64,000 bases of DNA from Antedon mediterranea. Taxonomy: Eukaryota; Echinodermata; Crinoidea; Comatulida; Antedonidae. Positions 1 through 64,000 of this stretch are shown piece after piece (positions within the stretch are counted from its first letter, which is position 1; every line of letters begins with the position of its first letter). Location of the stretch: positions 39,511,304-39,575,303 of the forward strand of contig NC_092671.1 of NCBI RefSeq assembly GCF_964355755.1. Direction: 5' to 3'. Made by a program: the position numbers and the translations under genes. The notes below the pieces were generated by a model that was not told the DNA's origin, made no database searches, and worked only from the letters and a program-made list of their open reading frames with translations.

Positions 1-419
1 TGGTGTTATCCACAATTTTATGCTATGTACATTGTATAGCATTAACTAATCATCAATGTAAATATACTAGTCTCAAATTCATCATGGAGAGAGAGATTGA
101 TGAATGTTTGAACAGAATATTCAAGCATGCAGGGTAAACAACCAAAATGAAAATATTGCCTGTACAATTTTAAAAATGTGTACATGTTATACTGTACAGG
201 TATAGTACAGTCAAAACACAACTGCACTGATTAATGGCCGTAACATTATGTTTCCAGACGTGTTTGATCCAAAAAAATGACTGGGATAATGTGAAGGGCT
301 TAGAGGCTTTGTGCATTAGGCGCATTAAGATCGATCGATCATAATTATCTTTTATTATCTTTTGGTACTTATTTATACCACCATCAAATTAAATTTATAA
401 AATTAATCAATTCACTTAC
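1..419. other. Intron of the DLGAP-like gene, with a degraded retroelement tail
   Basis: No coding exon is visible. On the minus strand this is intron, because the donor GTAAGT starts at 419. Positions 265-335 resemble positions 57066-57155 (gatccaaa..atgactggg..cattaggcgc), so a short shared SINE or LINE tail lies here. Confidence 0.45.
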
Positions 420-3400
420 CTTCATCAGAGAGTTCTTTTTCTAAATTTTTCTCCGCACCTTGACATAAATCCTCAATATGTGACTGTTGGCTGTTAACAA
501 CACGCAAGAAGTAATGTCCATCTTTAACTTCCTCTACCACAGCAGCAGCAGTGTTGACCTGACCTGGCTCAATTGTAAGCCCAGGTTCAGCTTTCTTTGG
601 TGGTGGCTTAATTATTAAACAATCTTTCTCTTTATTGTCCAGTTGTTCGTTCACCAATTCATTCGCCAATTTCTGTAATTTTTTGGATTCGTTGTTGTTC
701 CCCTCGGACGCAACCGCAATGTTTTCTTTTTCGTTTAATGTTATTTTATCGTCGATTAAACTAACTTTTCTTTCTAAGACCGCTGGTACATTCTGATTTG
801 AATGGTTTTCTTGTAAAACTACTGGTTTACTTTGTGATTCTGTTTCACAGTTTATCACATCTGTATGTATTACAGATTTAGGATCACAATTTTCATTTTG
901 AGAGTTGTTAATTGTCGAAACGGGTATATTTTCAGACGCATCAGACTCGTTTGTTTTATTTGTACTAAAATCTGGACGTGCTATCCGAGATTCACGTATA
1001 TTTTCTTTCTTCGTTTGACTCTTTGTTTTACTGTCATCGTTCGCAGATTTCGATTTGACATCTTTGCGCTTTACAGCAGTCCTTGTGGGTGTATCACTCT
1101 CTGTATCACTATGAAATAGCATCGCTTTCCTAATTTCAACTAATGACCTACGACCTGTACCCGAACGATGTAAATTATCCGGACTGACAACTTTCTGTTT
1201 AACCTCCTCAGCCCCTTTCTCTTTCGATAAAGGTTTTAGGACGTTATCTTCCCATGCTTGTCTACACCGGGCTACAAATCCTGGTATGCTGGACCGTTTG
1301 CCTTTACGATCGGCCGGACCTAAACTCTGACTTCGTTTAACATCCTTCCGTCTTGACTTTGGCGACGGACTTCGATCTCGCTTCTCCCCACCAGTTCGGC
1401 CAGCACTTCTAAAGCGTACATGACCGGAGGAAGCACTTTGAGTGCGATCTTGAGAAGGATCCGTAAACCTTCCAGAATTCCGTAAATTTGACCCAGGGGA
1501 AAAAGATGATTTAGGCCGTACTGATGATGTTTTACTAGGACTGGAATCTAGTCTACTAGGACTTTTAGAAGATAATGAAGATAGTCGGTTCCTAGATCTC
1601 TCTGAGTTAGCTACCTTCTTGTTTTCGCCATCACCAGATTGTGTCCCTCTTCTTTGGTAAAGACTAGAAGGTCGTTCTAATTTGCGATCGTTTGGACTTA
1701 ATAACGGTTTAGCACTTATTGCTGGTTTACTTCCACCTAACGTGTGCCTTCGGTTTGAGATCGGACTAATTCCGCTACCACTTCGACCTTTCACGTCGCC
1801 ATTTAATACGATTCTTGTGTTTGATTCACTTTTTATATTTTCTTTTTGTTTTGATCGGTCTTCACGGTTCATTACCGGAGAATTGTCCATAGTTTTGCGA
1901 CGTGGCTTTGGTGGCAAGGAAGGCTTTGTAGAATATGGTGACAGAGTCGGGCTTTTTTTCACCTTAGGTCGCACAGACGCGTCAGCATGGCCATTTATAA
2001 GCCTTTTCTCGTGCGAGGGGCTAGGCGAGTTTGATTTCTGCCCTGCGAGGCGAGACATATTTCCCGAAGTTGGAGATTTGATGCTTTTTTTGCTATCCTT
2101 ATCAATTGTAGCAGTATTATTTCCATTAGCTTTATAGTCCATACTGCAAGCACTACAGCTTCTACGAGAAGCACTATTAGAGCGAGTGGCTAAGCGCTCA
2201 TGCACAGATTCACTTTTAGACCCAAGGTCTTTCGGTGACATAACAGGGCTAGAATTACGGTTTCTAGGCCTTAGGAGAGAAGGAACATTGTTCTCCTCTG
2301 CAAGACCATTTTCAGTTGGCGATATAGTGTCCTTTTCATTAGCATTTACATTACGAGCTTTTGGGACAGGCAGACCGGACTTGCCAAAGCTTAGTTGGCG
2401 CGTAACTTTAGAGCTCATTGAATAAGCTCGACGAGTAAGTCTTGGGTTACTTGCGGCACCGGTGCTTCCTTTACTGCAAGTTTGGGGCGCTGTAACGGGA
2501 CCAACGACTTCACTTTGCTGTTTATTGCGTTTAACCTGGTCTTGAGTACGACCTTCAATAAACCTAAAGAAGAAATTATATGGATTTAATAAATTATAAA
2601 TGCATACATTTGCAGTGTTTTTTTTTATTTGAAAAGACATGACATTCATTTTTATAGAATATCTTTAAAAAATTGAATTAAATTGAAATATTTAATTTAT
2701 ACTGGGCATCCTCTTCAGTCGAAGACTGGTCTCTCAGAGGGCTCAGTTATTATCAGTGGCTGTTATGTAATTTTCAGCACACACTATGTGGTTTAATATT
2801 TAATAGTTATTTATAAATATAAATCAACACATCGTTTCCTGTTTACAAGCATATGAACTAATCGTTTAAGTTTGTCAAAAAAAAGAAAAAGGAATCTGAG
2901 GAATCATATGAGAAATATTATGAGGAAATATGTGAATACCGGCTAGGTTTCATCCTGCGTTCTGCTGGCAATACATCCACAATCAATTTCCAGCATTCCA
3001 ATTAACACTAGATTAGTTAATGGCTTAAAACTTTAAATCAAGACATAGACTTCAATTAAGTAGGCCCTCAATTAACATGGAGGCATTTCAAATTATAATC
3101 TGTCAAGTACATTACTTTAACGATCAATATAAGCAGACCCACGCCGGACCTACAGGAAGTATGTAATTACGCTCCTACAGTTCTACAGTACGTAACAAAT
3201 CTACAAACATGTATGATTGTACTTCACATTGACAAATTTCCGGCTTTAGTGAATAACACTCTAGGCCTAGTACTTGAATGTTGTTTTTTTTACACTAACA
3301 TTTTTGTACTAAGTCTGTATAATAACAGCAATGTGCAAGTTGTACTGCAGGCATGCTGCAATCCTTAATAATACTACAATTTTATAGAACTTTTATTTAT

Positions 3401-4251
3401 ATATAGATAACATACAGTACTGTACTCACTTCTTCCCCCCATCCCCCTCACCCCATTTTACTGTAGTGTAACTAAAGAAGAAACACCAAATTAACTTTGG
3501 GTTTCATCAATATTAGAGTTACTTAGAAGTTAGATTAGACTCAGACTAGATTAATATTATAAAGGTTAGACTAAGCATACTACCGACCTCTCTTTCACAA
3601 AAAGATGGTAGAATCAAAAACTATAAATATACCATAAATATTATTATATTAAATTGTGAATTCGGTTAAATTCTTTACAACAGGAGATTGTTGTCAGTTG
3701 TTTTCTTTTAAAGTAAATTTACAAAAAAATTTCAAGATAATAAAACAATGAAAGTTTCAAAAGTTTATGAACTGTGAGTCAATTTACATTATGAAAGTAA
3801 AACATAGGACAGTACAAATGTCACCCCAAAAGCATACTAATAAAGCCCTTGACAATAAAGTACATTATGAGGAGGCCATGATGACATCATAATCAAACAA
3901 ATCATATCCTATAAAGTACTATGACAAAGTATCACAAATCGACTAATAAAAAAAAACCTACTATATTAAATAAGTAAAAAAAATATTACTATATAATACA
4001 GTCAAAAATAACTTAACGCTTTTTTTTTATACAGCCATTGAGGTTTTACGGTTTTTATAAAAACAAAGTAAAATAAACTTTTGTTAGTCAAGTCACGAAA
4101 AGAGTAAGAAAAATAGTAATTTTCTTTAAAAAATTAGTCTATAATGATGTCAAATAAAAGTATCTGTAGTGTATGGAAAATAAAATAATAAAAAAAAGAA
4201 GCAAACATACCTATTCTTCTTAAACATGGCAGAAAATTTTGAGTACCCCAT
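420..4251 (-). CDS. DLGAP/SAPAP-like scaffold protein, first two coding exons (partial)
   Basis: Exon 1 is 4251-4211 and exon 2 is 2563-420 on the minus strand. The ATG at 4251 sits in a good start context (AACCATGG). Exon 1 encodes 13 codons plus two bases, MGYSKFSAMFKKN, and joins in frame at a TTTCTTCTTTAG acceptor to give RFIEGRTQDQ. Exon 2 is about 715 codons, very rich in Ser, Arg, Lys and Pro, and looks disordered. Its last residues (DGHYFLRVV...DLCQGAEKNLEKE) resemble the start of the GKAP/GH1 domain of disks-large-associated proteins, which link PSD-95-type scaffolds to Shank at synapses; the related HURP/DLGAP5 binds microtubules. The exon ends in phase 1 at a GTAAGT donor, so the rest of the domain lies left of the window. 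The family call rests mainly on this short C-terminal stretch. Open frames on the opposite strand are shadows. Confidence 0.62.
2564..4210 (-). other. Intron 1 of the DLGAP-like gene
   Basis: GTATGT donor at 4210 and TTTCTTCTTTAG acceptor ending at 2564, about 1.65 kb. AT-rich with no exon I can support. One TAGGCCTA octamer lies at 3262. Confidence 0.7.
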
Positions 4252-4672
4252 GGTTACGGTAAAAACCATAAAACACGTGAATTAAACTAAACTAAATTGT
4301 CTCTTTAATAAATATATTTCAAAGCTACTAAATGAACGAAAGCTATTGAGTGCCCTTGTAGAATGCATGTGACAAGAAAAAAACAACAGCTTTATATTAA
4401 ACAACGTCATCTAACTCACTCAAGTTTGTTTCCTTCCTCTGAGCTGTGACAGTGGACTACATTGGCTATTTCCTGCAAATTACACACGCACACTTTTGCT
4501 TGATGGCGCTTGTTTAAATGACTAACGTATGTTTATTGGAAATAAACAGTGATTCAATTTATCTATAGAATACTAGGAAATTTAGCTTTTTATCTATTTT
4601 AAGGTATAACATTTTGAAGAATGAAATACACATAAAATCTAAACAAAGCATAGTGTGGAGCTCTACGGCATG
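4252..4672. other. 5' flank of the DLGAP-like gene
   Basis: Presumed 5' UTR and promoter side of the minus-strand gene. I see no clear TATA box or second gene. Confidence 0.3.
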
Positions 4673-4686
4673 GTCAAGTAACCACG

Positions 4687-5401
4687 GTCAAGTAACCACT
4701 ATGAGCGGATCCAGAATTATAGAATAAGGGTGGGGAGGGGTGTCAAGTAACCACTAGGAGCGGGTCCAGCATTATAGAATAAGGGTGGGAAGGGGTGTCA
4801 AGTAACCACTAGGAGCGGATCCAGCATTATAGAATAAGGGTGGGGAGGGGTGTCAAGTAACCACTAGGAGCGGATCCAGCATTATAGAATAAGGGTGGGG
4901 AGGGGTGTCAAGTAACCACTAGGAGCGGATCCAGCATTATAGAATAAGGGTGGGGAGGGGTGTCAAGTAACCACTAGGAGCGGATCCAGCATTATAGAAT
5001 AAGGGTGGGGAGGGGTGTCAAGTAACCACTAGGAGCGGATCCAGCATTATAGAATAAGGGTGGGGAGGGGTGTCAAGTAACCACTAGGAGCGGATCCAGC
5101 ATTATAGAATAAGGGTGGGGAGGGGTGTCAAGTAACCACTAGGAGCGGATCCAGCATTATAGAATAAGGGTGGGGAGGGGTGTCAAGTAACCACTAGGAG
5201 CGGATCCAGCATTATAGAATAAGGGTGGGGAGGGGTGTCAAGTAACCACTAGGAGCGGATCCAGCATTATAGAATAAGGGTGGGGAGGGGTGTCAAGTAA
5301 CCACTAGGAGCGGATCCAGCATTATAGAATAAGGGTGGGGAGGGGTGTCAAGTAACCACTATGAGCGGATCCAGAATTATAGAATAAGGGTGGAGAGGGG
5401 T
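4687..5401. repeat. 55-bp minisatellite, 13 units
   Basis: Thirteen head-to-tail units of exactly 55 bp start at 4687, 4742, 4797 and so on to 5347. Each begins gtcaagtaaccacta and holds a gcggatccag core and a G-rich tail (gggtggggagggg). A 14-base fragment precedes the array. The first and last units share private variants (actatgagc, ccagaatt); the inner ones are nearly identical. Confidence 0.97.
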
Positions 5402-7400
5402 GCTAAATATTCATAATCGATCCGCCAGGTTGCATAAAAATAGTAATTATTTTATAAAAAAAAGATATGGCTGTTAGTGTTAAATTTTAGGGAGGGATGG
5501 GGAGAGGGGCCTAAATCCGCTCCTGACCACTTACTGAATATAGTAGTAGTGCTGTTCTATAGTTAGAGAATGACCGCTTACTAACTGTACATTATACAAG
5601 CCAAAATTTGCAAACCCAACTCCACATTTGGCATCAATTTTCTGAGATGGAAGATCGTTTATTTTTTTAATTTATTTTTTGATTTGAGAAACTAACAATT
5701 AGTTTCCTAATGAAATGTTAAATTACATCATCAAATTAAAAGATTCTTATGTTCCCACAGAAAATGTCCTTGTTTAAGTACATTTTTACACTGATTAACT
5801 CGCCAAATTAATGCTACACTAGTTTTTACGTAAAACTATAGACAATAGAGCCAGTAGAGTTCTTTAAAACAATACTTGCCATAGTCACAGATGGACAAGT
5901 TGGTGTGGCTGGCTGGCGACTTGGCATGCTAAATATTCAACAACATCAACGCGTGACAAGATCAATAGAGACGAATAGATAGATAACACCAAGGGATTTT
6001 GCACTTGAGGCAATCAAAACATGCGAATCCCTTGCCAACTTCCCCCTTACTATTGATCGATTGTACACTAGTATTGCATGATAGTACGAGTACCCTATTT
6101 AATTTTACTGAATTCTCCCAATGTAAAAATTACCAGCTTAAGATAATCGCATGGTGATGGCCTAAAATAAATCAATATACTGTAACGTGAAGGTGGAGAC
6201 AAAAATAATAAAATCCTTGAAAAATATAGAATTTATTTTATCACAACGGAACAATATTGTATGTACAGCTATAAATGTCAGTATACTGTAATATCTTTCT
6301 TTATTGATAAACTATTGATAAACTATAGTATTATTAAAATTTAAAGTCAATAATTTATCAACATTTTTTATACAGCAGAAGTGCTATTAGTATTAACTAA
6401 AATGACAATGCAGTAATAAAAGAGTGTATTTTAAATCCAACACTAAACTGTCTTTAGAATAAATGCGGTATTGTAAAAAGATGAACAGATAAATTCCTAA
6501 TATAATTGTTTGGTGATCAGTGACCAGTCTACCAATGATTAATAAAGTGTACAATGACATTGACAATATATTTATCAACAAAATACAACAGTATTGTCTG
6601 TTAGAGAACTTGGTATCCTGTCTATTTGGATTAGTTTACATTTTGTATTTATTTTAAAAAATAATTGTACAAATAGCTGATAAAATAAAGTGTCAAAACA
6701 TAATTTGGAATACAGGCAAGTAAGAAAAAAATCTCAAAAAAACACCTGTAACCACTCAATGTACATCAGGAGCATGTCATGACACAAAAGAGCCGCTGGG
6801 TGTAAGAAGTACCATGCACCGTCAATGCAACATGCAATACATTTTTCTACTCAATACATCTGACCTGCTTTGAAATAAAGTAATTGGCTGAAAAAGCATT
6901 ACCTGAGCTAGCTGAGATATAAAATTCATCTGAAGCAACCGGATTATTACAGTATGCTGCTGCTCATGATAAACCTTTCTAGCAAATATTGCACTCAAAA
7001 GATTTTAGGTGTAATTGTACTGTACTTAAAAATTATTTTTAAAGATTTCAAGTATAACTATAATTTTTCCTCTGTTTTATGATGATGTGATATTGATAAT
7101 TTATCAATACTGTATATTAAAAAATGATGATGAATCACTATATTTTCATGTATTACTGTACAACAAAAAAATATGTTCCACCTTCACTTTTTTGCAATTT
7201 TGACTAAATATTTTTATTTTTTTGCTTGCATGTCCATGTATTTGATAAAGACAATGAAACAGGAAGCAATGACAATAACAAATTAGTTTGCTAATTAAAA
7301 TGTAATTGTTTATAATTAGTGGAAACCAACTAATATGTCAAATATAGTTTCATTCTGCCTGAAGGCATGTTGTTTTGTCAAATCATATTCAATAAATCCT
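5402..7400. other. Non-coding AT-rich DNA
   Basis: No coding exon, RNA gene or recognised repeat is seen. Short open frames here are low-complexity and AT-driven. The motif TACTGTA/TACAGTA recurs. Confidence 0.4.
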
Positions 7401-7620
7401 TAAGCTCTGTCTACACTATCAAACTTTATGTGATAAAAAAAATGTGATGTGCCCATATATTGACATGATGATGTCATATCACTACCATATTTGAGTATAT
7501 CACTACCATATTTGGGTATATCACTACCATATTTGGGCACATCACACTTTTTTTTTGTCAAACCATGGACCTACTGTATAGGTCCATTGTCAAACTAGTT
7601 TGATAGTGTAGACATAGTAA
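7401..7620. mobile_element. MITE family A, copy 1
   Basis: It starts taagctctgtctacactatc and ends in the inverse (gatagtgtagacata). Inside are three copies of a roughly 21-bp motif (atcactaccatatttgggta). A short insertion with its own inverted repeat (ggacctactgtataggtcc) lies near the right end. Confidence 0.85.
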
Positions 7621-8968
7621 GTTTAGCATGGTATATACAGTACGTGAGCTACAGTATGATGGGAGTAAAGTCAAAATGACTGGTCTGAGACCGATACTAA
7701 AAACCACTGAGCTGCTGCAGTAAAGAGACTGTTACTTGACATACTGCACTACTGTAGCACGATTGCTGTCAAATGAAACAAACAGTTTAATCAATTAATA
7801 CTCTTGTCCAGGTTTTTATTATTTAACAAACAATAATATAATCTCTTTGAGAATCATTAGTACTAAAAATAACTAGAACTATTTATTTCTTTTTCAATTA
7901 TCAATATTGCTAACATTACATCATTTTGTCAGTTATGAAATATGCACTGACACAGTGGGACACCAGACTGGAATTCAAAGCTGGTCCAGTGTCCATATCA
8001 GGTGGTAGTGTTCAACTATGAAATGCCAAAATGGACAAAATACAAGTGCAGTGCAAAAGCCATATCTTGCAGAAATCTTAATTCAAAGCATGTAGTAGTA
8101 TTGTTTGTACAATCTATTCTTTTTTGTTTTGAGGTGTTTTCTTGAATGATCAAAACGATCTATTCTTTTTTGTTTTAATCAATCAAAATCAATTTATTCT
8201 ATTAAACTAAGATGTCATTAAAAAGTTATGGAAAAGGGAACTAAAAAGACCACTAAAAAACAATAAGGTAATAGTACCCTGTGCTGTAGCACCATGTACT
8301 TTTACTCTAAGGTCCAAAATTCTAGAATGCATGATGTACTGAACATATCAAAAACTTATATGGATTTCTTGACACACTAAGAAGAACATTACTGGAATTG
8401 AAAGAGCAAGCAGCTATAAGCATACTGTAGAGTATTAAAAATGATCAAAAAAATGGAGTACATTCGTCAGTTTAAACTACTGTATGTCCAAGAGTTGAAA
8501 CTATTGTCACCTGAAATGACAAAATATATAGTGCCTTTTGGACCAAGACTTAAGCATGATCTATATTACTTAGCATGAAGAATGGTTTATCTTTATCATG
8601 ATCATCATTTCATACCGAATCAACCAGAAACCATCTTCAAGATTTTGACGAAACATCACTTTGTTCTTGACATCACAAAGGCGATCTTTGCTCAGTGCTG
8701 TGTTAATTAAGAAATTAAACAAGTTAAATTTGTCTAAAAAAAATGAATTGAGGCTTGAGTTTCAAAACATGATTAGTAATTTACACAGGAAAACTGACAA
8801 TTATTCATTAATTAAAGACCACACACAAGTAGAAGTGATGTTAATCAGAAGCTTGTGATATGAAACAGTAAGCAGACAATTAGTTGAGTTGTTAGTGAGC
8901 AACGACAGAAAGTGAATAGGAAACTAAAACAATTAGTGTAGAAATGACCGTATTTGTATCAAAGAAAA
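7621..8968. other. Non-coding AT-rich DNA
   Basis: Nothing coding is supported. The frame at 8661-8858 is short, Lys/Leu/Asn-rich and matches nothing I recognise. Confidence 0.4.
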
Positions 8969-10510
8969 CAATACTTTGTTTATGTACATTATAAACAACA
9001 ATACTGTACTTTGTTTATGTACAGTACATTATAAACAACAATACTGTACTTTGTTTATGTACAGTACATTATAAACAACAATACTGTACTTTGTTTATGT
9101 ACAGTACATTATAAACAACAATACTGTACTTTGTTTATGTACAGTACATTATAAACAACAATACTGTACTTTGTTTATGTACAGTACATTATAAACAACA
9201 ATACTGTACTTTGTTTATGTACAGTACATTATAAACAACAATACTGTACTTTGTTTATGTACAGTACATTATAAACAACAATACTGTACTTTGTTTATGT
9301 ACAGTACATTATAAACAACAATACTGTACTTTGTTTATGTACAGTACATTATAAACAACAATACTGTACTTTGTTTATGTACAGTACATTATTAACAACA
9401 ATACTGTACTTTGTTTATGTACAGTACATTATAAACAACAATACTGTACTTTGTTTATGTACAGTACATTATAAACAACAATACTGTACTTTGTTTATGT
9501 ACAGTACATTATAAACAACAATACTGTACTTTGTTTATGTACAGTACATTATAAACAACAATACTGTACTTTGTTTATGTACAGTACATTATAAACAACA
9601 ATACTGTACTTTGTTTATGTACAGTACATTATAAACAACAATACTGTACTTTGTTTATGTACAGTACATTATAAACAACAATACTGTACTTTGTTTATGT
9701 ACAGTACATTATAAACAACAATACTGTACTTTGTTTATGTACAGTACATTATAAACAACAATACTGTACTTTGTTTATGTACAGTACATTATAAACAACA
9801 ATACTGTACTTTGTTTATGTACAGTACATTATAAACAACAATACTGTACTTTGTTTATGTACAGTACATTATAAACAACAATACTGTACTTTGTTTATGT
9901 ACAGTACATTATAAACAACAATACTGTACTTTGTTTATGTACAGTACATTATAAACAACAATACTGTACTTTGTTTATGTACAGTACATTATAAACAACA
10001 ATACTGTACTTTGTTTATGTACAGTACATTATAAACAACAATACTGTACTTTGTTTATGTACAGTACATTATAAACAACAATACTGTACTTTGTTTATGT
10101 ACAGTACATTATAAACAACAATACTGTACTTTGTTTATGTACAGTACATTATAAACAACAATACTGTACTTTGTTTATTTACAGTACATTATAAACAACA
10201 ATACTGTACTTTGTTTATGTACAGTACATTATAAACAACAATACTGTACTTTGTTTATGTACAGTACATTATAAACAACAATACTGTACTTTGTTTATTT
10301 ACAGTACATTATAAACAACAATACTGTACTTTGTTTATGTACAGTACATTATAAACAACAATACTGTACTTTGTTTATGTACAGTACATTATAAACAACA
10401 ATACTGTACTTTGTTTATGTACAGTACATTATAAACAACAATACTGTACTTTGTTTATTTACAGTACATTATAAACAACAATACTGTACTTTGTTTATTT
10501 ACAGTACAGT
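8969..10510. repeat. 40-bp satellite array, about 37 full units, self-complementary
   Basis: From 9021 to 10500 there are 37 units of exactly 40 bp (acagtacattataaacaaca then atactgtactttgtttatgt), with shorter divergent units at the left edge. Units are almost identical; rare changes are attaac near 9391 and tttattt near 10171, 10291, 10451 and 10491. Each unit holds two interleaved inverted repeats: TACTGTAC/GTACAGTA and ATAAACAA/TTGTTTAT. Confidence 0.97.
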
Positions 10511-10960
10511 ACCGGTATTATATATTCTTTGTCAAAACTCTGTACAAGATAAAAACCTACAGTACAAGTACTCCATCAAACAAGGGAAGAGTGAAATCAA
10601 ACTCTGTGAAGTAAAATCTTAATCCTAGCTGGTTTTTGTTTACATTACCAGTAACAGCCATTGGGTATTTCCTGAACTTGTTCTGGAGGAGGATCTTCCA
10701 TTTTACTCAAGTGCTGTACAGCATACAATATTTTATTTTTGCTGTTCAGCACACTATATATATAGTTAATTTGTTCAAGTTCAAGGACAGACCTGAACTA
10801 ATTGCATATTGTTTCCATTTATTAACAGACTATTGCACATGTGGTATGATTTATGTATCTTGTAATACGATGAGGATATTATTAACAGAATGAAACTGTA
10901 ATATTGTACATCAAAGAAAAAATAAATAAATATGCAGCTTTACTGATTGTAGTTACTGTA
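10511..10960. other. Non-coding DNA between satellite and MITE
   Basis: Open frames at 10636-10893 and 10904-11116 show no family signature; the second runs into a MITE and is spurious. Confidence 0.4.
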
Positions 10961-11116
10961 AAGCTCTGTCTACACTATCAAACTAGTTTGACCAAAAAGT
11001 GTGATGTACCCAAATATGGTAGTGATATACTTAAATATGGTAGTGATATGACATCATCATGTCCATATGGGCACGTCACATTTTTTTTGGTCACATATAC
11101 TAGTTTGATAGTGTAA
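10961..11116. mobile_element. MITE family A, copy 2
   Basis: Left end aagctctgtctacactatca, internal ggtagtgatatgacatcatc, right end actagtttgatagtgta. The right terminus is cut before gacagagctt. Confidence 0.85.
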
Positions 11117-12785
11117 TTTTTAATTTAAATTTATTTTACAGTAACCAGAAGTGACTGTATGCATTGCTATCTACAACAGAAGAGCGTTGGGTTTATCGCA
11201 CATCATCTGCATGCAAATAATGTTGTCGTCAATTTAAAGTAATTCAATAAAATGTGATAATTTCACTTTCCGGGCTCACTTTAAGGAATCACTACTTCTA
11301 CCTGACTGACCACAAGGAGATTTCAGTGGTAATAAAGAAATATCCAAAATTGTTATTTTGTTTTCTCCTTCTTCTAAGGGATCTGAAGGATAAAGGATAT
11401 TTTACTTTCAATGACCTTTGACATGACGTCGTAACAGATACAATGTCGCCACATCTTTTACAGTAACCTCCACGGTTACACTCAGTACTATTTAAATGTT
11501 GGTACTGCCCTATGTGTGACCTTTCATTTACACAACATGCATCTGTCTAGCATGTTCTAAAATCTAGTGTACAAATGGAAAACTGGATCATAGAAAATGC
11601 GATTTAAACCTAGAGTTGAAAAATATCAATTTTCACTGAGAATTTGGAATACTGTAGCTTCTTCATACTGTAAAGGTCGGTCGTTTGCTTTGTAAACGCT
11701 AGTACTGTATTGTGTAGTATATTATGCTGTCTGTGGTATTAACTAAAAACTTATTTACTGAAATGCAACACAGAAACGCTATTATCAACACTAAGGGGTG
11801 TGGAAAGAATGACTAAGGTGACCATGAGATGTGACAAACACATTGCTACATTTGTTATTTTATTGTGTCTTAATAATACTAAAATGAACTTGAGAAAAAG
11901 GTCTTTAAATTAAATAATTGTTTTACAGTTGACAAGGTTAACAAAATGTTCATTAGTTTTAATTGACTCACTGATTATCAACAGCAAAAAAAGTAAATTA
12001 TTAATAGTTTACATTTAATGGAGGCTAAGCCCAAATGAAATGATTTTTTAAAACCCTTTTTAGGCTAAAACTGTAGATAAATAATTATTTTATATTCCAA
12101 TATTTTAAATTACTTTTCTGATTAACTGTATACAGTATTAGCAATTATAAAAACATAAACATTTATTTTAGCTACTACTAGTACTAGACTACAGTATTCT
12201 ATCATATGAGAGTAGTACAGTATGTATGAACATTTATAACTAATGAATATTCACGATATTAATAAAGAAAAATAATTCTGTACATGGTAATCTTGGGTAC
12301 AGTATTATGGATTTACTTGGGAATTTCTCAAATAATGTGGTGAATATAAAGGATTTAAAATGTATGTTGTTACCGTCAATTAGATTCTTTTGCAATTAAT
12401 TGTTTGTAATTTGCTATAATTAATTGGGCACATAAATATATTTGCTTTGGATTAAAGAAGTTGTTGGGCATTTACTGGTACTTGGTATCAATCCTTGACT
12501 CATATTAAACTTTACATCCTATCTCAAATATTATCGAACAAAAGGAGCCAACGGCCATTCCAGCATGTATTGCAACACAATGACTGGTCATTTGTATAGC
12601 ACCAGCGTACTAATAGAGAAAACAAAGTACTCCATCAACTATTAAGTCTGGTATGAACTATTGTGCGAGTGGAGCTAGCTAGAGGCCAAGGTTTATACTT
12701 AGTTTGAATAATTATTAACTGAATAATTTACTTTTCTCCATTGTAAACATTTTGGTGTTGCTTGCAGTAGACACTAGGGTGAATT
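11117..12785. other. Non-coding AT-rich DNA
   Basis: No gene or clear repeat is seen in about 1.7 kb. TACTGTA/TACAGTA heptamers are frequent. Confidence 0.4.
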
Positions 12786-12970
12786 AAAATTTATTTTATT
12801 TATTTCATTTTCTGCCATACAATACATAAGATTAAATGAAATATAAAAGGCAAGGAAAGACCAAACGGGTGCTAAACACCTAGGCTATGCTAGTTGGTCA
12901 ACCCAAAACAGTGCACAGAAATAAACAAAATATTACATTACTACAATTAAAGTGACCAACTACAAACATT
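12786..12970 (-). mobile_element. Possible LINE 3' tail
   Basis: On the minus strand the sequence runs through a GC-richer segment (tagcacccgtttggtc) into a tail of ATTGTATGGCAG followed by AAAT-type repeats. That layout is common at L2/CR1-type 3' ends. No coding part is present. Confidence 0.35.
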
Positions 12971-13604
12971 TTCAACATCAACATTATTTAAAATGTCACT
13001 TTACACAGAATTTAGAAGGTACTTATCAATAAATACCAGTAGTAGTTTTTAAAACAATGATGACATCATTTATTATCAAATTCCAGCAGGTGGAGTCTCA
13101 TCCATTATTGATTTTATCTACTTTGCATTTGGTATAAATCATTGAACAATAGTCAAATTGTTATTTGTTTCATGGATTTTATATCGTTTTACTAAAATTT
13201 TGTCATGCATTAATGTGTGGGATGAGCAATTGAATTGTTGAATGCACTCAATATATCTGTATTTCAGTTCCAATGTCAACTGAAAAAGCATCTTTAACTA
13301 TCAACTAGGTGTAGTACCCGTGCTACGATAATATCCTCACAATGCATCAAAACAACCAAATACAAAGTATTTAGCTATGTGGGCAGTATTACTTGGGTTA
13401 CTTAGTATATCTAAGGAGACCACATGTCCATCATAAAGGTTACTATCTAGAACAGGAATAAAGAGATTATGATCTTCCTATCATTTAGATTTAATTATTT
13501 TACCAAATGTAGCCACAAAGCTGAAACTGAATCAGGAAGGAACATTCCAAAAACGATAACACTGACACAGTTAAAATGGAATATTTTGAAAAATTACTTT
13601 ATCA
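12971..13604. other. Non-coding DNA
   Basis: Nothing I can support beyond AT-rich spacer. Confidence 0.35.
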
Positions 13605-13695
13605 TTATAACACTATTAGCGCATGTGGTAGCGGTGTGAATGGCAGGCTAGTGAGCTAGAAGTCTTGGGTTCGAGTCCTACTGGAGAACAACCAT
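13605..13695 (+). repeat. tRNA-derived SINE fragment
   Basis: An A-box-like stretch (gcatgtggtagcggtgtg) is followed by a B box (gggttcgagtcct) at tRNA-like spacing. It does not fold into a full cloverleaf with an acceptor stem, so a SINE head rather than a tRNA gene. Confidence 0.55.
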
Positions 13696-13891
13696 AATTT
13701 GACCAATTACTAGTTCTAGTAGTAATACAATTAAATTACAATCCTACAATAACATATTTGTGTCACAAATGTAAAAAATTCTGTAGGCCTACATTATATT
13801 TACAATATTTAAATGTAGTCACATACTGTAGTTAGGCCTAGTCGTAGAAAAACAAATAATTGTCAATAGGTTTGGTCTGAATAATATTTTT

Positions 13892-14980
13892 TACGCCGTG
13901 GTTAGGATTCCGGCACCGGAACTCAACTGCCCAGCGTTAGGGAATCCGACACGCTATTGCGCATGCCCAGAGCGAGGTAATCGGCGACTCTATACCACCT
14001 ATCAACAACAGCGATGGATCATTTCATAGCTGCGCCACACACGGCAAACTAGTCTAGATGCCTACTAATACGGTATCCACTAATCTAGGCTAGGGTTACC
14101 AGTTAGACGTGACCAGTGGGCCTATTTATTTTTTAATTAAATAGTGGTTGCTTCATTCATATATAAACTTCATATCATTATGAATTATATAATTATATGA
14201 CTAGTTTTATGATTTTTCATAACGCATTATACTGTACATAACAACATGCAATCACAAGTTGATTTGTTGACGGCAGCCACCGCGTGGATGTGAAAACTGT
14301 TCGGAAAGTCAGGGTCGCAACGCTAAAAACAGCATTACGATTCTTAGATAGATACTGATACTTATTAATATCATTATAATTATTTTAACGCGTGGCGTAG
14401 TCGTATTTTAATTATTAATTCATGTATGGCATAGGCCAAGTTTCATCCATCGCTCTCTCGCTCGCGCAACGACTATCTAGGCTACAGTAAATCCCTATAA
14501 CACTCCGACTCTCGGTGGTGTGGTGTGTGTGGCATTCTATAAGTGCAAGCAAAGAACTTATAACACAAGAATCTCCTGTTCTTCAATTTGCATTCAAAAC
14601 ACAGTATCGGAAGTACAGGGTTAAAAGGTCAAACTGGGCGACGCCATTTCACAGCATGGAGCAGCGCCCCCTCCAAACTAGGAAGTCAATTACTCTACCC
14701 CTCTAGAGTATTAGCAGATCCCCTCTATGATTTTGACTTTCTAATTTGATGCGGGCGCCCTACTCCATGGCTCACAATGGCGCCACCCATAGCTCTATTC
14801 TATCCCACAATGCCTTTCGAAATTGTTACGCGCTTCGGACGAACAGGAGATTCTTGTGTTATAAGTTCTTTGGTGCAAGCTATAATTCACTTCCCAGAGC
14901 TATGAGCATGCGCAATAGCGTGTCGGATTCCCTAACGGTGGGCAGTTGAGTTCCGGTGCCGGAATCCTAACCACGGCGTA
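13892..14980. mobile_element. Non-autonomous DNA transposon with ~76-bp terminal inverted repeats
   Basis: The left end (13892-13968: tacgccgtggttaggattcc onward, to gcgcatgc) is repeated almost perfectly in inverse at 14904-14980 (from gcatgcgc to ccacggcgta). A second, inner inverted pair lies at about 14547-14582 and 14843-14881 (aaagaacttataacacaaga and its complement). No transposase frame is present. T-rich flanks hide any target duplication, so I do not assign a superfamily. Confidence 0.88.
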
Positions 14981-15645
14981 TTTTTTATTAATACTTCTTC
15001 AATAAACGTAATGATATGAATATAATAATAAAATAGATTCATCATGGATCAATGGATTCAATTCATAAAGGAGCACCCGGCAGAAAGATGAGGTTGGAAA
15101 GAAGGACCGGTCTATTTCATCATGTATTGTCCAACCAAATCAACATAATTCATTAAACATAGATAGCACATCACTACTTTTTATACATCATAAAAATTAT
15201 AGATCATAGTTTATGGACCTATCTAAATCTTTACTTCTTATATTACAGTAATACGTTGATTAATAAAACTGTTTGCCGAATTCAAATTTGAATTTCCTTA
15301 TCTTGTTGAACAGCAGGTCACCCACTCCTCGAATAAAAAATAAAAATCAGTATCAGAACAACGTCGACTGGGCGGGTTATCTTTCCAGGATCATATCATT
15401 CTCCATCACCTAAAATATAATCTGGTATATAAGATGATAACTGAGTACATTAGATAAAGTAGAAAGTATCTTACCTTCAAAATATAAAACTTATTTATCA
15501 GTAGCTCCAAAAATTTAAATTGGCGAACACAGGGTACAACCGTAATGTTCAAACCGGTAGTCGATGTCGTCGGTCGTATATACCGGAAGTGACATCATTC
15601 CCGTAACCGGAATTTTAGAGGGCAGTAGACCAATTATTTAGTATA
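14981..15645. other. Non-coding DNA
   Basis: No gene or repeat that I can support. Confidence 0.35.
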
Positions 15646-16135
15646 GCAATTTATTTCATCGTCGCTATCTTTTTATGCAAAGTTAAAATCAAAGCCGGAT
15701 CTTGAAAAGATTTTACTTGATAAAACAAATTTTAATGGTGCCCGTCTTAAATTTCAAGCCCGTTCCAATACTCTCCCTTTAAATTTTAAATTAAGTAAAT
15801 GAACCGTGGATAATGATGGCCTCTGTCCATTATGTAACTCTGGAAATATAGAGGACATATCTCACTTTTTATTTAGTTGTGATACATTACAATGTGTAAG
15901 AGAAGAACAGCTAAATATACTTAAACAAGACTTAATTTTTCATAACGAGTTAGATGTTTGTGAAACATTCTGCACCAGTAATAATGACGAAAAAATGTTA
16001 TATGTTCTGGGGACGGATACACTTCCCGTCAGTAATAATGTTCTATTGAGTCTTGACAAATTTTGTAAAGTATACCTAACAACATCATGGAAAATACGAA
16101 ACAATCTTATACAACTCGCAGATAGCATGTAATGT
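15646..16135 (+). pseudogene. 5'-truncated LINE fragment (C-terminal zinc-finger region of ORF2)
   Basis: In one frame from about 15683 the sequence reads GARLKFQARSNTLPL, then hits TGA at 15800-15802, then continues DGLCPLCNSGNIEDISHF with C-x2-C...H-x4-C spacing to a stop at 16130-16132. This is the pattern of the cysteine motif at the end of many non-LTR retrotransposon polyproteins. Reverse transcriptase and endonuclease parts are missing. The TGA sits where a tryptophan codon could have been. An AATAAA-rich AT tail follows. It is a dead insertion, not a host gene. Confidence 0.65.
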
Positions 16136-17578
16136 TTTTGTTTTGTTGCGGTATAGAGATCTTTTTATTTTGAGTTTTTAATATTACTATTTTTAAATTT
16201 TGGTACAATATTTTTTTCAATAAATTATTATATTTCATGGATTTATCGTAAGACTACCAATCTCAATTCATTGATTTTTGGATCAAAGATGTTTAATGAT
16301 TGGATATAATAAATTTAATCGATCTATTAAAGGTATTTAATTTGAATAAACTTGATGGGTAGGTGTACTATAAAAATAACAAATACAAAATACACACATT
16401 AAATATAAGGAAAAATATTCAAACTAAACAATACACAGTGAATTTAAATTAGTTTTTAAACTAGGTTGGATCTAATAACTTTAATCGATCTATTACAAGT
16501 ATTAGAGTGAAACTATTCCCTGGTCTGACAAGCAAGCATGTGTTATTAGCCTATGAGTGGGTTGATTTTTTTTACAGAATACAGAATCTATTATTGGTCC
16601 AAAAGGAAATTTGTTTTGTTGACAAGCTCAAACAATTATAAATATATAAAAAAGTCTTGAATACGAAACATACTAAGTGTAAAATAAAAAAAAGTATTTG
16701 TGTTTTATAAATGGCAAGAATTTAGAACAATTGAATACTTTGGGAATTGATCGGGAAAGGATTTAAAAAGGGGACTGTTTGGTATTGTTTTTTTGGTTTT
16801 GTGTACGGCCCATCATTTAGCCACTTACTTTTCATGAGTGCTACCATGGAACTATCGGAACTATAATAGTTCCATGGTGCTACTCACAGGGTTTATAATA
16901 TTATTATTTTTATAGTGGGCGGCATTCAAATAAGGCTCTAAAAAAATTATACTTGAATGCCGCCCTCTATAAAAATTAATCAGCTGGATTTTTGTTGTTG
17001 AAGAAAACAGAGAAGGATGTTTGTTTTTAATAAATATCTCTCGGTTTCTGACCAGATGAATTGGTTTTCTTTCTCATGTTTTAACATTATGTAATTCGGG
17101 GCATTGATTTATATATTTATTTAATTCTAAACCAACATTACAGTAAGTGTTTAGCTAGCCTGGCCCTATTTGTAATGTACTACTACTACTGTACTCAGCC
17201 AGCCAGGCCTCCTCATTCTCAACCTCACTCTCAGTGCACTCATCAGTCACAGGAGTCCTTCACTCTACTCTACTACACTAGGGCCGGCCTAGGCCTACTA
17301 ACTACTACTATTCGGAGCACAAACAACAACTAAAAGCCTAAAGGAAGCCAACATAGTAACATACCTAGCCTAGGCCTAGTACTACTTATACAGTACTAGA
17401 TTTATGCCTGTCTGTATGAAGTTTTTGTGGAAACCTTCAAATGTATTTAATTAAAATGTTTTAAAATTATTGTTAAATTAAATTTGCCATTAGTTACTGA
17501 ATATTTTGTTTTGTTTTAACACTCAATATCTACTTACTTTGTCTTGTAGAATATTATAGGTACATTACAAGTTAGAAG
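16136..17578. other. Upstream flank of the TRIM gene
   Basis: No coding exon seen. A likely 5' UTR acceptor (gtcttgtag) ends at 17549, so an untranslated first exon probably lies further left. Two hairpins and two TAGGCCTA octamers (17290, 17371) are in this stretch. Confidence 0.4.
16846..16979. repeat. Two adjacent hairpins
   Basis: First: accatggaactat at 16846 is inverted at 16869-16881. Second: ttttatagtgggcggcattc (from about 16908) is inverted as gaatgccgccctctataaaa ending near 16976. The second resembles a very short MITE. Confidence 0.75.
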
Positions 17579-19169
17579 ATGGCTAGTTGTGGGGGAAATC
17601 CTTTTGTGGTGGATGATAGTGCAGAGCAGCAAGTAGTAGGGAACAACAACCCTTTTGAAGATGTCAATTCTAGTCAAGAGAATAGGCCTACTCCTACTCC
17701 TCCAACTAATAGACCTGTCCGACCTAATCAACCTCCAAGACGTTCTCCCTCCCATGTGCCTCAGTCATCAAATTCAGTATCTCCATCCAATCGGCGAATA
17801 TCTGTACCCACACCATCATCTGCGAGTGGATTATTTGGGGGCGCTTCAGCTGGTGATCAAGATGAATTTAGTGAACGTTTTCTAACGTGTACAATCTGTT
17901 TAGAAACGTATAATGAAACACCAAAGCTGTTACCGTGCATGCATTCATTTTGCTGCGGTTGTATACAAAAGCTTGCGCAGGACAAGCGTAAGTTTGCTTG
18001 TCCCGTTTGTCGAAGAGAGGTACAAGTCCCTAAACAAGGAGGGGTTGATGCTTTACCAAATAATATTTTCGTTCGGGATCTAACAGATTTTCTGTCGGAA
18101 CAGCCGAATCGGCCGAGAGTAAGCTCAACGGCGCTAGCATCGGAATCGTACGGTGTAACGCAAAGACCTAGAGCTCGTACAAACGAGCCAAAAATTGATC
18201 GCCACGCAAGCGGTAATATATTCCAAAGGGCTGTAATTAGACTGAAGCTGCAATTTTCGTCAAAGAAAAGGCGGAACTGTCAATACCATTCCGAGAAAGA
18301 ACTTAAATACTATTGTAGCACGTGCAACATTATTGTTTGCAAAAAATGCATAAGATTTGAACACGAAGATGGCCACATAATATTGAATTTGAGTTCCGCA
18401 GCCGAGGACCGTCTTCGTGCTATTCATTCTTTACTTTCTGAAGCAGAATTGAGAATCCCGCCCTTAGAGCACGGTTGCAACGGTGTCCATGCACAATTGC
18501 AAAGTCTCAAAGAACGACACTCTGCCAGCAAGTCTCAAATAAAAGATGCATTTGAGAGCATTAGGTTGGTATTGCAGCAACAAGAAAATGCTTGTTTAAC
18601 AAAGGTAACACATTTGTTTTTTCTCTTTATTTAAGAATCTTTTTACTAATTCTATTTTACAGGGGTGTTCTGTAATATTACATTTGTCAAATTTGAATAG
18701 CATCATCATCGTAATTATTGTAACCTAGCCCTATTCACACTTGACTGACGTCACTGTGTGTTTAATATAAAATTGGTTTCTTTGGAACTATAATATGCAC
18801 AAATTCGAATTCAGGCTTAGACACTGCTTTAATATTTCTGTTTATTTTCAACAGCTTAACACGCAATTTCAACGAAAGAACGGTGTTTTGTCTGCACAGT
18901 TGAACAACCTTGATCTGCAATTGTCCACGATAAAGAGCGCCTGCATGTTCACCAAACGCACGGTAGATGACCTCAAAAACGCTGATTATGAGATGGTAGC
19001 CATGAGCTTTCAGTTATCAGCACGTATTGAGGAAGTTCTTGCGATGCAAACTCCAGATCCTATCAAACCAGCCAGCGATGATTTTCTGAAAGTTAACCAG
19101 AATGATGAAGGAATAGAGAGCGTTCAGGGCTTGATTAAAAACATGGTGTCTGTTGAAGACACTGTATAA
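17579..19169 (+). CDS. TRIM-family E3 ubiquitin ligase (RING, B-box, coiled coil)
   Basis: Two coding exons, 17579-18604 and 18855-19169, joined in phase 0 (AAAG|gtaaca, ttttcaacag|CTTAAC), give 446 residues. Residues 1-100 are a Ser/Pro/Asn-rich extension with two NPF tripeptides (7-9, 24-26) of the type bound by EH domains. The C3HC4 RING uses C104, C107, C120, H122, C125, C128, C141 and C144. The B-box uses C234, H237, C246, C249, C254, C257, H262 and H266. A Leu/Gln/Glu-rich coiled coil follows across the exon junction. There is no B30.2, NHL or filamin domain, so this is a short TRIM; RING proteins of this kind pass ubiquitin from an E2 to a substrate. I cannot name an orthologue. An intron, probably in the 5' UTR, ends at 17549. 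Confidence 0.9.
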
Positions 19170-20153
19170 TATTTAAACCCAAAAAATCAGCTTGAAATAC
19201 AATAAATTAAATAAGATAATTTACAATTGAGTATATTGTGCCTAGAGCAGACAAATTAACCAGATATATACAGCTAAATAATAAATATATATGTACTAAT
19301 TATTTTTAATGAATCATGACTGAATTAGTCATCTATAGACTGTTGGCATGAAATCATTTTCACTTAATAATATTTTAATGAAACCGTATATTAATACAAT
19401 AATATGGTAATTGGACATTTATCCATTGTTGTGCTGACCTTTGACCTAACTCTTATGCAAATATACAGTTAGTACCACTCTTTGGGATGTAGTAATCAAA
19501 TTTCATATTGTTAGTTAAGTAGTGATATCTTTGTTTTGTATTTGTACTATACTACTATTTAATACTATAGTAAAAATATATTATATAACAACACAATGTA
19601 TTGTAATACTCTTGGACTATCCTAAGTGGTTTTCAAAAACGCACTCTTGTTTTGGACAGTTCTTGTTACTTTTGAAGAATTAATTATTTTTAGCTAAATT
19701 TTATTAGCAAGATATAAGGCAATGATAAAGGTGCTTATTAAAATTTCTAAATTTAATATGCAGTAATGAATTAAAAGGTTAGAAATGTCCTAAGAATGCT
19801 ATAAATTAATCAATATATTATAATGTTACAAATAAAAAATGTTCTAAAAATTAATATGATAGTCATCACTGTGTTGAAATATTAATGTACAGAAAAACTA
19901 TCAATATTATTATACTTTGGTAGTCTTACAATATAAATGTGAACTTTAAATGGAATTAGTTTATATATTAGTTAATATAGCAGCCTATTAAGGGGACACC
20001 TTTAAGGGTACACCTTCTATTAAAGGGACACCTATAAGGGAACACTTTCGGAACCCTTCAAAGTGTCCCCCGAAAAGGGGTTTGCTTGGGTGTATATCTT
20101 CCTCCTTGTTTGTTCCATAGGAAAGTGTCCATTAAGAGATGTTTCCTAAATAG
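19170..20153 (+). other. Probable long 3' UTR of the TRIM gene
   Basis: AT-rich with an early AATAAA at 19201. Near 19990-20070 there are imperfect repeats of a gggacacctttaagg motif. No separate gene is visible. Confidence 0.4.
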
Positions 20154-20420
20154 GGGTGTACCAATGGGGGTGTACCAATGGAGGCGTTCTAAGTGGTGTA
20201 CCAATGGGGATGTACCAATAAGGATGTACCAATAGAGGCGTTCTAAGTGGTGTATCAATGGAGGCGTGTACCAATGGGGGTGTATCAAAAAGGCGTGTCC
20301 AATGTGAGGCGTGTACCAATGGGGACGTGTACCAATGGGGGCGTTTACCAATGGGGGCGTGTACCAATGGGGGCGTTTACCAATGGAGGCGTGTACCAAT
20401 GGGTGTGTACCAATAGACAC
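20154..20420. repeat. Minisatellite of ~14-16 bp (gtaccaatgggggc)
   Basis: About fifteen degenerate units of accaatggggg plus cgtgt or cgttt. Two larger blocks share gaggcgttctaagtggtgta. The array is open in several frames on both strands, giving Thr/Pro/His/Tyr-rich nonsense translations. Confidence 0.9.
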
Positions 20421-20871
20421 CTTCTACTCTATTGTTAACACAGTATTATTTATGTATAAAAAGTACATAAATATATAGTAATATTTGTATTAACATTTGT
20501 TGTAATTTATTCGTATAAAATAATAATTGTTTTACTTTTTAATGTTAGTACAGTACACCCTTTTTTTTAACTGACAGCATTTTCCAAGAATAAAAGATGT
20601 GGTTTATATTTAATCTAAACAGGAACTTGTTAGTATCTTAGTGTGTTACTCTAATCTTAGTAATGTAATGATTTTAATGATATATTTAAATCGAGTTCTA
20701 CTTTTATGTGTCAATTTATTCCAAATGATTTTAGTATTATTTTTCCATCCATAGCAATTGCATTATGTGTGTTAAGTTGATTTTATTTAAATTATATTTT
20801 ATTTGAGATATTTATTTATGTACCATGTCTATGCATGTGATATATGGTTGCTAATATTTTGTTTTGTGAAG

Positions 20872-20920
20872 AATAAAGTATCATTACACAATAGATTGGT
20901 GGTCGTGTTATGTGTGTAAA
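20872..20920 (+). terminator. Candidate polyadenylation site of the TRIM gene
   Basis: AATAAA at 20872-20877 is followed about 20 bases on by a GT-rich stretch (ggtggtcgtgttatgtgtg), the usual layout of a cleavage site. Implies a 3' UTR of about 1.7 kb; the early AATAAA at 19201 is the alternative. Confidence 0.45.
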
Positions 20921-21108
20921 GCTCTGTCTACACTATTATCAAACTAATTCGAAAAAAAAGTGTGATGTGCCCCGCCCCGTTCAACTTTTTTGTTTGTGAT
21001 TGTCGAAAGATTGAAAATAAAAAAATAAATATGACATCATTATGTCCATATATGGGCACATCACATTGTTTTTGTCACATAACGTTTGATTGTGTAGACA
21101 GAGCTTAA
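20918..21108. mobile_element. MITE family A, copy 3
   Basis: Ends aaagctctgtctacactat and tgtgtagacagagctta. The centre is partly replaced by about 50 bases of unrelated AT-rich sequence. Confidence 0.85.
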
Positions 21109-21182
21109 GTCAGTCTTTAAACTTATTCAAACAATAATAAACATTAATTATTTGCCAAGATCGAGAGTCACGTGTTTGTGTA

Positions 21183-21288
21183 AAGCTCTGTCTATACTAT
21201 CAAACTTTATGTGACAAAAAAATGTGATGTCATATCACTACCGTATTTGGGCATATCACACACGCTTGATAGTGTAGACAGAGCTTTA
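21183..21288. mobile_element. MITE family A, copy 4 (short)
   Basis: Both termini are present (aaagctctgtctatactatc, gatagtgtagacagagcttt), but only one internal atcactaccgtatttgggca. About 106 bp, lying 74 bp from copy 3. Confidence 0.88.
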
Positions 21289-21314
21289 AGACAACATTAC
21301 AGAAGATGAATACT

Positions 21315-21600
21315 ATGGGTGGTGTGTGTCAAAGGGTAACCGATAAAATCGACGATGATTATGAAACGACGACGATATTTTAATTGATCTAAGAACGGTC
21401 ATTATTTGCCGATAACAACGACGGCGATGTTCGTTCGTATTCCGATAACGGCGATTACAGAATTCGTATTGACCGATAACGACGACGATAAACATTAGTA
21501 CCGTCCCGACGATAATACGACAAGGACTATAGTATTTGTATTACAAATATTGCAAACAATTATCATTTCGTATTGCCGATAACGACGATGGTGATTTTTT
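21315..21600. repeat. Simple-sequence region rich in cgataacgacgacgat
   Basis: Degenerate repeats of gataacgacgac and gataacggcgat. The minus-strand frame at 21313-21495 is a product of this repetition. Confidence 0.7.
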
Positions 21601-22324
21601 GTCCGAATTCTTAACGTTTAAAAAAATACGAAGGCGCGCTTATTTCCTTATTGAAACAACTACCTGCTTACTTCCTTTTGCATAATCTATATTTTAAATT
21701 TCTTTCCTTGTTATTCTCATATTTTGTTCATTCACTCATAAACAATATTTTCCTTACAAAACATAAATAAAACATTTCCCGATACGCACACTAAACATGT
21801 TTGGGTTTTTTGTGGTGTTTGATAATCTTATATATTTATAGATATTATACTGTACTGTTTAGTTAATAATACATCTATAATAAAAATATTCACTTATAAG
21901 AAATTCTTGAATTCTTAGTTCTGTCACAACATATTTAATTTAATTTTCAGTATCATTTTTTCTATCCAAATTGTAGCATTGATCGATCAAATAAGCCTTA
22001 TTACATTTTTTAATCTCTATAAAATATAATAGTTGTGACTATTTGTTTAGCCCTTCCCATAATTTAGTATGTTTTTATTTATGTTAATAATTTATTTTTG
22101 GGCAAATATAAAAGAAACACTGTAAAACAAGTACTGTACTCATGTGAATAAATGAATGGCCGTATGGCGCCCTCAATTGATTTGATATTAAAAACGGAAA
22201 TTGTAAAAACCTCCTAAAAGTAGTCAAATTTGTTTCAAAATCAGTTAAGAGAAAAGTTGCACTAATGATGTCAATTCGCGTATTGCTATATATTTATAAG
22301 TCATAGATTTTTTTTTAAATATAG

Positions 22325-22384
22325 TCGGATGAATAGCATTATTGTTGGATGAATAGCATTATTATCGGATGAATAGCATTATTG
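22325..22384 (+). repeat. 21-bp triplication just upstream of the MEGF-like start codon
   Basis: The unit cggatgaatagcattatt occurs three times at roughly 21-bp spacing and ends four bases before the ATG at 22388. A TATA-like tatttataag lies at about 22290. The triplet could be 5' UTR or core promoter. Confidence 0.8.
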
Positions 22385-22387
22385 CAT

Positions 22388-25300
22388 ATGATGGATTCAC
22401 TGAAAGGACTTTTGTTGATTCTAAGTTGTTGTGGATATTTTAATATTGGCACTTGTCAGAGTTCTTCTTTGGATCCAAATGGACCGAATGTTTGCCCGTA
22501 AGTAGAACGTTTTTGTGTGGCACATTTATTTACGTGTACCTCTGATTGGCAGTGACGTATTCCTCCTAATTCTTGCTTTTACTCTTTACAGGGCACTATA
22601 GTGCCTATAATTAGTAGTCACTTACTCCTATATCACAATTTAACACAGTTTACTTTTACAACAAGACGCGCTTTCCCGTACTTAAAGCGTGGTTCCCACT
22701 AAAGCTTGGTTCCCACTAGAACGTAACGCAAGGACGTAAACGCAACACAAGCGTGTTAACCAATGAAAAGCGAAGTTATAGACAGTTAGCAATCACAAGC
22801 GAATAAGCCATCGCTTGTGATTGGTCAATTCACTTGCGTTGCGTTACGTCATTGCGTTGCGTCGCTAGTGGGAACCACGCTTAAAATCAATTGCGTTGCG
22901 TTACGTTCTTACTTGCGTTGCGTCTCTAGTGGGAACCAAGCATAAACATAATTGTTTTAATTTAATAAACACTGTTTATTATTTAAATTTACTGTATTGG
23001 TGAATATTGACGGCATATCTTAGTTGACAGTTTAACACATATAGGGAAACAATTAATTAATTTCAATATTCCTGAAAACATTACAATTAAAACAACAACC
23101 TAAAGTATGGTACTCCCCTTGCAAACAATTATATTTTAAAATTGTCCAGATACTCCATAATTATAATATAGGCCGTAATCTATCCTAAAAAAGTAACTTT
23201 AAAATAGGTTCGATTTTATTCGTAATATTTTTATGGTCTTATTTTGTTTATCATTTGATATAGGCCTAGGCTAAGTTAAAGACAAGGCTATATTTCTGAA
23301 AATCCAAAAGAAATCATTTAAAGAATGTTAACTCTGTACAGTATGTTCGCTTTACGTATATTTGCCTAATTCGTGATAAATACTTTAAACTATTGGTCAA
23401 TTAAACCATATTATAGCTTCTAATAAAAGTCTGGCAGGCTTATAAACTAGCTCAAGTAACTTTCTAAATCTCACACCTTTATCTCGATGACATTTCTAGT
23501 TTCCTTTCTCTGGTTTGTGAAGCAGTTAGGTCAATTAAGGTCAATTAAGCATTTGCAAGATAATGGCCAAGATCTCAAAGATCCCTGGCTGTCAAACCAG
23601 TCGATGTGGATTCTCGCCAATTTTCATAAATTCTCTGTAGCAGTTAACTAACAAAAGTGTGGCTTATAATTTGTTCACTAATCTATAATTAGTACTGTTG
23701 CTAACGAACTTGCTCTACAACTGAATCTACAATTAATTGCTTTCCTTTTAGTACTTATTTCATGAACGTTGTGAAATTGTTTTCATAGATTTTAAAAATA
23801 ATTGTAAGTATTTCAAATATTCAGAACAAGATGTTAGTCTTATAGTTCTAAGCTATTATTGGTTTATTTCCATTTATCATCCATTAATTGCAATAGTATA
23901 AGAATAACAAATTATTACGCGCGCGCACAAAAGCCGTACGATTTTAAGCAGAAATTGAACGCGCGCGTCGATTAATTCCTACATCAATATTATCAGCTTT
24001 AAAATAATATGAATTATCGTGGCAACATTGAAGGCTCCAAAATCTGCCAAATTAGCTCCTGTATATAAGCTACTATCGTATAGACCTTGAATTTGTCACT
24101 ATATCTCACTTCACACAAGTTTATCTTTTGAACTTAAATCCTATACGAATTAAAGATTGAATCGTCATTTAATTTGGTAAGGGTATACGTATCCTAAAGG
24201 GGAACTGATGTTTGACACTCTTGTCAGACAGTATCCCCAGGGACCTCAGACAGTATCCCCAGGTACCTCTCATCTTGCAAGAAAAAACAGCATTTGTATT
24301 AGTAATACCAACTAGTTTGTATTAAAGTATACGATTAAGTGTTAAATGTAATTTCGGTATTGTCTCTCTCAGGAGAGAGAATGTACGAAATGTTGAAATA
24401 CTTATTTACAGTATAAGCAAATTCAAATGGTGTACGACAGTACGGAAGATGTTAGGCTACAGTAAATAGTGTGCTTATAAATAGTACAGTTATAAACAGA
24501 AGACTCAAGGTACCAGACTAGAAAGGTGAAAGAAAGCACATTATAAAGAAGCGGATTGGACCAGGAATGAATGAATTCACTCTTCCCTAATTGGACTGAA
24601 CAAAACACAGAGAAAACAGAGAGTATAGAAGAAGCGTTGTATGCAATCTCTATTGAAAAGAGGCGCGCTTTTGATCAGAAAGAAGTTTCATCAAAATGAT
24701 GAGTCGATGTTTGCTGTTCTTGGTGACACATCAACGACGTATAGCCGGTAGCTCGTGTACAATTAAGAACCGTATTAATAAAGGAAATTAATAACAATTA
24801 ATATATTGATAGTTTATACACCTAAGCACGACAAGATACTGCTGTGTATATGTAAATGTTGTTCCAGGTTCTACAAAATAAATAATGATACAATCTTTTG
24901 TAAAGAATCTCTGTTTGAAATGTGTGGAAAAAAGTTAATTCAAAGAAAGATAACTAATAATCTATGTACATTTTCTTTCACGCCTGCTCCATCGGGCTCC
25001 GTTCGGCATTTAGGTGTGAAAGATGTCGTAATAGATTACAGTTCTATACCGTAGTTGATAGGCGTAAACACTTGTAAATAAAAGGTAGTTGAATATTATA
25101 TATTTTTTTTAAAGGAAGACGTTTGTGAGGAAGGAAAAGCTTCTCTAAAGTTTATTCGTCAATAAGCTTGTATTGATTAGGATCATTATCCAATTCCAAA
25201 AAAAAACCCAACATTATTTAAAAGCTGTCTCAAAACCTGTAAAATGTACGTCATTCTAGTCACTTCAGCTTTCATTCAGTTACTTAACCTAAGTTGACAT

Positions 25301-28300
25301 AAGCATGCGACACGGGAGCTGATGACGTCAGCAGTTTCGCCTAGATTGTCAAGTGAAACCATCGCGACTAGATGGCTCAAAAAATGATCCTAATAAACAT
25401 CATGCCAACAACTTAAAAAAAGGTCTTATTCTCGATGCTTTGTAAGCATGTTAGTGTTGTATTATTAATTATTAAACCATTTGTAATAAGTACATACTAA
25501 ATAAATACTAAGTAATCGCGTATCACGTTTCAGTCTTTCCGTTTCTTGAGAGTGTCCTTAAACGTAATCAAATCATTTAATGAACACATTTAAGCTGTTA
25601 AATGAGACAGCATTAAAATGGGAAATGCATATAAACTTGGAATTAAATTCAGACGTGAAAACTGAAATGTATGTGTAGGCCTAACTGTGATGCAAGATAA
25701 GGAACTTAAGAGGTTTAGCAGTGCCTGGCAGTAGCAATGATTTTAACATGGGCGTGGATCCTGCCGCATTTAAAACTTAAAATATAAATTAATATATTAA
25801 AATAAAGTAAATACGAAAGTAGGAATTAATATATTAAATAAAGTAAATACAAAAGCAGTAATTGTTTCAGTTTAACAAGTTTATTGATGTTGCGATACCC
25901 AAAAAAATATTCGGATGCGACCCAATACAATTTCTCTGAATTTATTGTGTATGTTTATTTTATGTAATCAAAACTTTGACCTAAACTGAATGAATAAATA
26001 AATGGACGAAAAATTGGTTGCTACTTTGTATGGCCAACTTACCCAAATACATAACCGAATCGCTAACAATAACACATTTCTCATTTAAGCTAAAAAAGCA
26101 TCTATTATCAATCCACATACAATCACTGAATTCTAAATAATATTAAATCAAATTTCATTGATATTTTCAATGGGTTTCATTTATTTACTTTAAAAAAAAT
26201 AAATAAAATTGTACCTTATTTTTTGTTTTAGGCATCCCTTCCCAATTTTTCGCTTTTTGGGTTTCGCCGCTCTTATTTACAATTAATGTATCACAAACTT
26301 TGTACATTGAAATGAAAAGAGAGATAAACGTTATAATAAAATAATAATAATGGATGAATATGTTAATATTTGTTTTTTTATTACAGATACCGTCGCTCTT
26401 ATACAGTGTACACATCTCGTACCGTATCATACCTCTCACGATGCAAGCATCAGTGGAGAGGCTATGTCTACTGCACGAAAACCAGGTAAGCCTTATGTTT
26501 TAATTTAGCCTTTTCCTCTATGTTGATTAAAATGCAATTTTAGATTTCTACGAATGTGACCTGACTAATTATGAAAGCGTCAGTCTGTCTGTTATTTCTA
26601 TTCCACATTTAACATGCTACTTTTAGTTCAAATTTAGCAGCATCATCACCACATCATGAGATGGTTAGGTTCACAGCCATTTTTACAGCTTCGTAGAGTT
26701 TTCTCCTAAATTATAGTTACATTAACAATGTGTTGGCAGTAGGCTAAACAAAAAACGTTCACTTGTTGGATTGAACAAAAGTAGGCTACCTTACAGGCGT
26801 CTGTCTCTGGTGCCAGGCGGCACGGACACAGACATTCTACTTATTTAGAACATTGAATTTGAATAATGTGTAAAGGTCTTGTAGAATTCGTGTGGAGAAG
26901 CTCCTTTCCTTTTCATGTTTTATGTTTTAGTACTGAACATTTTTTTAAACTCATGCTCTTTCTCCTTTTATTATTATTACTCGATAATATTGTATGGCAA
27001 GGGTTTTCATGAAAGCTTGTTTTTCGTGTTCAGTTAAGCTATGTCTATACTATCAAAAAAGTGTGATGTGCCCAAACATGGTAGTGATATATCCAAATAT
27101 CGTAGTGATATGACATCACCATCTCCATATATTGGCACATCACATTTTTTTTTGTCACATACAGTTTGTTAGTGTAGACAGAGCTTAATAATTTCTTGTA
27201 TATCTGAAAAATTAACTAACACCACATTACGAAGAGTAAGCACACATGCTTACCACCAGCAAAACATTCTTAATCGTGTACTTTAGTTGTTAATTATTTT
27301 TACACAGACTGCTGGCTTACGAACGCAGTTGTGTTTACTCGCCTTAGAGGTCAAAGCCTGGGGGATTCCGTTTTAAATCGTGTTTAATCAATTGGCGGAA
27401 ATATAGATAATCAAGTAAACCATTACTGCTATGGGCTGAAAAATATATGTTACGATTGATAATACGCCACAGTTTCCCTGGTTAAGTTATTTTGATTCAT
27501 TCAATAATCCTATAATGTGTAGCTTAGATTGAATTCAAGATAATTCTGTTTCAATAATTGCTGTGCTCCAGTATTAAAAAAAATTGTTTTTAAACGGGGT
27601 TTCTTGTGCCAAAACGACATTTTGTAATGGTGTTACCAAGTCCCATGGAACGCCAAGAGAGCAACCACTCTTAGTTACCTAATATCTTATTGAACGCCAA
27701 AAGGGCAACTTACTTATGATACTATTTTTGTACAAATGTATGGAACACAAAAGAGCAACCAAACTGTTAGTTACACAATGTCTTATGAAACGCCAAAAGG
27801 GCAACTAACTGTTGATACTATATTAGTGTACCAATATATGGAACACCAAATACCAACTGGTTACCAAATGTCTTATGAAACTTGCCAAAAGGGCAAATTA
27901 CTTATGATACTATTAGTGTACAAATTTATCGAACACAAAATAGCAACCGAACTCATGGTTACCCAATGTATGATGGAACGTCATAATACTGTCAATACCC
28001 ATGAAATTGAACGATATGCCTACCAAAGTCTATGAAAACACCGATACTAAAAAGTAAGCCTACAAGCAAAGATCAATTTCTCTCTCATCAAACCTACCAA
28101 TCAGTAAAGAATACTAGAACGAAATGTCACAATATTTTAGAAATAATCTAACACAGATTACACATGTTTCTGTTCAATATCAATTTGAAAATATTTCATC
28201 AGTGAATATTATAATAATTATAATAATAAACAGTTTGCAATGTCTTTCAGCAAAGGTCTTATCTAGATTTCCTCAATTATTTCACTTTTACACAAAACAA

Positions 28301-31300
28301 AATGCATTGACGTCGTAATGGATAGCTTTTCCTTTTTTATGTCGACACGAAAAAAAGTTATTGCAGTCAACCAATAAGTACCCGTTGAATTGATTACTTG
28401 GTGAACAACAATGTATTCTTTACATACATTCTTTTTACGTAACGTTACGTCGACAGGAAAACAGCCTTTAAAACTCGTCAGTGGTATCAACACTGATTTA
28501 GAATTTACTATTGTAGGCCTATCGCCTTTCGAATACCGGTAACTGCCACGACCATAAACATTTGTTGCCTTATTCATTTGAATTCTGTTAAAATATGATT
28601 TTAGCAGATGATTACTTATGATTTTTTGTAGTCTGCGTCTCAGACGGAGGTTTGAAAAAAAAGATCACTATTTTGGCACATATGGCGTTTCATACGTATA
28701 CTACTTGAGCTTGTAATTTCAGACATAAATCGAAATTTAAACAAGAAATATTTCTTACAAAAAACGCTGCTCGCTTATTGAAAAATATTTTTTATTTTAA
28801 ATGTTTTTGAATCACATAGGCCTAGGCCCTAATAGTTATTTTACCTGAAAAAATGTAATTTAAAGCAACAAATACTTAAATTGTCTGTCAGACAATGGTT
28901 TTTGGGTTTATTTTCTCATTTTATATGTGAATAAAATATTTTTTTGTTACAGAAGTGAATACTCAATTTCTGTCACTTTAGTTAATTTTATTGCTAAGGT
29001 CAAGTCTGGGGGTCACTTCATCACCCTAGATATTTCAAGTGTGAAGTATCCTATTACAAACACAAACTTTAATGGACTGTTTCGATAATAATTCAATGAA
29101 TATCTGACAGTGAATTACAGTCAAAAGTCAGTATTACAGTCAAATGGGACTCATAAATACCAAAAATGCTTTGGGATTTGTAATTTTAGCACGACATGTC
29201 CTAATAGACTCTTTTCCCAGACGTTTTTGGGTCTAGCAGCTGGAAATCTATAAATTATAGTGGACTTTCCATTTTCGCAAAACTGTCGTCCTTAGAACTA
29301 TAACTGCTGCTTGATTTAGCTTCTGATTGAGTAGTCCTATGGGACGTAGCGGGCTAGAGCAGCAGCGTGAAAATATAAAAAAGACAATAAATACAGACTT
29401 AGGGCAAGTCTAGAACTGGTGTAAATAAATAGCTTTCGCGTTGATACAAAGTTTCTTATTGATTATGTCCGCTGTGGTTTTAGCTGACTAAAGCCGCGGC
29501 GCGAAAAGACAATAAATATAGACTTGGATCAAATCTAGAACTGGTGCAACAGACCTCCTTTCAATTTAACAATCCTACGCGATTGACTTAAGTATTCAGG
29601 GTGAAAGTTTAAATATTTTAATTTCACTTAATTCAAAACAGCTTATTAGTTTTCAATCATCGGTCAAAGTGTTACGAATCGTTGAGCTACCGCAGATATG
29701 ACGAAACGAAACACTCTGGTCAGCAGCAGTCTATTTGCGTTAAGCCTTCATTGTTCGCGTGACTATCAGAATTTTGTAAAAACGCTAATAAATAAAATAT
29801 GAAAAGCTAAAAGAAAACTGTTCCGGTATAAATTTGTATTAAGTGAATTTTACAAAATGCAAGCTTACAAATACTAAGTACTGCTTTCATTAGTAACCAT
29901 TGGTTTTTTCGTATCACGGTTTTTAAGGCTCTGTCCACACTATCAAACTAGTTTGACAAAAAAAGTGTGATGTGCCTAAATATGGATAGTGATATGCTTT
30001 AATATGGTAGTGATATGACATTATCATGTCTATATATGGGCACATCACATTTTTTTTGTCAAACTAGTTTGATAGTGTATACAGAGCTTAAAACTGTGAT
30101 ACGACAAAACCAATGGTTACTAATGAAAGCAGTACTGAGTTTGTGTGAGCAGGGAGTTGTGAGCTTGTCGTCACACAAGGTTTGATAGTGTAGGCTTTAG
30201 TCTTCCACGAAAAAAAAACAAAACAAAAAGGAATGGTCACACAAACCTGGAATCCACAAAAAATATTTACTTGATTGTACGTAATTTATGTAACAACCGG
30301 TTTATTATTTACATTTTCTTCTAGGCCTATAACATGAGAAACGAATTTCCTTTGTAAATTCACTCGGGACAAATACCGACAGAAGTATCAAACAAGTTAT
30401 GCGAAGCGTAATCTGAGCCATGCCCACACATCCCGGCGTTGTGTGCTTAGATAACGTTTTTGTGAGGGCGGATGCTTTTTGAAAGAAACAACGTTATAAT
30501 CATATACGTTTAATGTTGTTATATCTTTAAAATGTAATCTAGACATTATTGTATATTAGTGTATATAACAGTTACTTATTTCATGATATATTCTTTACCA
30601 TTATAGATATTATGAATTATTCACGTTATTTTGTGGAGGTGGGGTTTGATGTTCGAGTTTTTAAGCTCTGTCAACACTATCAGAATTTGAACGCGCGTGT
30701 TAATATTTTCTCAACGCATAAATGTAACTCTAAATCTCTGTCTATAACTATCAAACCATGAAAGAGTTAAATCAAACTTTATGTGACAAAAAAATGTGAT
30801 GGACACGATGACGTCATATCACTACTATATTTGGCCACATCATACTTTTTTTGGTCACAATTTGATAATGTAGACAGAACTTTCCTCTCTGTAACGTTAA
30901 CTTAAACTTGTACTTGTAACTGTTAGGAAGGTTGAAGTCATTAAAACAACATTATGGCCTAATACGACACGACAAGTGAACCCCAACACAGGTTTCGATA
31001 GGAACAATTAATTATTTCTATATTCGGGTATTGATAATTGGATACAGCACTTCATAATAACGGGACTTCTATAAAAACTACAACATATTTATTCATAAAA
31101 ACTTTAAATATTAACAACTCAAATGTCTCTGGTCACTATCTAATATTATTTTTACAACCATGCTAAAGGAAATTAATTAGAATTTAAAGCAGATATAGGG
31201 TTGTCTACTTTCCTTGTAATAAATATATTCATTTGAGACACGTAACAGATTAAGTACGGTAATTAATTTGAAAAAAAAAGTGCACACAGGAAAAATCAGA

Positions 31301-34300
31301 AGTTTTAATCCTCTGTATAAACATCAGAATGTCGAGATGCTTTAAGCGTGGTTCCCACTAGAGACGCAACGCAAGGACGTACGTGCAACGCAAGCGAGTT
31401 GACCAATGACAAGCCACCCTTCGAATAATCCATCATTTGTGATTGGTCAAATCACTTGCGTTGCGTCTCTAGTGGGAACCAAGCTTAAGAGACTATGCCA
31501 GCAACATGCATGTCCCATTTCCTACTATCCTGGATAATAATCCCCAACAATTTAAGATTGTCAACGCATTTAGGAATGTTATCATTCAGAGTAAATGGTT
31601 GGATATTACTAAAAACTAGTGAATTCTCTTGCAGACCCGAAATAACATCTAAAACAATATTCCAATTGGAGCTGGTCTGCTGTGATGGATGGCAAAAGGA
31701 TGGAAACAGCTGCTCAAAAAGTAAGACAAACAAATAATAAAGCCAAAGCTAAACAACTTGTTGAATAATTTAAAAAAGCCAAATTTAAATCGGTTTACTA
31801 AACGTAAAATCAAACCATTCATATTAACTCTTTCAGAATGTGTTGAAGGAACTTACGGAACGAATTGTGAGAAAAAATGTAAATGTATTCAGAATTCGAA
31901 TTACTTTTGCACACCAACCAAAGGACAGTGTTTCTGTAAGCCTGGCTGGACCGGGCAGAAGTGCCTGACTCCATGTGAATCCGGCAAATTCGGCATGCAG
32001 TGTCGCGAGGACTGCCCGTGCCGGAACGGAGCAGGCTGTAACCCTATCAACGGGACATGCATTTGCCCTGCCGGATGGGGCGGGCTTGACTGTAGCAAAC
32101 AATGCCCGGATGGTTATTATGGACCGACCTGTGCTACAAAATGTTCTTGTGATGGAGGTCTTGTATGCGACCGACGTAATGGTCGGTGCTGTGAACGTTC
32201 CACCAAAACAATCGAGGATCGTATCTGTCCCGGCAATTGCCCCAGTGGGACTGGTAAATCACAAGGGTTAGAGTGCGAACTACAATGCCAATGTTCCAAT
32301 TCGTACACTTGTGAACCAATCAAAGGTCTTTGTCAATGTAAGAATGGATGGAAACCACCCTACTGTCGCAAACCTTGCGATCTTGGAACTTATGGATTGA
32401 ATTGTGCTTCTAAATGCGCATGTGCATTAAATGAAACTTGTGACCATGAAACGGGTTTCTGCAACATACGTAAGTTATATAATTATAAAATTCCCCGACT
32501 CATCTCCGAAAGAAACTCCGACACGTACAGTAGCATTGTCGATAAAAACTAAGTGGAATGTCCTACTCTATACAAACGAACACAGTCGTTCCACTTTTAC
32601 AATGTATGAATCTTTCACATTGGACAAACAGTTTGCATAAAGCTCTGTCTACACTATCAAACTTTATATCCCAAACAAATGTGATGTGTCCATATATGGA
32701 CATGATGATGTCATACCATTACCATATCTGGGCATCACCACAATATTTGGACACATCACACTTTTTTTGTCAAACTAGTTTAATAGTGTAGACAGAGCTT
32801 AAGTCAGCATTTCTACGCAATAAATATTTGTAATGCTCACTTCTCCACGAAACGTGCTCATAATGCTTTTGAAAATAGAGACAGCGTTATTCATATTAAT
32901 GCATGTAGTACGAGAAAATGATACTACTTAACAATAATCATTTATTTTACACAGAATTGCCGAAGAAACACATTAACGAGATCGCAATAGCTACCGTGGC
33001 TCTGATTGGTCTGGTTATTATATCTTTGATGTCTCTCATTATATGTATCTGTTGCCGAAAGAGACGAAAGCGACTTAGTCGTTCTGGGTATGTAATATTA
33101 AGTACCGTAACATCCTTAGATTTTCTGAAGTACTGAATTAAATCCTAACCGGTAGTGACGTATAAACATTTTATACTACTTACAACCAATCGAGTGACGT
33201 AACTTCACAACCGATAGAGTGACGTAACTTCACAAAGTTCACAACCGATAGATTGACGTAACAATAAGAGCAACGTCAAATATGGCATAATCATAATCAT
33301 AATTTACAAGGTCAAGATTACTTCCGAGTATCGGACATTGACAAATGACCTAACTGACCGCTAAACCTGTGAGCACCTACATAAGAATTATTAACACAAT
33401 CTTTGAAACATACAATAAGATCTTCTAAGTTTTCCTCTACTACTACTGTGACAGTGTAAAACGCATTAAAACTTCCTACACAATAGCAAAGTCAGTGTAA
33501 ATCGCAACATTCCGAGAAAAGGTGTAGGCTAATTTTTACCGGATTGATGTGATGTTAAGCTCTGTCTACACTATCAAACTAGTTTGGAAAAAAAAAGTGT
33601 GATGTGCTCAAATATTGTAGTGATATGGTCAAATATTGTAGTGATATGACATCATCGTATATGGGCACATCATATTTTTTGTCACATAAAATTTGATAGT
33701 GTAGACAAAGTCTTAAATACTTTTACACACAAAAAATCATCAACATTTGTTTAATTTATTAATTTTTTTCTTTTCTTCACCAGGACGACGAAGTGGCACT
33801 GTACGTACTTCACAGAGCAAGCGGAATTCAACAAGTTCCCGTATGATGGTACGATACAGCAAAAATCCTGATATCACATTTTAAAAACAAAACCACAGAC
33901 TACCTGATCAATTACATCACCTTTAATTAGAAAATAAAAACTAGCCGATACAGCCTAGACTTCCTATTAAACGATAAGTTTCTAAATTTGTGGATGTTTG
34001 CTTTCATGGGATAAATCGAAAGCCATGGAACTATGTGGGATGGGTCTAACAAACCTGTTTAGAATTGACAGAATTAGTACCTGATGATTTGATTGTTAAA
34101 TCTTTCAAAAGATATTTAAGTCAACGTTTGTATCTAAGACACGCATAGTGCTAAACCATTTCTGCTTTTATTAATAACTTAATAAATCTTATTAACTAGA
34201 AGGTCAAGTCAGGTTTCATGACGTCAGGACGTCAGAATATTTTACTTTCCATTAAAAGTCATCTTTTTAAAATTAAATATAATATACTAACATAATTACT

Positions 34301-36396
34301 ATCTATTTTAAGTGAATCTTTAGGTAAATGCTTTAAGCTAAATTAATCCAGTCACGCGATCGGAAACTGGTCTGGTTCGATTCGATGTGTGTTTTAGGTG
34401 GTCTAATATTTCAAATAGATCTAGCAGTGGATAGATTTATTTATGGAAAACTAATAACTAACGGAGATTAACAATCATATTTATTATATTAAAATTTGTA
34501 TTTATTTTTTTAGAAAATTATGAAAATACCAGTTTTAGCTCAAGAACTCTGACAAGATCATTGGCACCGAAAAAAACTTCAGCCCCATCACCAAATATTT
34601 CTCAGTCTTCGATCGAACGGAAACTGCGGCAAATGAAAGAGAACTCGTGTAATGGCGTGCTATCCCAGCAGCTCATCAACAAAACGAAAGCTCCCTTGCC
34701 ACAGCCACTACCACCAAAGAAACACCATCAGATTCCACATCAGCATCAGACTTTACCGCATTACCAAACCTCGCCTCAACACCTGAATTTGCTTCAACAG
34801 AAGACCTCACATCAACACATTTCGAATCAACATACGAACTTACCTCAACACAAGAACTTACATCAACAGACCTCGACTCAACATATCAATTTGCCCCAAC
34901 ACAAGATTTCACAATACCAGACCTCACCTCATCACCACAAACCATCACAGCAACAGACATCGTCTCAACACGCGAACTTGTCTCAACACAAGATCTCACA
35001 GCAACATACATCGGCTCAACACAAGCCGTCACAATATCAGATCTCACCTCATCACCACAAGACCTCACAGCAACATACATCGGCTCAACACAAGCCGTCA
35101 CAATATCAGACCTCACCTCATCACCACAAGACCTCACAGCAACATACATCGGCTCAACACAAAACGTCACAACACAAGATCTCACAGCAACATTCCTCGA
35201 CTCAACACATGAACTTTCCACAACACCAGACGCCAATTTACCAGACCTCACATCAGCACAAGACATCTTCACAACACCAGACGTCACAAAACCACCAGCA
35301 AATTTTACCTCATTATCAGACATCGGCTCAACACACCAACTTGCCTCAACACAAGACCTCACAGCAACAAACCTCGAGTCAACACACCAACTTGCCTCAT
35401 TATCAGACTCACCAGCAGACATCACCACACCAGCAGATCTCAAAGTATCAGCAGACCTCACGCCAAGAAGAAGAAATACAACCACATATACAGACAGCAT
35501 TATATACCAAACCACCATACGCAAGAGTTATAAAGAAGAAAACTAAAGAGAAAGAAAAGATTGCGAATGACGTTGACAAACAGGACAAGTATAACGATAT
35601 AGATCCAATATGTAAGTCTAACAAAAGTCAACCGCCACCTTACGAGTTATGCCACAATGCTACTGACGGGACAACACTCACCAGACCACCAACACCAAAC
35701 AAGTCAGACTCGTTGAAAAGCGACTATGAAAATGTGAGTATGGACGTTGAAACGTCATCGATTGGTAGATTAAGTGACGACACTGAAAGCTCGGATGTTT
35801 CCAGAGGACCTATGCTATTGAGTCAATGTCCAGACATACTTATCAACGGTGGTACTAACTTTTTAACGACTTGTAATCAGACTATTTTCACCACAGACGG
35901 TGAAAGGCGGTTGAGTAACGGAAGTAGTAACAGCCCGATTTCAGACGATGATCAAAGTACGTACGATCGTGTTGACCGCTCAAAGAGATCCTACTCAGTT
36001 GGACAGTGTAGTGAAAACTATGGAGCGCTTCGATTTAATTACAAACAACATGATACGCTACCCGATCGATCGTGGTTGAACAAAAGCGATGATTATGCTA
36101 TTAAATCATCCACAAGTCCTAGAAAGAAATCTCCTAGACTACCTAACCTGTTTTTATCCAAAAAGCCAGAAAAGGTTGTGAGCACAAGCAAGGTGACAAA
36201 TAACAAGCCATCCGTTTACGAAGCTTTGGCGCCAACGTTAAGTGCAGAAAATCACGATTATGATCGTCTGGTTTATCCAAATAAACGGCGCGGTAGAAGA
36301 GCTAGTGAGGATCTAGTGGCAGCTAGAAAGCAACGCCTCAGGTTCCTACAATTAATAGATCAAAAGCAGAGGAGAAAAAATGGATATTTCACTTAA
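22388..36396 (+). CDS. MEGF10/PEAR1/Draper-like EMI-EGF transmembrane receptor
   Basis: Seven exons: 22388-22497, 26387-26485, 31635-31720, 31837-32469, 32955-33087, 33784-33848 and 34514-36396; 3009 nt, 1002 residues. Residues 1-23 are a signal peptide (hydrophobic LKGLLLILSCCGYF). An EMI-type domain (PNVCPYRRSYTVY...CCDGWQKDG) spans about 30-98 over three exons, as in CED-1, Draper and MEGF10. Exon 4 (about 99-309) holds roughly five laminin-type EGF repeats, fewer than the fifteen or more usual in vertebrate MEGF10. One membrane span (IAIATVALIGLVIISLMSL) lies near 319-343, followed by CCRKRRKR. The tail has a His/Gln/Ser-rich repeat block (about 448-705), then tyrosine motifs: PPPYEL near Y752, YENV near Y780, YDRV, YEAL and YDRL. 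Family members recognise apoptotic cells or debris on phagocytes and signal through tail tyrosines. Exon 6 has no independent support besides matching phase. Confidence 0.85.
22498..26386 (+). other. Intron 1 of the MEGF-like gene
   Basis: GTAAGT donor and ttattacag acceptor. It contains a double MITE-B insertion (22681-22945). The frame at 24806-25054 has no recognisable features. A short duplication of cagacagtatccccagg lies at 24227-24263. Confidence 0.7.
22681..22945. mobile_element. MITE family B, copies 1a and 1b (one nested in the other)
   Basis: Two left ends in a row (aaagcgtggttcccact, aaagcttggttcccact) and two right ends in a row (agtgggaaccacgctta, agtgggaaccaagcata). The inner copy carries accaatgaaaagcg and the inverse gattggtca. 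The order left-left-right-right is what insertion of one copy into another near its left end gives. Confidence 0.88.
27035..27187. mobile_element. MITE family A, copy 5
   Basis: Ends taagctatgtctatactatc and agtgtagacagagctta, with the internal gtagtgatatgacatcacc block. Confidence 0.87.
27631..27990 (+). repeat. ~95-bp tandem repeat, about four units
   Basis: Units run from ttaccaaatgtcttatgaaa through cgccaaaagggcaact and actattagtgtacaaat to gaacacaaaagagcaacc, and diverge by some 15-20%. The open frame at 27736-28035 is this repeat, not a gene. Confidence 0.8.
29371..29556 (+). repeat. Pair of ~50-bp direct repeats
   Basis: aagacaataaatacagactt..tctagaactggtg near 29381-29420 recurs as aagacaataaatatagactt..tctagaactggtg near 29505-29546. 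Confidence 0.7.
29863..30150. mobile_element. MITE family A, copy 6, centred in a longer palindrome
   Basis: The MITE itself is about 29924-30090. Both flanks are inverse copies of each other: gtactgctttcattagtaac at 29878 matches gttactaatgaaagcagtac ending at 30135, with weaker pairing out to gcttacaa/tgtgtgagc. The inner TIR and outer arms form one hairpin of nearly 290 bp. Confidence 0.88.
30171..30205. mobile_element. MITE family A, right-end fragment
   Basis: gtcacacaaggtttgatagtgtaggcttta resembles a MITE-A right end with no left partner, 20 bp outside the copy 6 palindrome. Confidence 0.5.
30662..30883. mobile_element. MITE family A, copy 7, joined to a second repeat
   Basis: It opens with taagctctgtcaacactatc, then carries about 60 bp (gaacgcgcgtgttaatattt, ctcaacgcataaatgtaact), then a second MITE left end (tctctgtctataactatcaa) and a right end at 30862-30883. 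The 60-bp piece recurs next to copy 11. Confidence 0.8.
31343..31489. mobile_element. MITE family B, copy 2
   Basis: Left end tttaagcgtggttcccacta, right end agtgggaaccaagcttaa. Contains ttgaccaatgacaagc and the inverse gattggtcaa. It ends 145 bp before exon 3 of the MEGF-like gene. Confidence 0.9.
32638..32802. mobile_element. MITE family A, copy 8
   Basis: Left end aaagctctgtctacactatc, right end atagtgtagacagagcttaa, inside intron 4 of the MEGF-like gene. Confidence 0.9.
33184..33270 (+). promoter_or_regulatory. Cluster of three TGACGTAA sites
   Basis: A repeat of about 25 bp (caatcgag, ccgatagag, ccgatagat, each followed by tgacgtaac) lies in intron 5 of the MEGF-like gene. TGACGTAA is a CRE/ATF-like bZIP site. 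A regulatory role is inference; it may only be a short tandem repeat. Confidence 0.4.
33554..33716. mobile_element. MITE family A, copy 9
   Basis: Left end ttaagctctgtctacactat, right end gatagtgtagacaaagtctt, inside intron 5 of the MEGF-like gene and 68 bp before exon 6. Confidence 0.9.
34735..35500 (+). repeat. Coding repeat in the receptor tail (His/Gln/Ser/Thr-rich)
   Basis: Within exon 7 of the MEGF-like gene, degenerate units of about 8 residues (TSQQHTSAQHK, SQYQTSPHHHK) are stacked. Two nearly exact 69-bp units start at about 35029 and 35098. The opposite strand is open for 212 codons because of the repetition. Confidence 0.85.
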
Positions 36397-36458
36397 ATAT
36401 ACGTCATAATGGTGGAAATTTAAAAATATACCATGGCGTTATAGTTATGAAGAACTGT

Positions 36459-36596
36459 AAAGCTTGGTCACACTAGAGACGCAACGCAAGAACGTAGACG
36501 CAATTCAAGCGTGTTGACCAATGACAAGCAACAGTTTGACTATTTCATCGCTTGCGATTGGTCAAATCTCTAGTCTCTAGTGGGAACCAAGCCTAA
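36459..36596. mobile_element. MITE family B, copy 3
   Basis: Left end aaagcttggtcacactagag, right end tctagtgggaaccaagccta. Contains ttgaccaatgacaagc and gattggtcaaa. Confidence 0.9.
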
Positions 36597-37139
36597 CAAA
36601 CCAATCACGTTAAAGAAGATAATATTAATGTTGGGGTACTGAACACGTAGTATACGTGGAAAACTAGATAATATAGTTTCCTAAGAAAAACCTTACCGAG
36701 GTAATTAGTTATTTTCACAATATTTGTAAGGATGAGAACTTGAATTATAATCAAAGTATTCGTCATGTTAGACGAATTTAATATGTACAAATTAACATGG
36801 CACGATGCAGTGACATATCGTGGCGGAAAAATCTTGTTGCTTAGTTGTCTCAACAACACACTTAGCACGTGGAACTAATTATATAAGTTTAGCGTTACAA
36901 TCTAATTTAGGAATATCCGCATGAATTTCATTAACGTAGGTTTATATAAAAGTTCACTTTATTAATAGACACTTCATTGTGGCTTGGTTAATACAACATT
37001 CTAACCGTCTAAGACAGATAAATGTGTAGTAAAACAGTATAATTTGACTGAGATCAATTAGTTTAATGTAGACATACTAATGTAATATTTAACACGGATG
37101 TTCAGCTTAGACAGGGTCGTCTGACGCAAAATAGTATGG

Positions 37140-37257
37140 TTAAAGCTTGGTTCCCACTAGAACGTAACGCAAGGACGTAAACGCAACGCGAGCGTTTTAA
37201 CCAATGACAAGCGAAGTTACGTCCTTGTGTTGCGTCGCTAGTGGGAACCACGCTTAA
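37140..37257. mobile_element. MITE family B, copy 4 (short)
   Basis: Left end ttaaagcttggttcccacta, right end agtgggaaccacgcttaa. It lacks the right-hand gattggtca part and is about 118 bp. Confidence 0.9.
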
Positions 37258-37657
37258 GTGGACAAAACTATTTTTTTTTTTGGTATAAAATAACAATTAC
37301 TTACGAACGTCTTATTGATGGATGCATAAACATCTTATAAGTGACACAATTGCAAATAAAAGTAAACACTACAAGCTGGATATTGTAGGAATTTACTTTT
37401 AATAAGAATTAAAAACGATTTTTAAAATACAATAGGTCTTAAGATGTAAATAAACCAATCTAGTAAATGCAATATACTTGTTACCTGCACGGCATGGCAT
37501 TATATAGTTTGTTAGCGACGCGTAGGTAGTATTTTATTGCGTTATATCATTTGTCGAATTTTGTTTCTAATTATACCGATTTGTCATAAAGCTCTTTAAT
37601 TATTGTTTGGTTTTCGTAAGTCCAAAAGCAATACTAACCAAAAGGTAGACATTTGAC

Positions 37658-37795
37658 TGAAGCCTTGTCTACACTTTTATTTGACAAAAACATGTGATGG
37701 GGCCATATATGGACATGATGATGTCGTATCACCACCATATTTGGGAACATCACACTTATTTTGTCAAACTAGTTTGATAGTGTAGACAGAGCTTA
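37658..37795. mobile_element. MITE family A, copy 10
   Basis: A damaged left end (gaagccttgtctacac) and an intact right end (gatagtgtagacagagctta). Confidence 0.85.
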
Positions 37796-38312
37796 ACGTA
37801 CGTGCATGATGCGCTTGCGCAGATTTCTTTAAATTAAATGTCAGTAAAATTATCTTCTAGATAATTTTGGAATGCTAATAATATATAAGAAGTTTTATAT
37901 TTTTATACTAATGTAAATAACATAGTGGGATCTGCTTGTTGCCTTTGTATAAGTTAACAATGATATATATATTTCATTCGTCTGATTCGTAAATTCTGAT
38001 TTGTGGACGTTGCTGGAAAACAATCACATTTTGTACGTAATGAAAGGATTTTGTAGAATAAAGTGTTGCATTAAAACAAGAACTTCACTTTCTGTTTGTG
38101 AATTCCTGTCACTTGATTCTCAGTTCCTGTCTTAAAATTTCTCTCGAAATTAACTAATCCGATATCATTTACATCTAGCACATCAGCACGATAGTCAAAC
38201 GTCTGTAATAAATATAGTTGAAAATGTCAATGTTACCACCACAAAACGGAAAGAAAGTTGAAGCGCGTGCGAGCAATTATTGACGCGCGCTAAAAAAATT
38301 CCCATTTTTATC

Positions 38313-38529
38313 AGAATTTTAACGCGCGTGGTAATCTTTTCTCAACGTATTATGCATAAATGTAACTCTTAAGCTCTGTCTACACTATCAAACTGTATGT
38401 GATAAAAAAATTTGATGTGCTCAAATATGGACAGGATCATATCACTACCATATTTAAGCATGTTACTACCATTATTTGGGCACATCGCACCTTTTTCGTC
38501 AAATAGTAGATAGTGTAGACAGAGCTTTA
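38313..38529. mobile_element. MITE family A, copy 11, next to the same second repeat as copy 7
   Basis: The MITE is 38369-38529. The 56 bp before it (aacgcgcgtggtaatctttt, ctcaacgtattatgcataaa) match the insert in copy 7 at about 80% or better. Confidence 0.85.
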
Positions 38530-38985
38530 GTCTGGAAATGATGAACTCATCCCCAAATGCATTACATTGACGATGGCGTATTATTTAGTAAAATTTATTG
38601 TTCTCTCTGGAACAGGGTAACACGTGAGTGTGCCTGATGATGATGTAAGATTGGCGCGCTTTGTTGCTTGGATGACAGTATGGGTGAATGACCAACTGCA
38701 TCTACGTGGTTTAAAAATCTACACACGTAAACCATTAGTAGACACATGGATCAATTAAGATTAAGACTTAAGATTGGTGGTTAACAATAAACATTACAAC
38801 TAAAGTTATTACACTTCCTTGTGTTTAGTCATCATATTGCCATCAGTAGTCTCTATGTGAGTAATAATACAATAGCAATACGTAGTAGACTTAGATCAAG
38901 TACTTACTTACTTTTCTAAACAAAGTTACATTTCCTAATTGTGGGTTTATAAACGAACGAATATAGGTTTGTTTCAATAATTCTC

Positions 38986-39149
38986 TAAAGCTCTGTCTAC
39001 ACTATGAAACTTTATGTGACACAAACAAATGTGATGTGCCCATAATTATATGGTAGTGATATGTCCAAATATTAATTTGACATCATCATGTCCATATATG
39101 GGCACATCATATTTTTTGTCACAAGTTTGATAGTGTAGACAGAGCTTTA
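38986..39149. mobile_element. MITE family A, copy 12
   Basis: Left end taaagctctgtctacactat, right end agtgtagacagagcttta: a symmetrical, apparently complete copy. Confidence 0.9.
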
Positions 39150-39582
39150 AGATGTCAACAAGAGAAAATAATATCATACCAAAGTACCATAAATATTGTT
39201 AATATCAGGATGATTGCATTTCATTATAAGATTATGCATTACTGTTTACTAAGACAAAATAAAGATTGAATATAAGCAACGCAATCAGACGTAATCCCAT
39301 TTAAACCACTAAATGACTTATATTGTTGTTGTGTTGTTATTATTTAAATTATTAACCAAACAAAACTGGATATGCGTAGTAAGAATATAATAACAAACGA
39401 ATTAATACAAATCTGGTTACCTTGACATATATTATATCTTGTGTTGGTAAGAACCAAAAGAAGATTAGTTAGAAGACCGGATACGACGACTTTCTCTTGG
39501 TGAATATATCAATTAATACTTGAACCACATCGGATCATTGTTACAAGGAGACTAAAACGAACGACGACATTCTTTAATAAAC

Positions 39583-42500
39583 ATGGCATATTTTATCAAA
39601 TTAAGTAAGTATTTTTCTCTAACATTGTTTTCTGTATTTTTGTTTTGTTTTATTCGTTATTGATCTTTCCAACGATTATAAAAACGTATTGGTAAGGCCT
39701 AGATGTTTTGCCCTAATCTGAAGTAATTTGTACGTTATACTAAGTACAGTACATTGAGAACACTTGCGAAAAAAATACGCAAGTAATTCTCAAATGGGAC
39801 TCAAACCCACGACCTCCTGATCACTAGCCTGACCAATTACTCAACACCCTGACGCAAAGCTACTTCACAGTAGTTACAAACAATTACAATTATGATTATA
39901 ACTTAATTACAATAACTTTCATCTTCATTATACTTTTATGAAGACTATTCACTTTGTATAATTCTTCTTACTTGGATTCGGACGTAATCCTAGCCATCCG
40001 CACAAGCTCGGTGGTCTAGAGCCGTGAACGTGTTTGAAGTCATGAACAACAATTTTCCAAGTAGTAATAGGTACAATTAGGTATAAAAGGGCCTACTTCA
40101 GAGTTGGTAACATTTTTCTGACGTAAAAACTAACTTCTTGAAGTGCCAATGCTAATATTTTAAAACCTTGGAACGTGGAAAAATAAATGTTTCCATGGTA
40201 TTTCTACTAGATATAAATACAAAAAAAAAACTATTTCAGCAATCATCCAAATGTATAACTTACTAACTATCTAATATTACTTGTTTCGTTTACTACATTT
40301 AAAGGTAAATAAATGTGCTCATGTTTGTTATGTTTCTAAATAAACAAAATGTTTTAACAATAAATTAATCTAAAATGTCCAACTGTCAACTATACAATGT
40401 TACTTATATTTCGTTTACTACATTTATAGGTATTATGGTGGTACAGTTTATGGTTACCATCACAAGTACCTTGCCTACAGACCCATGCCCCGAAGCCCCT
40501 TCGTGTATTCAAGTAGCTATGATATCTGAACCAGTATGTTGGAACTTCCAAGCACAGTGTATTAACAATAGGTGCTTATGTACCAAGAAAGGATATAACC
40601 CGTGTACATGTCGACGTAAGTACCATCGTCATGAAAATAACTTCTGTTAAATAAATTATTTATATTTTTAAAATGGTATCGGTATGAGCGTTTTTCTGAA
40701 CAACGCATCATACTTCTTTTATAACATTTGAGATTTGTTGGTTCCAACATTTGCTGGTCATAAACGAACTATACTTCCCTCCGTGGTACCGGCAAAGTTT
40801 ACGACATTGTATAAACAAACTGGGCTGATCCAAAGTTTAAAGATACATTTATCTATACTTCTTATCAGTGCCTGTTTGTTCATCTTACATTCTGAAACAC
40901 AACAGCTGACTCTAGTATATTCAATGTCCCTACTAATTGTTCATATACATTTAAAAAAAATAGATTATTGTGATACACAATCTGATTATAAGTTTAACGA
41001 AAATAACTATAAATATTTTAAAATATGTATCTATTTTTTTTGTATAATCTTAAATCTTCAATTATTTAAAATCTTTTTATTAAGCTTTTAGCACGTTAGT
41101 TTTCTCAAATGGTGAAAAAAAGAGAGAAAGTCTATTCTAATAATTCAATAGATTAATATTATTAGACGTAATTAATAAATAAATTACATTATAAATGTCT
41201 TCCTATAAAGCTTATATTTTGGAAAAGTTAAATTACAATTTCACTCTTCCCAAGCTTATATTAATCACAAGTTTGGTTTTCTAGCGGAAGTTGGGGGTTG
41301 CAAAGTGCAAGAAGCGGGTTACGACGGTTCAGCAGCCAACGCGTTTATGGGCCTACGCCGTCTGAAGACAAACAGTTGCATCAGACAAACAAACCCATCG
41401 CAACGGCAAGTGCATGTGATATCAATGCATCGTGGAGTGGAACATGGCGATGTTGGAGAGGTACCAGTTGATGTATTTAGCACAAACTTTGAAGAAGATA
41501 CACAAGAAGTGGTACTGGTACTCGCTTCGTATAAAGCTGTTAGATGGATATTGAATCTGAAATCACCAGTACACATTGATTTACTAGTAATTGTAAGTTT
41601 AAACAAAATAAATAAAAATCAACATAACTTATTATAGGAATTCCTCTCACCAAAATTCACTGGGTTAGGTAAAGTATGAACTAAATAATGAACTAAAGTA
41701 TTAACTAAAGTACAATCTATAAAAGTATGAACTAAAGTACGAACTATAACATATGAACTCAAGTATGACCTAAAGTACGAACTATAACATATGAACTCAA
41801 GTATGACCTAAAGTACGAACTATAACATATGAACTAAAGTAAGAACTAAAGTATGAACTAAAGTATGAACTAAAGTACGAACTATAAAAGTACGAACTAA
41901 AGTATGAACTAAATTACAAACAAAAGTACGAACTAAAGTACGAACTATAAAAGTAGGAACTAAAGTTTGAACTAAAGTACAAACAAAAGTACGAACTAAA
42001 GTACGAACTATAAAAGTAGGAACTAAAGTATGAACTAAAGTATTAACTAAAGCACGAACTATAAAAGTAGGAACTAAAGTATGAACTAAAGTACGAACAA
42101 AAGTACGAACTAAAGTACGAACTATAAAAGTAGGAACTAAAGTATGAACTAAAGTACAAACAAAAGTACGAACTAAAGTACGAACTAAAGTATTAACTAA
42201 AGTACAATCTAGAAAAGTATGAACTAAAGTACAAACAAAAGTACGACCCAATGTATGAACTAAAGTACGAACTATAAAGGTATGAATTAAAGTACGAACT
42301 CTAAAGTATGAACTAAAGTACAAACTCTAAAGTATGAACTAAAGTACAAACAAAAGTACGAACCAAAGTATGAACTAAAGTACAAACTATAACAGTATGA
42401 ACAAAAGTATGAACTAAAGTACGAACTATAGTACGAACTATAAAAGTATGAACTAAAGTACGAACTATAAAGTATGAACTAAAGTACGAACTATAAGTAT

Positions 42501-45500
42501 AAACTAAAGTATTAACTTCAGCCGCATAAAGGTTGAGGAACATTTAAAAGTTTAGCAATTATACCATTTCAAAAAATGTTATTAGGCCTACATTTCTGAT
42601 TCCAGATTGAAAGTGGATTATATGGCCAACCAGACCCGTCTATAAACATTCGTTCAACTGGAAGTACCATTGGTAACTGGGAAAAACTAACATCATCGGA
42701 GTCAGGGTGGGGCTTTGGAAACGACAGTGGTGGTGTAGGGGATACGCCCACTTTACTTAGATTTCTTGAAAATCGATATGGGGTAGTTCAGTCGTTTTCC
42801 GGAGCTATGAAAGTAGATAGATGGAACATATCGCTAGATTATTCACCAGACTCGAATGAAAATTTGCCAACAACTGCACGCGTTGACAGTACAACTGACC
42901 AACAAACAACGACTGGATACAGTACAACTAGTCAATCCACGACTGGATACAGTACAACTAGTCAATCAACGACTGGATACAGTACAACTAGTCAATCAAC
43001 GACTGAATATATTACAACTGGTCAACCAATGTCGGCATACATTGAAACTACAACTGACAAAGTTGAAGATACAACAAGTAGTGGATTACATGAGACAACT
43101 ATTCCAAATCATGGTAAGTATGGTAAATAAGTGCGCGGCTAATCATCTTTATGGTTGGCCTAATACCGTAGTTCAACAATAACATTCGAATTCAAAATTT
43201 AAATTATCTTTTATTAATCCTTTCGGAAATCCATTGCTCGTTTTACAAATATATAAAAATATGAAACAATAAAAAACAGAAAGTTAGTAATCTTATCGTA
43301 AACTTAAAAGTTGATAATTTCTTTGTATATAATGGTATTTATTCCTTATGCCATATGCCATATTCCTTATGTTTATTAATGCTTAAACACCTATCTGCGA
43401 ATTATTACTATTAGTCATATTAATAAGTTATGTATTAAGCATACGTTTGTTTAAATGTTGTTTTAAGCAGGTACGACGACGACATACGCTGAACCAACTG
43501 ACGAATCTTCCTCCAGTTTGTTCTGTCCTGTTTACATGTGCGATAAGAACTGTTCATTTGGATACCAGGTGGACGAACTTGGCTGTGAATTGTGTGAATG
43601 TAACCCAGGTAGTAAAATAGTAACATATTCGTATCCAAATACTAAATACCAGTATACGGTCTAAATGTGCAACATGCCTAATAACGATTTTCGCATGTAA
43701 CATACAGTCATCTTTTGTTTTAATCTGAAATCGCCAAAATCATTTTAAGATTGAAATAAATGTTTTAAGCTCTGTCTACACTATCAAACTTTATGTGACA
43801 AACAAATGTGATGTGCCCATACATGGAAACGATGATGTCATATCACTACCATATTTGGGCATATCACTACCATATTTGGGCACATCACTACCATATTTTG
43901 GCACATTACTACCATATTTGGGCACATCGCACTTTTTGTCACATAAAGTTTGATAGTGTACAGAACTTTATGGACTTATTAATACAAACACATTACGGGG
44001 GACAAGCTGAAAAACTTAAATGTATACCAAGGCTGAATTTATTAAATGGTACAGTCAAAACACATTATAAACTTAAATGTATACCAAGGCTGAATTTATT
44101 AAATGGTACAGTCAAAACACATTATAAACTTCCTATTTTGATTAATCAGCAGTTATGGCTAAATCGATTTTGTTAAATATTGGGTCCGTTGCATTAACAA
44201 CTTTACCAAATTATGCCGACTATGTGTAGTGTATTTAAATTATGAATCATGCTTATATAGATTTAGTATATTAGGCCTACAATGGTATTAACTTGGCAAA
44301 ATATTTCCGCTATTTCCAAATTATGAATCATGCGAGATGGATTTACTATTACAATAGTATTATCATTCAATCAAATGATATTGTTTGTGAATTATAGAAG
44401 TAACATGTCCGCCAATCAAGTGCCGGATACACTGTGAATATGGATATCAGAAAGGACACGATGGCTGCGATCGATGTATATGTATCATACCTACAGGTAT
44501 GTAAATCTTACTGTGTTGTTTTAGTTGATGACGTTTTCGCGCCGCCCCGTTATGCAGTTTATTCATTAGGAAACAGTTACCATGCGGTAGCTTATAGTTT
44601 ATTACGGCTGAAAAAATTAATGGGTATTTGAAAATTCGGACTGGGCATGCGCACACCCCAAAGCACGTCTGGGGAAAGAGAGTCTATGACAACATTTGCT
44701 GATAAATATTGAAATGCATGTAGTTATCGTAAGATGAGCGGCGTTTTTTTTGTTGAAGAAATACTTCTATGTTTTTTCTGTTTGTATATATGTTTTTGAA
44801 AAGATGAAAGGGTTGTCCAATAATATTTTAATTGACATCTTTATATTTTTTTACATATTTTTGTCTAGTCTAGGTGAAAGGGTATTGCAATATTAACATC
44901 AATATATAAGTGAGAGAGTTTGTACTTTTGTTCGGGATACACATTTTCTCTACTGCATGCATTATACACATAATATGGGGTATCAACATGACCACAATTG
45001 TATTGGGAATGTTTCTTATGAAGTTTCAACATTATTCGTCATTTGGACCAAGTTAGCGGATAACAATTGTCTTACTTACATAAACTAAGTCATTGTTTTA
45101 ACACAGGTATAGAGAACACGACGTCAGTACAAATCAACGATACGGATTACGGATTTCGTTCAAGTGAATTCTGTCCCGTGTACATTTGCGACAAAACATG
45201 TGATATGGGATTTCAAGAAGATGAATACGGATGCGAAATATGTGAATGTGTTATTCAACCAGGTGAGAGCCTAAAACATTTATAATCAGACTCCAACTCC
45301 TCTCCATTTTAGTAGGTTTGAGAACATTTGGGAAAAGGATCCATTTTTCTAGTGAGAATTTAAACGTATCTTCCATATCACTGGCATTGAAACATTCTAG
45401 AACACTTAACTTGTCTAATCACTTTCTCCTTGATTTTTTTAAATTGTATACTTTGAAGACCTCTTTGTAATTGTCAATGTAATATAATTTTATAGTGGTA

Positions 45501-47209
45501 TAAAGAAATTAATCATTTTATTTGACATTAGTGACATGTCCATCAGTAAACTGTCGGATACATTGCGAGTATGGCTACCAAAAGGGACAGGATGGTTGTG
45601 AACGATGCATATGCGTAACACCACCACGTGAGTTCATGTTTATTTAAACTAGACACTGTAGTAAGTTCTACTGATTTATTTATTATTAATTAGTTCTAGG
45701 TTTAATTCTAGTCAAAATCCAAGATAATAATATTACTATATACCATAATTTGCATAGATAATAATAGTTCATTCTTATATAGCGCATATAAGCAAGCTCT
45801 CAATGCACTGTACATAAATTAAAACAGACGAGAAGTGGCAATAATTTATATTAATGAAAAGTTTTAAAAGGAAAGACTTGAACTGGGTCTTGAAAGAGTT
45901 TAGAGTAGTACTAGTACACTGTCTGATTGAAATTGGTAAGGAATTCCACAGAGTTGGAGCTGCCACAGTAAAATCTCTTCCACCATAAAATGTGGATGTC
46001 CTAGTCTTAGGAACTACCAGCAGACATTGATATAATCCTTATACTACTTGTTTTTATATACTATTATATTATAAGAATAAATGTTCACTGAACAGGATAA
46101 CATACTTTTAATATGTTAATTGCAAAATTTATATTTTTTATACCTAGCGTGTCGATCTCTTGACCTATGTCCAATAGGCAGTTGCAAAAATGGATTTCAA
46201 GAAGATGATAATGGATGTCTAATGTGCGCATGTGCAGCCCTACATGTGACAGGTCAGTCAAATGCTATTAATTCTAAAGCTCTGTCTACACTATCAAACC
46301 AATTTATCTGATGTGCCCATATATAGACATGATGATATCATATCACTACCATATTATAGACTATTCATATTTAAAAAACAGAAAATGTACACAATTTATT
46401 TGTTACAAAACAAACCACTTGTAGCTTATACGTATCGCTTATGGAATGACCTACCCGCCTCTATTAGATCATGGTCGTCTACTATCGCCTTTAAATCTGC
46501 CTTAAAAACTCATCTTTTTCTTCAGATTGAGCTCTCTCATACACCGCGCTTTTGATCACTTACTGCTGGAATTGGCGCGTTATAAATTCGTATTATTATT
46601 ATTATTAAATAGTATTTAATTTAAAAGTTTGGTTACTATTCATCAATATTAAATAAATAAAAACAATTATTTCATTCTAATAATACATCTAATTCAGAAA
46701 CTAGACCCAATCAAACAACACTAAAGAGTATGATGTCATCTGATAACAAAGCAACAACTACTTCTGAAAATGGTAAGATATCTTTTTGTTGAACATTCAG
46801 ATATTTATGTCTATTGAGATTCTATTAATGTATGTGCATGTAATAGAAAGCTGAAAGTTTGAATTGAATTGAATTAACAATATCATATAAGGTATATGTT
46901 TGTATGTGCACGTCGTGACGTTTGTTCCCAAGCCCTTTCCATCATGCATTGTGCAATGACTTTCCTCGCAGAATCAAGCTATTTGCGATAAACCTTATAC
47001 TGTATAGCTGGTTTACAGGTGTGTCTCTTTGCTAATAAAGTATTACACTCTGCATTATAGAAACTACTATCGAAACTGAAACACAATTGGATGATGAAAT
47101 TACAACTACTGAATCTCAACTGATGGTAGAGCGCCCTCCTGACGATGGACAACAACAACCTAAATACCAGAGCTACATTCCAGCTTTCTCAATAGAACCA
47201 GCTCCTTAA
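39583..47209 (+). CDS. Secreted protein with mucin-like linker and five antistasin-type domains
   Basis: Eleven exons: 39583-39604, 40430-40615, 41285-41592, 42606-43113, 43471-43608, 44398-44496, 45107-45262, 45532-45627, 46148-46252, 46698-46772 and 47061-47209; 1842 nt, 613 residues. Exons 1 and 2 together make a signal peptide (MAYFIKLSIMVVQFMVTITS), then a Cys-rich stretch. Exons 3-4 encode a domain I do not recognise (VLVLASYKAVRWILNL). Residues about 268-315 are Thr/Ser-rich 10-residue repeats (TTGYSTTSQS), likely O-glycosylated. Exons 5-9 each carry one antistasin-like unit (CPxxxC..C..G(Y/F)Q..(D)..GC..C.C), the fold of leech-type serine protease inhibitors. Exon 9's unit is the most divergent. 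The Thr/Glu-rich C-terminus (exons 10-11) lacks a membrane span. Protease inhibition is inferred from the family; reactive-site residues cannot be assigned. Confidence 0.85.
39776..39856 (-). repeat. tRNA-derived SINE fragment, minus strand
   Basis: On the minus strand, ggtcaggctagtgatcagga then gtcgtgggtttgagtcccat shows A- and B-box-like motifs at tRNA spacing. No acceptor stem, so a SINE remnant; it lies in intron 1 of the antistasin-domain gene. Confidence 0.55.
41672..42518. repeat. ~10-bp minisatellite (gaactaaagta)
   Basis: About 850 bp in intron 3 made of gaactaaagt followed by acg, atg or ataaaa. The minus strand is open for long stretches as a VRTLVHTFVCT-type repeat, which is an artefact of the period. 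Confidence 0.95.
42891..43022 (+). repeat. 30-bp coding repeat of the mucin-like linker
   Basis: Four units of acgactggatacagtacaac plus tagtcaatc(c/a) in exon 4 of the antistasin-domain gene. The last unit is diverged. Confidence 0.9.
43764..43970. mobile_element. MITE family A, copy 13 (expanded centre)
   Basis: Ends ttaagctctgtctacactat and gatagtgtacagaactt. The centre has four units of about 21 bp (atcactaccatatttgggca), the most of any copy here. Lies in intron 5 of the antistasin-domain gene. Confidence 0.9.
44012..44126 (+). repeat. 57-bp tandem duplication
   Basis: cttaaatgtataccaaggct through acacattataaa occurs twice, at 44015 and 44072, nearly identically. Confidence 0.9.
45776..46025 (-). 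pseudogene. LINE 3' fragment (RT C-terminus), minus strand
   Basis: From about 46025 downward the minus strand reads VVPKTRTSTFYGGRDFTVAA then PTLWNSLPISIRQC...SFKTQFKSFLL and stops near 45776. The AAPxLWNSLP...FKxxLKxxL pattern is the end of L2/CR1-type LINE polyproteins. A tail of gcgctatataagaatgaac and ATTATT follows. 5'-truncated, in intron 8 of the antistasin-domain gene. Confidence 0.75.
46276..46355. mobile_element. MITE family A, copy 14 (left half only)
   Basis: Left end taaagctctgtctacactat; the copy stops at accatatt around 46355, where a LINE tail begins. Confidence 0.8.
46358..46612 (+). pseudogene. LINE 3' fragment (RT C-terminus), plus strand
   Basis: Reads YTYRLWNDLPASIRSWSSTI then AFKSALKTHLFL, stop at 46553-46555, then gcgcgttataaattcgt and an ATT microsatellite tail. 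Same LINE-end pattern as at 45776-46025 but in the opposite orientation. Its 5' edge meets the broken MITE. Confidence 0.75.
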
Positions 47210-47854
47210 AGTCATTAAGCAAACTATTTATTATATACTTTTTAATATTTATTTAATATCTATAATATTTGTTATATAAGTAAATAAGTAAATGTTAGTA
47301 TTACATGATACGGGAAATAAATTTGTATATATTAAATTTTATATTAGAACGTAATTTATAGTATGAGTCTTAACATACCATAGAGGAATAAATAACTAAC
47401 AATTGAATATGTTGCAGATGGCATATTCTTATGCTAATCAATACATTGACTAAATACAGTAAAAATAAACTTAAAATTGTTGTGGCCATTGAGTGTGTGT
47501 GGTACAGTGTGTTGGACATTGGACTACTGATCATGAGATCGTGGTTCGAATCCAACTCTCGCCACATCGCTTGTATTCTTAGGCAAGATACTTTACTTAA
47601 GTATATGGTGTACGCTAAAGTACTATCAAATCTAAGTTTGTATTATATCGTGCATATTTATTTATAAGGCTGCTAGATGACTTACAATGACACTGTATAA
47701 AGTTGACAAAATATAGTGACAATGTATAAAGTTGAGAAAATATTAATTAGTAACAATAAATGTATAAAGAGACAATTATTAAAAAAAATATTAGTGAAAA
47801 TAAATAAGGTATAAATAATAATAACAATTGTGTTTTACCTCATTTTCATAATTA
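47210..47854. other. Convergent intergenic space
   Basis: Separates the 3' ends of the antistasin-domain gene (plus) and NTAQ1 (minus). AATAAA for the plus gene is at 47316-47321. TTTATT at 47657-47662, AATAAA on the minus strand, could serve NTAQ1. Confidence 0.5.
47486..47576 (+). repeat. tRNA-derived SINE fragment
   Basis: gagtgtgtgtggtacagtgt then ggttcgaatccaactctcgc: A- and B-box-like motifs with tRNA spacing, no acceptor stem. Confidence 0.55.
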
Positions 47855-49644
47855 TCATCGTTTTGAAAATCTTTGGATGAGAGCATCCAAATCCATGACA
47901 GAACCAACACCAACTGTGGAATCCATAGATATAAAGTCAGCTAAATTGTTGCTAGTATCTGAAACAAATAAGAATGTATTGTGTTACTTATGTAATATGT
48001 AAAGCAAGGCAATGGTAGAGTGAGTCTGGGGTATTTAAGAAACCAACATTATACTGTAAACATATATTCTACACCTACACACTTTTTTTAAAGTTTTAAA
48101 CTCTGTCTACACTATCAAACTAGTTTGACAAAAAATGTGCGGCCAAATATGGTAGTGATATGACATCATCATGTCCATAAATGGGCATATATTTTTTGTC
48201 CATTGTGTATGAAAGATTGGGGATGATGAACTCATATTCTACCACCCCTGTGCGGCAGAATTTCTACAATTTCAACATACCGACAGAAGCTGTACCATTA
48301 CCTGCAGTTGATATGCATGGGTAGGTCGGAGGTGGCTTCAACCAATCACCATTAGCTGCTTTCATGTGTGATCTATCAGATGCAAATTTTTCTAGAAACA
48401 CTGTACCAGGAACCATTCTGAACTTCCTTATATGGATATAAAGAAAAAAATACATTTTCTAACAATCAAAATAACCTCACAGACGGTGAAATACATGATC
48501 GTGATGTATTGTCCCCAAAAACATGAAAAATGAAGATTAATTAAATCAGACTGTCAATAGGTTAATATTGTAGTTTTAAGTTAATCACTTTCATAGAAAA
48601 AAAAACAGGTAAAAAAATAAAATAACAAATGGTTAAATTCAACTAAAAATCCATCCAATTTGACACTTTTTTGCTTTAAATTACAGTTTTTTAAGGTAAA
48701 TAAATTTCGTTTAGATCCAATTTTTGGTCATAGTGGATAACTTTTTACGTGACAATTAAATGGCATATTAAAAAAAAAATTATAAAAATTATTTTTCAGG
48801 GGAACAACATATCTTTAAATGTTTACCTGTGATACTTTTGTTGCATTAGGTTCTCATCTCGGATTGCTTTTTGTATGTAATCATCAAATGATGATGGAAA
48901 ACTAAGCCAAGTGTCAAGATCATAAATATGACAACCTTCAGCTTCCTCGTAGATTAAAATCACATGATAATCCTAAATAAAAAAGAATATTGATGAAAAA
49001 AATATTATTATTGTTTGTTCGTTTTAAAGCAAAAATAAAGTCTCATTGAAATACCAACCAACATCAAGTTAGGGAATGTTTATTAGATTTGTGATGCTTA
49101 AATTATCGCTAATCCACAAAAATGTTTCTCAGGTGTAAAACAAAACAATTGTATCAGTAAAAAGTGTTTGCATATTTACAACGACAGGGCTAATTATAAT
49201 AAATATATATTACCCAGACAACAAAACTGCCTTGCTCAGCACTTCTTTGTTCCCAAATTGGTATCTGCAAATTAAAAATGTATAACTATAATTTAAAAAA
49301 GACACAAAAGCACAATCAGTCATGAATATAATAATACATTACTCAAAAGTTAAGGAATAAATGTTGGTGCTATCCTACAGTACTAACTATACGATAGTAG
49401 TAAAGGCTACAAATCCACTAAACAGTACTATCTACTCTAACAAATTTAAAATCCCTTATTATTAACATTCCCAGACTGAACAGGATAAAAACTAAATTGT
49501 TTTATATTTTTGATCTTTCAAAATTCAGGGGAAAAATTTACCATTTTTGTATTGTTTGAAATGAACACTGCATATACATTTTTCAACTGCTGCAGTCTAC
49601 CACCATCCTGTAACTTGCTGCATAACTTCCAAACGTTTTCCTCA
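47855..49644 (-). CDS. NTAQ1: Protein N-terminal glutamine amidohydrolase (WDYHV1 type), first exon not found
   Basis: Five minus-strand exons: 49644-49542, 49264-49214, 48972-48827, 48426-48302 and 47958-47855. All junction phases agree. They read EENVWKLC...[16 protein letters not shown]...[33 protein letters not shown]...FASDRSHM...[10 protein letters not shown] and [11 protein letters not shown]...ALIQRFSKR. These match NTAQ1, which deamidates N-terminal Gln to Glu in the Arg/N-degron pathway. The hallmark WDYHV is split between exons (W|DYHV); His of DYH and Asp of YDLD are family catalytic residues. The catalytic Cys precedes EEN. Its codon is split: this exon supplies only its last base T, so an upstream exon must supply the first two. 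I could not place that exon firmly; 52402-52386 (ATGAAATCATATTCATG, then GTAAGC) has the right phase but reads poorly against the family. Confidence 0.92.
48095..48201. mobile_element. MITE family A, copy 15 (degraded)
   Basis: Left end aaactctgtctacactatca and an internal ggtagtgatatgacatcatc; the right end is lost. Inside the last intron of NTAQ1. Confidence 0.75.
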
Positions 49645-51070
49645 CTTTAAAAACAATGTATTTTCGATGTGATGGGATTTTTAAGAAGAGATGGCATCTC
49701 ATTATTAATTTTATTATGGGACTACACATACTACCACTTTGTTTGCTTATTTATGATTAGTTAGGGGAGAAGTATTTAATTAGACTCTGGATGTGTGCCT
49801 AACTAACAGAAGCCCATAAATAGCAGCCAGGTCCTCTACTGCTACTTGTGTAGTAGAGACCGGTGTAAGATTTAAATCTGTCCGGTGTTTGAAAGTGTCC
49901 ACTGGACAATTTTCAGCATTGAATATTGTAATACTAGCTGTTGAAAATGGCCGCAACCACCCGGGCAGCTTTCATCGATAAAAAAGTAGGACCATCGAGA
50001 CATCGACATCATATTAACCCCGTAAAAACTAGGGCACTGGACGTTCACCAACTCCCGTTAGGGTAATTATAATTCCTTAGAATACCAACTTGAATCGCAA
50101 AATATCAAGTGGATTGAAATAAATATTACTATTATTATATCTGGAGACATATAGTCTAATCAAATTAAATTGTTTGTTTTTGATTGAGTATATACAACCT
50201 GTTGTCAATTTGAAGTAAATCGACAACTTGAAAAATATATAGCCTACTGTATTATTATTTCGAGGGAATGAATATCACTAAATCATATAGGCATAGGGCC
50301 TACCTATTTCGTTATCTCGAAATATTATTTCATTCGAAATTCGAATTACTACTTCGCGAGAGAACGAAATAATTTCCCTCGAAATTATTTCGTTCTCTCG
50401 ATCATCATCATCATCATCATCATCATTCCTTGTCTCGAAGTAGTAATTCGTTTTTTATATTATTCAGTTCTTGAAATCTTATTTTGTTCTCCCTAAATAT
50501 ATTCGTTCCCTCAAAATATTTTTCAGTTCTCAAAATATTATTTTGTAATATTCATAATACTGCTACTAATTTAATAATATCAACTGATAACAAAAGTTCT
50601 TTAAACAAGTAAGTTCGTCATTGTTAAAGTCAGTTCTTTTTCATTATATTTTTTTCACAGATGCCTGATTTTTGTTTTTATTTAATAAAACATTGAATTG
50701 GTTAGTCACAATATTTGCTTTGTTTCTAGAGACTTTACATTATTTATTTATTTATCTAAAATACATTTGAAAAATATTGTTGATGCATATTACCAAAAAA
50801 TATTTGTTTTTTATATTTTATATGGCAAAATAAACACCTTAATTGCGCATCCTAATTATTCGTTCACTCAAGGGTATTTCGGTTTTTTGTTTTTTTCGAA
50901 TATTAGGGTATTTCGTTCCCAATACAAACAGTCCAATACCGTTATACATCAAATTCATAGAATAATGGCTTATATTGAAATGAAGCGTTTAAAACGTCTT
51001 TGCCACAATGTCTGTACATGCAGCTGAGTTTAAAAAATCGCGGTTGTATTTTTGTTTTATATGGACATAT
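49645..51070. other. Upstream of the recognised NTAQ1 exons
   Basis: Presumed NTAQ1 first intron or promoter side. Contains a palindromic repeat block at 50240-50540. The plus frame at 50698-51027 shows no family signature. Confidence 0.4.
50240..50540. repeat. Palindromic block of tttcgttctctcgaaatt motifs with a (atc)n core
   Basis: gaattactacttcg at about 50343 is inverted as cgaagtagtaattc near 50436. Between and around lie inverted copies of gagagaacgaaataatttc and an atc trinucleotide run (50401-50425). Confidence 0.8.
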
Positions 51071-52046
51071 AAACATAGAAACCACCAGCTAATACCAGAA
51101 ATACCAACAGCTTATGTATCAATTTTTAAAATCAACACCAGCTAATTTAGAACGGTCAGCAGATAATGTAGTAACGAAAATTGCCTCACAGCTAATGTTG
51201 AAAATATTGTATAATTTAAAAACCTGTCTACATCATGTGAAAATGCATTTCTTTACTTACTGGTAGCTATCCATCTATCCGCGTCTCGTAAGTGACCAAC
51301 CAACAACCACTTCTAGTAAGTAACCACCTCTATTGAACGACCACCGTCTCTGATAATCGCCCACCATCTCTTAACGACCACACCACTCGTCAAGGACGAG
51401 CTATTTTAAAGGACCACCACCTCGGCTTCTCATAATCAACCTCATGACGGACTACCTCTCTTAACGACCACGCCTAAAGTGTCGACCTCTCTATAAAAAA
51501 AAACGTCCACCTCTCCACTGGGACCACTTCTCATAATCGACTACCATCCGTAACGACCACCTTTCGCAAATTACCACCTCTATTGAGGTGGTCACTTACG
51601 GGAGGTGTAGTCGGTAAAAGAAGTGGTCGTCTACGAGCGGTGGTAGTTTATGAAAAGCAGTCCCTTATGAGAGGAGGTTACCCCTTCAGGAAGTTGTCCA
51701 TTGTGAGAAGCGGTCCTTTAACAGAGGTAGTCCCTTTTAAATATTAAAGGTGGTCGCTAACAAGGGTAGTTGCTTACGATCAGAGTGCTACGTTTTGAAA
51801 GCCGATCACTTACGAGAGGTGGATAGACTGACAGCTAAACTAAGTAGAGAAATATATTTGCACATGATTTAGACATTTAGGTTTGTAAAATATATAATTA
51901 TTATTTTATTAGCTGGCGATATTAACTACATCAGCTGTGAGGCAATTTTCGTTACTTCATTACCTGTTGAGTTGTATATTAGCTAATGTTGATTTTTATT
52001 TAATAAATAACTGTTGGTGTTTCTACATTAGCTAGTTCTAGGTTTT
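51071..52046. mobile_element. Foldback (TU-like) element
   Basis: Left and right arms of more than 200 bp are inverse copies: for example gtagtaacgaaaattgcctc at about 51167 and its complement gaggcaattttcgttactt at about 51939. The middle is a degenerate minisatellite (cgaccacctctcgtaag) whose orientation flips near 51580. Long inverted repeats built from short tandem repeats define foldback elements, known from sea urchins as TU elements. Confidence 0.85.
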
Positions 52047-52926
52047 ACTACATGGGTGGATTTGACAGTTTCGACGACATTTGCTGCCGTTTTCTACACT
52101 AGCGGTTTTGAACAGGGACTAGTGTAAAGGAAATGCCACAAGTTGTGTTTTTTTTTTTTTTTTATTTATTGTTTTGTGTACTAAAGTGGCAGCATAATCA
52201 GTATTTATTTTTACCAGATGTCCAGCAAGGGTAATGTCCCATAACTCAGGCCACAATTGTCAGGTCAACCTCAAAACAGCGGCTCTCGGGAGATATTAAT
52301 TACCGGTAGTCGTGTTAACTGTCATCTGTTATTTGTCAGGAGAAGGGGTGCGAACTTGCCATATCTCAAATTAAGATTACGCTTACCATGAATATGATTT
52401 CATTACAAGAATTATATACCACAGTATGTTACGTAATTTAATTCTCTTATTTTAAAAAATAACTAAATAAATTAGTATATGATTCTAGTATAAGTATTAT
52501 AAAAAATGTTTCTTTTTAATATACAGGGAGCGGGGGTTGCCTCAAAGCCTGAACGGTTTTAATACGAACTTATGTACTATAATATTATTTTACGTAGATT
52601 ACTATTTAATATTATTTTATTTATTTAACAACATATTTATACAGGATTATACACAATCAAGTAGAAATATACTTGTTTTGCATTGTGGTCCTGTCGACAA
52701 AAACGGATACAAATTTAAATACAATTTCAATTAATATTATAATATAATTTGAGATGAACGTATAATATGTAATAAAGAATAACTATATGATTATATTTTA
52801 TACTCCTATCTGAATGTGCTATTTATTGTGTAATAGAACGACTGAAGCGTTTACCAATAAGAGTATCTTCGAAATTTAATTTAATAAATGGCATTTCCCT
52901 CCAATAGTTTTTTTCTCTCATTTTTT
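52047..52926. other. Non-coding DNA
   Basis: A T-run lies at 52147-52165. The frame at 52537-52734 is AT-rich and unrecognised. Confidence 0.35.
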
Positions 52927-53308
52927 GTGTACTTGCCACTGTAATAAATTACCATTCCCTAACCATGAACATTCTAGAATAAGATGTTTACATTTAAGAC
53001 ATCATGTATAATTAATATAATAACAATCAGGAACATTCCAGTATGCTATTAATAGAAACTGTAATCAAATAGAATAAGAAGTATAAAGAATGATATAGAA
53101 GGATAGGAACATCTTGTATATAAAGGGATGTAAAACTATTGTCATGTTGTTGGATATTAGAGGTTGGATATTAGATTGTAAAAGTTATTGTGAAGCTGTT
53201 GTTTAAAGTGCTTACTGGGTTGTTGAAAGTTGAAGTTGATTGAAATTAAAGATTTGTTTTTGAGTTATTTTACAACTTTGTGGATTTGGTGTGTATACTT
53301 TTATGTCA
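52927..53308 (+). mobile_element. Possible solo LTR
   Basis: It starts with TGTACTTGCC and ends with TTATGTCACA (TG...CA). It holds a TATA-like gtatataaagg near 53117, repeated ttggatattaga, and attaaagatttg near the 3' end: the layout of a Ty3-type LTR. No second LTR, primer site or gag-pol is found, so the limits are tentative. Confidence 0.35.
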
Positions 53309-53594
53309 CAAGGGAGTTTCTAAAGTATTTTCAACCGCTCGGAAACATACGTAAAAGGAGTTCGTGACATCCACTTAAGGCACAAAGTTTAAATTATAGG
53401 CCTACACCTGACAAAACTGTTTGCTCTTTCTTCTAATCGGCAATTGGTTAAAACAAATGTAGCAAGAAGCTGATTGGCTCAATGTTTGTTCAAAACCTCC
53501 TACATTTAAAAAATCATTCACTTTGCTTGCAAAGTTCCAATCACGGTGTTGTTCGTTACAATCTGCCTTCTTTCTATTTTTACTTATTATCATT

Positions 53595-56500
53595 ATGGCC
53601 GATCATGAGTTTGATGCCTTGAGAAACTATCTACAAAACAACGTTTATCCTGTAAATTATTCTGAAATATTAAAACGAAGTTTGCGACGGAAAGCCAAGA
53701 ACTTTACAATTCTTCGTGATATCTTGTATTACAAACAACATTCTGGTAGATTGTTGCGTGTATTGTTACCGAAAGAAAAAAACGAAGTGTTAAACAGTAT
53801 CCATAAGCAGGCACATGGTGGTCACTTGGGTGTCAACAAAACGTAAGTTTAAAGTTTGTCAATTAAATAATATTTAAGCTTCGATAAGTTTCTGGGTGAC
53901 TTTAAAACTGTTTATATGTTTGGCCAGGTGGAATGCCATCCTGAGATGAGTATTAGTAATTAGTACAGCATTGTTTTTAAATGATTTTATACGTAATTTT
54001 ACTTTCTGTGGACCACAGAATTCGAAACAAATGATTAAATGAATGAATTAAATGAATAATAACTAATACTTATCAATTGAAAAATGTATAATGACCGTGT
54101 ACATTATGAAGTTAGTATTTTATATATAGATTCAAACATATTTTTATACCTCCATGAATGAAAAATATGTTAAGTCGATAATAATTTCTACTCAATATAT
54201 TATCGCAATTAATTGTATAAATATATTGAAGTTGAACATAAAATATCACATGTAAAAAATACAAAACATATATTGGCATTCAATAATTAATCAAAAATGT
54301 TCCGAATATGAGCACTGTTTCAATAATTTGACAGATTATTATTATATAATTTACACAGTGCTACACAACGCATATATCTTTAGTTCAAAATTAAGATATC
54401 TCTTTTAATAAAGATAGATTATTTCAATTGAAAACTAAGATGTCTTACTTTTTAAAAGAAATATCTATGTTAATAGATATTTTTTTGTAGGCTTATTACA
54501 CCTCGAAAAACCAAGAAGAATACAGTACAACTAGCTCTATCTATAATAGTAATGTTTTAGTTTTATAACAGTTCATATACGGTACTCTACACGTGCCCAC
54601 TGCATAACTAACACAGAAAAAAATCCACTTGTGATATTCCGAATGGGACAAGAATCTTCCATTCTAAATATCTTGGTAAGTAAGTAATATAGAGATATCC
54701 CTCATGAGAGATATCTTAGTTTTAAATAGTGATACAAATACTTCCCGAATGAAAACTTATTCAGGTCTTGGTATAATAAATATGTTCAATATTAGTTGCT
54801 CACTCATAATGCAAAAAGCCATATCAGTATTAACTTTCGTTCGTTTAAAATGTATACTTATGAAAGAAAACACAATTTGACAAAAAAAAAGGTAAGGAAG
54901 AAGACTTTTATTATGTAACTTTAAAGTGGATTATTACATTTTTTTTTAGGGAATACTTCTTAAAAAAAAACGCATTTTCAATAACAAAACTAGTTTCCAA
55001 TCCCCCGGTAATGGAGTAAAACCACCTGCAGCTTATGTAATGAAAAAAATTAACACCATGTAGAACGATCAACAACGAATGTAGGAACGAAAATTGCATC
55101 CCAGCTAATGTAGGACTATCGCCAGCTAATGTAGAAAATATATATTTTACAAACCTAAATGTCTAAATCATGTGCAAATGCATCTGTTTACTTAGCTATC
55201 CATCTATCCACGTCTCGTAACCGACCAACTTTCTAAAACGACCACACATCGTAAGCAACCAACTCTTTTAAGGGACCGTTTCTCATAATCGACTTCCTCT
55301 CTCGTAACGACAACTTTTTTGGGTGACCACCTCTATTAAACGGCCATCGTCTCTGTTAAGGGATCGCTTCCCATAATCGACCAACTATTGTAAGTGATCA
55401 CATCCTCTCATTATGGACCGCTTCTCATAATCGACCACCTCTCGTAGTAAGCGACCACCTCTCTTAACAACCACAACTCTCGTAAGCGACCGCTTTTTAT
55501 TTTCGACCGCCTCTCGTAAGTGATGATCTCTTTTAGAAGACCACCATATCTCTAAATGGACCGCTTCTCATAATATACCAACTCTTGTATAAATCACCTC
55601 TCTTAAGTGACCACTTCTAATAAACGACCTCTCTGTTAGGAGACCGCTTCTCATAATCGATCACATATCGTAAGCGACCACCTCCCTTATCGACCACATC
55701 TTTCGTAAGTGACCACCTATTTTAAAGGACCACTACCTCTCGCAATCTACCATTGTGGCTCACTAAAAAGTACCCGGTTTCCTTAATAGGGTGTCCTCTA
55801 CATTTTAAAAATAAATAAATTTAACCAGTATGTAGTGTTAAAACGTATATATTTCCCCTTGTTTATTTTAAAAAAAAAGTGGCGATTTTTATATCTACTC
55901 TGTCGCACATTCACCAAGCGTACACAATAATTCTAGTAGGACAATTAATTATTTATACTTTTCAAGTTAGTTTTTTATTGCCTGAGTGAATTATTACCAG
56001 ATTGAGGGCGTAGTTATTTTGTATGGGAGGCTGCACTCAATTTGAAGTTTATATGGGGGTATTTAGAATGTAAACACGGTACAATCAGGGAGATGTAAAT
56101 CTCCCTGGTACAATGTGACACGGAATCATCACGGACTGATGGACATTTTTCATAGAAGGTATCTTTTCCCTTTTCAATATTCATTTATCATTGTCAAATA
56201 AAAAAACTAGAAACATAGATAAATATTAAAAGTTAATTAATCAGTGCTTGCCTTAAACGAAAAGTTAAAATATATGGAACGCCAAACTGTAATGTTATTA
56301 TAATGCATTGATGAGAATGGTGATGTGAACTGCGGTAATAAATAATAAATAATATTAAAAAACAAAATAAAATTAAAATATTTAAAGAATCCATAATACA
56401 GTTTTAAGGTCAATAGTAAACCTACAAAGAGATTGAATATCATCAATACAATAAACACATTTTTTTTTTTTTTTTAACAGTTGGAAAAAGATACGCGAAA

Positions 56501-59415
56501 GGTATTATTGGAAGGGGTCATTTGATGGTGTTCGTAATTTTATAGCCGCCTGTGATCAGTGCCAACGGAAAGAAGTTTTAAAAAAAGCAAAAGTGCCACT
56601 TCAACCTATACCCGTAACAGATACTGCTTTCAGACAGATCGGTATGGATATTGTTGGGCCTTTGGTAAAGACAGAAAATGGTAAGGTATCTCATGACAAA
56701 TTACTGAAAAACAAAAATGCTGTGACTGGATAAAAAAGCTAAATCAAAACGTAAAAGTAAAAAGCAAGAAGACATGAATGAAATACGTTCAGAAAACTTT
56801 GTAATTCATTCTTCAGGGCCTAAAATTACAGTTAATAATTAGTTCTGTTCGGCCTTTATTGTAATAGGGCTGAACTTAAATTTATTATTGTAAAGGCACA
56901 AGCGCAATTTCTGTGAGGTTTCTTGAAATTGTTAACTAAACTAAAATTATGACAGTTCTCTTTTTTACACTGTCAACAAAAACTAGATTTACCAAGAATC
57001 AGATGCTCTTATTATTGTCACCGGATTTACATCGATTATGGCTATACTGTAATAATCTTTATTTCTGCCTGTTTTAATTTGATCCAAACCATGACTGGGG
57101 TAATACTGTTCAGCGCATAGAGGTTTTACAACATTAGGCGCTATGTAAATCCACGATATTATTATTGTTCTTGTTCTTATTATATTTATTGATATTAATA
57201 TTGTTATTATTATTGTTATTTCATTCGTACAGTTCGGGTGTTGTACATCTCATCATGACATTTTGACACTACTATTATTACGGCTTATTATATTATTATT
57301 TGCTGTGTTTCAGGTAATCGGTACTTACTTGTATTTACGGAGTAGGCCTACCTTACCAAATGGGTGGAAGCTGATGCAATTCCAGATAAATCTGCTAAAA
57401 CAGTGCTGAGATCTTTTATTGATTTTGTCTGCAGACATGGAACACCTTCTATATTGATTACAGACCAGGGTAGAGAGTTTTGTAATGAGCTGAATGACAG
57501 CTTCTGTAAGCTGATTGGGGTAGACCACATAGTTGCCTCACCATACCATCCTCAAACAGGCGGGCAAACGGAGCGCTTTAACAGAACACTTTGCACAATG
57601 CTTATGACGTTGACCAACGCAGACCAAAATGACTGGGATATACAACTCCCATACGTGTTGTTTGCCTACAGAACATCCGAGCACAAGTCTACGAAATGTG
57701 ACCCATTCTCATTAGTTTACGGTAGAAAGGCTGTGTTGCCTGTAGAATTACGTATTCCCATCGTTTCGTCTAATAAAGATGACATATCCGGAACTGTTCC
57801 TTTAAAAATAAGAGTGGACGCTTTTTTGAAACTCAAAGATTCAAGGAGAAAGGCATCAGAAAATATCAAAAAAGCACAGAAAAAGCAAAAACATTATCAT
57901 TATGCTGGTGTTAAAAGCAACACGTACTATGCAGGAGATCAAGTGCTCTTGCAGAATTCCAGAAATTTGTCAAGAAAGGGAGGCAAACTTAATGCTCGAT
58001 GGACTGGTCCATATATTATAGAAAAAGTCCTCACTCACAATACATATCGACTAAAAGGAAGAAGGGCTATTGTTAACGGAAACAAGATCAGACATTACAA
58101 GTCCGATAAAACAACCTCTTTGAACTGTCCATCATCAAGCACTAAACAGAAATGTAATACCAATGATAAGCATCTCCCTCCAAAGAAACGAAAGCGAACG
58201 CCAGACATCCCACCTGAAGTAACGCACCATGATAACATACCTACATCCAAGAATGGTGATATCACACCGGATGATCACATTATTAACATACCTACATCCA
58301 AGAATGTTGATGATAACGATAACAGACCTACATCCAAGAATTATGATATCACACCGGATGATCACATTAACATACCTACATCCAAGAACGATGATATCAC
58401 ACTGGATAATCACGATAACATACCTACATTAGACAATGATAATGTCGCACCGGATGATGACCATGACAACAGTAGGCATGTATCTGATAGTGATGTGGTA
58501 TACCTCAACACGAAAACTTCAAGAAAGTTATTCTTTCCTGTCGATGCCAATTGGCAGCTTGAAAAGGCAGCACCATTTGGTATCAATGTCAAAAATTTTC
58601 ACAAAACTCACTTAAAATGTGAAATGGACAAGGCAGCCAGGCCTACTAAAGTTGTTAATATGAGAGGGGACGGCAACTGTCTTTTTAGGGCTTTGAGTTA
58701 TATTCTCTTTGGTGTCCAGAACTACCATGTAGTTGTACGGGATTACATACTAAACTATATGTCCATGAACAAAAACCTATTTGAAAAAATTGAATCCAGA
58801 TCATTTGAACGATACGTGGAAGACACGAGAATGGGGGAATATGGGACATGGGGTTCGGACATCGAAATCATGGCATTTGCGACCATGTCAAATACGAATG
58901 TTTATGTTTACAGTAAATATGGAAGAAGGAAAGGGCTTCCACATTATGAATGGTTGAAATATGCACCAATAAGTAATCAGTTTGGTGATTTAGTATCTGA
59001 AAGAAACATCTACCTATCAAACTTATGTGCACACTTTGAGCCTGTCCTGGATGTAGACAAGAAAACTTATGACGCTGAATTAAAATACACTCGTACACCA
59101 TACGCACCAATCAAAAACCACCTTGCACGGAAATACTGGGATATTGTATCCGATGTGACCCTCAATGCTGCTCTGGTAGATAATTACGAAGATGAAGCGG
59201 TAATGCGTTCCGAAGGCATTATGGACGTTATATACGTATCTGAATTCACGGACACACATTATGACATTGAAGCAGTCAACCATCTAAAAGATGATATCGA
59301 TCCAAATATATTCAATTTGCTTTGTGACATGGAACATTTCCCGGAAAGGATTCATCAGAGCAACAATGAAGTACCTGGACAATTATATGTTGATTCATAC
59401 AACGTCACTCTTTAA
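53595..59415 (+). CDS. Integrase-OTU protease fusion gene (Ginger/GIN type) with one in-frame stop
   Basis: Exons: 53595-53842, 56481-56680 and 57314-59415, phases matching. Exon 1 and the start of exon 2 form the H2C2 zinc finger (HKQAHGGHLG...CDQC). The integrase core follows with all three acidic residues: MDIVGP in exon 2, ITDQGREF and GQTERFNRT in exon 3, the last two exactly 35 residues apart (DD35E). A GPY/F-type module (RWTGPYIIEKV) comes next, then Asn/Asp/Thr-rich repeats (58225-58470), then an OTU cysteine protease domain: RGDGNCLFRAL (Cys codon 58678) and LCAHFEPV (His codon 59032). There is no gag, protease or reverse transcriptase nearby. That points to a Ginger-type DNA transposon or a domesticated GIN relative rather than an LTR element. 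A TAG at 57343-57345 interrupts exon 3; everything else is open for more than 2 kb. TIRs were not found. The downstream frame at 59531-59720 may be a further exon. Confidence 0.78.
53843..56480 (+). other. Intron 1 of the integrase-OTU gene
   Basis: GTAAGT donor and a T-run plus ttaacag acceptor. Contains a one-armed foldback copy at 55015-55755 and inverted agatatct-type repeats near 54380-54720. Confidence 0.65.
55015..55755. mobile_element. Foldback element, one arm only
   Basis: ggaacgaaaattgcatccca, gccagctaatgtagaaaata and ctatccatctatccacgtct match the 51071-52046 element in order, followed by the same gaccacctctcgtaagc minisatellite. No inverted right arm follows. Confidence 0.82.
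56681..57313 (+). other. Intron 2 of the integrase-OTU gene
   Basis: GTAAGG donor, gctgtgtttcag acceptor. Around 57066-57155 is a SINE or LINE tail (gatccaaaccatgactgggg..cattaggcgctatgt) followed by ATT repeats, related to 265-335. Confidence 0.6.
58225..58470 (+). repeat. Coding repeat between integrase and OTU domain
   Basis: About five units of atacctacatccaagaat plus gatatcacaccggatgatc, variable in length but kept in frame. The linker is Asp/Asn/Thr/Pro-rich and likely flexible. Confidence 0.85.
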
Positions 59416-60465
59416 CTGTAGGCCTACCTATGACCGGTAATCTCAACATACACAGAAGCATTAAATGGTGAAAAGGGTATTTGTTTACCTTATAGAGGTA
59501 AGTTTCGTTAATGCTTTGATTTTTTACAGGTGCTTCCGTCAAGAGGAGATTGTCGGCTTTGTCTGAAACTCATCGACGAAGAAATACCAATTGCATTTGT
59601 CGGACCAGAAAGAAGAACATAGATTCACCACAGCGGCTAATTAAAGCGTCACCATCTTTCATTGAATCAACAGAAGACGAATATCTGAGCATAAGTACGT
59701 CAAAGGCTCAAGGGGTCTAATGGCAGGTAACAACAGATCAAATACAGTGTGTCCAGTGTAAACATGCAATGATGTGTCATGCGCCCTGCTTTGATCGCTA
59801 CAAGGATTAAAAAATTAATTAAAAAGCAAATTGTATAAAAGAATAACGCGACTAAAGGTCCGGTAAGGTAAAAGTACGTGAATTAGATTGTAACTAGTGT
59901 TTATTTTTATTGTATTTTTATGTTTAAAAAACTTTTTCATATTTACAACTCATATGATTCTGTTTCATAATGTTATGCAATTTTCTTCTATAATATGTTT
60001 TCTTTGGTCAAAGGGGCACATACAAACGTGCAACCTACCCTCGCTATGATCATCAACCTTGACGTGGTAGCGAGGCTTGCGTGCTTCCAATGTATTGGTA
60101 GCCAGACCAATGATGATCAATAACAAAGTAAAATAAATACAAACACACTTACTGAAACAAGTTTTAATAGCAATAAATAAATAAATAAATAAATATTTTT
60201 CTGTAACTATTGTTCATTATTATTACACTATTATTATTTTATCCTGTTAATATAAGTAATGATCAATGATATATAATTTATGTTTACAAAACTCGTTCAT
60301 ATTTACAACTCATTCTGACAAGACAACAACATTTAATATTTTTGTAATTCACAATTCATACATTTATTTGTAATGTATTCATGAATTTGCTTTTCCTTCA
60401 TCCAATCTACATAGTAGATATATGAAGCTATTGTTCTAACCACGTGACTATGTAGCATAGAACAT
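59416..60465. other. Downstream flank of the integrase-OTU gene
   Basis: Frame 59533-59720 after a ttttttacag acceptor is open for about 62 codons, basic and Ser/Thr-rich, and may be a last or alternative exon. Near 59915 and 60275 is an approximately 45-bp direct repeat (tttatgtttaaaaaactttt). Otherwise AT-rich. Confidence 0.4.
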
Positions 60466-60698
60466 TAATTCTAAACCGCCCGGTAATATACTGAAATTTA
60501 ATTAATTAATTTGAAACGATAAAGATGAGGAAATCTGTGAGAATGAGTTAAAGTCGCCCCAACCGAGACTCGAACTCGGACCGCCTGCTTGATATGCAGA
60601 TGTCCTAACCGTTAGACCACTGGGGCTTTCACGGTATTGTTCGAACTCGATTGGATAGCGACTCTTTAACATTCTCGGCGTGGTACGGCGGAACAGCA
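60466..60698 (-). repeat. tRNA-headed SINE, copy 1, minus strand
   Basis: The tRNA-like part is 60626-60556: acceptor stem GCCCCAG/TTGGGGC, D-arm ggtctaacggtta, anticodon stem TCTGC/GCAGG with loop ATATCAA, T-arm gagttcgagtctcgg. The loop would give anticodon AUC, unusual for a working tRNA. About 60-70 bp beyond each side are shared with copy 2, so a SINE unit. Confidence 0.75.
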
Positions 60699-60737
60699 CT
60701 AGTCCTCAGTTGTAAACACAACAGGCATAGAAATAAA

Positions 60738-61074
<337 letters not shown>

Positions 61075-61140
61075 CAAAGAGCTGCATAGGCAGGATATAT
61101 AAAAAAATCAAGATCAAATAAGTTAAAACTGCCTCAATAT

Positions 61141-61197
61141 AGATTTATTTTAACGACATGTTTCGGGCATAGCCCATCATCAGGTGAAAAGAATTGT
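61141..61197 (-). ncRNA. Hammerhead ribozyme motif in the Penelope-like element
   Basis: On the minus strand: CUGAUGA (61183-61177), stem II GGGC-UAU-GCCC, GAAAC (61164-61160), a minimal stem III (C-AU-G), then GUC with the cleavage site after 61155. Stem I pairs ATTCTTTTCAC with GTTAAAATAAAT (C-G, A-U, four U-A, two more U-A, with mismatches). All core bases are present. Penelope-like elements are known to carry minimal hammerheads of this kind. Confidence 0.75.
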
Positions 61198-61411
61198 AAC
61201 AAAGGATAACATATATAAGTCACAAAATTACATAATAAAACAAATCAACCAATCAAAAATGTTAACAAACAAAAGGCATAGTTATAAAGGCACGCCTCCA
61301 AAAGCTATGGTGTACAAAGCAGGAATGGTTGCTTATAAAGCAGGAAATTTAAAACAAAGACAAAAGCTTCAAGTGTAAATAATAGTTAATATGTGAATGT
61401 CTCTGGCAAAA

Positions 61412-62676
61412 TTAATGTTTAAAGGATCTAAATTGTACATTTATGCCGGTAGGGGCAAGAGTGCCAAGCTTTACAATTATTCTTTCTTCTATAATTCTAC
61501 GAGATGTCTCGGAACCATTACATACTTTAACACCAGAAATAGTAATATCCGAAAGGGAATGCTCATTATTACAAAAATGGGTGGCTACAGGTAATCCGGG
61601 AGTCTTTAGTTTAATAGACCTTAAATGTTCTACAAACCTATCACCTAACCTGCGTTTAGTTTCACCAATATAAAGCATATTACATTTAGTACACGAAATA
61701 CAATAAACTAGATTTCTAGTGGTGCACGTAATACGATCTGTGATCACATAATTACCAGAAGGTCCTACTATTTGGTTTGAACATGAAACGTAATTACATG
61801 TCGAACATCTATTTCTATTACATTTGAATGTTCCAATTGATTCATTACCTTTGTTTTGTAATTTAGATTTAACTAAAGTGTCTTTAATGCTTTGATCACG
61901 TCTGTAAGCTATCATGGGTGGTTCTTGAAAAATATCTTTTGTAGCGGATTTATCTTCAGTCAAAATTGAAAAGTTATCGCGAACAATGTTAATAACCTTC
62001 TTATTCATAGGATGATACGTGAGGACTAGAGGTATGCGGTCACAAGCATTTGTATTATGTGTAGGTTGCAATGTGTCCTCGTGCGTTAACTGGCAAACTT
62101 TTCTTAGAGATTTCACAGTAATGTCAGATGGATATTCGCGTGCATTGAAAAAATCGATCATCTCAGATGCTTTGATGTTAAAGTCATCATCATCGCTACA
62201 TAAACGTCGAAGTCTAACAAGTTGCGAATACGGTATAGCATTCTTACAAGCTGGAGGATGCGAAGAGTTGTAATTTAGATAAGTGTGCGCGTCAGTATCT
62301 TTGTAGTGGACGGATGTAGAAAGACCAGGTTTATCAATAGATAAACTAATATCAAGGAAAGGCACACACTTGTCAGAAATTTCATGAGTAAACTTTATAG
62401 CAGGATGAAAATTGTTCACAAAGTTAATGAACTCATTAAGTTCATCTAAAGTTCCCGACATAACACCAACACAATCATCAATATACCGTTTGAATAAATC
62501 TGGTTTCTTTCCCTTATAATCTCGTAACACATTCTGCTCAAAATACCCCATAAAGAGGCAAGCAAAGTTAGGTCCCATTTTTGTACCCATGCTTATCCCA
62601 GAAACTTGCCGAAAAAACTTTCCATTGAAGTTGAAGGCTGTAGTATTAAGTACAAGTTCAGCGAGACGTAGTATTG

Positions 62677-62680
<4 letters not shown>
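61412..62680 (-). CDS. Penelope-like polyprotein fragment (reverse transcriptase C-terminal half plus GIY-YIG endonuclease)
   Basis: About 422 codons open from the (TA)n edge to a stop at 61412. RT motifs: FRQVSGISMGTKMGPNFACL, then the catalytic YIDD at 62485-62474. Downstream, a Cys cluster (CNRNRCSTC) precedes the GIY-YIG nuclease: LVYCISCTKCNMLYIGET, then RLGDRFVEHLRSI and a C-terminal glutamate-rich helix (RRIIEERII). RT makes DNA from element RNA and GIY-YIG nicks the target; this pairing is specific to Penelope-like elements. Earlier RT motifs, including the first catalytic Asp region, are lost, so this copy cannot be autonomous. The frame has no stops, which suggests a fairly recent insertion. 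Ile-Tyr runs before residue 62680 are translation of the microsatellite. Confidence 0.85.

Positions 62681-62739
<59 letters not shown>
62681..62739. repeat. (TA)n microsatellite
   Basis: About 29 TA units at the truncated 5' side of the Penelope-like element. Confidence 0.97.
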
Positions 62740-62742
<3 letters not shown>

Positions 62743-62759
62743 TTCCATATATATGTTCT

Positions 62760-62947
62760 ATAGTTCAGTAACAAGTGTACATTATTGTAAATATAACAAA
62801 TACATATATATATATATATATATATATACAGACAGTAACAAGTGTACATTATTGTAAATATAACAAATACATATATATTATATATATATATATATGTATA
62901 TGTATTTGTTATATTTACAATAATGTACACTTGTTACTGAACTATGG
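62760..62947. repeat. Palindrome with a duplicated arm around (TA)n
   Basis: cagtaacaagtgtacattat with ttgtaaatataacaaatac occurs directly at about 62766 and 62832 and inverted at about 62898-62941, with TA runs between. A hairpin of about 45-bp stem is possible with either left arm. Confidence 0.9.
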
Positions 62948-62974
62948 AGAATTTTTTTTTTCCGAAATAAAAGA

Positions 62975-63200
62975 AGAATGAATGAATGAATTTATTTTCA
63001 ATCTTTCTACATAACAACAAATATATAGTATAACAGGGGAGTAGCGGAAAAGCAAAAGTAAAGTAAATTTGAACCAGCCAAACATGTATGAAACATTATC
63101 CAGTAAGCACATTTTATAAGAAGCTTTTGTTTATTAAAATGGGTTTCTCTGAAATTCCAGAAGTTTATTAAACATTGAAAATAACACAATCGCCTTTAAA
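62975..63200 (-). mobile_element. Possible LINE 3' tail, minus strand
   Basis: On the minus strand the sequence ends in aaataaattcattcattcat, an ATTC-type tail seen at many L2/CR1-like 3' ends. No coding region remains. Confidence 0.3.
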
Positions 63201-63678
63201 CAAAATGCTGTTCAAAAAAAGAATCGGTTGAAGCAAGCGTTCTTATAACATCCGATAAAATGAAGGTTCAATAAAGTAGCCCTATTAACAAATGTATGAG
63301 GTCTCAGGCCTATCCCATATTAATTATTTGTATAGATACATTAATTTTAAGATTCCAGATACCGAATTGTTGTTTTTTTACATAACAAGTCATTTTTTCT
63401 TTGAATATAAATTCTGATTTAAGGACAAAATACTAAAATAAATACTTACACCAAAGGTGCATAAAAACGTGTTGATGTGGCGCTATATCGATGTCATTAT
63501 CTTTGCATTCACCCTAGACGCACATAGTGTGACACCCCTACCATATTCTCGATGTGACGATCAATGTACCAATTAACATAATACTTCAGTAAAACTGATT
63601 ATGTTTTTTCAAGAGATCAGCTATATCGTGTTGATTATAAAAAGGTGCAACTTTTAATTGATTGGGGATTAAACAAGT
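63201..63678. other. Non-coding DNA
   Basis: No gene or repeat that I can support. Confidence 0.3.
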
Positions 63679-64000
63679 AAACTATTTATTCTTCTTGTCT
63701 TTACTCGTACAAAATAATATAACGGTCGCTAATTGGAAGTGTTTAAACTAAAGTGATCTATAATTGGAAGAGGACCCGTACAATTACTTGTTTTTTATCA
63801 CATGATTATAAACTATTTATTCTTCTTGTCTTAACTAGTATTTATTCTTCTTGTCTTTATTCATACAAAATAATATAACGGTCGCTAAATGGAAGTGTCT
63901 TAAAGTAAAGTGACCTTTAATTGGAAGAGGACCAGTACAATTACTTATTTTTTATCACATGATTAAAATCTATTTATTCTTCTTGTCTGTACTCATACAA
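63679..64000. repeat. ~130-160-bp tandem repeat running off the window
   Basis: tatttattcttcttgtcttt, acaaaataatataacggtcg, attggaagaggacc and tttttatcacatgatta recur at about 63684, 63840 and 63970. The second unit has an extra ttattcttcttgtcttaac. The array continues past the right edge. Confidence 0.88.

What the first reader, a model, noticed from the sequence alone, without database searches (positions are those of the whole stretch)
53595..59415. Integrase fused to an OTU deubiquitinase-type protease, in an intron-containing gene
Seen: H2C2 finger, complete DD35E core, GPY/F module and an OTU domain with its catalytic Cys and His motifs in one three-exon gene with no gag or RT. Known: Ginger-type DNA transposons and GIN genes carry gypsy-like integrases, and some Ginger elements have extra protease domains. 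Inference: the OTU protease may protect the integrase from ubiquitin-dependent turnover, or the gene is domesticated. The in-frame repeat linker separates the two activities.
Basis: partly seen in the sequence, partly recalled or inferred. Interest (0 to 1): 0.75.

Follow-up and report, generated by a model that had tools for sequence, protein, structure and literature searches.

The report
Ginger1 DNA transposon with OTU protease
The gene is the transposase of a recently active 17-kb Ginger1 jumping gene, a kind already described in 2010, and the copy in this window is broken by a small insertion that makes a stop codon.

Summary
In detail: an integrase (zinc finger, DD35E, GPY/F) joined to an OTU protease domain in one three-exon gene at 53595-59415. 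It is not a host gene or a new fusion. It is the transposase of a Ginger1 DNA transposon running from 49864 to 67107 (3.1 kb past the window), with TGTAA ends, ~66-bp imperfect inverted repeats and CCGG on both sides. Ginger1 transposases with a C-terminal OTU domain, introns, CCGG/CCGT duplications and TGTNR ends were described by Bao et al. 2010 (PMC2836005; passages). At least 25 copies lie in this 354-Mb genome. 12 of 13 fully covered sisters encode an intact 847-aa protein; the 13 differ by at most 0.31%. The window copy is defective: TA became TAGGCCTA, an in-frame TAG inside the integrase. Notable here: the length (17.2 kb against 2.6-7 kb published), an OTU-truncated form at six loci (four read in DNA), and past purifying selection on OTU relatives. 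In passing, TAGGCCTA occurs 128,596 times in this genome against 1,587 for the reversed word.

The parts
49860..49863 (.). CCGG target-site duplication, left copy (right copy just outside the 3' end, beyond the window)
   Evidence: left-end tally over 23 copies
49864..49929 (+). left terminal inverted repeat, TGTAAGATT...; 53 of 67 alignment columns identical to the reverse complement of the right end
49864..64000 (+). part of the Ginger1 element inside the window; the element continues to 67107 in window coordinates (17,244 bp in all; L029 3107)
53595..53842 (+). exon 1: YP...F...YY stretch (read by eye) and first half of the H2C2 zinc finger
53843..56480 (+). intron 1 (GT-AG), with a dispersed repeat and CTCTCGTAAGCGACC-like minisatellite sequence
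56481..56680 (+). exon 2: second half of the zinc finger; first catalytic Asp (codon 56647-56649)
56681..57313 (+). intron 2 (GT-AG); the C10 copy carries about 4.8 kb extra here
57314..59415 (+). exon 3: rest of the integrase core (Asp 57463-57465, Glu 57571-57573), GPY/F stretch, linker, OTU domain, stop
57343..57350 (+). TAGGCCTA where 18 of 18 covered fetched sisters have TA; gives an in-frame TAG (57343-57345) in the window copy
58231..58458 (+). in-frame repeats in the linker (48-bp and 87-bp periods); a basic PPKKRKR stretch lies just upstream
58678..58680 (+). OTU catalytic Cys codon (MRGDGNCLF)
   Evidence: aligned with OTUD5 and others; relatives
59032..59034 (+). OTU presumed catalytic His codon (CAHFEPV), assigned by eye
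   Evidence: relatives
60455..60969 (-). two tRNA-like units (ARAGORN tRNA-Asp, anticodon atc, 60555-60626 and 60826-60897); a dispersed genomic repeat carried by the element
61073..62795 (-). nested RT / GIY-YIG-like insertion between AT repeats (ORF 61412-62764), limits approximate; not part of the transposon proper
63678..64000 (+). start of a tandem array (steps near 132 bp) that runs on to about 66839 outside the window

Best explanation
This is one defective copy of a recently active Ginger1 cut-and-paste DNA transposon. Shown here: element ends, target duplications, copy number, intact sister genes, and the stop codon in this copy. Inferred from the family: the 847-aa protein binds the inverted ends, cuts and joins DNA with its DD35E core, and inserts at CCGG or CCGT with a 4-bp stagger. 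Inferred for the OTU domain: it acts as a deubiquitinase carried by the transposase to the transposition site, removing ubiquitin either from the transposase itself (about 45%) or from chromatin or repair proteins at the break (about 40%, close to the idea of Bao et al. 2010); polyprotein cleavage or no activity share the rest. The window copy, with its stop codon, was most likely moved in trans by protein from intact copies.
For: CCGG on both sides and TGTAA ends. Both sides seen in three more copies: C3 CCGT/CCGT and C5 CCGG/CCGG, C10 CCGG/CCGG. Left sites: 21 of 23 CCGG, 1 CCGT, 1 TGCC. 25 loci including the window match 53595-55000 over at least 1,405 of 1,406 bases (capped at 40 scored places); 40 scored loci carry the 5' end, 25 of them at 99-100% (78 candidates). 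Intact coding sequence in 12 of 13 fully covered sisters, mean pairwise divergence of the 13 0.12%, highest 0.31%. Domains. OTU Cys and His positions read as C and H in 8 of 8 loci looked at, though alternative overlapping alignments give another letter in some, and the Asp is missing in L039. OTU part against three of seven more distant relatives: pS 0.76-0.80, pN 0.24-0.35. Window and C10 copies share the stop, the nested RT insertion and nine base states seen in no other fetched copy, but have different left flanks and their own CCGG pairs, so the broken form seems to have moved after it was broken.
Against: No RNA or protein data: introns and the fusion are read from sequence. The length is more than twice the published range. 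One left flank is TGCC, and two loci (L033, L062) share the same 20-bp flank. Six loci carry an OTU-truncated form that spread, so OTU is not needed in cis. Against the 97%-identical copy dN/dS is 0.30 for OTU, 0.39 for the linker and 0.58 for the integrase part, on few changes; the integrase part of the broken relative L046 gives 0.80. The OTU relatives compared carry stops now, so the selection signal is of past lineages. Among near-identical copies coding parts are no clearer of changes than introns. The single-sequence fold of the OTU part failed (pLDDT 28.8). Gene conversion between the window and C10 copies is a possible alternative to movement in trans.
Confidence: 0.93

Rival explanations
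1. A domesticated host gene derived from a Ginger1 or Gypsy integrase, like GIN1 or Imagin.
For: Multi-exon integrase gene without its own gag or RT, as in Imagin (passages of PMC12863088).
Against: 25 dispersed near-identical loci, inverted ends and 4-bp duplications, and a stop codon in this copy.
Confidence: 0.02
2. Remnant of a Gypsy LTR retrotransposon that lost gag and RT.
For: The integrase resembles Ty3 and retroviral integrases; integrase matches at 31-38% identity, many in long open frames, occur elsewhere in the genome and look like Gypsy pol (type inferred, not tested).
Against: Inverted terminal repeats; CCGG/CCGT duplications; OTU C-terminus as in published Ginger1; no other ORF of 150 aa or more in the element except the nested RT ORF and one AT-repeat frame.
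Confidence: 0.02
3. OTU is dispensable cargo: the integrase alone does the job and OTU is decaying.
For: Six loci give the same OTU-truncated match with the integrase frame open, four read in DNA, with six different left flanks.
Against: 13 loci besides the window and C10 keep an open exon 3 through the OTU end (65 scored places). OTU relatives show pS near saturation with pN 0.24-0.35. Truncated copies may use protein from intact copies.
Confidence: 0.15
4. Polinton/Maverick or another virus-like large element, given the 17-kb length.
For: Length, and an integrase plus a cysteine protease.
Against: No other ORF of 150 aa or more in the window part of the element except the nested RT ORF and one AT-repeat frame, and none of 100 aa or more in the remaining 3.1 kb; 4-bp CCGG duplication; H2C2 finger present, which Polinton integrases lack according to Bao et al.. 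No search for polymerase B or capsid profiles was run.
Confidence: 0.01

Closest known systems
Ginger1 DNA transposons with OTU domain (e.g. Ginger1-1_HM, Ginger1-1_AC in Table 1 of Bao et al. 2010, PMC2836005; abstract and passages seen)
   Same: TGTNR ends, 4-bp CCGG or CCGT duplications, inverted ends within 40-270 bp, H2C2, DDE, GPY/F, C-terminal OTU, introns (two here, as in the Aplysia element)
   Different: 17.2 kb (about 1.7 kb of it the nested RT insertion) against about 2.6-7 kb in that survey; carries tRNA-like repeats and a tandem array; this copy has a premature stop
Imagin and GIN1 host genes (PMC12863088, passages; Bao et al. 2010)
   Same: integrase genes derived from Ginger1
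   Different: those are host genes, Imagin single-copy and without DDE residues; this one is multi-copy and mobile, with DDE and OTU
OTU-bearing Helitrons/Helentrons (passages of PMC2836005 and PMC6431247)
   Same: a mobile element that carries an OTU-type cysteine protease
   Different: Rep/helicase rolling-circle proteins, not a DDE integrase (from the papers' text)

Membership tests
Ginger1 | 4-bp target duplication, CCGG or CCGT/ACGG | tested here: met
   Both sides seen in 4 copies, all matching; left side 22 of 23 CCGG/CCGT, 1 TGCC
Ginger1 | termini TGTNR | tested here: met
   TGTAA in 23 of 23 left ends; right end reads TGTAA in reverse complement in 4 of 4
Ginger1 | terminal inverted repeats of about 40-270 bp | tested here: met
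   53 of 67 alignment columns identical, window copy only
Ginger1 | H2C2 finger and DDE integrase core | tested here: met
   Pfam above cut-off in a sister protein; DD35E spacing; window copy interrupted by TAG
Ginger1 | GPY/F motif | tested here: met
   RWTGPYII at residue 376 by eye; the region aligns to the Ty3 integrase C-terminus; Pfam SH3_Tf2-1 below cut-off
Ginger1 | YPYY motif upstream of the finger | tested here: inconclusive
   VYP...F...YY present by eye; no alignment to published Ginger1 made
Ginger1 | C-terminal OTU or Ulp1 domain | tested here: met
   OTU E 1.4e-10; OTUD5, OTUD3 and OTUD1 among 5 PDB sequence matches
Ginger1 | length about 2.6-7 kb (descriptive, not defining) | tested here: not met
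   17,244 bp
Ginger1 | integrase clusters with Ginger1 in a tree | not tested
   no Ginger1 reference proteins on hand
Gypsy LTR retrotransposon | direct LTRs, gag and RT in the same element | tested here: not met
   inverted ends; no such ORF by the ORF list apart from the nested RT insertion, absent in 10 of 12 copies seen; no profile search for gag
Domesticated Ginger1 gene (GIN1, Imagin) | single or few copies, element ends lost | tested here: not met

The most novel reading that the evidence does not exclude
The stop codon in this copy is a freshly caught example of a genome-wide process that turns TA into TAGGCCTA. The word occurs 128,596 times in 354 Mb (reversed control 1,587), and one is seen here to be present in two element copies and absent from 18 near-identical sisters. 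It could be the excision mark of a TA-targeting transposon with GG...CC ends, or an unrecognised short-insertion process.
Probability: 0.35. Interest if true: 0.7.

Novelty: new member of a known kind. Interest (0 to 1): 0.33.

Why it matters
It gives a young, multi-copy Ginger1-OTU family with intact genes and natural OTU-truncated relatives in one genome, which makes the question raised in 2010, what the protease does for transposition, testable. The stop codon in this copy led to a 128,596-copy palindromic word whose origin is not explained.

Tried and rejected
Rejected: domesticated gene, Gypsy LTR remnant, Polinton (see rivals). Alternative splicing around the in-frame TAG was considered by eye: the in-frame combination that I saw skips the NRYLLVFTE stretch of the core, so it was not adopted; no systematic splice search was made. 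The OTU fold from a single sequence failed (pLDDT 28.8), so no fold search was run. A scan of viral contigs with the exon-3 protein confirmed no relative (6 stretches matched a pattern). Literature for the word: 0 papers for TAGGCCTA, 3 unrelated titles for TAGGCC/GGCCTA (listing and start of abstracts only), 5 off-topic titles in a wider search (likewise). Corrected dN/dS failed for distant relatives because synonymous sites were saturated, so raw pS and pN are given. Genome-wide counts of another palindrome (TACTAGTA) and of the tandem form TAGGCCTAGGCCTA could not be obtained. The host species was not identified.

Full report
What was checked. The coding sequence starts at 53595 and stops at 59415, with introns 53843-56480 and 56681-57313, both GT-AG. 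A sister copy's unaltered 847-aa protein passes Pfam cut-offs for the H2C2 integrase finger, the rve core and OTU. On the window's own pieces OTU and the exon-2 half of H2C2 pass; the exon-1 half of H2C2 and rve stay below their cut-offs. The exon-3 integrase part matches Ty3, foamy-virus and other integrases in the PDB (26 sequences). The OTU part matches 5 PDB sequences: OTUD5 twice (best E 4.4e-10), OTUD3, OTUD1, and a chain named RNA-dependent RNA polymerase at E 4.3e-5. DD35E spacing holds, and OTU D600, C603 and H721 are found by motif. The Cys is inside the PDB alignments; the His is not, and rests on the motif and its recurrence in relatives.

The window copy is broken. The frame meets TAG at 57343-57345, between the first and second catalytic Asp. 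It comes from TAGGCCTA where 18 of 18 fetched sisters that cover the site have only TA (17 GTAC, 1 GTAT). Of the 20 fetched copies two did not cover it: L022 is deleted there, and L009 ended before it. The C10 copy, of which L009 is a part, does carry the insertion.

The element. Comparison with 20 of the 24 sister loci shows homology far outside the finding. Six of six upstream pieces from sisters begin to match at the same base (49860, the first base of the CCGG). The element is TGTAAGATT...AATCTTACA, 49864-67107, 17,244 bp, CCGG on both sides, inverted ends with 53 of 67 alignment columns identical. The right end was read in three more copies: C3 with CCGT on both sides, C5 with CCGG on both sides, C10 with CCGG on both sides. 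Over 23 left ends: 21 CCGG, 1 CCGT, 1 TGCC; 22 different 20-bp flanks, two loci (L033, L062) sharing one. Two of the 25 loci (C1:27268442, C5:21219863) were not in that tally.

Copies. 25 loci including the window match 53595-55000 over at least 1,405 of 1,406 bases: 22 at 100%, then 99, 97 and 94% (40 of 867 candidates were scored, so this is a lower bound). Of 13 fetched sisters covering all exons, 12 have the intact 847-aa frame and one (L010) a frameshift; 7 of the 20 fetched copies did not cover all exons. The 13 differ by 0.12% on average, 0.31% at most. Whole-genome protein search finds 13 loci besides the window and C10 with exon 3 open to the end (65 of 1,032 candidates scored). The first 200 bp of the element are found at 40 scored loci (78 candidates), 25 at 99-100% and 15 at 96-97%. 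Six loci have exon 3 cut at the same OTU point. In the four that I fetched (L025-L028) bases 58796-59320 are gone, the frame ends soon after, the Cys codon is kept and the His codon lost. The six have six different left flanks. Copies L018 and L022 have other deletions.

Selection on OTU. Against OTU relatives at 61, 58 and 48% amino-acid identity, synonymous sites are near saturation (pS 0.76, 0.80, 0.78) and replacement sites are not (pN 0.24, 0.26, 0.35) (three of seven OTU relatives, best alignment only, stops left out). Those relatives now carry stops, so the signal is of the lineages before they died. Against the 97%-identical copy dN/dS is 0.30 for OTU, 0.39 for the linker and 0.58 for the integrase part, on few changes; the broken relative L046 gives 0.80 for its integrase part and 0.39 for its linker. 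Among near-identical copies the share of segregating sites is 0.46% in OTU (4 of 863), 0.75% in the exon-3 integrase part (6 of 798), 0.92% in the linker (4 of 435), 1.21% in exon 1 (3 of 248), 0.50% in exon 2 (1 of 200), 0.76% in intron 1 (20 of 2,637) and 0.32% in intron 2 (2 of 633): no clear constraint at that short range.

The nested RT. An ORF on the minus strand at 61412-62764 has weak RVT_1 and GIY-YIG matches, both below Pfam cut-offs. I call it Penelope-like from recall. It sits between AT repeats and is absent from L018, L022 and L025-L028 and from four more copies whose two sides adjoin (a capped list), that is 10 of 12 copies seen. The window and C10 copies have it. They also share the TAG and nine base states found in no other fetched copy, yet have different left flanks and separate CCGG pairs. 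The broken form therefore seems to have moved after it was broken, which I read as movement in trans; gene conversion is an alternative.

Comparison with what is known. Bao et al. 2010 (PMC2836005; abstract and passages, not the whole text) define Ginger1 by these ends, duplications and domains, note introns, list OTU as C-terminal domain in 7 of 16 rows of their Table 1 (my count), and suggest that OTU or Ulp1 may act through DNA repair. PMC6431247 and PMC12863088 were seen as passages only. The finding is thus a new family of a known kind. Its length is outside the 2010 range; about 1.7 kb of it is the nested insertion. I did not have Repbase and cannot say that it is the longest, or that this family is unlisted.

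Mechanism. Shown: ends, duplications, spread, intact frames, OTU catalytic positions recurring in relatives. Inferred: DDE-type strand transfer at CCGG/CCGT, and deubiquitinase action of OTU on the transposase or at the break. The basic stretch PPKKRKR at residue 436 would serve as a nuclear signal (motif type recalled).

The side finding. TAGGCCTA occurs 16 times in the window against 0.42 (sd 0.64) in 100 shuffles, none reaching 16, at scattered sites, and 128,596 times in the genome against 1,587 for the reversed word. The reversed word holds a CpG, so that control may be low for another reason; scaling the window's shuffle mean to 354 Mb would give roughly 2,300, still some 50-fold less. 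In the window plus 6.9 kb beyond the element it was the one TA-N4-TA word (of those with at least four copies) with more than 10-fold excess (19 against 0.54); with other spacings several words exceed 10-fold, some probably from tandem arrays. In four stretches near the start of contig C1, chosen because dense, it also occurs as TAGGCCTAGGCCTA, in surroundings rich in CTAG, CCTAGG and similar words. That speaks for a broader simple-sequence process and against a clean transposon mark. Two other sites in the element (53397 and 59419) were the same in the older copies looked at (3 of 3 and 1 of 1). One such event was found in the list of indels among fetched copies up to 60960. No paper with the whole word was found in the held library.

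Noticed in passing
window 57343-57350 and 15 other sites; genome-wide: TAGGCCTA is about 34-fold in excess in the window and occurs 128,596 times in the genome (reversed word, which holds a CpG, 1,587); one TA-to-TAGGCCTA event is seen between element copies. Origin unexplained.
   Followed up: partly
window 61073-62795: Nested RT / GIY-YIG-like element between AT repeats, present in 2 of 12 element copies seen; many other near-identical copies in the genome.
   Followed up: partly
window 60455-60969: Two tRNA-like units (tRNA-Asp, anticodon atc by ARAGORN) in the 3' part of the element; the same unit is dispersed in the genome, and at 8 places outside this element family lies within about 3 kb of a copy of the nested RT element.
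   Followed up: partly
window 63678 to L029 2839: About 3.2 kb tandem array with steps near 132 bp; copies seem to differ in its length.
   Followed up: no
C10 copy, L009/L051: About 4.8 kb of extra DNA in intron 2 of the sister copy that shares the stop codon.
   Followed up: no
L033 and L062: Two element copies with different internal deletions share the same 20-bp left flank: the same site used twice, a repeat, or a duplication.
   Followed up: no
L061 (C4:15967400-15967700): The one left end of 23 without CCGG or CCGT (TGCC).
   Followed up: no
window 51260-51850 and 55200-55750: Degenerate CTCTCGTAAGCGACCAC-like repeats in the 5' part and in intron 1, partly in inverted orientation.
   Followed up: no
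L039-L046: Broken relatives of the OTU or integrase part elsewhere in the genome, about 40-69% identical at protein level.
   Followed up: partly
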